A stretch of DNA of 64,000 nt, taken from contig NC_049996.1 in NCBI RefSeq assembly GCF_000003815.2, forward strand, positions 6,156,012-6,220,011. Direction: 5' to 3'. The stretch comes from Branchiostoma floridae. Lineage: Eukaryota > Chordata > Leptocardii > Amphioxiformes > Branchiostomatidae. How positions within the stretch are numbered: the first letter of the stretch is position 1; each line of letters begins with the position of its first letter. The position numbers were made by a program, and so were the translations under genes. The notes under the pieces are model-generated. The model did no database searches. It was not told the DNA's origin and saw nothing but the letters and a program-made list of their open reading frames with translations. Shown one piece after another: positions 1 to 64,000 of this stretch.

Positions 1-292
1 AAAAAATTTACTTGCCCAAACCAACTTTTCCCTTGTCCTAAATTTAAAAATAAACATTTTTCTATGTACTTTCACTTTGGGCAATAGAATTCTTTTGTCA
101 TTGGTACTATTTTCCTGTGTTGACCAATGCTAGATTCCATGATTGCAAAAAGTAACAAGTATTATATCAAAATCTCACTCATAGAAAGAATCTTACTTGC
201 CCGATCGGACAAGTAGGGTTGGACATGCACTTGCCCGAACTGCACTTTCACTTGCCCAGGACAATGGGGCTAGTGGGCTTGTCCAACCCTGT
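1..292. mobile_element. right part of a truncated inverted-repeat element
   Basis: The stretch repeats the words CTTGCCC and ACAAGT on both strands. It ends near 292 with TTGTCCAACCCTG, which read on the other strand begins CAGGGTTGGACAAG, a typical hAT-like terminus. A partly matching inverse copy (AAGTAGGGTTGGAC) lies at about 211-224. The other end of the element would be outside the window, so boundaries and class are uncertain. Confidence 0.35.
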
Positions 293-311
293 TACAGAGT
301 AGAAATATGTA

Positions 312-546
312 ACGTTAGTTGACCTTTATCAGCGGGGTAACCTATATCCATTTTATTTTTAAACAGGGTAGTTGGAGACATTAAGTTAACGGACGGTGGT
401 TTTAAACTGCTCACACACAAAAATATTTCAAAAAATTGCAGTTTGATGAAAGAATGGATAAAGGTTACACCAATATTTGAAAATATTGCAGTTTGATACA
501 ACAAATGATATATAGGTTGCCCCACGGACAAAGGTGAACTAGTGTT
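312..546. mobile_element. small inverted-repeat transposon (MITE), family A copy 1
   Basis: About 235 bp bounded by imperfect terminal inverted repeats: TTAGTTGACCTTTATC at the left and the complement of GGACAAAGGTGAACTA at the right, followed inside by GGGTAACCTATAT and ATAGGTTGCCCC. A second copy with the same ends is at 12583-12803. It has no coding capacity. Short non-autonomous elements of this type are common in lancelet genomes; assignment to a named family needs a library search. Confidence 0.6.
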
Positions 547-1209
547 ACACTGAAACATGAAATTCAATTTGAACTGTTTTGTAATATCTTGTTCATGTGT
601 TATGTTTGGCAGGGATTCAAATTCTGTGAAAATCTAAGAATCATAAGATGTTGAATTTGTGTGCCCTTTAATGTTACATTACGTCTCAAAGTCTTACAAA
701 GCAGATCATTCATTGCAAACATGAATTGTGAACTATACTTTAGGGTAACACAAGACCACAAACATGGTAAATTATCTGCTTTGTCACATCAGTCTTCAGT
801 TTTAAAAGTACAATTATAGAAACATTTCATAGCTAAATGTATTTCTTCACATACTACAACTTCAGTCTGACTTTAAAAAAAAAATGATTGTATTTCACAG
901 TATTTGACTTGTGTTGGGACCAGGTAACAGTTGAAATACACAATTAATAAACACAACGAAGCTGCCTCCAATCCTGCAATATACCTTTATCATCATTTCC
1001 CAGCCCTTTGTTGATGACATTACACATGCATAAACCTATTTTGTTATTGAATAGTCTGTAACTCTTCGACAAAAAAAGAAACTTGATGGATAAAGTACTC
1101 CACTGAGCACAATCATTCACTGCAGTCCTAGATATAATACCTTTTGGCATCGCATTAGACAGGCAAAGGCCAAACATAATTTTGACATTGTTGTAATAGC
1201 TAAAAGTGG

Positions 1210-1709
1210 ATCTGAATAAAGTCAAAGTCAAACTGCAGACACAACAGACCATGCAGGAGTACCATTAATGGCTTTGCATCCGCATTTTTAGACACATTCT
1301 AAGTGACAATTTCAGTAGTTCAAACAATACCCGGTGCTACTCCTTTATATACATCAATCAATAAGATGAGATTTGTTGGAATATTTCCCAAAATCTTTGC
1401 TCTCAACCATTATATGTGACTGTTACTATGGAAGTGTGGCACTAAATTGTGCTTATTTTGATCTGTCTTGGAAAATAGTTATGACCTTTGATGTGTGTCA
1501 AATTGTTCAATTTCAAACAATGTTTAAAAAACACAGACATTGACTGACTAAATGACATGAACATTGATTTAAGCTATTCTAATAATAACATGCACATACT
1601 AATATGTCATACTTCAATGATTCATACACTTTGCAGATCATGCATATGGTGTCCTTAACAGTGCACATGCAATGGTATAAATCGGTGCCCATACAACACA
1701 TCAAAGTAC
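1210..1709 (-). other. probable intron and short last exon of the large unnamed gene
   Basis: Downstream of the big exon, a donor (CAAG|GTACTT, exon edge 1710) is followed by a good acceptor, a pyrimidine-rich tract ending CTGCAG at 1238-1233. Joining them would add one codon (GTT) and then a TGA stop at 1230-1228, giving a C-terminus of ...EEDVQV. The alternative is readthrough to a stop at 1579, which adds about 43 Cys/Met-rich residues unlike the rest of the protein. I prefer the spliced end, but this rests on motif quality only. Confidence 0.35.
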
Positions 1710-4700
1710 CTTGTACATCTTCCTCTGAAATGCCCCGCCACTGTGACACATCTTGACCACTCTCTTGGTCACAGCCAGCCAACAACCGTTCAGCAATCAC
1801 ATCCTCCCATGATGGCACAGTCAGCACATTGGAGTCAGGGGGGGACTCCCGGTATGACGGGTTGTACACCCAGTGTATGCCTCCCCTCAGTGCACCATCC
1901 TGTCCAGTCCTCTTGGGCCTTTTTACTCTTCTCCGAAGCCTTGGGCTGACAATTGGATGTTTCTTCAAGTCTACCTCTTCACTCGATGACTCACTACTAT
2001 CTTTCTGCTCTGCCTTCAGAGCCAGAAGAGAAGAGCTCTTGCGCCGTAGTGTTGGTGAGCGCTGCTGTTTTGGTGATCTTGAGCCCTTTGGTGATCTAGT
2101 ACCAGTTGGCGGTTTCAGCTCGGCTATTTTTTCATTGGACCCAGGTAAAGACTTCTTTCTATTTTTCTGAAATTTCTTTCTTTCTTCTGATGAGGACTCA
2201 TAGGGTGTACTGTCAGTCTTTGACCTTTGACGAATGACGGCTCGACCTTCATAATCTGACAGGTTTGACTCATCTTCTGGTGATGCAACTGTCACTAAGA
2301 CAGAGGCAGGTCTGCCTGCCGACACAGCTGAAGCAGTTCTACAAGATTGTCGAGGTGGAATGTCTGACAATGATGGTTTTAAACTGTGTTCACTCAGAGT
2401 TATTTTCCCTTGCCGGTCTTTCCTCATCTGTGGCTTCTTACCAGATACTCCAGCCAAGTTAGGAGGCAAATCTTTTACATCTACTCCTAAGATTCTAGCC
2501 GCTCGAGACTTGATGTCTTCATCACTGCTGGGTTTATCGTAGATGGGTGAGTCAGTCCATTCTTTAGGTGATGGTGCTTTTGGTAACGGTGGCTTACTAG
2601 CCGTAACACCTGTGTTACTGCGAGAGTCATCTACAGAGAAACTTTTCACTAACCTTTTGCGTCGTTTGGAGGTGTCTTTAACCTCACCACTTTTTTCAGC
2701 TTCTGATTTACATAGATAATCAATTGTATCTTGCTCTAATTTGGCATACATCTGTTCCACCCGGTTCACAGCTGAGCCAAGAGGCATGTGGTTTTCAACA
2801 GCTGCAGCTTTCATAGAAGAGGCATCGGGCATTGTCATTCGACGTTGGGGCTTCCCACTTTTCACATACTTTCTTGGTGTTCTGGCTCCTGCCTGTTTTA
2901 TGACTGGCTGATCTGCAACCTTTTCCTCTTCCTCCTCTTTTGTTGGCTCCATTTTTCCCACAACAGGTGCGTACTCGCCATGTACAGGTGCATATTCTGC
3001 CTGGACAGGAGCATATGCAGCTTGAATGGGTGCATGCTCTGTTGGAGCTTGGGCTCGTGCCTTGGTTACCATCGGCTTTTGATCAGCAGCATCCAAGGAT
3101 GGGCTTTTCTGGAGCAGCATCTTTTTGCGCAATGCTGGGCTACGTTTACTCAAGCCAGGTTTAACAGAAGCCAGTAAATCAGGACTTTCCTTCACCTGTT
3201 TGTCTGTTGTTGTCGTCCCCCTAGTATAAACAGGTGTGTTGGCACCATCACTCTCACTACCAGTTGTGACTGGTGCAGAGAATTCCCCAGCTGAGAGACT
3301 TCTCCTCATCCTTCTGACAGGCTGTTGTTTTGAAGGCCCAGGTGTGGCATCTGTTGGAGGGGTTTGGCAGGAAGGAGGTGTTTTGGAGGGAGAGATGTAG
3401 CCACTGTCACCAAGTTTTGGATTCCCTGAGGGGGAGTACTCCACTTTACGAATTTCTTTGACGTACCTACCAGACTTGTCGAAGTAGTGTTGCTCCTCCA
3501 CCCAATCAAATCCCTTGGAATCTGGCACACTTTTCGGCCTCTCCTTCTTAACCACTGGATCAGCAAAAAAACTGCCAATGTCTCTTACCTGAGCTCTGAG
3601 CTTGACTGGTTCTGGCTGTTCTGTAGTCCTGACAACATAGAAGGCTCCCTGCCCTGGTGGACTGTGTGGTAGGTCACTAGCACCTGATGGAGCTTGAGGC
3701 ACTTGTAAGGCACTAACAGGACTTAGGTTACCATTACCAGATTTTGCTTTTACAGGCTGAGGTTCTACATTAAGTTTACTTGGAGATGCCCCTGTAACTC
3801 TTTTTTCCCCGGAGGGATTAGATACGTGTGATTGGTTTGAAAGCTTTGAGCTAGGCTGGGATGTTGGTGTCACTTTTGTATAATTCTCTAAGTCATTACT
3901 GGTGGTTTCTGCTGTCAATGGACTTTCCGAGTCAGATATTTCTGGCTTAGGACTGACAGTTGGAGCAATTTTGACCATACAAAAGACTCTTTCTCCATGG
4001 TTATTGGTAAGGTCTTGCTCCCCTCCCAAGGCTCTGTCATCAAAGTATCCAACTTTGTCATCACTGCCTTTTGATTTTGAACCATATCTAACAAGATCTT
4101 CACTTGCCTGGGCTTCTGTATTTGCTGTTTCCTGCTTGGTAGGAGAAAGCCGAGAAGTTGGCTGAGTAGGGCTGTACAATTTAGCTCTCTTCTCTGCAGC
4201 AGCTGGTATTTGAAACTTTTCTATGGATTGGGAATCATTGCTATGTCTACCTGTGGTTGAATCAGAGGACTCTTGAGATAATGATCTTTCCCTTGCCATG
4301 TCCAATTTTCGTTTTATCTCTATTGGATGTCTGGAGGGAGAAATGGATTCTGTTCTTTCCTTGGATCTCTCTTGTTCCTTTTCTATGAAATACCTTGATG
4401 ACAGATTGTTATAGTCTTCAACAGACATTTCCAATGACTTCATTCGAGGCCCACGGTGTGTTTCTCTTGATCTCCTCTTGACCAGTGGTGTTGGTGGTTG
4501 GACACTCACTTTTGGTCTTTCTAAACTTGAAGACTTACTGCGAGCATCCTCAGGAATGGGGCTGTGGGAGTGTCTGGAGCTGCGAGGACTGGCCTGAGGG
4601 CTAGGTGAGGCCAGTCCACCTGAGGACATACTAGCAGACTGTCTTCCATCGGTGGAAGGACTAGTTGACTGTACCCTTTCCCTTTCGGGACTTACAGAAA

Positions 4701-5697
4701 GCCTTTGCCTGGGAGGTGCTAACATATTACCAAGGTATCTACCATGTACTGCCCGATTCAGATGTGCCTCAGAACTACTGGCTGTGTCGTAGCCAGCTTC
4801 TGTAACTGGAGACCCTGACCGTGTTGAGCCAGGCGAACGAGAGCGAGAACGAGAATGCGGCCTTCCCTGTCTCCAATCCAGGTCCCCGCCTTCTCCACTT
4901 TCCTGACGGGCCTGCTCAAACTTGCGCTTTATTTCTATTGGATGTCGACTTTGGAGACTCGTGAATGATTTTACATCTGCACGAATAACATCAAGGCATT
5001 TGGACAGACTAGCATCACCGGCATTGAACTCCTTTTTCTTCTGATACGCATGTGCTAGCGGAGGGGCGTAACTTGTTTTCTTCCCATGCAGTCTTGATTT
5101 TGCAATTGGTACAGCGCCCTCCACCACAGCCCTTCTCCTGGAGCGAGGAGTATCTTTACCATTTGTAACAGCTGCTACATTCTCAACACTCTGTCCTAAC
5201 TTTGCAGAAAGCTGGTCAACACCGTCAATTGGGATGATTTCCATCGATGCATGCTTTTGTACCTTATTATTATTGCCTTCATCTTCAGATTTATGTGCTA
5301 ACTTCCCAAAAAAGTTTTTGATGGAAGTGGTTGGGGAGCGAAATATTCCAGACCCTTTCGAAGGCGACAAAGGCTTAGACATGTTGCAATTTTCTTCAAT
5401 AACATAGCAAGATGGTGCTGTATTTGTGAATGTCACTGTTTTATCGTGGTAAGGTTTGTAACAATAAGATGTAAGAGCACTTCGGAGGTTTACATCAGTA
5501 CCATATGCTGCACCTTCCTGCCAATCCTGACCATTGGTTTGCCCTACCAGGGTTCTCCTGATTGTATTCTCCCCAGTCCCATGATCTTCCTTGCTGTGCC
5601 TCTTGATGGAACTCCGTTCTTGGGGAGAGCTGATCTTGGCCGAGGGCTGATTGTGGCCAGACTTCCAGGCAGAGGTAGGAAGAAGGCTTGATATCCC
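1710..5697 (-). CDS. very long exon of an unidentified Ser/Pro-rich, probably disordered protein (partial gene)
   Basis: An open frame of 3988 nt (1329 codons) bounded by an acceptor (TTTTTACTGTAG, exon starts 5697) and a donor (CAAG|GTACTT at 1710). The frame is open from the acceptor itself, so the protein begins in exons further upstream that I could not find; the first in-frame ATG (MSKPLSPSKG) is about 103 codons in. I recognise no catalytic domain. Visible features are many Ser/Pro, Arg/Ser and Lys/Arg tracts, two copies of the motif RHPIEIKRK (near 4940 and 4315), a run of four APV/API peptide repeats (about 2960-3040) next to an acidic EEEEE run, and aromatic patches such as FDWVEEQHYFD and, near the C-terminus, WVYNPSY and VPSWEDVIAERLLAG. 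This composition suits a cytoskeletal, scaffold or nuclear protein with many phosphosites; that is inference. Coding status is supported by length and consistent splice phases (0 in, 1 out). Confidence 0.75.
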
Positions 5698-5851
5698 CTA
5701 CAGTAAAAACAAAACAACATTAATTTTGCTTTGTAGGTTTTCAGCCAGGCTGAAGTAGCAGCAGACAGCAGCAGAAGATAAATATTAATGATACCTAGAG
5801 TTCCAAAATGTCACACTTTTGTCAAATGATGTCAACCTTTTTGAGTGATGC

Positions 5852-6050
5852 ATACAAGCGATCGCTGTTGTTGTTTATATCCGGGGTGTTCGGTGGTTGG
5901 TGCCTACCAGGACGTCAGTAGAATGGATTAAAAATTGATATTTAAATCAGCAGATCAAATTACCGGTTAATATGTAAATCAATCGTTTGCCAAACACCTG
6001 CTTTTTGCCTACCACTGCGTCACCGTGACATCATCGCGATTGCTCGTATA
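5852..6050. repeat. possible small inverted-repeat element
   Basis: About 200 bp bounded by ATACAAGCGATCGC and the complement ATACGAGCAATCGC (two mismatches). There is no coding capacity and no clear target duplication. It may be a decayed MITE just upstream of the large exon. Confidence 0.3.
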
Positions 6051-6061
6051 ATTGTTTCTCA

Positions 6062-6098
6062 CTGATTATGCAAATAATCTCCTAATTTGCATAATCAT
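6062..6098. repeat. palindrome with two inverted octamer (ATGCAAAT) motifs
   Basis: GATTATGCAAAT and its exact complement ATTTGCATAATC are separated by 9 nt. Each arm holds the ATGCAAAT octamer known as the POU-factor binding sequence. It may equally be part of a repeat, because related ATTTGCAT words recur near 9455 and 11455. Confidence 0.4.
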
Positions 6099-6267
6099 AT
6101 AACTTTATTTTCTCTACCACTATATCTTAATAAGTATGGGAGTAAGGGCTCCAGACTAACTACGGATCACTATGCTCCCAACCCCCAAAACCTGGGTGCA
6201 CCGGCAAAAATATGGGTGCATCGTGCACTATAAAAAGTGGGAAGCATCACTGGACAAGCAAAGCACT

Positions 6268-6515
6268 TAAGGTGGACTCTCACAGCACTTGGGGCACTGG
6301 TGCGGCACTGCGGGGTTCGCTCACTGCGGCACTGTTTTGTTATCTTTAATTAGATTTTTAATAATACAAATATTGTGTAATACATAAAAGTATGCCTAGA
6401 CAAAAAAATACACAAATACACAAAAATTTGTTTTTATGTCTGAAATTTGTTGAATAATCTACGAACACTGCAGTTCCTGCACTGGTGCCCCAAGTGCGGT
6501 GAGAGTCTACCTTTA
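6268..6515. mobile_element. MITE, about 248 bp
   Basis: Terminal inverted repeats of about 36 bp: TAAGGTGGACTCTCAC at the left and, complemented, TAAAGGTAGACTCTCAC at the right, both continuing into GCACTTGGGGCAC. The interior is AT-rich and non-coding. Confidence 0.65.
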
Positions 6516-9435
6516 GCTTGGCTACACTGACTAATAGTACTCCTATTATTAGTATAAATCAATGTTCATGATCCTGGAGTACCATTTCCAATAGGTCGTA
6601 AAAGAACAAACATATAATGTAATCCAGCTGAGTTAAAGGCACCCAATGCAATTTTAGAGCATTTTAATAAAATGGAAATATTCTGGATAAGACAAGTCCA
6701 GAATACGAAATATCAAAACCAAATCTGCTTCTGAAGATACTGTACCATAATAACCTGGGAGGAGGGCCTAAAATCTGACCGCACAAATAATACATAAATT
6801 GTTGTGCAATAAAGTTATTATCATTAACGGGAGGTGCCCCAACATGGTACGCTTTTTCTTGCGTTCAAACTCATGCGCTCCATCGCTAGTTGCCTGAGAG
6901 TGGTCAAATTTTGATGACTGAAATTTTTACACATAGATTTGAACAACATACTTGAATAAGAAATGCATTCATGTGGTTCATGAACCTTTCGCGCTGCGTG
7001 TTACAAGCGGCAAACACTGTGAGACAATTTCGTGTATGTAACCTTCCAATTTTGTGCTACGCTGGACAGTGTGCCTAACTTGGTACGCTTTTTTACATTT
7101 TGCTCTCTTCAGAAGTAAGTGGTTAATTTAAGTACACAGAAAAAAATTAATAATATGATATTTTAGCTTTCTTTTGACAGTAAAATCGTGACTGTATGTA
7201 CTTCTTGTCTCACATGAGGAAGGCTCTAACAAGAACAATCCAGCTGATGTTTTTACGGGCAATGGGCTGAATGCACTGATTGTGAATGCCCGACTAAAAA
7301 AACCATTACGAAAAAACGACACCGCCAACATCAACAAAACTCTGTCTGATTATATGAAAATATCATCTACATCTCTCTATCAAGTCTTATTTTCATAGAC
7401 AGCACGAATCATTTGTTACAGTCAAATAAATCTTTGGAGCGTTCTCTAGTCTGCTACCTTCACGGCCACACTCCCTTGGGAGTACAATGGTGGCAATGTT
7501 TATGTCGCTTCCTTTTGGTTGCTTTTCTACTCAACAAACATTTGAAGACCCATATTCATAGTGTTTTATGGAGCTTTATTTATGTGTATCATGGCAGTTG
7601 TGTGACTGCTTGGAAGAGTTCGTGTAGTTAGCGACACGAGCCGCCAATACGCAGAGGCCGGTGACCGCAGTGATTCAGCACTGTCAACATTACTGTTAGA
7701 ATTCTGTTTTTAAAAAAACATGAAGTAAACATGTTAAAGTATACTTGGAATGCAAATTAAAGCATGGACTTGGTTTATTTACCTTTGTAATCAGCATAGT
7801 CAGTGGCAACAAACACGGTGTACTTATTGATAATAAGATTGATGAAGCAAAAAATCCGTGCCATCTTACGACGGGAACCATCTTAGGGCGGCCCCCGTTA
7901 CATACACAAACACTCCCCAAAACATAACCTTCAGATTGCATAGGATGCCACAAGAAAGGAAATAAAAAAACAATCAAGCCAAGAAGCAATTGCATGCCAG
8001 CTACAATACTGTAATACTATGCATGTACTTTCATGTCAACATGTAACTAAAGTACTTGACTATCAGCTCTGTTTGGGGGTGAGGCTATTAGGTCTGGTAT
8101 AGGAGTTTTTTACATGACTAAAAAGCATTATAATGGCAGTATATAGTTCCGTTTCTGGTTACAATCACCATACTTAATGTCCAGTAAAGTCACTTTGGCT
8201 TTTTGTTCATTTGACTTTTTCGTTTTCGTTTGGACTAGAAATTTAACATCCCTGTTTATTATACACAGCTCGGGGACCCTCCCAATGGGACCCAGGAATG
8301 TGAGTGTAGCCATAACAAGAAAACTCAATCATTTGTCATATTCTGTTACCCAAACTAACCTTTGCTACACTAGATCACAGTACAGCACCAGAGAAAGCAA
8401 AACATGTCAGTTATTATCAAAGACGATGTGAAAGAATCCAGTAAACATCCTCATCTGTTTACGAACATTACAAGTGTACTGCTTCAAACTTCCATTCCAA
8501 CAGATTGACCATAACAGAAGCGGTGTGGTACTTCACTAAGCAGTTTTGTATTACTACGAATATTGTTATAAACATTCTAGGTACTTAGGAGTTAGAATAA
8601 TGCATGCATTTAAGAGAAATGAGTATGATAGAAAACATTACCAGGAGTCAGCTGTCAGGGCAGGATGGCCATGCACCCATGGCAGCAGGCATGTCTAAAA
8701 AGAGAACCCACATACCATGCTGACTGGACTGATAGCCCAAAAAGGCATTTCAAGCTGGACAGCTACAGCTGAGCTGTATCTTGTACCATTTGTCTTGCCC
8801 AATTAATTTAGTTCACTAAAAAAAATGCTACACGTAGCAGTAACTCTCATAATTCAACTGGGTGCCATAATACTATAGATGAAAAAAATACTAGACTAAG
8901 TACATGAATTTAAAGTGATTTAAAGAGATTTACCAATGCAGCGTCAATAATCCTGAGGTATATGCACAGATATTTATGTGCTTAAGACAATCTTGAGAAG
9001 GCCTCTATTACTGTGTTTTTGATGGAATAAGGGCATCCAGTGGAATTATAATAGTTGATATTATGTATACCTTAGCATAGATACAGCTTTAAGGTTCATG
9101 ACATCTTATTGTCCCAACTCAATAATACAGAGACATTTGACACCTTAGTGAAGTTAGGCAGATAAAACAAAACTAAGTACAGTGGAACAAGTTACAATAG
9201 AAATGTACAATGGAGGATAAAACGGAAGCTTCTTAAGATAACATTGAAAGTAAATATTACAAGTTCGGCCAAAATTAATAACAATAAATAAATCATTCTC
9301 TGCCTGACAAAGGAACAGATCTTCGTAATTCAGAAGCACCATTCAGGGACCAGAGGATGCTGATTGAATGACTCAGAAGCATGGTCGAGATACATTGAAA
9401 AAAACTGCTATGACAGAGTATTCTAATTAAATATG
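6516..9435. other. no gene recognised
   Basis: I see no convincing exon. A short direct repeat containing TGGTACGCTTTTT occurs at about 6845 and 7081. A short open stretch around 7205-7370 (plus) is not recognisable as a protein. Upstream exons of the large minus-strand gene could be hidden here. Confidence 0.4.
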
Positions 9436-9810
9436 TAAATGACCTCCAAATTTGCATAACTTTTATTTCATTTTGTTCATCTTTGTCAAAGCTACCCAGA
9501 TACCAAAAATCATAAAAATCTGTTTTTCCTATCTTGAGTTATTCTCTTTGAAATGTTTTTACAAAAATGCCCTGCAATTCCAAACCTAGTTGCTAGGGGG
9601 CCAAAACTCGTATCACTTTTTCCCAAGCGAAAGAGCTATCTAATAACCCAAAATCGTGACCATAGCTTGTTCCTAACATCAGATATCGAAACCAGAAGTT
9701 CTGCTGCAGTACCAAGGGAAGCCACTAGGGGGCCCAAGATCTAATCATTTCCAGCTTTCGTCACACCCCACCAACACACCAAGTATGAAGCCAATCCATC
9801 CGCTTGAACC
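9436..9810 (+). repeat. 3' part of a dispersed retrotransposon-like repeat
   Basis: The segment shares a word order with 18470-18740 and 33025-33135: TAGGGGGCCAAAACTC, GAGCTATCTA, TCATGACCA, TTCTGCTGCAGTACC, then TTTCGTCACACCCCACCAAC and CCAATCCATCC. In the other copies this ends in CAGACAGACA/CACACA runs. That arrangement is typical of 5'-truncated LINE copies that share a 3' end. No protein is left. Confidence 0.45.
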
Positions 9811-10105
9811 CCACTGTTATACTACTCGCCCTTCTCTTTTTACGATTTGTCCTCGAATCTCCGAGTTTGATAGCCCTGTGTGGCACATCTCTAGCCTGTT
9901 ACTCACAGAGTCCACATGGGAACCAGTGAAACAAGCAGAGCCTCCAGAGGGGCGAGTAGAACAGAAAGAAACAAAATCCCGACTCCCGGGATTCGAACCC
10001 GGGCAGAACACAAATCCAACGTGCAAACTGCGACACCAAAAGCTCAGAGCTGTTATTGGTGTGGTCAGTTTTGCAGCGCTTGAACCCCACTGTTACACTA
10101 AGTAA
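9811..10105 (-). mobile_element. tRNA-derived SINE, copy 1, probably two nested ends
   Basis: Read on the minus strand it starts TGTAACAGTGGGGTTCAAG (about 10100), has a tRNA-like region with a canonical B box GGTTCGAATCCC followed by GGGAGTC, then TTCTGTTCTACTCGCCCCTC. The start word recurs near 9800 and suggests a second, nested or tandem copy. It is not a functional tRNA because the acceptor arms and the full cloverleaf are missing. Relatives are at 12247, 14150 and 36763. Confidence 0.6.
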
Positions 10106-12246
10106 CCACATACAAAATTCATAATATCATCATTCATAGCCAGTCCTTTGCAGACTTGAGGGCTGATTTGGATTTTCAACACAGGGTCTGGTCTCTACTC
10201 TCTCTATGCCAGGAAAGGGTCCTTGGTCAGGAAAGGGAGAACGTTACTCGTTAGCCTATGTTGAAAATTGCGAACCAGTGCTAAATAAAAAAATAAACCC
10301 CACTGATCCAGAACTCGAACTGCGAAGGATTCTGGCTTAAATGCATCCAATTAGCTTCTTGAGTTATGATGTACAACTGCAAACAAACATCTTGTGATGA
10401 TAAAGATAGAAACAAAACAGTGCCAGTATACATATAATCTTAAGGTACAACTTTAATACGAACCATGAGGAATAATATCTGTTGATGGTACACATTATGT
10501 ACGTGTACACAATCACAGAGCAGTGAACACTAATGGAAATCTGTATTGGCGATAATGTAAAAATAGGCAAGTTCAGGGCGTCATAATCACATCCGTGAAC
10601 ATTCCAGGTCATAAGAACTCACCCCACACAGCAGCCTGCTATCTGAAGTGTCCAAAAGTCTGATTTTTAAAAATTTCGACCAGTGGAAGGTCCCGCAGCC
10701 CTCAAGTTTGCCGCCATCTTGGCATCACATGACCTCAAATTAGGGACTGACCACTTCAAATTAGGGGTCAGCGCTGGATAAAAAAATAAACCAAAACCCT
10801 GTTTTTTTTGCCCAATCTGAACGTCTGCACCCTACATTGTCTCACCAATATGACAAGTTTCTTACATTTTCCTGCTACAAGTAGAAAATAGGCTAAAAAT
10901 AGTAAAATACTGTATGGACTCGTTTTGGGCCTTCTGCGGCTGCGTCAATTAGGATCATTGCAAAAATTTTTTGCAGAGTTTACTACACAACGCTTCATGT
11001 TGGTCTCAGTACTCACATTTTTGTCATACCAAAAACTCTATATTGTGTGAGTCACATTTTAATGAACTAAGCATGTGTGAGTCATAAACAAATCAAATAC
11101 ATACAAAAGTAGCCAGATAGAATACACAGGAGTGAATACTTGATAGACACATATAATTATAAGGAGAGATTCTAGACGCAAAGCAGACATTACATTACAT
11201 TTCTGATCGCAAATGATGGGGATATTTGAGATAAAAACTGAAGAACACCCTCCCTCGAAAACAGATGGTACCTACTGACAGACAATCAGCAGCATCTTAA
11301 TCTATCAAAATAAATTGAACCATACCAATTTTAAGAACATAACGTTACATTTTATAGGTAACAAAATAAATAAAAATTCAAATACATGTAACATAATATG
11401 TAGTTTATGGCAGGTGGAAGATTAGCAGTTAGCAATTAGCAAATAAGTCTCTAATTTGCATCATCAATGTGAAAGTGTCCCAATTCTTCTGGGTATATGT
11501 CATAAATGATTTGATTGCCATTATTGTCACCTGTGTAAGTTACATTTTGTAGTTAAAGTTGTACATAACCAAGCATAAATTATGTAGATATGAAAGTAAT
11601 TTGCATAATCAGAATATTTCATGGAGGTATGAGGTCTCCGAACTCTTGTTCTGTTTTGTTTAGCTTCTGTGAACCATCCATTTTCACTGTATTTCTGGAT
11701 TGTTGACCTATATTCAGTACATTTCTGTTTTGTTAACCTATGTTCAGTTTTATTTATGTTAGCCCCTAGTACAACATAACATCCCCCATGCCTTCATACA
11801 GTAAGACTACAACATCTTCGTGACCTGTCCCAGAAGACATGACTCAGGTAGAATTACAAACTTCAAGCTTTCACTGTAATGGCCTTAGTGATTCTATTAA
11901 GCGCGGGGGTATATATAGACAAACCCTATCAACATTGTATCATTTGCTTTAATACACACAAGAAACTCATTCCTGAATATCTGTAGAAGAGAGATGGCAA
12001 GGTGAGTGGGAAGGTACCATGATGTTTTGGCACGGAATCTCCAATCAAAGGGGTAAAGCCATACTGCATTGTATTCAAAAACAACATCATCCACCAGACA
12101 AAGCTTGATGTTGATGGATTATCGTTGATTTGTCTATAGATGATTTTAGGTTTTTTATTATGATTGATGTAACCACAAAATGTACAAATGGCATGGCTGT
12201 ACATACCTCTTTGATACCCCTATTTCATGGACAACAGTATATATGT
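10106..12246. other. no gene recognised
   Basis: AT-rich sequence without a supported exon. A GCCGCCATCTTGG word at about 10710-10722 resembles a YY1 site but is isolated. The rest shows only short ATTTGCAT-containing words (about 11455 and 11600). Confidence 0.4.
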
Positions 12247-12310
12247 AACAGTGGGGGGTTTAAGTAGCGTCAAACTTCAGCCGGAATCGGCTGATCAGCC
12301 TTTTCTAGCG
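12247..12310 (+). mobile_element. tRNA-derived SINE fragment, copy 2
   Basis: It starts with TGTAACAGTGGGGGG and TTTAAGTAGC, matching the head of the element at 36763 (TGTAACAGTGGGGGTTCAAG), and then loses similarity. It is a truncated copy. Confidence 0.4.
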
Positions 12311-12582
12311 CAGTTGTTTCGCTTTTGGGATTTGTTAATCAATAAATGCATCTACGTATTGGCTAATTAACTCTAGATATAAAAACTGAATGTGATCCTT
12401 CTTGTCTGAATACATTATAATGTGCATAACGTTATATGTATTTTGTACTTAAAATGTCATTGCAGTGTAGCCATGATATCCAAAACATAGATGAAAATGG
12501 TTAATTACATGTAGCACATTTTGATAAAGAGTTTAAGGTACATTATATGGGTATCTTTGCAGATCTACGGTAGCATCAGATA

Positions 12583-12803
12583 GTAATGCTAGTTCACCTT
12601 TATCCGTTGGGTGACCTTTATCCGCTGTCTTTAAAAACAGCACATTTAGGAGTATTAAATCTGTGGACTGTGGTTTCAAATTTGCAATATTTTCAAAATG
12701 TTCCGATTTGAAACCATCGTCCGTCGACTTCACATCCCTACATAAGTTTTCTCTTACAAACAACGAATATAGGTTACCCTTGGATAAAGGTGAACCAACG
12801 TTA
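12583..12803. mobile_element. MITE, family A copy 2
   Basis: The ends are CTAGTTCACCTTTATCCG at the left and, complemented, the right end TGGATAAAGGTGAACC, with internal GGGTGACC and ATAGGTTACCC. It matches the element at 312-546 in both termini and length but the interior differs, as expected for members of one MITE family. Confidence 0.6.
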
Positions 12804-12860
12804 TCCAAATTTAGCAGAGGAGTGAAGGCGGCCTAGGAGTGTGTTTCGCTACCGGGGGAC

Positions 12861-12909
12861 CTGCGTCCAGTGACGGTGAGATTTTTTTTTTCTCGCCGAC
12901 TGGACGCAG
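12861..12909. repeat. strong hairpin with poly-T loop
   Basis: CTGCGTCCAGT and its complement ACTGGACGCAG flank a second short stem (CGGTGAGA / TCTCGCCG) and a T-run. It is a 49-bp near-perfect foldback and could be the end of an element or a stand-alone palindrome. Confidence 0.55.
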
Positions 12910-14144
12910 AAATATTGCTGACCTATGGTGAGACAATACCTGTGAATCCGGGGGCATGCTCTGCAGGGAAGATTTTGAAATTTTGACTCTGAAAATAAAT
13001 CCCTAATTTAGCGTAAAACATTGTCAGAACCCCCCATGCAGATCCTCTCTAAAGACAACTATTGTCCACAATGATAGACAATAACAGTCACACGACTATA
13101 TAACTGTTCTAGGTCTAAAGTGGGCCTTTAGTGTTTTTTTACTCTATATCTCTGCTCAATGTGAGAAATAATTCAGATCTATCTCCTTATATACAGTACG
13201 TAGTAGTACTAGTACTTTCCTCCTGGTTTGCATTACTCATCACAATTCCCACTGGACACCATTGGCATTCTTTCTTCTGTTCTGATCAGGTATTATGGTC
13301 ATGAAAAATTAATTGTTGCTGTTGTTATTGTTTCCCTACTGCTCCTGCATGCCAAGTTATTTATGGATCTACAGCATAAATAAAATATTGGCTGGTCTGT
13401 GCCTGGATTTGTTCAGTTGAATGAGTTGTACTGTAAACAAACCATGGCTGATAAGATTTTCCCATCCTGGAGGCCATGTGGCACCACTCTAGTTTCTACA
13501 CAAACCACAACATCACCAGGGCTGCTACAACTGTTACAGGCTAGCATGGTGACTGCTTCTGCAAATAGGAGTGAATTCTAGAGAGGTTTCACCCTACCTT
13601 CTTTGACACCCATGGAGGGCAGCAGCCCTCACTGCCCATCTTTCCTGCAGCACATTGTGTACACTGACACATGGGGGAGACCACTGACAGTTGGGGGGAC
13701 CACTGACACATGAGGGGGGGAGGCACTATAATACAGCAGAACTTTTCTTACAACTGATAGCAGATTGTGGTATGTACATGGTTTTTCTTTGTAAATGTTG
13801 GATTAGTAACTCAGTAATGGTGTTGTTAGGGCAAACATATATTTGTTGTGTGAATTGCTAATCATGATTGAATAGTATAGCTCAGGTCCTAACACCCCCC
13901 TTGTTATGGACTATTCCTGATAAATAACAGATGACTGTGACTGTGTGTCCTGTCAGCTGCAGAATGGAGAGAAATATTTGGCAAACTTGCTGGTTGGACC
14001 AAGGTTCCTTTTTCAACCTCTTTGGTTGGACAGGAGCAGACTACTCATGGTTTGTAAAGAAAAGAAGGATTTTAACTGAGGCTTAGTATGGTGAACAGTC
14101 TGTGTGGATTTGTTTAGTTCTTGGAAATGTGAAGACACTGAGGA
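12910..14144. other. no gene recognised
   Basis: There is no supported exon. A short G-rich stretch around 13665-13725 repeats ACCACTGACA three times. Nothing else is recognisable. Confidence 0.4.
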
Positions 14145-14320
14145 TTGACTGTGAGTGGGGTTCTGACCATGCCGACAACTCTTGAGCTTTTGGCGTTGTC
14201 GTTTGCGCATTGGGTTTATGATCTGACGGCAGGATTCGGCGCAGTTTTGAATCCTGGGAGTAAGGATATTGCTTCTGAAATTCTGTTCTACTTGCCCCTA
14301 TTGTTGTTTAAGAACATCCA
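14145..14320 (+). mobile_element. tRNA-derived SINE, decayed copy 3
   Basis: In order: GAGCTTTTGG, TTTGCGCATTGGGTTTATGA, TTTGAATCCTGGGAGTAAGG (a degraded B box plus GGGAGT), then TTCTGTTCTACTTGCCCCTA. This follows the copy at 9811-10105 but with more mismatches. Confidence 0.5.
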
Positions 14321-14575
14321 AGACATCCCAGTAGTATATGTAAATAACTACAGTACAATTAGTTAACCATTCAACTTACAGTTATTGCTGTTACATTGAT
14401 TTTGTACAAGTTTTAGTTCATACATGCTTTTGAAAGATGACTGCCTTTGTTCTTCCAACTGAGGTTGGTTGAAAAAGCTGTGCAGTCCAGACAGTAGAAA
14501 AACCTGTCCAGTTACGTAACCATGGCGTGGCCAGGTCCCCTTCGGTACAGATGAAGCTCTTTTTTCCACTGGGGA

Positions 14576-14671
14576 TAGTCTTTCGCACCTGAATTTTACA
14601 TGATAGGAGCTTTATGTGGTAGGAGTTTAGTCAACCTTCCTCAAGGTGTGAAACTCCTGGTGCGAAAGATA
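14576..14671. mobile_element. mini inverted-repeat element, about 96 bp
   Basis: Bounded by TAGTCTTTCGCACC and the complement TATCTTTCGCACC. It is too short to encode anything and may be an internally deleted MITE. Confidence 0.4.
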
Positions 14672-15166
14672 GCACCGATGGCAGACAAAACCTCCTGCCC
14701 CTATTATGAAACCCGACAATAGTATTCATAGTATCATATAGTGGATTAGACACTAGTGTTATGTATCACACTATCTACTTCTCTTAGTTCTTGAGACTGT
14801 ATATGCAATTAGCCCTCGGGCATGATTTTGCAAATAAACTCTATTAAAGAGAGCCAGGACAATCCGTGTTAGACTGGATACCAGGTTAAGTTTGAATAGG
14901 CAGCAGAAAAAAGGGCCAACCTGTAGTTGCACCCCCTGGCAGAAAGTGACAAAATTGCAAGCAGACCACCTGAGCAGCCCCAGGACCAGTCTGATAGACA
15001 AGCAAGTAAGTACTAGTACATCCTGGTTGTGTACAGGAATTCTCCTATATCTGTATATTCTACCAACCTGATTAAATTGTTTTCAGAAGCCCCACATCAT
15101 TTGTCACCATTATTACATCATTTGTCACCATTATTAAAGTTTGCATGTCCAGCGTGTTATAGGGTG

Positions 15167-15186
15167 CATGTGTCTGTGTGTGTACA

Positions 15187-15217
<31 letters not shown>

Positions 15218-15231
15218 GTATCTGTGTCTGT
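15167..15231. repeat. (TG)n microsatellite
   Basis: An interrupted TG/CA run directly left of a hAT-like MITE. Confidence 0.85.
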
Positions 15232-15239
15232 GTCAACAG

Positions 15240-15632
15240 TAGGGTTCGACCAAAACCTGGACCTGATTCAATATGTGAAAACTTGTGAATAGACAATACT
15301 CAAAACAATGGTCCATTTTGCTACAAAGAAATCTGTTTTGTGTAGTACTTGACTCCCACTGGCGTTTTAAAATCCTACTAGGTTACCTGCCTCTTTAGGA
15401 TTGACTGTAAAGCATGGTAGATATGAGACTGTCACTATATTCTACCTCACTTGTTATTTTCCTCGACCAGAAAGCCCCTAAACCTGTGAATGCCTGATCA
15501 TATAATCTGTTCACTTTTCAATAGGTCCAACATCCGGTCCACCGATTTTTTTAGGTCCGGTTTTTCTGGACCGGTCCAATATGAAAAACTAGTTTTGTAC
15601 CCGATACGGTGTACCGCTACCACCCAACCCTG
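15240..15632 (-). mobile_element. hAT-like MITE, family B copy 1
   Basis: Inverted relative to the copies at 21857-22345 and 46413-46842. Shared internal words include GGACCGGTCC, the complement of CAACATCCGGTCCACC, GACTGTAAA and TGATCATATAATCTGTTC. The left terminus is TAGGGTTCGACC and the right ends ACCACCCAACCCTG. It is flanked by GTCAACAG (15232-15239) and GTCAACAC (15633-15640), a 7/8 match. Eight-base target duplications with TAGGG-type termini are characteristic of hAT transposons. It is non-autonomous. Confidence 0.75.
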
Positions 15633-15640
15633 GTCAACAC

Positions 15641-16900
15641 CATAAGTCGAGAATGCGTGGGTGGATTGTCCTCTAGCAGCTTGTTATGATATTGCAGAAG
15701 TATTCTCATGGTATTGATGCACTGTATGTACGTCTGACGTACGTGTGACTGGAGGGTACTCCACATACCTATTTTAGTATGTGATGTAATACATTTCAAA
15801 TTTTATCTGTAGACTTGTGACAAATGTGATACAATCATGCTTCCCAGGTAGCTGTGTTCGTAAGGGAAACTATATAATCTATCAGAAAAATTTCCCAGCC
15901 GACATACATTAATTTTGTACATGTTATGTATGACTAAGACTTTGTTTCCTGCAGGGTACAATGTACTTGCACTTGACTCATTTGAAAATACCAAAGCCAA
16001 TATTCAACCTACATGTACAATATACATGTAGTAATTGTAATACAGTAATTGTAAATGCACACACAAACCCAACCCATGCAATTAGTTGGTGTGAAACCAT
16101 GTAATCTATTGAACACTATCTTATAAATGTAGTATCTTTACCAGATATTGTGTGTGTTTGTGGATCGTGAGTGGGGACAGTACACACAAAGCTACATGTA
16201 ATAGAGATCTAGCAAACAACAGCCTGTAGCAAATTTGTGTAGGTCAAGAACTGCCCAAATTCCAACACAAATACAGCTGACAGCTCTCTTACAGACAACA
16301 GAGCAGGATGCAGAATGTGGACATATTTAGTGTGGCAGATTTACACACACGACATTCTGCACAAACACGTAATCTCGAGATCTTACCTCATACACTGGAG
16401 AAACTGGGCTCAAAAGTGTAAATTTGACTAGCAAATGATGAGCAAGGGACAAGGGAGAAACAGCATGGAGCTGTACTACACAGCTCTGGTATGTATTTGA
16501 CCTTTAACCTGCACACATAGTTGACATTCACTGACCAAAAATAGGCGGTGCAGGAGGCTGATGGGCAGATTTGGGCGGATCCCTGGGCTGGTTCCAAAAA
16601 TGGCTTCTCCATCCGGCCCAGCATGCTGTAGGCACAGAGCGCTTCCAACAACCTACATTCCTAAAGGGTAGGCTCATGCATGACCATTGCCAACTTTATA
16701 CCGAGCTACTAATAGTAGGCCAGAAACTACCCCTGGGTACAATATTATGAATATACCCAGATCCTTTAATACTATACAATGTCATGTAAGTTCATTTGTC
16801 CAATTTCTGAGAAGTGCATATGAAAATTTACATTTATCCTTTTGGTAACATTACATAAGGAGATAATGGATTTCATGTCTAAGTGGAAATTTAAAATTTG
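15641..16900. other. no gene recognised
   Basis: AT-rich sequence with no supported exon or repeat structure. Confidence 0.4.
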
Positions 16901-17485
16901 CAACGCATTTACTAGTCAACAAATGGTTCACAGCCATGAATTCTGGAGACCTCACCGGAGCTGTACTCACTGATCTGTTTAAAGCGTTTGACCATGCTAT
17001 CCTGCTTCAAAAACTGTTCATATACGGTGTCCAAGATGGAGCTCTTGACTGGTTTACTTTATACAATCCAATCTTCCTACCATACATAACATATGGATGT
17101 ACTGGATTGGTTGCTGCACCTGAGCAAGACCTTCAGAAACTCCAGCAAATGCAGAGCAGGGCCAGAAAGCTGCTACTGAGAGCTCCATACAGAACACCCT
17201 CGGCAGAAGTACTGATTCGTCTAGGCTGGAAGAACATCAAATCCATACACAGGCACCAGAAGACATTGCTGAATATATACAAGGCTCTCAATAACCTATT
17301 ATCAACCTACATGAGACATGTTCTACTGTAGAGACAGAGCAGCTAGAACAATACGACAAAGCGAGTCAAAACTTATCCTATGTACCAATGGTTCGTAGGG
17401 AAGGGTGCAATGCAATGGAACAAAGTTAAGAGAGGCAAACTCAGTAGTAACAAAATACAAATGAGTAACTATGGACTGACTAAGC
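16901..17485 (+). pseudogene. degraded non-LTR retrotransposon (CR1/L2-like) reverse transcriptase
   Basis: An open stretch at 16936-17331 reads TGAVLTDLFKAFDHAILL, the RT motif (normally DLSKAFDTVDH), then YGVQDGALDWF. It jumps directly to the RT C-terminal region LQKLQQMQSRARKLLLRAPY and TPSAEVLIRLGWK. The catalytic YADD block and surrounding residues are absent, so about a third of the domain has been deleted. Similarity to the same ORF2 continues in broken frames to about 17480. It cannot be active. Confidence 0.8.
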
Positions 17486-18469
17486 AAATGCGATTATGGA
17501 ATAGTGAGTTATTTTATCATTGTAATTAATTGTAATGGAAGACCTCTTGACCTTCCCCAAACATTGAAACATGGAAAACCATTTTCGGCCGAAAGGCTTG
17601 TACTCAAGGCTGAAAAAAAGGTTGAAAAACAACAACTCGTGTAACCTCAAATCCAGAAAACCATTATATCTTGATAAAGCCTGGATGGATTGTATGGTAT
17701 TGAAATTTGGTATGCCAGGGTATGTCTTAATTAACATGATGGACAAGAAAATGATTACCCCGTAGATTTTGGCCTCCCCTGCTCCACATATTGACTTGTT
17801 ACAATACTGAGTTCTGGATATGCTATGTCATGATTTTGAGTGGTAGATAGCTCTTGGTGCAGAGAGTAAGTGGTGCCCCAGCAGCTTTTCTAGAACTCTA
17901 AGGGCAGGATAGCTCAAGATAGGAATAACAGCTTTTCATGATTTTGTTAGACCAAATATTCCCAGGCTAAATAATGTACAAATTTAAATACTTATTTATT
18001 GATTATGCATGAAGATATCTATATCATAGCAGTCACTTTCAATGTATCTCTTGTCCAGGGCATGATATGGTCTTGACATTTGAATGGTAGCTAGCTTTCG
18101 ATGTCAGGATACCGGAGGTGGAGACCGGACTCCGCTTGAAATTCCGTAACGAGGTCCCGCAAGATGGAGAGAGTTCGGACTAATTTTTGTAGTTTTTATT
18201 ACATTTTTTCTCATCCGTTCTGAAATTCAACTTGTTAGAAAAAATTTGTATTCTGTGTTGTTTTTTTAAATACACAAAAGTTTTTACAGTTACAAATGCC
18301 ACATGTTGCAGTAGTCCTATAATGGAACAAAGTAGGTCTAGACAATTTCTTCATTAATTATTCAAATTATATTCCGATTTGCAAAGTTAATATCTAACCA
18401 TATGAAGCATCACTTAAGCTGTCAACAGACCAAAACTCAATCCCGTCTTAAGTCTGACACTAAACCGGC
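17486..18469. other. no gene recognised; scattered retrotransposon 3' words
   Basis: The segment around 17810-17900 shares words (TTCTGGATATG, CATGATTTTGAGTGGTAGAT) with the repeat group at 9436 and 53440. No exon is supported. Confidence 0.35.
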
Positions 18470-18745
18470 CCCTGCAAATTTCAAACAAGTCGCTATAGGG
18501 GGTCCAAACCTACACCGTGTACTCTCGGCCCCATGAGCTATCTACCACTTAAGAATCATGACCACATCATGTCCAGAACTCGAAATATCTAACCTAAAAG
18601 TTCAGCTGCAGTACCCGTAACAAGCTGATAGGGGTTCAAACTCTAATCCTTTCAAGACCTTATATACCTAATATCAATACAAGCCATTCAGGTGACGCGT
18701 TCTCGAGTTGTGGTGGTCTTCTACAAACACACACACACACACTAT
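18470..18745 (+). repeat. 3' part of a dispersed retrotransposon-like repeat, second copy
   Basis: It has the same word order as 9436-9810: TATAGGGGGTCCAAACC, GAGCTATCTACC, ATCATGACCACATC, AGTTCAGCTGCAGTACC, TAGGGGTTCAAACTC. It ends in an (AC)n run at 18728-18742. Confidence 0.45.
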
Positions 18746-19279
18746 ACAAACAAACAGACAGAGACAGAAACATAACCTTAGCGAAGGTAATTAGGACGCA
18801 GCACCGCTGCCAACGTGCTGCAGCTTTATTGAGATACCCGCTTAACCCTAAGTGCATGCTACTGGAAAGGGTTGCAGTCATTAGTACGGGACGTCATGCT
18901 GTGGTCCACTGTTCACTGTGCGTGTCAAAAAGAGCTAGGCGAATTTCCATGGTACAATGAACCTGTAAATACTGCACATAGGGTCTGTCATCTCTGTCAT
19001 GACTAGTAAAAGACTGGCTCTTCAGTGAGCTTAACTCGACCGATATCACTTTCACTTCGTTTGGTTTTAAGGGGCAAGTTGTGGAGGCCTACAGAAAGGC
19101 ATTGGCTGTGTATTACGTCGTTTTGGCAGGCCTACATTAAGCTAAGCGAAGAATGAACGATTGCGATCTACATTAGATTCAAGTGGTCATGATTTATGTG
19201 GAATCGAAATAGTGGGCTTAAGTTGAATACAGTATACGTGAAAGATGACGAAAGTCCGCACCAAAAATCTCATAGGGTG

Positions 19280-20890
19280 CAACTAAGTCTGTCCTTGATG
19301 CTGAACACCATCAATACATGAACAACTAAGTCTGTCCTTGGTGCTGAACACCATCAATACATGAACAACTAAGTCTGTCCTTGGTGCTGAACACCATCAA
19401 TACATGAACAACTAAGTCTGTCCTTGGTGTTGAACACTCAATACATGAGCGACTAGGCCTGTCCTTGGTGCTGAACACTATCAATACATGAGCAACTAAG
19501 TCTGTCCTTGGTGCTGAACACTATCAATACATAAGCAACTTAGCCTGTCCTTGGTGTTGAGCACTATCAATACATGAACAACTGAGGCTGTCCTTGGTGC
19601 TGAACACTATCAATACATAAGCAACTTAGCCTGCCCTTGGTGTTGAGCACTATCAATACATGAGCAACTAAGTCTGTCCTTGGTGTTGAACACTATCAAT
19701 GCATAAGCAACTAAGCCTGTCCTTGGTGTTGAGCACTATCAATACATGAGCAACTAAGTATGTCCTTGGTGCTGAACACTATCAATACATAAGCAACTTA
19801 GCCTGCCCTTGGTGTTGAGCACTATCAATACATGAACAACTGAGGCTGTCCTTGGTGCTGAACACTATCAATACATGAGCAACTAAGCCTGTCCTTGGTG
19901 TTGAGCACTATCAATACACGAGCAACTAAGTCTGTCCTTGGTGCTGAACACTATCAATACATGAGCAACTAAGTCTGTCCTTGGTCCTGAACACTATCAA
20001 TACATGAGCAACTAAGTCTGTCCTTGGTCCTGAACACTATCAATACATGAGCAACTAAGTCTGTCCTTGGTGCTGAACACTATCAATACATGAGCAACTA
20101 ATCCTGTCCTTGGTGCTGAACACTATCAATATATGAGCAACTAAGTTTGTCCTTGGTGCTGAACGCTATCAATACATGAGCAACTAAGTCTGTCCTTGGT
20201 CCTGAACACTATCAATACATGAGCAACTAAGTCTGTCCTTGGTCCTGAACACTATCAATACATGAGCAACTAAGTCTGTCCTTGGTGCTGAACACTATCA
20301 ATACATGAGCAACTAAGTCTGTCCTTGGTGCTGAACACTATCAATACATGAGCAACTAATCCTGTCCTTGGTGCTGAACACTATCAATGCATGAGCAACT
20401 AAGTCTGTCCTTGGTGCTGAACACTATCAATACATGAGCAACTAAGTCTGTCCTTGGTGCTGAACACTATCAATACATGAGCAACTAAGTCTGTCCTTGG
20501 TGCTGAACACTATCAATATATGAGCAATTAAGTCTGTCCTTGGTGCTGAACACTATCAATACATGAGCAACTAAGTCTGTCCTTGGTGCTGAACACTATC
20601 AATACACGAGCAACTAAGTCTGTTCTTGGTGCTGAACACTATCAATACATGAGCAACTAAGTCTGTCCTTTGTGCTGAACACTATCAATGCACGAGCAAC
20701 TAAGTCTGTCCTTGGTGCTGAACACTATCAATATAAGAGCAATTAAGTCTGTCCTTGGTGCTGAACACTATCAATACATGAGCAACTAAGTCTGTCCTTG
20801 GTGCTGAACACTATCAATACACGAGCAACTAAGTCTGTTCTTGGTGCTGAACACTGTCAAGACATGCGCAACTAATCTGTCTTTGGTGCT
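19280..20890. repeat. minisatellite, about 37 copies of a 43-bp unit
   Basis: Tandem units read CAACTAAGTCTGTCCTTGG, TGCTGAACACTATCAATACA, TGAG. Copies at the left end (ACCATC, ATGAA) and in the middle and right (ACTATC, ATGAG) form sub-families. Some variants recur with a spacing near 215 bp (five units), such as GGTCCTGAAC at about 19983/20028 and 20198/20241 and GAGCAATTAAG at about 20523 and 20738, which indicates higher-order amplification. There is no coding potential. Confidence 0.95.
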
Positions 20891-20939
20891 TTACTCTAAG
20901 AAGTAAACATGGAAAATCATTATGTAATGATTATGGTAA

Positions 20940-21800
20940 CCTATCAGGAATAGAAACATGGCCCCATTTAACATTAAGTGAGGAAGCATCTAGTTAACAT
21001 TTAAGAGAGCAACCACCCATTTATTATTTGAAATTCAAGGTTCTGGGAAGGGGATCGTCCATTTAGTATTAGCTTTAGGGTCTAAGAAGGCAGGGGCCAT
21101 CCATTGTACATGGGTTTAACGATCTGGGAAGGGGGATCCTTTACACATGGGGTCAAAGGTTTGGGAAAGGGGGGGGAGACTACGTTACATGGAAGCAAGG
21201 GTATGGGAAGTTGGGACGAACCATTTCACATGAGGTTAAAGGTCTGGTAAGGAGGGCCATCTGCTTAACACGAAGCAAGGATTTTGGATAGGAAGGGACC
21301 ATCCAATTCACATGTAGTTAAGGATTTGGGAAAAGGGGACCATCCATTTCACATGGTGTGGTAGGAGAGACCATCCACTTTACAAGGGTAAGGCAAGGAA
21401 GGAACCATCCGTATCACAATGGGTTAAATCATGGAGTCAAAGCTTCTGGGAAGGGGAACTGGACATATAGATATGGGTTTATGGCAAGTGGGGCCAACCG
21501 TTTCAGGTTGAATTAGGGTGTGACAAAGGAGGCCGATCATTCTACCTGGTGCTAAGGGTCTAAGAAGGAGCCATCTGTTTCACATTGAGCAAAGGGCCCG
21601 GGAAGGAAGAGACCAACCAACCATTCCACGTTAGGCTAAGGTTCTGGGAAAAGGGGACCATCCATTTTACACGGGGTTAGGGTCTGGCTAGGGAAGGACC
21701 AGTTATTTCATATGGGATAAAGTCTCTGGGATAGAAAAGGATCTGGGACGGGATCATTCATTTCATATGGGGTTAAGGATCTGGAAAAGGGCCATGGGAT
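20940..21800. repeat. older, decayed minisatellite, units about 35-45 bp
   Basis: Repeated words in fixed order, GACCATCCATTTCACATGG, GGTTAAGG, TCTGGGAAGGGG, recur about 20 times with many substitutions and indels. It directly follows the 43-bp array but its unit is unrelated. Confidence 0.7.
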
Positions 21801-21856
21801 TCGATGCTCTTGGAAAGGAAACATAGGGTAGGGAAGGGAGACCAACCAATATCAAG

Positions 21857-22345
21857 TACGGGTGGGTACCGGTACACTTTTGTACAAGTTTTTCTTATTG
21901 GACCGGTCCGAAAACAACGGACCTGAAAAAATTCGGTGAGTCGGATGTTGGACATGTTGGAAAATGAACAGACTATATGATCAGGCATTCGGACGTTTCG
22001 GGCTTACCGGTCGAATGAAATAGAGTAGAGTAGAGTCTATAGGCATTTCTACCAAGTTTTACAGTCAATCGTATAGCATAGAGGCAGTTCTAGTTCTAGG
22101 TCGTAATCCACAAACTTCCTGGTAGGAATATCACGCGGATGGCAGTTGGACATGTAGGATTTCAAACCGCCGATGGAAGTCAAGTACTCCACAAGAACAG
22201 ATCTCTCTGTAGCGAAATGGACTATTGTCTTTAGTATTACCCCTTTACGAGTTATCACATAACGAATCAGGTCCGGACCTGGACCTGATCCTCTGGCCCT
22301 GAACCGGACCTGGACCTAACTTTTTTGTACCTGTACCCACCCCTA
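21857..22345 (+). mobile_element. hAT-like MITE, family B copy 2
   Basis: Left end TACGGGTGGGTACC, right end GGTACCTGTACCCACCCCTA (the last 14 bases are the inverted match). It shares internal sequence with 15240-15632 and 46413-46842 (TTTTACAGTCAATCGTA, GAGGCAGTT, AATCAGGTC, GGACCTG runs). Flanks are ATATCAAG (21849-21856) and ATATCAGG (22346-22353), a 7/8 target duplication. Confidence 0.8.
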
Positions 22346-22578
22346 ATATCAGGACTTCCAACTTAGCACAAGCCCCGAGAGAATTTTGAAAAGTTGAGTT
22401 CGTGCGATCCACAATTTGCTAGACAATGTAACATTATGTTGAAGGCCAGAAAGAAGAACCCTTGTTTGTTTGTTTGTTTGTCTATATGCTTGCTTGTTTG
22501 TGTTTGTCAACTGGCATTGATGAAACAGTAACGTCAAAGTTCGACTGCAGTTTCTCTATTTTGGCGCCCTGGAATGTA

Positions 22579-22678
22579 TGACGTCACTCATCAGATGTAC
22601 ACCGGGTTCATCCAGACAACTGGCGGAACAATAGATGTGACATGGGGAGGACTGGCCAGCTGGTCGTCCCGCCATTGG
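22579..22678 (+). promoter_or_regulatory. candidate promoter elements of the C1q gene
   Basis: A perfect TGACGTCA (CRE palindrome) is at 22579-22586 and an inverted CCAAT box (ATTGG) at 22674-22678. A weak TATATAG lies at 22774-22780, and the start codon is at 23027. The elements are seen in sequence; their use is inferred. Confidence 0.35.
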
Positions 22679-23026
22679 TCAGGAAAACAGATCAACATTA
22701 AAACTACAGATTAGGGGATTCCATCTCTTATGCTAACACCTTGTGGGGATAAAACGTTGTTCGAAGTTGATGTTATATAGACAGGTACACTTGGCAAATT
22801 CAAGCCACACTTCGGTTTGCAACAGCTACCTGTTTATTACCGGAGATGCACCATCGTAACATGTGCGTATTTGTAACTCCCCTCCCATACATGGTTCCAA
22901 GTAGAACATTCGGGATAACATATGTGCGTGTTTCGTCATCCAGATGGTCGATAAAAGTAACAAGGCTGGCGGACCATAAGGAAACAGTCTTTAAAGGTGT
23001 TGTAAACTATCCCCGGCTGGTTTAAC

Positions 23027-26000
23027 ATGACACCAAGCATATTTCTGCTGAGTCTGTTGGTGACAGTCGTCAGTCCCGGCGTCGGTTTAGGCATATTTAA
23101 GAAGGACGATGACGATGGCGCTACCTGCTCTCTCAAATGTGATGATGGAGTGAGCGGGAAGTTGAACATGAAGGGCATGAAGGGAGACTCAGGTAGGGGG
23201 AACTGGTTCTGTTTTATAGAGGGATACATTCAACAGTTTCATGTTTAGAGGAATATATTCAACTCAGACTTTCCATGTCATCGTCGTAATCATCACAAAC
23301 ACAAAACCGAAAGTCTTCTTCGCTTCTTACTCTGTTACCTTACCTTCTTCTTACTTAGTTAGTTTAGCGTGGCTCTCAGGACTATCCAGTTGGTGGTAAA
23401 CTAACCAGGATGACAGGATGATACAAACAGATGTCTACTACTAGACCTGGCTAGAATCTCCTCATTATAACTCGTGTAATCGGACAACTTTGATATGTTC
23501 ATACGCTAAACCTTGGAGAAGGTGGTGGCGGTAAGCGCTACTCTTTTGAGACAAGTAATGATAACGTTACGTTATACGTTATACTAGTATTGAGGATGAA
23601 CTGAATTGAGTATTGCGAACCACTGATTGTGAAATTTGCAGCTGTGGACCACTGATTAGCCACTGAATTATCTTAGTAATCATCTTTTTTCGTAACTATC
23701 GTCCACAACAGCATGTTATACACTATAGAAAATAACTGACTTTTGCTTAAGTTTTCTTCAACGTTCATTGCCATAATTCGCACCAGAGAAGCCATGTCTT
23801 GGTGGATTCCGGGTAGTCAGTAGCTAGTTGTGTCTTGTTGTGTCATGTGCAGGTGAAGCAGGTGCTCCCGGTGTGCCAGGTGGCCCGGGGCAGGTGGGGG
23901 ATCCCGGACCGGAGGGACCAGCGGGGCCTCCAGGTGCAAAGGTACCGCTGACTCATGTAAACCAGTGTCAGTTTTTGTCAATCCAACTTCCCAATGACAC
24001 ATCGTAAATCAATACATTAATCGCTTTATCAATTTACTTACTTACTTATGTCCCTACACACTTGTGCGAATTTTCAAGTCCGTATGAGTTGCATATTGAT
24101 ATCTGTGTTTTTTTCTTATTTAAAGTTTGCGGAGAAGAACTACGCTTTTTTCTACTTTAATCTACCTCTGTGCAGCCTGGTTGGCTTACCGGAAAAAGAT
24201 TTTTTTTTGGCCTCAAATTCTCCTGAGCCAATATAATGTCAATACGAAACTCTTGTTGAGTTCAATATACGTACAAGTGCCTCTCAAAGACAACCAAATC
24301 AACCTGTAGCAGATTCGAATGGCTTCTATGGCCCAGCTGTCGCAGTTTCACAATTTTTTTTCATTGAAAGAATTGATGGTTATTGATTGGCCTGTATCAA
24401 AATGGATTTTTTAGAGGAAAAAAACAGGTCATTGCGTGTGTATGTGTGTGTTTGGTCATGAGTTAGGTATGGTAGCAAGTAGTACTCTTGGAACGAAGTG
24501 TAAGTGGTTTTGGTTGTGCCTTTTTGAACTGTACTGCACGTTTTTGTTAGAAACTTGCCATTTCTTTGTCGGCAGCAGGGTCATGCCTCCTCGTAATTTA
24601 GAGCTCGCAGACTCGTCGTCCAATCGATTTTCGCCTAATGTGAGGGGGGTATTATACGACACGAATCAGGCAAATGATGGTCTAATGTTATGTATACGAT
24701 TTTGACGCAGCGTTTTGCGCATGTTGCAGGGAGAGGCGGGTGTGCCCGGTCCCGCCGGGACAGACGGTGTGCCCGGGGAGAAGGGTGACCCAGGGGAGCC
24801 GGGGCTGCCGGGACAGAAGGGCGAGATGTCAGCACCAGTCCCGGGAGTTCGTAAGTTGACTTAGATTGACAGGTGTTGAGTATGCAGTATAAAGTTATGG
24901 TTTATTGTATTTTATGGAAGAGTACTCCAGGACAAGTAGTAGTTGTACGTCAACACTAGTGGAGATTCCTTAATAAACAAACAAACAAACAATGCAAATA
25001 CATGACTATCCACCATGTCCATATCCATCCTGTCACTACGGTGAATGTGACTGGTGATGAATATGATACCTGTGAAAAACAGCAGACGATCCATCCAGAG
25101 ATTCATAAGTTATACTGACAACAAATATCCGAAAACAAACATCCCCAAAGACAGACGAGCACACACAGACATGCCAAAGTCAGTGCCTCAAATACCTTTG
25201 GATACACACAAACCTCGGAAACTTGATTTTGGCCGATGCGTCTCCTTACCTACCTTTTAAATGCGTTGTGTCGTATAACAGCAGGGACCTTATTTTAAAA
25301 TTACTAAGCATATCATAGTCTTTCCCATATACAGAGGTTTTCTAACTTTTCCACAGGTGGTCCACCGGGTCATAAGGGAGACAGGGGAGTTCCTGGGGCG
25401 GCAGGACCGTCCGGGCCGGCCGGGCAGGAGGGGCCGTCTGGCGTGCAGGTTAGTCCGTACTATGGGGCAAACCCGCAACATACAATAGTGCTGAATCACA
25501 TCGTGAGAACATTGATAGGTGGGATGTAATGTATAGATGGCATGAAAGCGTGTTGGTAGAATACATTATAGAAATATAGGGACGTCTAACTTAAGTCCCT
25601 ATAGTTTAATTTCAGTGTGGGATATAAAATGTTAGCATTTCTATAATGGAATGGATTGTACTTGTGTTGTACATGTATTTGCATGTGATTTTTTTTTTTG
25701 CCTCACGGAATCAAAGTGGGCAATTAGCATGCAACACACGAAACATCATTAAAGCGGAAATTGCTGTGAACGAGCATTCGACTTTATGTGGTTTGTTCAA
25801 ATTCGGACATTTCTACGTCTTTCCTCAATGATTTCTGTCCGTTAAGGTTGACGGAACGATCTTAAAAGTAAAGGCTTGTGTCAAATTTAGCCTCCGTTGC
25901 AGTCTTCGAACGTGGCTGGGTTTTTAGGGGGGGGGGGCGTTGCCGCGTTGGTTCGCGATTTTGCGAACCAACTTCTCGAGACAAGGCAAAACTCCCTTCC

Positions 26001-29000
26001 ACGGCAAACTCCCTTTCCCGGCACAAGAGCCAACGAATGTCCTGTCCAGCGGAGACGATGTTATGCAATCGTAGACTTGCCGCAGTGATGTTGGGGAGCT
26101 TGGCTTGGAGAGGGACAGCTTCATCGGAGACAAGATCTTTCAATTGGATCCTTAGGATTGCACGGAGTTTCTGTGGTTTGAAACGCTCCTGTATCACTAA
26201 AAAATCTCACTCCTATACAGGACATACAGAACCCACGCCTCACAGCTATAAATGGAGGTGGAAAGAAGAACGATCTTTTGGAACACAATGACTTTTGTGC
26301 GAAGACACGTTTAAGCCCCGTTTACAAATCAAGAATTCAGCTCGGCCGACTTGTCAGCGAGCTCCAAATGGGCATTTTCGGTCGGAGTATGACCGGCGTT
26401 TGGGCGATTACGCGGGCTTCGGGCGACTTTTAACAGCTCGTCCGTTGGGATTTAAACCTCAGTGGGATGTCAGTTGTGCACCAAAAAAGCAGGAAAGACA
26501 ATGACTTGAACTTTCCTGAGGGAAACACCGAGCCCCGTCCAATTTGTGACGGTGCAGATTATTTGATAAAAAGTAAAGCCGATGCTCGGGCTATGTTGAA
26601 ATTCGGCGAGCTCTGACCGAGCGACAAATTCGGCCGGCGTCCGCATGAATTGTAAACCCGGCTTTACCAAGCCTTCCAAATGCTGCATATGCGACACGAA
26701 TACTTTTGTCAATGTCTTTCTGCACAGTGTAGTCATCTGAGAGGAAGCTACACAGGACGGGGAATGAAACGGAACGGAACAGTCACGGAATAGCCAATAA
26801 TGCGTCTCACCGTTGCTCACATAGCTGGTCTCAGGACGATATCAAAAGCTTTCTCCAGGTCCAAGAAGACGAAAAGGAGTGGTTGTCGTTGTTGACGGGA
26901 CATCTCCCAAAGCGGGTGGACACGAAGGATCATATCAGCTGTCCACGAGATGGCTCTGCACTCATCATTGAGAAATGCCTCAGCCATGCGCATCAACTAG
27001 ATTGTAAAATCTGATTGGAGATCGAAATAAACAAACAAACAAACAAACAAACTAGGAAGAGACATCACACGGAGTTGGGGTACCTTCCGGACCACGGCAT
27101 CAGCCGCGGAGGATCAAGAGCATCTGAAAGTGTCCTTTCCACCTTTTAAGGATGACTTGGTCTTTGGTACTGGGTACTGGTGTTGGCACCTCCTCAACGT
27201 TAACGAGGACAGGTTTCCTTTGTTCCAGCGCCGAAGTGCCGAAGAGCTCAGCTGTCGCTGTAGGACTCGAGCTCTTTGCTACATCTTGCCACCAGAGCAG
27301 AGGCTCTACATTTCTCAGACCCTTCCCTTGCACTCCTTCTTTGCTTTTGTTTGGAGGCGCCGTAACGTAGAAGCGAGCCGAGGGGGCCATTTAACTCTAA
27401 AATTTTTAGATAGCATAGCCAGGTAGACAGCCCAGCCTTGGTCTAACTCATTGTGCATCGCCTTACCCCGCCCGCCAGGGACGAAAGATGATGATGATAC
27501 ACGAGTATGGGTTTTTTTCAACAATAGCTTTTTAATAGGACATTTTGAAGAATACCATATCAATGACATGTACGTATGATTGGCAGGCGTTATGTTGCCA
27601 GGATTTTAGTGCCAGGCATTGGGAATGAATTGGCTAAATTTGATTCCATACAGGGGCTTCCTGGTGCCCCAGGTTTGACAGGAAATCCAGGCAGTGCTGG
27701 ACACAAAGGCGACCCTGGTGACATTGGGCCAGTCGGGCCGATGGGGCCCCCTGGGGCAGTTGGACCAGCCGGTCTGAAGGGAGAAAAGGGAGTTCAGGGT
27801 TTACCGGGCATTGGTGAGGAAGGTGAGTTTCATGGTTCAAATTGTCATGCTAATCGGACAGCCCTGGTCGCAAGTTTTTTTATTATTCTTTATTTACATC
27901 AATAGAATTGCGAGATAATGAACCGTGTTATCAAAATGTAAATCAGCTGAGAAGTTAACATGCTATGTTTCAGTGAGGTTAGACATTATTAGGGGAAATA
28001 TCTTATGATTGGTTCGAGCGGGAGCTCGAACTAAGTAAGTAAGTAATATCTTATGACAGTACCATCTGCAGTGAAACACAATAATATAACGCTGGAAACT
28101 CCATGCTGACTGGAAATGCCAGAGTGACTCTTGTATTTTATCTTATTTAACTGTTTGCTTTAACTTGTTGATAAAAGCTTCATGTTTCTGTTTAGGCACA
28201 TCCACATGTAAAACGTTTCTGATGTGACCTGTTTCAATTGTGGTATTGCCGGTAGCATTTTTTTTTACTAAATAGTGTAAAGAAATAACATTTTGCCATC
28301 CAAAAGGCCCTCCCGGCCCCCCTGGGGAGGACGGCCCCCCGGGCCTGCCTGGAAGCCCCGGGGCGAGTGGACATGAAGGTGACATCGGAGAACCAGGTCC
28401 CCAGGGCCCTCCAGGTACCCTGGGTCCGCAGGGACATAAGGGCGCAGTGGGACCGCCGGGGCCACTGGGACCCCCCGGGCCTCCTGGGCAGGCAGCAGCC
28501 GCTACAAGATGTGCATTCTCTGCAGTAAAGACGTCCTCACAGGTATGAGCAGCTATCAGTATATCACATAGTAAGGTTCTTTAGGCACAACCAAGGAGTA
28601 CTTACTTCCAACGTTTCGATGTCTATCAGACACCATCATCAGGGTAGAATGACTGGAAACAACTTCTTGCTGCTACTCCTTATAGCCGATGTAGGTGGCG
28701 CTGCAGCAGCAAGAATGTTGTCCCAAACGTGGCTCAGCTTGTATCTCCCCTCGTCTCTGTCATAAGTAGCAGCAAGAAGTAGTTTCCAGTCATTCTACCC
28801 TGATGATGATGTCTGATCGACATCGAAACGTTGGAAGTAAGTGCTCCCTGGTTGTGCCTAAAGAACTTTACTAAAATTTATATGAATAATTGCCAACCTG
28901 ATGAAGTTATTAACTTATTTACGGATCAGCATATCGCGACTCTACTCAGAGATGGACCCAAGGTTTTAAGACCAGAATAAATACCTAAAGCAGACCATTG

Positions 29001-30726
29001 TTTAAGAATGTGAAGAGAACAGAAGAGTTTTTTTCCAAATATCAACCTCTCGGTGAGACAGTTTGACATGTCATATGTAACTGAGAAAGACAGAAACATC
29101 AGCCGATACAAGTTATGCAAATGAATATCTAATAAGCATAATTGATAAGAAAAATATATTTCAATAGGCAGCAACTTTGAAAAGTTTACATACTTGATGA
29201 AGAATGCCTTCTTTGGTAAGGCAAGACTCATACTTTGACATACTTTGAAGAAAGGTTACTTGTGTAGCCTCCAAATGTGGACCTGATGTTCATAGTTATG
29301 TACATGAGGACATTATTTTCACGGTCAATGTGAAACAAATTACTCGAAAGAGTTAACGTTAAAATCATTAGTAAAGGCCTGAGGTCAAGGAATTCTTGTT
29401 AGTCATTTTACTAAGTAATTTCCTTCTTTTCAGAAATCTGGATATCACACTGCCGTCCTATCCTTTGAGCGGGTCATCACTGATGCAAATTCTCACTTTG
29501 AGAAAAGCAAGTTCACAGCTCCTGTGGACGGCTACTACGTGTTCATGTTCCATGTCATGTTTGACAGTGAGGATGACGGAGGGAAGGTCGATCTGATGAA
29601 GGAAGGTTTCCTACAAACATCCGTGCTCAACCCCCAAGGGCACACCGGCTCACAGGGTTATGCTGGGAACAGCGCTGTCTTACAGGTGACTTGTACACTT
29701 AAGATAAGGGCACAACCCGCCGTACATGCAAATACGTGCCCACGTTTTGGCACGTACTACGTGCCAAAACGTGGACAACCTATTGGGGTCCGTAAGTGGT
29801 AAGTACCGCCTCCGTATGAACTCGTACGGAATCCGACGGATTTGGGAGCACGCAGACACGCCGTAGAACTTTACGTGCAGGCAAAACTTTGTGCGGCCAT
29901 CGGGCTGCGAATCCGCCCTCGTACGTGCCAGTACGAGCGACGCGCCTGCCCTGTACAGCCTGAACGTTTTCAGAAACACGTGGCCTCCCCAAAAACGTAC
30001 TGACAAATTGCACGGTCGGTGGGTTGTGCCCTTAGCTTTAATTAGCGCCTTCAAAGATGTAAGAGACAGAAAAGTGGGTTTGATCTCATCTATTCTATTG
30101 AATTTTCCCGTCAGTATTTGTACAAATGTATCAACATTGTGCATACATCAAATAATGCAAATCTTATCCTCTGCATCCTTTTCTTTTAGAACAATGTAAC
30201 TGTTACTGAGTTTGTGGGACTTAAATGAAGTGCTCGCGGTGATTTTGAGTCTGCGGTGTACGTAGCAACCACCGCGAAAACTGAAAAAAAACCCCACTGC
30301 AAACATGTTTTACAGTAGTAATAGCAAAGGAAAAAAAACGCATGGGAAATTAAGGCACAGTGTATATAACATATAAAACAGAGCACAATATCACACATCC
30401 AAGTGCTTTGTTCGATATTCTTGGAGCTTTTGCCACCATCAATTTTGGTTACATGTGCATTGAGACTCACTAGTCCATGCCAATGCATGCAGGAGTGAAA
30501 ACAAACTATTTTGCCGACATTACTCAATGAAGCTGCATCATTCTGTTGGAGCATAGTATTTTCTTATAAGGGAAAAAGCATTTAAAGTGAAATTAACTTT
30601 TCATGGCTTTTGTACCCACAGGTGAATGAGGGTGGACAGGTGTGGCTTCAGTTCAAAGGAAATGTGTATAGTGACTACACCCTCATCACTTCTTTCACTG
30701 GCTTCCTCATCCGGGAGGGTCATTGA
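23027..30726 (+). CDS. secreted collagen-like protein with C-terminal globular C1q domain
   Basis: Eight exons give 409 aa: 23027-23192, 23853-23941, 24730-24850, 25357-25448, 27654-27822, 28307-28542, 29434-29685 and 30622-30726. All junctions are GT-AG and the phases agree. Residues 1 to about 22 form a hydrophobic signal peptide. A short acidic/Cys segment ([14 protein letters not shown]) follows; its cysteines could link chains. Exons 2-6 encode Gly-X-Y collagen repeats to about residue 275 with a few interruptions, including a GIG break at the exon 5/6 border. The globular C1q domain starts at about 281 (CAFSAV) and shows [27 protein letters not shown] and the closing TSFTGFLI. Proteins of this family form trimers and act as extracellular pattern-recognition or adipokine-like ligands; the family is very large in lancelets. 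An alternative donor at 27812|27813 would drop three codons of exon 5. I cannot assign an orthologue. Confidence 0.9.
25900..27390 (-). pseudogene. broken LINE ORF2 inside C1q intron 4
   Basis: Minus-strand pieces occur in the order expected for one non-LTR ORF2. First comes [13 protein letters not shown] (27390-27100), the segment usually before RT. Then the RT motif [13 protein letters not shown] (about 26880-26830), and finally a C-terminal block [19 protein letters not shown] (26197-26060). Stops and frame changes separate them and a MITE interrupts the middle. It is an inactive relic. Confidence 0.65.
26312..26668. mobile_element. MITE inserted in the LINE relic
   Basis: Left end AAGCCCCGTTTACAAATCA, right end complement AAGCCGGGTTTACAATTCA; both arms continue with CGGCCGA and GAGCTC words. 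About 355 bp, GC-rich, non-coding. Confidence 0.55.
28571..28871. mobile_element. foldback MITE, about 301 bp, TA target site
   Basis: The arms of about 105 bp are near-complementary: GTAAGGTTCTTTAGGCACAA at the left and, complemented, GTAAAGTTCTTTAGGCACAA at the right. Both continue through CTTACTTCCAACGTTTCGAT and GGGTAGAATGACTGGAAAC. TA dinucleotides flank both ends (28569-28570, 28872-28873), as for Tc1/mariner-type insertions. It lies in C1q intron 6. Confidence 0.75.
29703..30037. mobile_element. MITE, about 335 bp, with TTAA at both ends
   Basis: The termini share TAAGGGCACAACCC in inverted orientation. TTAA lies at 29699-29702 and 30038-30041, a possible piggyBac- or Kolobok-type TTAA target duplication. 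The interior holds an exact palindrome around CCACGTTTTGGCACGTA and TACGTGCCAAAACGTGG (29740-29776) and many ACGT words. It lies in C1q intron 7. Confidence 0.6.
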
Positions 30727-30734
30727 GACGTATG

Positions 30735-31515
30735 CTTTGCTGTCCTGTAGCTGGCAAGCAGGACTGAGATGGAAACGTTGCTGTCCTGTAGCTGTCAGAT
30801 AGGACTGAAATGAACATATCGCTATCCTGTAGCTGTCTGATAGAACTGAGATAGACACAATTTGACCTGTAGCTGTCAGATAGGACTGAGATTGAAACAT
30901 TGCTGTCCTGTAGCTGTCAGATAGGACTGAGGTGGACACATCGTTGTCCTGTAGCTGTCAGATAGGACTGAGATTGAAAAATTGCTGTCCTGTACCTGTC
31001 AGATAGGACTAAGATTGAAACATTGCTGTCCAGTAGCTGCCAGATAGGACTGAGATTGAAGCATTGCTGTCCTGTACCTGTCAGATAGGACTGAGATTGA
31101 AACATTGCTGTCCAGTAGCTGCCAGATAGGACTGAGATTGAAGCATTGCTGTCCTGTAGGATCCTGTAGCTGCCAGATTGAAGCATTGCTGTCCTGTAGG
31201 ATCCTGTAGCTGCCAGACAGGACTGAGATGGACAGATTGCTATCCTGTAGCTGTCAGATAGGACTGAGATGGATAGTTCACTGTCCTATAGCTGCCTATA
31301 ATGGATAGGACTGAGATGGACAGATCGCTGTCCTGTAGCTGTCAGACAGGACTGAGATGGACAGATCGCTGTCCTGTAGCTGTCAGACAGGACTGAGATG
31401 GACACATTGCTGTCCTGTAGCTATCAGACAGGACTGAGATGGACAGATCGCTGTCCTGTAGCTGTCAGACAGGACTGAGATGGACACATTGCTGTCCTGT
31501 AGCTGTTGGACAGGA
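30735..31515 (+). repeat. 41-bp tandem array in the C1q 3' UTR
   Basis: About 19 copies begin within about 10 nt of the stop codon. The unit is GCTGTCCTGTAGCTGTCAGA, CAGGACTGAGATGGACA and a short linker. Within a unit, GTCCTGT pairs with ACAGGAC, so the transcript can form a series of short hairpins. Copies at the left are more diverged; the last six are almost identical, pointing to recent growth at the distal end. Confidence 0.9.
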
Positions 31516-31583
31516 CTGCTGTCATGTCATATACTAGTATCTGCATAACTGTAAGAGGAAAGCATCAGTCTGTGTTCTGTGCT

Positions 31584-31631
31584 AATAAAATGCATTGTTG
31601 TTCACAACAGATGTGAGATGTGAAAAATAAA
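31584..31631 (+). terminator. poly(A) signals of the C1q gene
   Basis: AATAAA occurs at 31584-31589 and 31626-31631, shortly after the tandem array. Either could direct 3' end formation. Confidence 0.65.
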
Positions 31632-31639
31632 GCTGTTAG

Positions 31640-32394
31640 TCTTTCTGAACAGTTTTAATCTCTCTCCATTTCTGGGGCAATAGAAGGTCTATACATATTT
31701 CCAACAACTAGATTGAATGAATCCGTTGTTACAATCTGTTAATTATACTCATAACATTTGTTTTACCTACATTTCCCCAAATTATCACATATGAATTTTA
31801 AAATATCATCTTAGCACATCCAAGTTAGAGGCTATCTAAAATCATTAACATTCACCTTATTCACCAATCAAATACCTCACTGCAAAATGCCAAAATATGA
31901 AATGCCTTGAAGCTATGGTATTCAAATATTTTCTGCTTATCATATAACCAAATCAAATTAAAGCACAAAATTCAAATATATTTCTATTGATTCCACAGTA
32001 CGAAGATAATAATGTTAATCTCTTTATTAAGTTACATATATTTTGTCACCTGTTTGAACATCCTATCATGGATTTTGGCAGATGAATAAAATTTCCACAT
32101 CAACCATGCAAATTAATTCCCGGTTTTTATAATCAGCATCTAATCACTATTACACCAAAAAATTCATGACAACCCATGACCCCATTCAAGATTCAGTTAT
32201 ACTCTTTTAAAGTCTCATTTCCACCACAACACAACATTTCCACCAGTTCCATCTGCAGAATCTGATACCTATCCCACCTGTCTGTTCAAGATGCTCTGCT
32301 GTCAAAAAACGTTACAATCTGCCACCACATCAGCTTGGACTTTGAGTAACGTTACAGGAACAACGTTGTTTAACTCAAAATACTTGATTTGCTT
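31640..32394. other. convergent intergenic spacer
   Basis: AT-rich sequence between the 3' ends of the C1q gene and the D-serine dehydratase gene. There is no recognisable feature. Confidence 0.5.
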
Positions 32395-32400
32395 TTTATT
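32395..32400 (-). terminator. candidate poly(A) signal of the D-serine dehydratase gene
   Basis: AATAAA on the minus strand, about 420 nt after the stop codon. If used, the 3' UTR contains the inverted-repeat element at 32459-32748. Confidence 0.4.
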
Positions 32401-32458
32401 GTTTTTTCTTATGTTGATTCAATTTCATAGATCTATCATCAAATGTTTAGAGCCATTA

Positions 32459-32748
32459 CAGTGCTCGAAATACCCACTTGCACACTTGCAAATGCAACCA
32501 CATTTTGCTTGGCGCAACTGTAGCACCACCTGAAACTTTTCAGTTGGAACACCACTTGTCCTCCACCACGTGCATAAGCTTTCGTATTCATTTCTTGATA
32601 AGATATAACACACGTGACCGAAAAATAATGGCTAACTACCTACAAGAAAGTGATAACCGTGGGGCAACCTAAAATGCTGATGGCGCATCCTGGCTTTTAA
32701 CTCAGGTTGCCGCCCGAGCAACCTGGCTGAAGAAAGTTTCGAGCACTG
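32459..32748. mobile_element. inverted-repeat element, family C copy 1
   Basis: Left CAGTGCTCGAAATAC, right GTTTCGAGCACTG. Flanked by CCATTA on both sides (32453-32458 and 32749-32754). Other members with CAGNG-TCGAAAT termini are at 42798-43526 and 44165-44848. It contains GCAACC/GGTTGC words but no open frame. Confidence 0.65.
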
Positions 32749-32820
32749 CCATTAAGACTGCACCATCGAATGTCTACATGAAACAGTCGCAGTCAATGTG
32801 CAGAATTCTCCAGAAACCAT

Positions 32821-35800
32821 TCACCAGCCTCTGCACGGCTTCCACACAGCAACGATGGCCTCTCCAGAATGGACATAGTACTTGGGGTGCATACAGGCTG
32901 TAGCACAGGCCTGAGGGGAGAAAAGGGAAAAAACAATTCTTGTAACAATTAATCAGAACATGTTGATTTGAATATATAAATGACATCCGCACGTGCATCA
33001 ATTTTTGCTGGTTTAAAAAAAATTATTTACAGCTTTCATCACACCACACCAACGCACTAAGTAATTGAAATCAATCCATCCAGGTGTTTTTTGATTATCT
33101 TGTTGACAGACAGACAGACACACACACGATCAAATGCTAATAATGAAAATAAGACTTCCATATAAGGAGACCGTACCGACAAGGGAAGACAAAACACAAA
33201 GAAATGCAGATACAGGAACTGCATGAATCACAATTACTTCACTCCAACTCACGTGATATGGCAGTATTTTGAGCACTGTTCCGATGGGATATTTGTCAAA
33301 GTCCAGGGTTCCCTCCACAGCATGGACCTTCCCCACCTCCTGGGTCATTGATGACAGCCTGGAGTCAAAACAACAATATGTGCTGAATAGGTTTGGCCGA
33401 AGGGTATTTGCTACTATAGGGGTCACAGAATCTTATCACTTCATGGTCTCATCAAGGCCTACATGTACATGTAATACCAAATATCAAACAATCCTCCATC
33501 CAGGTCCACTTGAGGGCAGCTTTTAATTCAGGTATCACTCCGAGTGGGTCCGAGCCAAAAATTGAATGGCTACATGGACACATGTTTTTAGCAGTGAGAA
33601 AATCCCTTTTAGCCAGCCCAACTGATCTCAAAAGTTAGATTGGTTGTTTGTAACTGATTTAGCAGTTAATTAATAATGTTTGGCAACTGTGCGCAATGTC
33701 TGAGGTACACAGTCCTGGGTTCTGAGTGGTGCGGTTGCACATTAACAGGGAAAAAGTGCTTGTGGGGAGCGACAAAGTGTAGTTTGCAATTGCTATAAAC
33801 AAAGAATATATCTTTATTGGTCATTGGCAATTTTTTTATGATCTAGGGAAAAGGTGCTCAACACAGAATGAATGATATGGGGAGGTTTCCTGTAGCTTCT
33901 TTATGAACAAGCCCATGTAAAAAACATATATTTGTCTTACTTTCAAGGGAGTGAAAAAACTAATGAACAAAACCTTTTTAAACAAAAAGTAGGAATTGAG
34001 ATGTTAATGACTGGTACCAAATTTTAGATAGTCCAATAGGAAACAAGGATAAGTCAAGACAAGGTTGATAGCTAATTAGTCACTGGCTCTTGTTTGAGTA
34101 AAGGAGCATTTGGACATTGTGATGTTGTCCTGTGATGTGCATTTTGTGGCTGTATAAGCTTATATAACCTAAATGTGTGCAGTATTAAAGCTGCTCACTT
34201 CAGCTCAGGATGTCCGTCAATAATACCGAATCCCGTGGGGAGCTGCCCCAGACTGTGGAGGCTCAGCGCCGTCCAACCACAGTCCACCAGCAGGTGGTTG
34301 TTTACGGGGTAATGACCAATCACACGAGTCATCACTTGGACTGCAATATCCTCCAGCTGGCATGAACCAAGTAAGGACTGCTGAACATCTGCAAGGTATT
34401 GAGTGTTATCTCAACTTGTCAATAAGATAATATCCATTACCATATCATCATCACAGTTCTTGATAACATTCATTACCATAATAACTCCACTAATCATAAT
34501 ACCAACAAATAAATTAGCGATGAATTTAAGGAGATCTACTAGTGCAGGCAAAATTTAAGTACACCGCCATTTTTACGCCATCAGTAAACTAAAAGTTTTA
34601 CGTCATAGCAGTTGTGAGTTTGTGACGGACCAAAGTTAAATGAAAATTCTTGACAGTACACGTCCATTTTCTCATGAATTTTTGTTTGCTCATGCAAGTA
34701 AATTTTATGGATGACATCCTTTTCAGACTGCAAAAATAGTGAGATAGGGCAAAAAAAAGCAAGTTGGTAACTACACTCATGGCTTCGAATATTGGTGCCA
34801 CTTTTACAACTATCCAACAAGTTTCACTTCAGCTACAACTACAGTCATGGCTACCACACTAGTGTCACTTCCAGTACAATCATTAGGCTACAACACAACA
34901 TATTTGCTCATTTTGGTAACTTTTCGTCGTATTGACCATCTCCAAAGAAGACAAAATTTCTTCTTTTTTTTCTGAAATCGGGCAAAAATTACTGAGCGGG
35001 TGTCATCCATACAATTTACTTGCTGTGGCCTAATACTAACAGCAAAGAAAGGAACAACAAAGGATGCATAATCGTAAGGTAGATAGTGGTAGTTAATTCT
35101 TCCTGGCGGGACTATGGAACCCCCACCCAACCACACTCCCATTATCCATGCAATTCTGTGGTGTGTTACAATTATGAAATTATGTTGTCAGCTGGACAAG
35201 AGAGACACACAAAAAAGATACACAAAAGAAGTGGCAGAGGTAAGCTGTTAGTGCAACAGCAACATGTAACGATACGTTGATCATTTATCAAATTAGTATC
35301 GCTTGAGAGATCGCAATAAAAGAAAAATCAAACCGGGAATTACTGGAACTTCTTGTCATGAAGATTTTTTCCTGCTGATTCTGCAGCCTAGTCATAAAGT
35401 TAACAACTGTTACTGATACGTTTTTTAATTACCTAGTACATGTATAATGCACCTGTACAAAAATATCTCATCTGTCTCCTAGGGGCCTGCATGATTCACT
35501 TACCCAGGATTGGCTGTGTAGCTTAATTCATGTATATACAATGTAACTCCATCTATAATGTGCCATGTACATTGACAAATAAATGTCTGACTTTCTGGGT
35601 CAGAAGAACATGTTTCTTTAAAAAAAAAAAACATTCAAGAAAATGTGATCAATAACAACGTTCAAATGTTCCACATGTATACATATCTTTGGAAGTTGAC
35701 ATCTGTGATTAACTCTCCAAGTCTTCTAGGACAAATGCCCCCTGGGAGCCTGCATGACCCACTTTTACTGTAAGTTTCTTGGGTGCTAGTTCTTCCTGTA

Positions 35801-37873
35801 TTGTATACGTAGAAAAATTCAAAACTTTCCAGTGGACTAGGAGGGTCTTCATGGGGGCCCTGACAACGATTTACGCTAAATTCAGAAGAACCCCCTACGT
35901 AGTACACTAAATCAAGGAAGGCAATTACGCTAAATTTGGTCGCTTTGCTACGAATTATGTAAATAAGATGGTTTTCCCTACGAGTTATGGGAAATAAAAA
36001 TAGGCTGCCTACGCCTTACGGAAAAGAGCATGCAGACCCTCGACTAAGCATTCCTCTGGAGAACTTACCATAGAATATGTAGTTGCCAGGGTGCACCTCT
36101 GTCAGCTGGGCCATCGTGTCTGCTGGTTGGCTACATGTTGGTGTGGATCCTATACTGACTGTGGGGCACTCTATGCCTTCCTTCTTCAGTCTGTCAATCA
36201 ACATGACACATGCCTGTCAATCATTTCAGGTATGATTGAGCCTGCTTTGGTTGTCAATTATTATAAGTTAAACACAAACAGGAAAGATCCTTCATGGTAA
36301 GGTCCATGATTTCTTTAAAGTTAGACACGTTCACACTCAAAATTTTCACAATGAAATTTACCAACTGATGAAATTTAATACTACCAGAAATATTCAAACC
36401 TCTTACCTGTGGTAAAAATTGGCAATGGCAAATGACATTGGTGTTAGCTGTAATGTTAGTGTTACAGAATTAAAAAGACTGGACTCCAGATTCACACACT
36501 AGCATTTTGCATATCTTGATACAAATTAGCAAAATTGCATCTTACTTTGCAGCAAAAGCCAGAATGTTTTGAGCTGTGCGGTGGCCAATGGCCTTGACTT
36601 CCTCTGGACTATCAGCGTTGTACGAGTCTCCACAGTGAGCATACAGGCCTGCAAACTTCACCCCTGGTGTGCTCACCAAGTACTGCACCAACTGTACACC
36701 ATCCGCTGAGTCATGACTAACTCCAGCTGCAATCATAGAAATCATTTCTTCATGAGTAGATGTGTAACAGTGGGGGTTCAAGTAGCCCCAACCGACCAAG
36801 CCAAACGCCTGTCAGGCTTTGGGCCAAATCGGTTACGCTGCTAGGTTTGTGATCTGATGGCCCAGGTTCGATTCTCGGGAGTCAGAATATTTGTATATAT
36901 TGTTTCTTTTTGTTCTACTCGCCCCTCTTGTCGTTTCAGATGTTACTGAACTTCTGAAAGATTCTTTTCAATTGGTTTTCTTAGGCAGGGCAGACATCTT
37001 ACTTTTGACATGTGACACTCCAAAACATGATGCAAGGAGTAAACCAAATTCTACCTTGTGGCCTCATTTCAAAATGAAAAATTTGAATATCGTCAACATG
37101 AAATAAGCGTTGAAGCACAGTCCAGAATGTTGTACATACCCCTGCCATAGCCACAGTCCACCTTGATGAATACAGACCACTGTTTCCCTGGCACACGTCT
37201 GCTACTGATGGCATCAAGCCCAGATGTACTGTCAATCATCACATGGAACTCCTCCAGCTGGGCTACAAGTTGAGCACATCGAGGCACTTTTTCTTGAGTC
37301 AGAGGTTGTGCAAACAGTACATCATCAAAACCATGGCTGGCATAGAACTCTGCTTCAGCAAGGGTGGAGACCACGATGTGGCATTTTGTACCATTGGTCA
37401 TGATTTCTGCAGCTTCACTACAAGTAAAACAAGAGGTTTTTATTCAATTTGAGCATACATTGTATCTAATATCATTCAACGATATTCACAGATTGTTCTA
37501 CTCCAAAAGAATAAAAAATTAGGAACTGATTTACATAATTAAATTATTAATGCAAAAATAGCAAAAAACACTTAGTGATAAATGATGGGATTTTGACTTG
37601 TGACGTGTAAGCTAATCAATGACGAACACCACCATGTATATAATATGTAAATGTGTAAGTCATTTGCAGAATATCTGCAAAAGCTCTACATATTTCAAGG
37701 AAGTAAAGTCTAGTTTACATTGTTTTATGAGTCTTCATGTGTGGTCGCAGCGACACACCCATCTGGTGACACCGCTGAGCCATGGTGGTCGCATTTCTCT
37801 CCACTTTTCTTATGTCCACCAGAAGAGCAGGAGTGTCCAGGCTGGAGATACTGGATGGAGAGTTGGTTGTCAT
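32821..37873 (-). CDS. DSD: D-serine dehydratase, zinc- and PLP-dependent
   Basis: Seven exons (minus): 37719-37873, 37140-37417, 36546-36726, 36069-36190, 34199-34388, 33253-33358 and 32821-32910. Phases match throughout and give 373 aa, the usual size for animal enzymes. It belongs to the fold-type III (alanine racemase N-terminal domain) D-threonine aldolase/D-serine dehydratase family, which converts D-serine to pyruvate and ammonia. Residues 14-20 read TPALLVD; K47 in RPHMKTHKT fits the PLP lysine. Further family blocks are [19 protein letters not shown], the phosphate-binding SIGSTPT (217-223), HPGNYIFYD and [11 protein letters not shown]. The C-terminus has H344 and C346 (PYHAC), matching the His-x-Cys zinc site known from the chicken enzyme; these residues come from two different exons. 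I chose the ATG at 37873 because a TGA stop lies eight codons upstream in frame. No signal peptide is seen, so it is probably cytosolic. A 5' UTR exon further upstream is possible. Confidence 0.93.
33025..33135 (+). repeat. dispersed retrotransposon 3'-end fragment with (GACA)n/(CA)n tail
   Basis: ACAGCTTTCATCACACCACA, CAACGCACTAAGTA, AATCAATCCATCC, then TTGACAGACAGACAGACACA. It matches the end of the repeat at 9436-9810. It lies in the last intron of the D-serine dehydratase gene. Confidence 0.5.
34694..35023. mobile_element. inverted-repeat element, about 330 bp
   Basis: GCAAGTAAATTTTATGGATG at the left and its near-complement (CATCCATACAATTTACTTGC) at the right. A single-ended relative of the left arm is near 59630 (GCAAATAAACTTTATGGATG). 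It lies in the fourth intron of the D-serine dehydratase gene. Confidence 0.5.
36763..36935 (+). mobile_element. tRNA-derived SINE, copy 4
   Basis: It starts TGTAACAGTGGGGGTTCAAG, has the tRNA-like block ATCGGTTACGCTGCTAGG and a B box GGTTCGATTCTC followed by GGGAGTC, then TTGTTCTACTCGCCCCTC. It is the clearest member of the group also seen at 9811-10105, 12247 and 14145, and sits in the second intron of the D-serine dehydratase gene. Confidence 0.65.
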
Positions 37874-38287
37874 GATGCCTAGTAGGCTACCTGTTCAAGG
37901 GCACATACACGACAATATGGTTGCTGTTGGCCAAACCAAGGATCCATATGCATGTGGCTGGCTATGGGCATTTCTAGGGGGAAGAGGCATCAGACAGCAT
38001 CAGAACCAAGTGGCTGTCAGCGGAACTTCAGACTCAAAATAACTGACAGTTTCTGTAGCCTGATGTGATATTAAAATAGCCCAGGTGCCCAGGCCTGGTG
38101 CACAGCCTAGGCTTTTCAGTAAACCCCCTCCAAGCATCTGAAGGAAAATCGTGTCGTTTGTTGCTGTTAAACTGTCCCCATCTGCTGATTTGAACAAAAG
38201 CATATAAAAGAATAGGTCTTGATTTTCCCCCATCAACCCCAGCTTGGAGAGTAACTTTACATTTCAGTAAATTATTTATAATAATTG

Positions 38288-38556
38288 AGTCGCGTGGCGC
38301 GTTGACACACCCGATCCCTCGATCTCGGAAGTTAAGCAACGCGACGGTCCGGACAGTGCTTGGATGGGAGACCAACCAAGGACGTCCGGATTGCTGTAGC
38401 CTCACGAAGCTTTCCACGAAATCGTCTTCCGGGAGGGACGTAAAACGGGGGTCCCGTGCTCGAGGAGGTGCCTCGACCACGTTAATCAGCCTCATTACTC
38501 ATAATGGGTACCTACTGGCTGGCAAAATACACCTGGTGATTATTATTATTATTAAA
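38288..38556 (+). mobile_element. 5S-rRNA-derived SINE (SINE3 type)
   Basis: The head closely follows 5S rRNA: CCCGATCCCTCGATCTCGG, AAGTTAAGCAACG, GTGCTTGGATGGGAGACC, ATTGCTGTAGCCT. The GATCTCGGAAG and TGGATGGGAGAC blocks cover the internal Pol III promoter of 5S genes. A body with GGGAGGGACGTAAAAC and GGGGTCCCGTG follows, and an (ATT)n tail at about 38540-38556. The retained promoter, body and microsatellite tail mark a SINE and not a 5S gene. Confidence 0.8.
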
Positions 38557-39838
38557 CCTCCTGATCGAAAATTATGCTCAAGTTGCATCACCAGCATCAC
38601 AGAGTTTCACAATACTTACCTGCCTGAAAGCACAAAGTGTTGCTGCCAATGTGTTTTACTTCAGTTATAAAAGGTCACTTGCACCAAGGAGGTTATATGA
38701 CCTCCTTTCTTGCACAGTACTCACATTGGATCGATCCAAACTGCCAAATTAAGACATGTGGCTTCCGATGTCCAGTTTCCCCAACCGCACTCCACAGGTC
38801 AGGTCAGATGAGGTCATTTCTGTGGGGTTGTCAGTAACGACACCTAGCGAGAGCTAATCAAAGGCTCTGTTCAAGCAGATGTTAGAAGGGGAGATTTCTG
38901 ACTGTTGGGTTTCCCTACTCATGGGACATGTGACCGGTGGCACGATAGATAAGGTTGGTCATAAACGCCTTAGAAGGATGTTGTTGTTGATGTCCTTGTT
39001 TAACGTCTAATATTGTTAAGTGGTAACGTTAACGTTAACGTTAACGTACGTTACGAAGTAGAGCCAGAAACAAGGGACTGTACATGTACAAAGACTCTAC
39101 AAACAAACGCACACTGTCAGTTTATTGTCAGTGGTCGTCTAGGGTTGTATGTCAAGTAAACCAGTCGTTTCCACAGAAATTGCGGCGGTCAGTCGGCAGC
39201 AACAAGGCACCCCTTTTCCATCGGAAACGATAGCGGGGTCTGCGGTGTAACTTTCGATTCCTCCGACTAAAAAAGTAGTTCCGCATTTTCGAATATAACG
39301 TTAGATGTTTGTTGTCGGTGTTATTTTTGCGAACTTGATGCAATGTTTATGCCAGTCTGTCGTCGATCTCTACTTAACCTAGAACAATTCACTCTACCAG
39401 CGGTTCAGGAATGCAGTCACTGCGATGATGAACTTGAAACAACGCCCGAGGCAGAGAGCGTAGAAATAGTGCCGGAATATTACATCATGGAGGGTCCCGT
39501 CAATAAATCTGTGAATCCAATATTTCAGTGTATTTTCAAATAGGATAGGTTTCAAACTGCTACAAATTTGACAGAGCATAGAAATGGACAATCTTGAAAT
39601 TTTACGTTCACATTTAACTAGTCATATTCTAAACATAGGACTAAACATGATATAAGGAATAACACCCCCATAACAAATAGAACACTCCATCCTATTCACA
39701 AGTATAATTGTGTATCTCTACGCGCTTTAGCACCGCCATTTGTGACGGAACCGTTCTGAGACGATATCTTCTGCAATCTGAAGCATCCCTCAGCAAACTC
39801 GACTTATATTGACTAAAAGCGACGAACAACTCCGTCTC
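38557..39838. other. divergent intergenic region upstream of eIF1
   Basis: It contains a short perfect (AACGTT)n run at about 39023-39050 and a GC-richer stretch. Promoters of eIF1 (plus) and of the D-serine dehydratase gene (minus) should lie between 37.9 and 39.8 kb. I see no clear TATA box. Confidence 0.4.
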
Positions 39839-42800
39839 ATGTCGTCCTCGATCGAGAATCTGAAAACATTTGGTAAGTTTCAGGGCCAGATTTTCAACTG
39901 ATTCGTCGTAAATCCTCGAACCAAAATTATGTGTATTTTGACTGCGTAGCCTCTTTGCCTCGACGGGTGGGGAGAGAACATTTTGGTGACGCGATATTTC
40001 ACGTGTAACATATTCCTCATGTGGTATGGGCACGGGAAGATGATAAACAGCATTACTGTGGCCGTATAATCGGACCCTTCCTATAGAATTCCTGTCGAAA
40101 TTCTGATAATTTGTTATGAAGTGTCGAGGCGAGGAGAAAATAATTTGGGTGGGGTTGTTGACGTCATGAAAGCTTGCCAAAAATTGCCAATCCAAATGAA
40201 TTAATTTTAAAGCAGTTTCCTTTACCTTTAGGGTACAGATCACCAATGGCCGGCAGGCATCTACAGCATTCATAACATGTCAGAAAAAGGCTGTCAAAAG
40301 TCACCTACCTGAAGTTTAGTCGTTGGAAAACTCATATTGGCAGAAAAGTATGGCTTCTAAACTGTCTGTCTACGAAATTTGAAGCATTTCGGTTCGGTGC
40401 AAAGGTCATCAAAGCAGCTAAACGCACCCTGGTGACCTTTTGACATTTTGAGGACAGCATCAAAACAATGGAAACAACACATATTCTATACTGCCCAGGA
40501 AACCAAAAACATGGCTAAAAACCAATTTTTTTCGCAAAATGAAATAACCAGAACTCTTACCTGTAATTTCCAGCTCCAAAATGCCAACATTTCCCAATAA
40601 AGAGGCCTCTAAACTTACTTTTAACAAACCAGGTTCTATGGCATCATTTTGCCGGGTCTGCGCATGTCTCTAATGGTGACCTTTCACCTGTTACAGGCTT
40701 CAAGTTCAAGATAGACAAATTTCAATTATTTCACATGGTGCGGAAAAGGGTTGCTCAGTATTAGCCTGAGTTTCAAAGATTTCTGACAAAGAATAGTCTC
40801 TTGGGAATAGTTTGGATAACAGGTGTTAGAGAGCTGTCCTCAATGCTGTGACAGTGGTCTGAGTCTATATGGTCAGGTCCCCTGTCATTTGGCAAAAAGT
40901 GACAATCAAGGAAAGGGAGTTGAAAACTGCTCACCTTGACACAAGGGGACTACTCTACCTCCATTTAGGCTCCTGAATCAGTACTAAAATGCTGTTAGTT
41001 TAGACCTGTAAGCACTTGATGAGTGTACATATTGCAATATATAGCCAAAGGATACAAAAAGTTGAAAAACTGATAAAAAGGACAAAAAAGTATCAAAATG
41101 GAAGAATTTCTCAATGAATCTAAGTCAAATGCGTTAATTGAAGCTTGCCCCGGGGTCACATTACCAATTTCAGGGGAAATATAAACCACAATGGCTCACC
41201 TACACCCCCCCCCCCCCATTCTGTGCACATTATGCACTGTCAGTAAATGCTTGAAAGTGTATCCTAGCAGCTTTTATATACAAATTTAGGTGCCTAAATT
41301 GAGGAACAGTAGCCTCTTTCTGTCTGGGGTACTAGCAGATTATACCATTTCTTCCTTCTAAGTGCCACTTTTTGCAAAGCAATATTGAGCCAAACCATAG
41401 CCTGAGGCCTCCACCATAGCCCTCGTGACACATGAGTTAACAACTCCCAGGGGACTGTTCCTGGGAGAACGGTCTCCGGGAAGTCTTCGAAATTTGTAAC
41501 GACCCTGCCTCGCATCACTCGAAGTGACCGACACTTGTCTACCTTGAACTTCAAACCCATATGAAAATACTGGAGGGTACAGATCACCAATGGCCGGCAG
41601 GCATCTACAGCATTCATAACATGTCAGAAAAAGGCTGTCAAAAGTCACCTACCTGAAGTTTAGTCGTTGGAAAACTCATATTGGCAGAAAAGTATGGCTT
41701 CTAAACTGTCTGTCTACGAAATTTGAAGCATTTCGGTTCGGTGCAAAGGTCATCAAAGCAGCTAAACGCACCCTGGTGACCTTTTGACATTTTGAGGACA
41801 GCATCAAAACAATGGAAACAACACATATTCTATACTGCCCAGGAAACCAAAAACATGGCTAAAAACCAATTTTTTTCGCAAAATGAAATAACCAGAACTC
41901 TTACCTGTAATTTCCAGCTCCAAAATGCCAACATTTCCCAATAAAGAGGCCTCTAAACTTACTTTTAACAAACCAGGTTCTATGGCATCATTTTGCCGGG
42001 TCTGCGCATGTCTCTAATGGTGACCTTTCACCTGTTAGTGTTACCTACTACAGTACCTCTGACATCGCCAGACATTGTTATTTCTCTTCAAAATGCTCAA
42101 ATGACCCCCAAGAGCCAGCTTTCCAACCGTATCCTGTACACCCCCCTCCCCACCTGGCCAGGATGCCAGAAACATTTACCAGGGCCTACACAGGCCGACT
42201 GAATTAGACAGCACGATAGATTAAGATCGGGCATCTTACGATATTGCAAAATTATGAAAGAATCCTCCTCTTGAGTCTCTGCTTTGTATTTTTATTTCAC
42301 TTCACTCCACCATAGCTGAGGCAACTACGGCAAACGAATAAATGAACAACGGCAAGGGAAAACGTACTTTACCAGTATATTACTACTAGTATTATACTGT
42401 ATAATGTATTCCTGCCGAGTTGAGGACAGACCCATTACTTAGAGATGAGTTTTTGTGTTTCCGGCGCATGAAGATACCCTTTTCCTCCGTTTTTCTGCAC
42501 GTCCCTGTCTCCCTGGAGTCTTGCCTACTTCGTCTTGGCATCTTCAAAAATCCCCAAGTATTTTCACAACCCAACCTGTTACAAACATCTGTCACTGTTC
42601 AAACTACTGTGTGATTAAATCAGGCTAGGTTTTTTCTAGCTGATAAGATGGCTGTCTTTCTCCAAAGTGGCTTTATTTCTAAGGACGGGGATTTGGGGCG
42701 ATTTCTAGACATGAAATGTAAATTATGAAGCGTCCATTCTAACAGTGGATGATTTTTTTTTCAAATTCAATATTGGAATAGTCCATTTTTGCGTAAGCAG

Positions 42801-45229
42801 TGGTCGAAATACTTTTTTCCAGTGTTCTGCAATATTGCAGATTGTCAAAATTTTCTTCTGCAATTCTGAAATACTTTCTGCAAACACACAAGCCTCCATA
42901 CATCCTTCCCAACCTAATCATGTCTTGTATATAAATCATATTTAGCTTTGCAATGCATAGCATTACTGTGATTTTTATTTCTCTCACTCTATTTTTAATT
43001 TCAGTCTGCAAAGATGATCCTTTTCTGCAGGGAAGTTATAATTCCCTGATACCACCATAAGTGTTTTATCCACATTGCCATGACACTACTTAACGGGCTA
43101 CTACAGCTTGAATTATACCAATCAATTCATAAATGTACTTAGTTATTATCACACCTACTTCCACACAACATACTAATAAAGGTACACCAAATAAGCAACT
43201 GTATATGATTTTTGGGAACAGAATTTTTAAGGTAGCATTCACCTTTTGTCAGTGACACTGAGCTGATCTATTGTATTGGAGAACAGGTTTCATACCCTAA
43301 CTATGAATTGATATGCAAAGGAGGTGAAGACAACTTTTAGATAGTCCAACAGGAAACAAAAGCAAGACAATGCCAAGACAACACTAGTTTGCTAACATAT
43401 TAAAAACCATTGAATCCCAATCCTGATTTTTTCATTCTGCAAAATTGCAGATTGTTTAATTTTTCTTCTGCAATCTTGAAAATCCTTCTGCAAATTGCAG
43501 ATTGCAGATGGGTATTTCGAACACTGCGTAAAGAGAAGGGGTGGAGTGAAATATGCTGAATTTGCTCATGTTTAAGCAAATACCTGCCTTTCTAGTTTAA
43601 ATTGATCCCTTTGAACATTACTTGCCATGTAGTACACAGTTCATTCTTTGCACAACTCCAGCATGGTTCCCATTGTTATTTCAATGATACTGGCATAGAG
43701 GGAAGTGATTCATGAAAATACTAGTACATTGAGATAGCTATCATACTTAAGTCTATAAAGTAGCGTATCCACCCCTTACAGGCTGCAATGCCAGTATTTA
43801 AAACATTTTTTTCTTAATTCCAGATCCCTTTGCTGATGCAAGTAAGTCCGAGGAAGGCAGTGGGCAGGACTCACTGATTCACATAAGAATACAGCAGCGC
43901 AATGGTCGCAAAACCCTGACCACTGTGCAGGGCATCAGTGAAGACTACGACAAGAAGAAGATTGTCAAGGCTTTCAAGAAGGTAAGTTGGACATTTTGAA
44001 TGTCATCTTGGGTTTTATTGTCAGCATAAGGGCACTGTTAATCCCACTTAAGTACATGTATGGACCCGTCTAGACTAGAAAACTGTCCAACTAAGTAGTG
44101 TTGCAATTGTACACGCAGTTGCAAACTATACAAGACGTTTAACATTGTGCGCATATTACCCTAACAGGGCTCGAAATACTGGGTGCATGTGCACCCAGGT
44201 GCACCCAAAATTGGAGCTGTGCACCCAAGTATTTTCTGTACAGGGTGCACCCAAATATTTTCTTGGGTTTATGTATGTAAAGATATCAAAGTGTACTAGT
44301 AAACATCATATTCTTGACATCTAAGGTTTAGAAAGATAATAAAAATGTCTGTCATGGTACTTGTTTAAGAATTTGATATGATAGCATGTACCTATGTTTT
44401 GTTATCAGGTTTTTCTGACATTCTACTTAAATTTAAGTGTGCACCAGGGCTCTAGCCAGCGTCCGTTTTTCCGTCAATTGACGGAAATTTGCTGCGTGTG
44501 ACGGAAAATTTTTTTAAACCAATCCGTCAACCTTCACGGACAAAAATTCTTGGTGGAAGCTACATGCGGTCGTAAAAGCCACACACTGTTAGTTTTGCTA
44601 TTGTTATGATTGTTGACAATGTGTGTCAGCGCCCTTTCCCATACGATAATCTCATTAAAAACCTGTTTTTCAAGGTCTCCGTTCTGTCTTTCTAAATTGA
44701 TTTTCGCGGTTTTCGCGACAATGGGAATTGGTTGACGGAAAAAAAATTCAAGCTGGCTAGAGCCCTGGTGTGCACCCAAGAAAGTTTTGGTGCACCCAAT
44801 TTTTTTAAGCTGGGTGCACCTAATCTCAAAAATGAATTTCGAGCCCTGCCTCAATTTGGGACAAGAGTGAGGTTGCAATAATGAATCAGTTAATTTTTTC
44901 TAGAAAACTTGCATTTCCCATACCAACTTGTATGTTGGCTGGTTTTGTGTATTCCATATTTGAGAACAATTGTCAATAATTCCCGACACTTGACACAATT
45001 TTGTGATCGGGTCTTTATGGAGAGCTATGTTTGCATATTACTATAGTATGATTATTAATGTACTTGATGTGTGTATCTGCAGGAGTTTGCATGCAATGGT
45101 ACAGTTGTGGAGCATCCTGAATACGGTGAAGTGATCCAGCTTCAGGGAGACCAGCGCAACAAGGTGTGTGACCTTCTTGTCACCTGGAAGCTGGCCACTG
45201 CTGGCAACCTCAAGGTCCACGGCTTCTAA
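39839..45229 (+). CDS. EIF1: translation initiation factor eIF1 (SUI1)
   Basis: Three exons give 112 aa: 39839-39872, 43824-43981 and 45083-45229. The small first exon reads MSSSIENLKTF and ends one base into a codon; with exon 2 this becomes FDPFADASK, matching animal eIF1. The SUI1 domain is nearly complete and highly conserved: IHIRIQQRNGRKTLTTVQGI, YDKKKIVKAFKK, FACNGTVVEHPEYGEVIQLQ, and the terminal LKVHGF. eIF1 binds the 40S subunit near the P site and keeps the scanning complex open, enforcing AUG selection. The start is set by the family length (113 aa in human) and by the phase-1 junction TTTG|GTAAGT. The first intron (3951 nt) and second intron (1101 nt) are both rich in repeats. 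Confidence 0.97.
40231..40693. repeat. 463-bp direct duplication, copy 1 (eIF1 intron 1)
   Basis: Identical by eye to 41575-42037 at a constant offset of 1344 bp. It begins GGGTACAGATCACC and ends TTTCACCTGTTA. Neither copy shows TG...CA LTR ends or flanking target duplications. Confidence 0.95.
41575..42037. repeat. 463-bp direct duplication, copy 2 (eIF1 intron 1)
   Basis: Second copy of 40231-40693, separated from it by 881 bp of unrelated sequence. I noticed no substitution or indel between them, so the duplication is either very recent or an assembly effect. Confidence 0.95.
42798..43526. mobile_element. inverted-repeat element, family C copy 2
   Basis: The termini CAGTGGTCGAAATAC and GTATTTCGAACACTG are inverted matches. 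They are flanked by CGTAAG (left) and CGTAAA (right). Inside, TTGCAGATTGT and CTTCTGCAAT words occur near both ends in the same direction. It lies in eIF1 intron 1. Confidence 0.65.
44165..44848. mobile_element. inverted-repeat element, family C copy 3, hosting a nested insertion
   Basis: Left CAGGGCTCGAAATACTGG, right AAATGAATTTCGAGCCCTG. Several GGGTGCACCCAA words lie near both ends. It is interrupted by the complete element at 44445-44767. It lies in eIF1 intron 2. Confidence 0.65.
44445..44767. mobile_element. hAT-like MITE nested in family C copy 3
   Basis: 323 bp with termini CAGGGCTCTAGCCAGC and its complement, and a perfect 8-bp target duplication GTGTGCAC at 44437-44444 and 44768-44775. 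Inner words GTCCGTTTTTCCGTCAA and GTTGACGGAAA are also inverted. Eight-base duplications and CAGGG ends fit hAT. Confidence 0.85.
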
Positions 45230-45781
45230 ATCACCAAGCGGTCATTTGGCCCGACTGGCGGTGTTGATGGTCCCGACTGACCGGACACACTTTTTACACA
45301 TAGCTTTAGATTTTAGAGCAGGAGAACCAGTGTAGCATGAGGTGGTAAACTAGACAGCAGACTCACATGTATTGGATCTGAACCGACACAATTCAATGGT
45401 TTTACAGCAGCGAAGAAGTTAGCCAGAGCTGGAGGTATGGAGGGAGTAACATGAAGTGTCATGCAGAAAGACCTAACCTATTATTTGTTGGTCAGCCATA
45501 GTTAAGTGATCTAATGGTATGAATCAAGTAGGGGAAGAACTGTAGCCTGTTAATACTGCCTGGACAGAGATAGCTCTTGTCGATATGTGCAGACCTTTAT
45601 CTATACTGCTGATGTATGTTGTAATCAGTACATGTAGACAAGGGCTGTGTATGTTGAGATATGTTAATCAGGTTAGTAAAGTATGTCAAAAACATTTGGA
45701 ATGGTAACTTGTGTAAGCATCAGTCTTAATCTGCCTACAATTTATGTCCACCTATTGTTTTGCAATTTCCTGCATTGTATG

Positions 45782-45787
45782 AATAAA
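45782..45787 (+). terminator. poly(A) signal of eIF1
   Basis: AATAAA about 550 nt after the eIF1 stop codon; the next 20-30 nt would carry the cleavage site. Confidence 0.7.
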
Positions 45788-45814
45788 CTTCACGTCAAAT
45801 ATCTGTTCCATTCT

Positions 45815-46404
45815 TGTTGTACATTGTAGTTGTGATTCTTTTTTTCAGCCTAAATTTAGGGCTGAAATATATGTGACTGATAATATGGGTTTTTCCATTC
45901 AAACTTTTTGAAGCTGCACAATATAACATTTTGGCACAAAAGGACAGAACAGCAGACAACACAAGAATCTTATCTTACAATTTGTGTGACGCTGAAAAAT
46001 TACAAGTTACAAAATGTAAGGCAAAAATAGTCAGTACATGTAGAAGGAATTTGACAGCAACTGCAGGGTAAGACAGTTTTTTTTTCTAAATCGCCCTATA
46101 GTATCTTAAGTATCCATAGGGCAAGAACTGAAAAAAAATCTGGCCCCAAATTTAATCTGTTAGTGTTACGTCTGTAGAGTCCATGGTCAAAGATTCTGAT
46201 TGTTGCGGGGTTACCACCAGCATCCTGTACTTATCCTTCTCATGCTGTTGCTACTGTACTTAGTTTGTTTGTAAGAAGTGGTCGGGGCGCAGCCAAAGAC
46301 GTCTGGGGTTTCCCTCTCGTTAGTCGCCGCGATGCTGGAAACTCCAAACCGAGAGAGGAAACAAACCCCATCTGCTTGGAGTTTAAGCACACGTCACAAG
46401 AACT
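45815..46404. other. no gene recognised
   Basis: AT-rich intergenic sequence after the eIF1 3' end, with nothing recognisable. Confidence 0.4.
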
Positions 46405-46412
46405 GCTATAAC

Positions 46413-46842
46413 TAGGGGCGGGTACTGGTACATCATACCGATACAAAACCGTTTTTTCTTGTTGGACAGGACCTGAAAAAATTTGGTGGACCAGATGTTG
46501 GACCAAATAGAAAATGAACAGACAGTATGGACCAACCCGTTTTGTGGCTTACAGGTGGAAGAAAATGACGAGCGAAGTTTATAGTCATTTCTCTCAAGTT
46601 TTACAGTCAATCGTACAGAGGCAGTTAGCCTTGTAGGATTTTAAAATGTCCATGGGAGTAGAATGCCCCGCCAAACACATTCCTTGTGGCAAAATGGACT
46701 ACTGTTTTGAGTGTCGTCCATTTAAAAGTTTTCACATACGGAATCAGGTCTACATGTAGGTTCAGGTACGGACCTGAACCGGACCTGAATTTTCTGTACC
46801 AGTATAATCAAACAACTGATAGTGAGTGAGTACCCACCCCTA
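46413..46842 (+). mobile_element. hAT-like MITE, family B copy 3
   Basis: The ends TAGGGGCGGGTACTGGTAC and GTACCCACCCCTA are inverted matches. Flanks are GCTATAAC (46405-46412) and GCTATAAT (46843-46850), a 7/8 target duplication. The interior is shared with 21857-22345 and, inverted, 15240-15632. Confidence 0.85.
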
Positions 46843-47028
46843 GCTATAATGTTACAGGTCATTTAAGTTAATAGACTTGAATTTCAATATGTTGCATTCT
46901 TTAATAAAGGCTCATCGATTGTTGATAATAAAGTTCCATTGATTGCTGATGTTACATTTGCATCATTAGATTATTGGCATGGGGATATGGACGTCTGTTC
47001 TATTGCACAACATTATGCACTCGTTCTC

Positions 47029-47886
47029 ATTGAAATGTCGAAAATGGCATTTTTTGGTCGGAAAATAAATCGGCTTTATTTTCAGTGAAAACTACGTGGT
47101 TGTTTAGGAAAATTCCTCCTTTAACCATAGCCAAAAAATGGCAACTTATTATTTTCGTCCCATTGGTAATGCATTACAGGGCATGTAACAAACGTTACCG
47201 GTAACGTTTGTTACAACAGTAGACTTTACCCTGTTTTCTTCGAAAGGACTCACCTTATTAACCACATCATTTAGGTATAAGTGGACGTCCCTAGGGACAT
47301 TTAAAAAATGGGCAGCTTTTTTATACCAGGTCATTTCTGTACAACATTTTGTTAAGCAAGGTGGGATACAAATGACAGTCAACAACCCTTTCTTGTTTCT
47401 TTAAAAAGCCAGAAAAACTGTACAGCGTCACAAAAACGGTAATTTCTAGTCTTATACGTGGATAATATAACCGTGGCAACCATCGTACTCGTGGTGGTAA
47501 CGTTTGTTTGTCTGGCGACAGGCATAAACCACCTCACACAGCCTCCAAGATCAGTGGCAGTAGCGATATAACGTGATCGGTCAGAGGGCCTGGTCAGCTG
47601 GTTTCACCTACCGAACTATCATTCTGGGAACTGAATTGTTACATTTTTGGCTACTTTTTGAATTCTTCGTTTATTCTCAGGCGACAGCCATTTTTTAGGG
47701 GGTGAAATCCCACCCGTGGCTATAATAATCTTCTAAGCCATCAACCAATACGAATGTTGTTGTGCATCTTTTGTAAAACATTACAGGGGTTGTGGAAAAG
47801 TAAAGGAACCAGTGATGTCTATAATTAGCTCCATATCAAGGCGTAAAGTCAGGTGACAGCATTTCGACATTTAAATGAGAACGAGT
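47029..47886. mobile_element. inverted-repeat element, about 858 bp
   Basis: Left ACTCGTTCTCATTGAAATGT, right complement ACTCGTTCTCATTTAAATGT, both continuing CGAAA. No open frame of note and no obvious target duplication. Confidence 0.55.
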
Positions 47887-48187
47887 CTATGGACACCTCT
47901 TCTGACACTTCACTTAGATTGATCTGCACATTTTGTAAGTGAAGCTCATGGAATGATATCTGAAAATTGCTACGGAAACATCTGATACGTTAATTTATCC
48001 TCCTGATGCAGAATGTTCTTGACAGTATCAGTGATGTCCTAGTTGCAGTGTAAGTTAAGTTCTCTCCAGTCATTTCCTGACTACATACTGCAGTATTTAC
48101 ATTTCACAATCCTTTGCTACAGGAACCCTGAAAGTTTATAGTGGTTTCTTAGCAAATCAGGTTTAAATTGGCAGAGTTGGTCAAGTC

Positions 48188-48262
48188 TAGTCTCCAAGCA
48201 GACCCTACGGTTGGCCAAGGAATATAGCCGGCCAAAGCACTGTAGGGTCTGCTTGGAGGCTA
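48188..48262. mobile_element. 75-bp Mutator-like mini-MITE with 9-bp target duplication
   Basis: The termini TAGTCTCCAAGCAGACCC and, complemented, TAGCCTCCAAGCAGACCC. Flanked by perfect GGTCAAGTC at 48179-48187 and 48263-48271. The ends resemble those of the larger element at 59818-60851 (TAATCTCCAAGCAGATC). Nine-base duplications are typical of Mutator-like elements. Confidence 0.85.
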
Positions 48263-48271
48263 GGTCAAGTC

Positions 48272-50441
48272 CTGTAAATTTTCTTCTCTGTTCACCTACT
48301 GTTTTTTTGGGCTACTCTATACGACTGGGGACTCAACCCCAAAAAACGTTGTTTTCTAAAAGCAGACATTTTTGTGTGATCAACGAAATTTGTAAAATTA
48401 AAGAACTGACTATCAAGGAAATACTAGTATACTATTCATAATCCCTAACAACTGAACAGTTTCTCCCATGCAGAAACCAATGTGATGCATGATGGGATTG
48501 GTGACAGACGCACGCACACACACACACACACACACACACAAAACAAGTTTCATAAATGATCATAAATGACATTCTAGAGCTCTCATATATGATGGGAATG
48601 CACAAAAATTTATTAAGTGTTGAGATCAAAGGTGTTCTGGTCTGAAAGGCAGTGAACTGGGTAACAGTCACTGATTTTAGTCCAAGTTCATGAATGTGAG
48701 GAAAATATCAAGATATGAAAAAAAAATGTATTTACTATATACTAGTTGTCATATCCAATCAGGAGCTGGAGACCAAACTTAATCCATAGGAGAATGTCAT
48801 CTGCAGAATAAGTTTGTGTGACAGGTAATCTGTCCTAAGATGTCTATGGAAATACCTGGCCATGCCATAGCATTCAGCCCAATGTAAAGACACATGCATA
48901 ACTTAACAAATTAGATAATGTATATGGCACAAATCTTAGGATAAACTGGTTCAATAGTCTGTTCATCAACCTCTTCTGTGCATATATCAAGTACTATCAC
49001 TGTGAGAAATTCATAATCATTCCTTTTTATAAAAATAGACTATGTTTTGTATCCTGCCATCCCACATGCAGCTAAATGCAGCACATTTTACAATTTCACT
49101 TGGTCTTGTTCAACATTCTCTCAGCAAGGGCATTTACAAACGTAAAAACCTCTATATAATCAACTGAATCACATTATGAGATCTCTATAGAATTAGCTTT
49201 AGAATTATAAGCACTGTGAAGCACTAGTCTTAATCATTCTTTTATGTACATATATGAATATAATACTCAATTAATGAGATTTCACAATCCAATATCTTCA
49301 CCTACTGCAACAAGTCACAATTATTTTTCAGATTTGACAAAATATTACCTCATTTTACACAGTTCATATCCAAGCAAGCCTTTATAACAATTACCTTCTG
49401 AACACAAACTCTTGATATCTCTTATACATGTACTATAAATTGTACAAAACTCTTCTTATAAAATGATTTACATGTATCCGTATCCGGAACAAAATAGTGG
49501 ACTTTCACCAAGGTTTGTTTACTGAAATAGTCACAGTTTGTTATTAAAACTTTCTGGCTACATTTGAATGAAAGTGAAAATGGGTGACATACATACATGT
49601 ACAATGTAGTGTGTGTGCATGTGTTCTTTTAGTAGCAGCATTTTCAGTTATACAAAATTATTGGCAGCATTGAATCTTGCACCTCTTCATAATTTTACAC
49701 AATGTGAACATTCTATCTGATATATTCTACATCTTAAGCCTCAAAATGTAATTACACATTTTCATTTCTATGATGCTGATAGTACCATTATGACAATCTG
49801 CTATATATGCGACCAGGTAGAAAAGAAAAGTAACAACAACCTGGCATTGCGTCCAAAATAGTAGAAAGACCACAAGAAATAATATGATATTCTATCTGTA
49901 GATAAATCAATTATTATAGAACTGCTACAATTCATTATAGAAATAGCAACTTATGTCTACTGCACAATTCCCAGTGAACACAAATCTCAGTACAAAACAG
50001 TTTGTTCAGGTCACCATGGACACCATCAACCTTGGAAGGCACTATTTTTTCACACTCCACAAGTACATGAGCAGTTGTGGGCACATTATCATCAATGGGC
50101 AAAATATTTGGGAGCAACATGAATTTGTGTCAAAACACTAAGCTTTGAATGGATAATAAAACCCATGACTCCCTGTATCATTAAGTTTCCAAAACCCCAA
50201 ATGCTTGTCTAAACTCAGAGCAGAACCCCCAATGGCCTTGCTTCCTTTCTTTGCCAAGTCCAAACACACAACTAATATGTGCATATATATGCACCTGTAA
50301 TAGTGGAATGATTCTGAAATGTGACTGGCCGGCAAGAACAATCTGCCATCACTTGAAGCACTGCAGCAGACATGTAGTTACTGGAATGTTTCATATACCT
50401 GTACACTACAAATAAGGCACATAACAGGAGAATGGTGTCTA
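48272..50441. other. 3' flank and probable 3' UTR of the minus-strand coiled-coil gene
   Basis: AT-rich, with a (CA)n microsatellite at 48509-48541 and no exon. The part just below 50441 should be the 3' UTR of the minus-strand gene; I found no compelling poly(A) signal within the first 1.5 kb. Confidence 0.4.
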
Positions 50442-53400
50442 TCAGAGCTGAGTGACACGTATGGATTTCTTGGCCCTTTGACTGCCTCCTTCCCCCTCGT
50501 CCCTCTGTGTCTTAGTCTGCTGCTTCATCTGTAGCCGCAACATTCGCACCTCCTCCTCTTTGGCCTGGAGTACAAAAAGCAAGTCATCAGAGATTAAACA
50601 ACTTCAAGGTTCAAGAACTTTTCATCTCCCTAGGTCTAAGTCAGTAGACATTCTGTGCAATGTATGTTACATCTACAGGTACTCTACAGTATTATAGACA
50701 TGATACTGACCTGGATCCTACAGTACTGTAGAGATGATACTGACCTGGATCCTACAGTACTGTAGAGATGATACTGACCTGGATCCTACAGGTACTCCAC
50801 AGTACTGTAGAGATGATACTGACCTGGATCCTACAGTACTGTAGAGATGATACTGACCTGGATCCTACAGTACTGTAGAGATGATACTGACCTGGATCCT
50901 ACAGTACTGTAGACATGATACTGACCTGGATCCTACAGTACTGTAGAGATGATACTGACCTGGATCCTACAGGTACTCCACAGTACTGTAGAGATGATAC
51001 TGACCTGGATCCTACAGTACTGTAGAGATGATACTGACCTGGATCCTACAGTACTGTAGAGATGATACTGACCTGGATCCTACAGTACTGTAGACATGAT
51101 ACTGACCTGGATCCTACAGTACTGTAGAGATGATACTGACCTGGATCCTACAGTACTGTAGAGATGATACTGACCTGGATCCTACAGTACTGTAGAGATG
51201 ATACTGACCTGGATCCTACAGTACTGTAGACATGATACTGACCTGGATCCTACAGTACTGTAGAGATGATACTGACCTGGATCCTACAGTACTGTAGAGA
51301 TGATACTGACCTGGATCCTACAGTACTGTAGAGATGATACTGACCTGGATCCTACAGTACTGTAGAGATGATACTGACCTGGAGCTGAAGTCGGAGCAGC
51401 TTCATCTGTTCTGCTATCTCCTGCCGCACATCCGCCATGATGGACAGTCTCAGCTGAGGGAAATAGTAACAACTCATGATCTTTCATGACATATCATTTC
51501 ATCGTCAGTTCAAGCAATATACATGGTTAGAAAATCACAATCAACAGCCAGTGATACAGCTGAATATGTTTGTTTGTACTGCATACCATGTCTAATATGG
51601 TGTAACACACCGCTGGTTTGTACTGAAGAGTAAAAGCTGCATATCCGGACAGATCGAATTGATCCACTCACACCGTGAAGGACCCTTACTCTTGTTGCTA
51701 AGTTTGGTGGGTTCGTTTACAAGCTTGAGGTGTGGCTCAAACACGGGCATCCTATCCAAGGGACCTCTCTAACTGAAGCTACAAGTAGGTACTCATTTTC
51801 ACCTCAGTAAAGTGAGGAAATTCAGATAAAGTGCCTTTCATAAGGATACAAATTTGGGGCATATGAGGGGATTCAATCCCTTGACCCCTGGGCTTAGAGC
51901 CATACACCCTACCATATTGCTACACAACACAGCAGAATTCCAATAGTTCATGCCTTGAAGCTTTCAGCTTGGCTGTGACCATTCCTACAACACTAGTCTG
52001 CTTGTTTTTAGTTGTATACATTATGCCCCAGCAATCATTGTACCAGTGTACACAACTCTAAGGTTAGCGTCATACCCTGTGTAGATTCTTATCCATGTCT
52101 CTCTGGCGATCTTCCCTCTCTGTGCTCAGTTCCTCCCGTATCTCCCTGACTTCCCTCTGGAGCTGCTCCCTGTCAGTAACAAGCAGCTCCCCATGTTTGG
52201 GTGTGTCCATGGGAGGGGCCGGGAGAGCTGGGGTGCAGACATTGTGCTGGGTGGCTGGGGTTTGTACCAGGAAAGCCAGTGCCTGCTGCATCTGTCCTTG
52301 TTCCTTCAGCAACTCTATCAACTGGACAGAACAATACTGAACTTCATGCCTGGAACATGTAACCCATTATCAATATCATTGTAATAAGAATAAAGTACTA
52401 AACCATACATTATACATCCATTCTCACCTGGCCCAGGAGTTGTAGCTTAGTCATGGAAGAGGGGGGTTTGTCCGCCAGAAATACTGCTGAGTCCTGGAAA
52501 ACAATTTAAGAAGTGATACATACTTTCAAGTCCTTTTTTATATGCAATGGTACCTGAAATAACTGAATATTACTATCAGGATGTATATTGTTCCATCAAG
52601 TGAAAACAGCCTTTTTGGCAAGGAACTGCTTTAACAGTATATATATATATATATATATATGCTGTAATGGTTTCTAATTAGTACATGTATGAGTCTTAAT
52701 GAAGTAGAGACAGCTGTCATAGCTTTTCCAATCAATCATCAATTTGAAGATTGTTGGACGAGAAAATCAGTAAAAAACTATTCAACAAAAATGACTTTGC
52801 TCTGCACCAAATGGTCATCAGTAATACGGAAATTCCCATGTCCAAAATTACGGTTTCTTTCGAGTGAAAAGGTAGTTATAATAAGAAAATCACGCTGAAA
52901 CCCTTGTGTATTTTTTCAATGCTGGAAATTTCATTAAACCTAACAAGTCTAGCAGCATATCAATTTGCCCCTGAAAATGCAGGAAATGTGGACCTCCTTT
53001 GTAACAGCCCATGGCACTGTGGACATGATGTGGCGCTGTGTGGACATGATGGAAATATTTTGTGGAAACATTGCCCTCAAAACCTTTTTCAATAATAGGA
53101 ATTTCCGTATTGAACTTAGCTTAGTTTACAAGCAAAATGTGTCCCTTGAATGCAGGAAATAGCATTTCAGAGGGTTAGGATTTCAAAATATTTCTGGGGG
53201 TGGATGCCTCTTAACCACTCTAGGATTGTCACACCTTCCACATGCTGAAAATTAGGATAGGAATAGTTCACCCCCCTAAGAAATTTGCTGCTGCTGCTGC
53301 CTTTGTATGGTGTCCACAAACAAACATTAAAACATCTCAGTCTATAGTTAGTGTATCCTGATAACGATTCAGAAGATTGCCCATCGGAATCCATCCAGCA

Positions 53401-56400
53401 TACATGACATTCCCTTTGTCAAGAAGCTTAATGTTTTTGATGTCTTTGGTTCTGGACATGTTGTAGTCATGATTATCATGTGGTAGATAACTCTTGTTGT
53501 ACCTCTGTTCTAACAGCCTGTAGATGGCTTGCTAACATGGTCTCCAGTTCCTCCGCCTCGCGCAAAACCTCTGCCCGTAGCAGCACCAGCCACTCCACCT
53601 CCAGCCTACAGGCACACATCAAACAAACTCTGACTGCAATACATATCTGGGAAGCTGAAGTCTTACTACATTACATGTATAGATTGTAAATCAGGGAGTA
53701 TATCTTGACATAATCTTTAAAAAACTGGATCATAATACGCATGAACATCAAACTAGACACACTGTGGCGTCAGGCGTGGCGTAACTGGTAGAGCGTTTGT
53801 CTTGGACTCTATAGGTCCTGAGTTCGATCCCCGACGTTGTGCCCTTGGGAAAGGCACTTTACACGACCTTCCTCACTTCACCCAGGTGTAAAAATGGGTA
53901 CCTGACTTTGGTCGGGGAGGTAAAAGACTACCTCTATATTCTGTCTGTACCGTGTATGTGGCACTGTTAATATAAGTTACAAAAACTTGAGTGCAGTGCC
54001 ACATTGTCCTCGTCTGTCCATGAGCAAATAGAAAAAAAAAAATAGACACAAACGTCAAAATACCCAGCTGTCCAGTTGTGCAGCACAACTTATGAATGAT
54101 CTCAGGTACATTGTAGCAGGTGCAGCAGAATTTGTACTTAAGTTAACAAAGCACTGGGTAAAATTGACTGGTGCGTTACTCTGAAGGGCGATTATACTGT
54201 CTATACAGATACAGATACAGAAATCCAATGGTCTTGGAACTTGGGCAACCTGAAATAGATAGGCAGAATTTGGCTCAAGTTGCCCATGTGCACCATGCTC
54301 AAAACTTTATTTCAAACCCTGTAGGCACAACACAGACACTTTTTCAGGACATTGAATACTGTAACAAAACTTGATAGAACACATGTCTACTGCTACCTTT
54401 CCTGTGCAGTCATATGGCTGTAGAAGGCAGCATAACACTGTGTGAACAGCAGCTCCAGCTGTACCAGCTGTCCCCTGTACTGGGCCACACAGCAGCACGC
54501 CAGCGACACCTCCTGGATGAGATGCTGATCACAGAATACATCATGTCAGAATCATGGTAATGATATGGTTAACTATGGTTACTTCTTTGTCAGTTAGTAA
54601 CTGTACAGTCTAAAAACATGCACAATCTTGCCAACAAGTGTAAAAAAAACCTACAAAATGTACATGACTTGTACATTGTACATGTTCATGGTAACGACTA
54701 ATCATGATCGTATAAACACTACTTTACTAGAACAAAAAGAACTCCTGTTCTATTTCGAACACCTCTATCAAAAACAACGCAAGTGGGAAAGACATATCTG
54801 CTGCTGCTATGTTGTTAAATGTGACTTTGGTTATTTTTGGGGGGGCCTTAGATCACTCTCAGAATGGGTCAGAGAAAAATGCTATGCTGTCTTTGAAGCT
54901 ATCATTGTCTGGGTGTTTTTTTTAAATCATTATCACACAGAAATTGGGGACCCCACACTAGTCGACTATGTCCCCATTCACACACTAAAAATGACATGTG
55001 ACCATATACTGACAAACTGAAGCGGTAAGAGAGACAACAACAACAACGTTAAACATTAATCTGATTAAAATGTTTCTATCAAATTTTAGAAAATGGGTTC
55101 ACACTGTTCTATGGCAATCTGATTAATGGGCCAGACAAATCGATTGAAGCATTTGCTGCGGTTCATAGAAGTATCGCTACATGGCGCTCAATAAAGGAGT
55201 TTGCGGTCAAAGGGTAGCGTCATTTTCCTTTGCAATCTTAAGTGGAGGAATTCCACCAACTTTTAATGCTCATGCATCTCTGGAGAATGTTGTATACCCG
55301 TGGAAGGGAATGCAATCAACGGGCCTTGATTGCGAGAAGGTGTGACTGACAAAGGTATCTGCATATTGGCCTAGCTGTAGTGCAGGTACAGTACATGTAA
55401 TGCACGCTGCAAGAGCTGTAGACAGAACAATCTGTGATCGGAAACGGAGGGTATCATAGCAGAGAGAAATAGGCTTTTTAATTCCATAATATAAAAGGCT
55501 GTTACCTGTTTTGGAAAAGTGTAGTGCAGGTCATAGTTTCCAGGAGGGCCCAGCTGCAGCTCCGACAACTTCTCATGTCTGCTGGCCTGGGTGGGAGGAA
55601 CAACACAGAAATCTTTACTCACAAAATGTATACAAGATGTGGCACATCCTCCTTTTCTATATATCATTATAATCCAGTATTACAGACATTTCAGAGATAA
55701 CACAATCACTTGACACTTTCCAACGTAAATGCCTCAGGACAATCCTAGGCATCTCCTGGCGTGACCACGTCACAAATGAAGAGCTCATGCGAAGAGCTAA
55801 GGTACCTCTGGCCAGTGAGACAGTCCGGAAAAGAAGACTGAGATTTGTTGGGCATGTTTCGTGCCTATCCCAAGAAAGGCCAGCAAAAACAGCTATGTCT
55901 CCTAAGGTAAGGGCAACTGTCCTAGGGGTAGGCCAAAAATTACTCTAAGATGAACTATCTTGAATGATGGAAGGGAAATAGGTCTGAACAACATGGAAAA
56001 CATGGCAATAGCTGCTCAAAACCGCACCCTATGGAGAAAGTACGTACGCTCACCGAGTTGACCAATGCAACAGTGTTGCGGAAGGCTCTAAGGTCTAAGG
56101 GTAAGATAATCCAGTAAGTGAACAGTTTCCCCCTAGCAGGACCATCGTGTGATGCATGAGGTGTATGGTCCCTATGGTAACTGTGTGTTCCTCCCGGCTG
56201 CTTGCTAAAGATCTAGGTTGATTTTTAGCTCCAAGCAAAGAGACAATGAATTTGTCAAGTCTGAAAACTATTTTTTCACACACTCTACATGTGTGTACAT
56301 TATTCTCATGATCAGCCCTAGATTTCCTAACACTGCCCCATTTTTCTGAGGGAACTGTTTTCAATCCTGAAGTATGGAGTCAATTTTCAACCCAATGCAA

Positions 56401-59400
56401 GTGTAGAATGGAGTTGCTAATGGTATTAGTTGACAAATCAGTATCCAGGAACACATGGAAAAAGTTATTTCTAATGTCAACCCTGGTATTTTGTAACATA
56501 GCAGCATCTGAAATTTGTCCAATCATTCCCCTGTTTGCAATACAGTTAAATGTTACACCTGGCTGTAATCTATCTGGAGGGTATACAATGTAGGTATGAG
56601 AATAGTGCAACTACTGCAGGGTCTAAAGTCAACGTCAAGTTGCCAATACGATGATTTCTTGGTATTGGGAAAAATATTATCTGCAGAACAATGACACACT
56701 CCTCTGAAGTTATGCAATTTACCTACAAAGGAATGATAATCCATCAAACCACTTTTGCATTATTGAAGTTTTAACCAAAGTTGGCCCTTGCAGTTCTAAA
56801 AAAAAAACTGCAAGGGGCCCATCTAGGCAAACTCTATACTACTTATTCCATGAGTCTAAAATGAGTTAATCTACCATAAAAAAAATGATGCAGCAGGTCC
56901 AGTTTGAGTTTAAAACAAATTAAAGTCTTTTTCCTTGGAAATGGCTATCTAATACAGTTCTTTGCCTGAAGAAGGATTGCCATACATCTGCACAATGCTG
57001 TGTACTAGGTAAGACTGACCATGACCAGAGCAGCCAGTGTCCAGTAGTCCTGTAACGGATGACCCTTAGCTGCAGACAGGTCATCAGTGCCGCCTGGACT
57101 GTTCGTGATGCTGACTTCAGACGATGTCTTCCTTAAGTCACTTGCAATTCCTTCTGCTGTGTACCTGCAGGAGAAATGGCACAAATTCATTCATTTAGGC
57201 AGGTTTTCCTCTAAAAGGCAACTTTCTATCACATTGAAAAGGAGTAGATCTCTAATATGATGATAATGTGGCATGTACAAAATGTGATACACTGTTACAT
57301 GTGTGAGTTGCATGGGCTTCCAGTACTAAAGGCAGATTCTTCTTGAGTAAACCTAAGTTATCAAGTAATTTTGTAGAAGAAGTGTGCATGTACATCTGGG
57401 TCACAACCGTATATACTTGCTCTGTGACTTAAGTCTTAAGACTATAAACTCTATGCCAATTTAACACTGGAAAAGGATGAATGCCTTGCAAACAGTCACT
57501 CTGGGCAGGGAGCACATCGCAATGTTGACTGTCATATCTGCCAATAAAGTAAACACGCGGGAGTTAGATGACACATCGATGTGATGGTGGCGTACCTCTG
57601 TAAAAATTATGTGTGTGAAATATTCTTTCCTCTTCAATCATCCAACTGACAAAATGTAATGTACAATTATCATGTGTGTGTTACTAACCTGTTGACAGGC
57701 TCCATGATGTCCAGGTTCATCTCCTCAGCAATACTTGGAGCTCTCTTTCTTCCCCCTTCAGACTGGTGCTCCATCTGCATCATGGAGGATTCTCCATGGC
57801 ACTGTGTGTTGTCCTTGTGAGACTTCTTCTCCCATTCCTGCAAACCTTCCTTTAAATCCTCCCCCGAAGTCTTGTCTGCAGTAGGGCAGGACTGAAGTGA
57901 CACATTTGGAGATTTTCCATCAGAACCTTCACAATCCGCCTCCCTTCTTATCAGGAACTTCCCTCGAGCTTCTTCCACAAACAGCTGTAAATTGTGTAGA
58001 ACCTTCTCACCACTTTCTTGTTTTTCATTTTCTGGTAAGTTTTCCCCCAGTCTGCGGCTACCAGTAGTGGGAGGGGCAGTTATCTCTTTCTTGCGGCGTA
58101 CGGCGACTTCTTTCACACCTTCCTTCCCTTCTGCTTTTGTATAATGTTTGGTTTCTTCAACAAGAACATACTTCTTGCATACATGAGGACTGCCCTGACT
58201 AAGTTCTACATTGATTGCAGAAGTTATCCTGACAGGGAACACAGGTTGCCCTGCACTGTCAATGTAAGGCACACCTCTAACGTGGTGGAGCGTCTCTGGT
58301 GCAATGTTTTTCCTGACATCTTCTGGCCACTCTAAGTGCTCAGTTGTCTGCTGCAGTGTTATCTTCACATCCTGATCCCCATCAGAATCATGACATTGAG
58401 ATGTGACTTTCTCTATGCTATTTTTCAGCCTGTTAAGAATTCCATCCACTACAGTAAAATGTTGTGAGAGTTGTGCTGGAAACTGTAAGGTGGCTGTCTG
58501 CACTGATTTCTCTGGCTGAGAACCAACAGAGCTAACATCATGGGTGGGTTCAGAACTATGGGTCAAATCCTCCTCAGCTGATTGACATCCAGATTGTGAT
58601 GTAAACTTGGGATCTGTGCTTGATTTTTGGTCATCATTATAATCCTTTATGTTAAAGTCGATAGGTCCTTCAAGTATGATTGGAGTTTCTGTATCCTGAG
58701 CTTTCTTCCCACTACTTGCAGTATTGTCTCTACTGCACATTTCTACAGCTGAATAAAGACTTGTACCCTGAGAAACTATGGCCTCGCAGTGACCATCATC
58801 ATCGCTTATAGAAAACAGTGGCAGCACTTCTTCAGATGAACAGCCTGACAGATCAGCGTCCTGGAATGGACACTTCTCAACTCGGTGGTCTTCAAAAAAA
58901 TTTCCACAGTGGACGTATGAATCTCCACTTTCCACACGTTTTTTGCCTGTATGTATTTTAGAAAGAGCTACGTTTGGCACTGATGAAGGGCACACGTCTA
59001 CATTTCCATTGCCCAAAATTGAGTCTTCAGAATGACAGATAGTCTTTCCTGGATCCTTGTTAATTGTAATGGACTCCTGCACATAATGATTCTCTGGTGA
59101 TGGGCACTCAGAATCATGGTGTATTTCTACAGCAAACTGCATAGGGCAGTACGAGGAGAAACCCATCACATCATTCTCCTGTCTCCAGTCCCCATCTATT
59201 GGCGCCCCCTGGCTGGTGTCCATATGAATCACAGTTTGAACAGATCTGGTACTAGCAAGACTCTCCGCACTGCTGCCCAGCCCCTCCATCTACATGAGAA
59301 ATAGAACACAGCATCATCCATGGTTTCAGGAAGGAAACTTGTCACAGCGATTACGGCATGCATAATTCCAGCGTGTCCATTATAGCAGCACCCTAAAATT

Positions 59401-62400
59401 AGGAGTTCAAGCACGGGTTAGTTAAGTTAGCAGTTATCCCAGCTTCTGTAGCAGTGTGTGTTGATCATGAAAAAGCAAGGAAAGCAGCACACAACAAACA
59501 TAGCCTGCATTTTCTAATCATTGTCAGGAGCGGCGATTAAATGCACATGGGGCTAGAATCCATTACGTATACCCAGAACTGCCTTAAAAACATTAATCAT
59601 TAATTTTGCATATTATCAAGTAGGGCCACAGCAAATAAACTTTATGGATGACATCTTCTGCAGACTGTCACCAGTCTGTATGACTTGATATGAAGAAAAT
59701 TACGGGCAACATCAATGCTTTTTTTTCATTTTTCCATAGCTTTTATGTTTTACAAATGATACAAAAAACATTGCTATTGGCTGATGGCTTCAAAGCTAAG
59801 ACATTGTAGCCACGGGTTAATCTCCAAGCAGATCTTGCTGTGGCAAATGGGAAGGAGTTTAGCCGGCAGAGGAGTTATTGGCCACAGCGAGGATCTGCTG
59901 CAGAACGCACCGGTCAAAGGCAGCGGGAGGAGCGATCTTTTCAGAAACGTGTCTCTGCTCCTCCTAGTATCCACTTACCTCCAACGTGCAAATTGGCTAA
60001 ATTTGGCCGGGATTATCGTTTTACAACCCTTCCGAGCCAGTATCTGGGACAAACGCGGCGAGCCGCGCCAGTTCACAGCGGGGGCTTCCCCCCCGAGATC
60101 GCTGGAGCAGACTGCATCACAGCGCACCAAGACAACGTATCGACATATGAAATTATCAGTTGTACACAAATAACAAGTTATTATCTAGTTGTTACTTGTA
60201 TATATTTTGCAATAAAAGCTGCGTTTTAACTAAACACTTCCTGTATCATTTTTTCATGTCTGCAACTTCAAATCTTTACCGATCATATACGCTTGGATTC
60301 GGTTCAAAGACCCACGCTCGTCACATTTGACGGACAGACATCGGCGTGTAAAAACGTAGACAGAACTTGAAATTTTGGAAAGGTATCCACATAATCAGCA
60401 CGTGCATTTTCAGCAAAACCGATTTGAATTATTTCTAACGGCGTCCGGTGCATTCTCAGACAAACAAACGGGCGCCGTGGCTTCATGAAACGTTGGGGGA
60501 AATCGACGTCAGCGCCCCCCTCTCAACTGCACTTGCGTCCTGTCGCATCGTGCTGACGCGTTTTGCTGTTTTTTTTCCCTCCAGTAATTACGTAGTCAGT
60601 TATTGACACCAAAGAAGCGAAGAAATCCCCAGATGTCACAGAAAACACAATGAACTCTTACAGCCGACCCGTGACGGGATCCCTGGCCCCGCAAGCCCGG
60701 GGCAATTCGCACCTTCTTCCTAACGCAGTTTAATTGCCTGATAATTGCCTTTGAGCGGTTCCGTTCTGCAGCAGATCTTCGCTGTGGCCAATAACTCCTC
60801 TGCCGGCTAAACTCCTTCCCATTTGCCACAGCAAGATCTGCTTGGAGATTAGCCACGGGTGGCATTCCACCGACTAAAAAAGCTTTCACCTGAGAAGCAC
60901 ACAAGGAATTTAAAAAGAAGCCAAAAATGTAACAATTCAATTCCAAGAATAATAGGTTGGCAAGTGAAGCAAGCTAGCCAGGCCTTCTGACCGATCAGTT
61001 CTTGTGTTCTGTGTAAGGTGGTCTATACCTGTTGCCAAATACATGTTACTGTTTCAGTAAGGCAGTCCTAACATTTAGATTAGCCACATGCAAGACGAGA
61101 AATTGCTACTTTTGTGATGATTAACAGTTTTTCTGGCTTTCATAAGGAACAAGAAGGGATTACCTGTTGTTATTTGTAGCACATCTTGCCAAACAAAATG
61201 TTTACAATTATGACTAGGTCAAATACAGTATTTACACCAGAACTTGATCTGTTTGATTTCTGAATTCCCCTTCTCTCCCACAAAGACAACTGATGACCTT
61301 AATATTTGTGATGAAGACAAATGCTAGCATTGGTGGTATTAGGAGAAGCTACTAATTAAAAAAACCCACATGTAAATGTACATTTGTACTCATGTACTCA
61401 TTGTGTTATTGGTATTGATGGTAAAACACTAAAATGCAGATGAAGCAGTTTCTCTCTCACTTTCAATTTGTAATGATTAAAGTTTTCAACATAACTTGAG
61501 CAAACAATTGATATTGCTATGCAAGAAGCTTGAATCTAAATGTATTTTTCCAAGATAGTAAGTTTGCATCCCTTTGTCAGTTGCTTTACTTGCCATACAC
61601 TGGTAGTGGTTAAATGCTTAAGCTGCAATGGGTTTTATCTACTGACACTACAGTAACAGCTGCATGCACAACCACAGTCCATACAAACTGTAGGACAAAA
61701 ATCTTTTCACCCAACACAGAAAGCGATGTACTTTGCCTCACAACACAGTGAACTGATCCTATACCCTAACATGCTCAGACAACTTTTCACATGTTGTTTT
61801 AGTCTATTTAGTGCACTGCTTCCTGCCAACAGTACTAAAAGGAAAGTGCAGCTGTTTCCTGACTGTTGTTGGCTGAGTGTAAAGATATAATGTTCTGGAA
61901 TGCCAGTAGCTTTCCAAAATGGATCAATCTCAGAGCATGAGAGTTAACCTTAAGTTAACAGCACACCACATCCCAGATGCCATTACTAATGACACACATG
62001 CACCATTGTCCAATAGACACCTCTAAGTGGATGCCTTGCACACTAAACTTACTATCAATGTTCTTTTCAGCCACAATTTTCCCCTGCAAACCTTTTGCCT
62101 GAAAAAGAAAATAAGTTGGGCAGGTGATGGAGGGATGAACAAAAAGGTTTTCCTGGCCAGGTGCATGTTATTTGTTAGACAGAAGCTGTTATCATGTTGG
62201 ATAGACTGCAGGTGTAACAGGTAGCACATTTCTGTACGTTTTAGGGCTGTAGTCTAGTTGTACATCCATGTTCTTTCAGAAAACAACTTCAAATGAATCA
62301 GATTTTACATTGATAATCCTTTCTTCATACACACAATGCTTCTGTAGCAGATTTTCATAACGGCAAGCATGATTGTATGCGCAAAGAAGGAGACAGTGTA

Positions 62401-63710
62401 TTTTTACCAATCCCTTCTTTATATAAAACCAAAACTTTTGTGCGAGTGCAAGAAGAAGAAAAAAGATATGGATTTTGTTAACAGATTTGTTCAAACCTTC
62501 AACAACATCGACCTGAATAATGTAGCTTGATATACTATGATGGTGGAACATGATTATTGTATTCCTGTAGAGTCCTTGTCTTCTCTGTCTTCAATGCGAG
62601 ACCAGGCAACATTACCAACCATTCAAAATATCCTGAAGGATGATGACAGTCCTCTATGTGATTTTCTATCAACCTCACAGTACAACTATAGCCTGCGACA
62701 TCCATAACAACCTACTGCTTCTTTTAGTAGAACAGATCACATCCAACCCAAGCATTTAAACTCTATTCAAAGAACTGTTCTATATTTTAAGTTGATTTCA
62801 ATTTCACTTATGACAAAAGCAGTACCTTAAAAGTTTGTAAATCAACAAATTTCATGTGCCTATGTTTTGTAGTGTACATGTACATGCAAGTGATTTTAAT
62901 AAACTGACCTGAACTAATTGGTCTGCCTTTGCAAGATCCTTACAATGTTATACACACATTTATCATTGCAGTAAATTTTCTCATTCATGAAGAGCATACA
63001 ATGTCATGTATAAAGTACATAAAATATTATCATACTTTTGATTTCTAACGTCAAGCAAATGCAGCCTTTGTAAAGTGGTAGTTTTTGTTTGCTTTTCTTC
63101 AAGGCTTAGCTGAAAACTTTCTTTCTGTTTTGTATTAGCCCTTTTATTTACCTCATTTTTTTTACTACAAATTGATATAACAAATTGAATTGGTGTGGCC
63201 TTGAGAACCCATGGAAACTTGATTATAAGTACATTTATACATGTAATGTGCAACCTCAATAGAAAAACATGATTGCAATCAAGGAAGAAGCACAGTGAAA
63301 TTTCTAAGAACTGAGGTTATTACTTCTCTCAAAAAAAAAAATATTTGTAATATGTGAATCTCTAAAGATAACTTTTACATAGACTTTTACTTGAATTACC
63401 CTCCTAGCTTTATAATTTATGTATGTCAGTGTTTGTTTGTAACTTACAAAACTGATGACCCACTTCTGAACCTAACAAAGTGAGGGGAGGGGGCATGTGA
63501 ACATGAATTGTAGTACATGTACCTTAGTAGTAGATGAGAGCTCACCTTCACTGTCTCCATGAGACCGGGTGGATCTGACCCCATGTAGCTGTCATCAGCA
63601 AACCCACTGCTGTCCGACTGGGTGCTGTTCTGGTGTGGCAGGCTGCCGGGAGTCCTGACCAGGTGTGTACACCACGCCCCCTCCTCTGGACTCACGTCTG
63701 TGCTGCCAAT
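50442..63710 (-). CDS. coiled-coil protein, possible ITPRID/TESPA1 (KRAP) family, 3' ten exons
   Basis: Exons (minus): 63546-63710, 57689-59289, 57020-57164, 55506-55586, 54397-54524, 53503-53605, 52428-52493, 52076-52321, 51379-51453 and 50442-50564. All junctions are GT-AG with agreeing phases, giving 910 aa up to a TGA stop. The 5' exons are beyond the window. The first exon here carries QSDSSGFADD, followed in the 1.6-kb exon by STRSVQTVIHMDTS. The middle is acidic and Ser-rich, probably disordered. From exon 54397 on, the sequence is helical (FTQCYAAFYSHM, VEWLVLLRAEVLREAEELE), and the last three exons are a charged coiled coil (REQLQREVREIREELSTERE, RQEIAEQMKLLRLQLQ, KEEEVRMLRLQMKQQ) ending SIRVTQL. 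The DSSGFA motif plus C-terminal coils suggest the IP3-receptor-interacting ITPRID/TESPA1 family. The diagnostic N-terminal receptor-binding domain would be off-window, so the assignment is tentative; the gene model itself is solid. Confidence 0.85.
50690..51378 (-). repeat. 34-bp tandem array carrying a splice-donor copy in every unit
   Basis: The array fills most of the last intron (50565-51378) and abuts the exon end at 51379. About 19 units read, on the gene strand, CCAGGTCAGTATCATCTC, TACAGTACTGTAGGAT. Each repeats the exon junction CAG|GTCAGTATCATC. Two units (about 50788 and 50968) have an 11-bp insertion, and a G-to-C variant (TAGACATGAT instead of TAGAGATGAT on the plus strand) recurs. 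A block of five units (about 181 bp) is itself duplicated. CTACAGTACTGTAG is a perfect palindrome. Confidence 0.97.
52638..52660. repeat. (AT)n microsatellite
   Basis: An uninterrupted TA run in an intron of the coiled-coil gene. Confidence 0.9.
53766..54043 (+). mobile_element. tRNA-derived SINE in an intron of the coiled-coil gene
   Basis: The head has an A-box-like GCGTGGCGTAACTGGTAGAG and a B box GAGTTCGATCC. A body follows: TTGGGAAAGGCACTTTACAC, CTCACTTCACCCAGGTGTA, AAATGGGTACCTGAC. It ends near an A-run at about 54032-54042. The GGGAAAGGCACTTTACNC block resembles the conserved central domains of several animal SINE superfamilies. It is a different family from the copy at 36763. Confidence 0.8.
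55690..56090 (+). pseudogene. LINE ORF2 C-terminal fragment
   Basis: The plus-strand translation reads FQRKCLRTILGISWRDHVTN, EELMRRA, RRLRFVGHV and, after a frame break, a segment containing GRPKITL. This is the usual order at the C-terminus of RTE/Jockey-like ORF2 proteins. Stops interrupt it. It lies antisense in an intron of the coiled-coil gene. Confidence 0.75.
59290..63545 (-). other. large intron of the coiled-coil gene
   Basis: A 4256-nt intron. Besides the Mutator-like element at 59818-60851 and a one-ended relative of the 34694 element near 59630, I see no further exon or repeat structure. Confidence 0.5.
59818..60851. mobile_element. Mutator-like non-autonomous element with about 105-bp inverted ends
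   Basis: The left arm (59818-59921) and right arm (60747-60851) are nearly perfect complements. They start TAATCTCCAAGCAGATCTTG and continue through AAGGAGTTTAGCCGGCAGAG and ATTGGCCACAGCG, with few mismatches. A perfect 9-bp target duplication, GCCACGGGT, lies at 59809-59817 and 60852-60860. Long terminal inverted repeats and 9-bp duplications are hallmarks of Mutator-like elements. The 825-bp interior has no transposase, so it depends on a partner elsewhere. The termini are shared with the 75-bp element at 48188-48262. Confidence 0.88.
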
Positions 63711-64000
63711 CTAAAGGAAGACAATGTACAAGCTTTATTGACACGAGAAAAAGTAAGCTTTGTATGGCCATCTATAAACTACAACAAAGAAGAGAGAAAA
63801 AATACAGTGTATCTTACAATTCTACTAATTAAACAGTATAGGGTATTAAGATTCTACTAATTGAACAATATAGGATAATAAGGAAAATCCTCTATACAAT
63901 CAGTTGAGGCTAAACTTGAGTGTCACTATATTTTCTAATCACAAAGCCGCATCTTTTATGTATTTACCTATCTTAGCATTATGAGGACTGTCGGATCTTA
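63711..64000 (-). other. intron start upstream of the first visible exon
   Basis: The acceptor CTTCCTTTAG sits at 63711. Beyond it two near-identical copies of about 30 bp (containing ATTCTACTAATT) occur at 63819-63850 and 63850-63882. No exon is seen. Confidence 0.4.

Follow-up and report, generated by a model that had tools for sequence, protein, structure and literature searches.

Minisatellites whose repeat unit spans a splice junction have been described in amphioxus under the name of mirages, with the globin genes BflGb6 and BflGb9 as examples (PMC3087553). The accessible part of that paper also cites mirages of Adh3, the units of which measure 10-72 bp, and a second paper, likewise accessible in part, adds PGBD5 and troponin C (PMC3902484). 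According to these portions of text, AG/GT signals occur in many, not all, of the repeats and represent potential cryptic splice sites, cluster length is variable, and the units at the boundary escape homogenisation (PMC3087553). The Adh3 data, together with the RT-PCR results of the globin study itself, suggest that regular splicing is undisturbed (PMC3087553), and the mirages of Adh and troponin C are stated to yield no aberrant mRNAs (PMC3902484). A genome-wide survey of mirages was not found in the literature on amphioxus repeats and introns, searched largely outside subscription journals, so one may exist.

Two further systems are related to these arrays. By analogy, the nearest vertebrate counterpart which we found is the 'sequence stuttering' of chicken dot chromosomes, reported in 2026, in which introns are expanded and some genes copy an exon edge with its donor or acceptor, as far as the accessible text goes (PMC12954441); a word search of the text of this article returned neither 'mirage' nor 'lancelet'. 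Tandem duplication of AGGT has also been described as a route of intron gain (PMC4974935, accessible in part), an idea ascribed to Rogers in a quotation in the accessible part of PMC3087553.

The array analysed here is located in a 64-kb stretch of amphioxus DNA, referred to as the window, and fills most of the last coding intron of a minus-strand gene with a coiled-coil product (Table 1). Tandem Repeats Finder (TRF) delimited it with a period of 34, 19.9 copies and a match of 92%; it accounts for 695 of the 814 intron nucleotides (85%), in a region with a GC content of about 0.44. The host exons are short and coding, and the exon/intron junction is predicted from reading frame and splice sites alone. 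Searches for the identity of the host protein returned nothing usable: neither two exon pieces compared with Pfam, nor a joined stretch of 260 residues (best family Vps52_CC, E 0.042, below the cut-off), nor a PDB sequence search (best E 0.097) gave an assignment.

Table 1. Positions of the array and of its host gene in the window, followed by coding pieces with a database match that end at the first donor of other tandem-donor arrays (designated by contig position or locus number).
Feature	Location	Strand	Basis
34-bp tandem array, 20 copies, 5 nt exonic	50684..51383	minus	TRF and unit decomposition
Last coding intron, 814 nt, GT...AG, acceptor TTGTACTCCAG	50565..51378	minus	
Presumed authentic donor CAG/GTCAGT, first of 20 identical 9-mers	51373..51381	minus	
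Five-unit block of 181 bp, present twice without difference (units 9-13 and 14-18)	50751..51112	minus	coordinates from unit positions
Diverged 3' boundary unit, ending ...CTATAATACTGTAGAGTACCTGTAG; the TRF array end (50684) falls inside it	50673..50716	minus	
Penultimate coding exon of the coiled-coil gene (LRLSIMADVRQEIAEQMKLLRLQLQ), ending TCCAG at the donor	51379..51453	minus	open frame, acceptor TTTCCCTCAG, donor CAG/GTCAGT
Last coding exon, AKEEEVRMLRLQMKQQTKTQRDEGEGGSQRAKKSIRVTQL and stop	50442..50564	minus	
Dynein heavy-chain exon	C1:222k		PDB match of a 21-residue piece; 62-residue piece without Pfam family
Dynein heavy chain, AAA_7	L050		Pfam
TALPID3	L062		Pfam
BAR protein	L064		Pfam, E 0.00027, below Pfam's own cut-off
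Helicase_C; first donor is the variant GTAAGG	L065		Pfam, E 0.0015, below Pfam's own cut-off
Na/Ca exchanger, Na_Ca_ex	L066		Pfam
Condensin subunit 3	L061		PDB

Decomposition of the array into units revealed that CCAGGT occurs 20 times on the minus strand between 50600 and 51410 and that CAGGTCAGTATCAT is present in 20 of 20 units, hence the 9-mer CAGGTCAGT is identical in all of them. In the direction of transcription, these are 20 consecutive CAG/GTCAGTATCAT sites, the first of which is the presumed real donor. The original prediction of an intron-filling 34-bp array with about 20 equivalent donors is thereby confirmed. On both strands of the entire window, CAGGTCAGT was found in 21 copies, 20 of which lie within the array. 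A DNA search of the 513-Mb assembly (513.4 Mb in 431 contigs), which skips simple repeats as well as very common words and therefore does not prove uniqueness, matched the array solely at its own locus, apart from a match of 63% to the reverse strand of the array.

The remaining parts of the unit are less uniform. Four of the 20 units carry ATCATG in place of ATCATC, and the other 16 hold CAGGTCAGTATCATC without change; the acceptor-like CTCTACAG is likewise present in 16 units, TCTACAG in 19, and the perfect 14-bp palindrome CTACAGTACTGTAG in 17. Both an acceptor-like sequence and a palindrome had been ascribed to each unit; they exist, but not universally. Two units are 45 bp long, each with an insert of 11 nt, and the 3'-most unit is diverged. 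Units 9-13 equal units 14-18 exactly over 181 bp, in agreement with the five-unit duplication noted before. As this duplication is exact, it would be recent, and it suggests recent turnover of the array; the claim that the array is still growing holds to this extent and no further.

The relation of the unit to the exon required a correction, because the array does not start exactly at the exon border, as had been proposed, but 5 nt within the exon. TCCAG/GTCAGT was found in 20 of 20 units, and the exonic share of the unit is TCCAG, of which three nucleotides are the donor consensus CAG. Beyond these 5 nt no similarity between exon and unit was detected (1356 of 2000 shuffles were equally good), and a longer exonic origin of the unit was rejected since the similarity is no better than that of shuffles.

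A comparison with the mirages described in the accessible parts of PMC3087553 and PMC3902484 revealed the same organisation. The array is a tandem repeat at an exon/intron junction, albeit a predicted one, and its unit includes the junction and exonic bases, although merely the 5 nt mentioned above. As in mirages, the unit spans the junction and copies the splice signals, so that the array becomes intron; the units are homogenised except at the boundary, where one has diverged, as BflGb6 also shows, and the range of 10-72 bp given for Adh3 takes in the 34 bp observed here. The array differs from the published mirages by the gene concerned, by its 20 near-identical copies and by its perfect 14-bp palindrome, and its unit takes in only 5 exonic nt, whereas globin units measure 150-160 bp.

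The array therefore seems to be one more of the already known amphioxus mirages. We consider it very probable, judging from the sequence, that it is a mirage minisatellite derived from an amplified junction-spanning duplication, which the gene tolerates while using the exon-proximal donor. That the junction itself seeded the expansion, as suggested originally, is the simplest reading of the directly observed junction inside the unit and of the arrays built alike elsewhere in the genome. We infer that a short tandem duplication across the exon/intron junction, comprising 5 exonic and about 29 intronic nucleotides, would have been the starting event, and that ordinary minisatellite turnover by slippage or unequal exchange would have raised the copy number to about 20; the palindrome may help this turnover. 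Exon definition would then select the donor adjoining the exon and the other copies would leave as intron, which we propose as the reason why the gene survives with the array.

The other two systems match less closely. Chicken stuttering, as far as its accessible description goes (PMC12954441), likewise expands short sequences locally into intron clusters and, in some genes, copies an exon edge with its splice site. Its cases are found on GC-rich dot chromosomes and have imperfect units with exon parts of 20-187 bp, whereas near-identical units and a local GC content of about 0.44 characterise the present array; here the intron expansion does copy an exon edge, yet its 5 exonic nucleotides are fewer than the 20-nt minimum of the chicken screen, and the array lies on a contig of 18.6 Mb, not on an avian dot chromosome with very high GC. 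In intron gain by AGGT duplication, according to the accessible part of PMC4974935, a tandem duplication adds a second donor to a gene, as in the window; the intron studied here, however, is already normal-ended, and no new intron was seen.

If the array regulated splicing, its roughly 20 equivalent donors would compete for U1 or permit downstream use, and some transcripts would lack the 40 residues of the last exon. Any score calculated from a 9-mer is equal for all 20 donors by construction as the 9-mers are identical, and the donor is suboptimal: the duplex of CAGGTCAGT with the 5' end of U1 was calculated at -7.7 kcal/mol, compared to -11.8 kcal/mol for CAGGUAAGU. In the predicted RNA pairing, the first donor is not more accessible than the rest (mean unpaired 0.34, against a range of 0.28-0.80 for the other 19), so that hiding of the extra donors by RNA pairing was rejected; the predicted fold of six units is only modestly more stable than that of shuffled ones, 6 of 200 of which reached an equally low value. 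With identical 9-mers and a structure prediction that offers no reason for preferring the first site, exon context or position presumably decides the choice of donor. These properties would suit a regulator, but splicing from each of the 19 donors further downstream would lead to the same truncated protein, which stops after eight extra residues, VSIISTVL, and selection against such use is therefore expected. Transcripts are expected to undergo nonsense-mediated decay (NMD) when the stop lies far enough 5' of a junction, and from the third donor on this distance amounts to 75 nt or more. Published mirages, moreover, are reported without disturbance of regular splicing in the accessible parts of PMC3087553 and PMC3902484. 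A regulatory role is hence unlikely, and the consequences originally envisaged for the last exon, namely noisy donor choice, recursive splicing and U1 titration, are not borne out by the truncated product, the pyrimidine-poor acceptor-like sites described below and the regular splicing of published mirages; U1 titration and recursive splicing are possible but unsupported.

An ordinary intronic minisatellite might also abut the donor by chance, the 5 shared exonic nucleotides then reflecting coincidence and donor consensus. The short exonic overlap and the result of the shuffles agree with this explanation, as does the abundance of arrays that lack donor-like units. In 244 kb of sampled sequence (the window and 180 kb in 18 stretches at round coordinates), we found 13 arrays with a period of at least 12, at least 3 copies and a score of at least 150, and 12 of them, in introns or not, have no donor-like unit, the exception being the array of the window itself; most amphioxus minisatellites thus seem not to be of the donor-spanning kind. 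Chance abutment is nevertheless quite improbable, as the donor itself lies inside every unit and the genome repeatedly shows tandem-donor arrays that start at coding exons. Stepwise or recursive excision of the intron by way of the AG/GT sites of the units is extremely improbable: in each unit, CCAG/GT has the form of an acceptor directly followed by a donor, but the 17 nt preceding it hold 8 pyrimidines, and the acceptor-like sites of a scored four-unit stretch 8-11 of 17, compared to 13 of 17 in the last two real acceptors of the gene, and the intron measures merely 814 nt.

Arrays resembling the proposed mirage were counted in the whole genome by means of tandem donor motifs, with the reversed motif as sole control. 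Three tandem CAGGTAAGT sites with a spacing of 8-38 nt gave 27 hits in 6 arrays and none for the reversed motif. Single CAGGTAAGT sites number 6660, compared to 4814 for the reversed motif (ratio 1.38), and taken alone the excess of triples is weak (P 0.04). Triples of AGGTRAGT are more numerous, with 496 hits against 100 for the reversed motif. The first 100 of these 496 places, covering C1, C2 and C3 to 31.58 Mb (102 Mb), comprise 20 donor arrays, 18 of which are minisatellites, while two (C3:31578985 and C3:7417282, the latter also L060) were excluded, being simple repeats of the GAGT type. The reversed motif yielded 8 loci (24 hits) in the same 102 Mb, all of them TGAA/TGGA microsatellites and none a minisatellite; all of its 100 places in the whole genome contain 13 minisatellite arrays. 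When scaled by 1.38, the single-site ratio of CAGGTAAGT applied here to AGGTRAGT, the excess of donor arrays over the control has a P of about 1e-5; the arrays of both donor and control were counted and sorted into mini- and microsatellites by eye, some control loci being borderline. The distribution of donors along the genome may account for some of this excess.

The exons adjoining these arrays were analysed from 351-nt 5' ends, taken for 18 of the 20 AGGTRAGT arrays; C1:222k was available from the first set, that of CAGGTAAGT, and C3:31578985 was left out. All 18 flanks were read, pieces of 10 were compared with Pfam and of 2 also with the PDB, and the remaining 8 were judged by reading alone. 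The 18 minisatellite arrays correspond to 17 of these flanks plus C1:222k. Among the places listed, at least 7 of the 18 have their first donor at the end of a coding piece for which a database match was obtained (Table 1). Another 4 adjoin a stretch that is coding by reading, namely L051, L055 and L059, for which Pfam gave no family, and L067, without Pfam family and with a weak PDB match (E 0.031). In the other 7 (L052-L054, L056-L058 and L063), an adjoining exon was not seen.

Within the first set of 6 arrays, three exons were assigned by database match, encoding dynein (C1:222k), DNA-PKcs (C13) and SAM decarboxylase (C170), two by reading (C3 and C5, the former with a sub-cut-off Pfam match to Androgen_recep, E 0.038), and one array has no exon. 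The first donor of the DNA-PKcs array is the variant GTGAGA. About 36 nt of its unit match the exon, as judged by eye, and seeding by the junction is therefore plainer there than in the array of the window.

Dynein heavy-chain exons adjoin two separate junction-spanning arrays on C1, L003 (about 222 kb) and L050 (about 230 kb), which lie about 8 kb apart. The two exons look like parts of one gene, which suggests that one gene can hold several mirages.

By itself, the array of the window is one more mirage; the genome count adds recurrence at coding exons. One can speculate that minisatellites originate preferentially at 5' splice sites throughout the amphioxus genome, where duplications across a donor would exceed those of a matched motif several-fold in origin or survival, and that chicken stuttering is the same process. 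We regard this view as tentative and rather doubtful. Its cause might be co-transcriptional processing, or selection which tolerates only those duplications that are silenced by the exon-proximal donor. If it is true, mirages would be a common route of intron lengthening, and the amphioxus mirages would be linked with the chicken stuttering of 2026. Recurrence would also make amphioxus a test bed for the choice of the spliceosome among identical donors and for the growth of introns.

Other arrays were noticed in the course of this work. A 43-bp array of 37.6 copies at 19279-20890 of the window contains 9 Rfam mir-2060 matches, one of them above the gathering score. Named members of this family come from B. 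belcheri, and the match agrees with an amphioxus host, most likely Branchiostoma floridae. In the Rfam consensus, a unit similar to that of the 43-bp array is present twice in tandem, and from this sequence resemblance the mir-2060 family may be a minisatellite yielding small RNAs. The arrays L046 and L048, and also the control places C14:5928474 and C194:27237, contain units with ...TTCAGCACCAAGGA... that are related to the 43-bp array; C194:27237 carries TTCAGTACCAAGAA as well.

Downstream of a C1q-domain exon (29419-29802) in the window, a 41-bp array of 18.7 copies (30737-31518) begins about 10 nt past the apparent stop and is followed by AATAAA sites; from this position it may be a 3'UTR minisatellite. 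Two of the sampled stretches contain arrays of coding-like sequence. In L030 (C1:545500-549500), a 134-bp array of 3.9 copies at 1916-2441 repeats a coding-like stretch together with a minus-strand donor-like CAGGTAAGT and a CAAA tract, and is perhaps a whole-exon mirage. In L031 (C1:1445500-1450500), a 98-bp array of 7.7 copies at 2277-3025 consists of coding-like sequence with (CAAA)n tracts between the copies.
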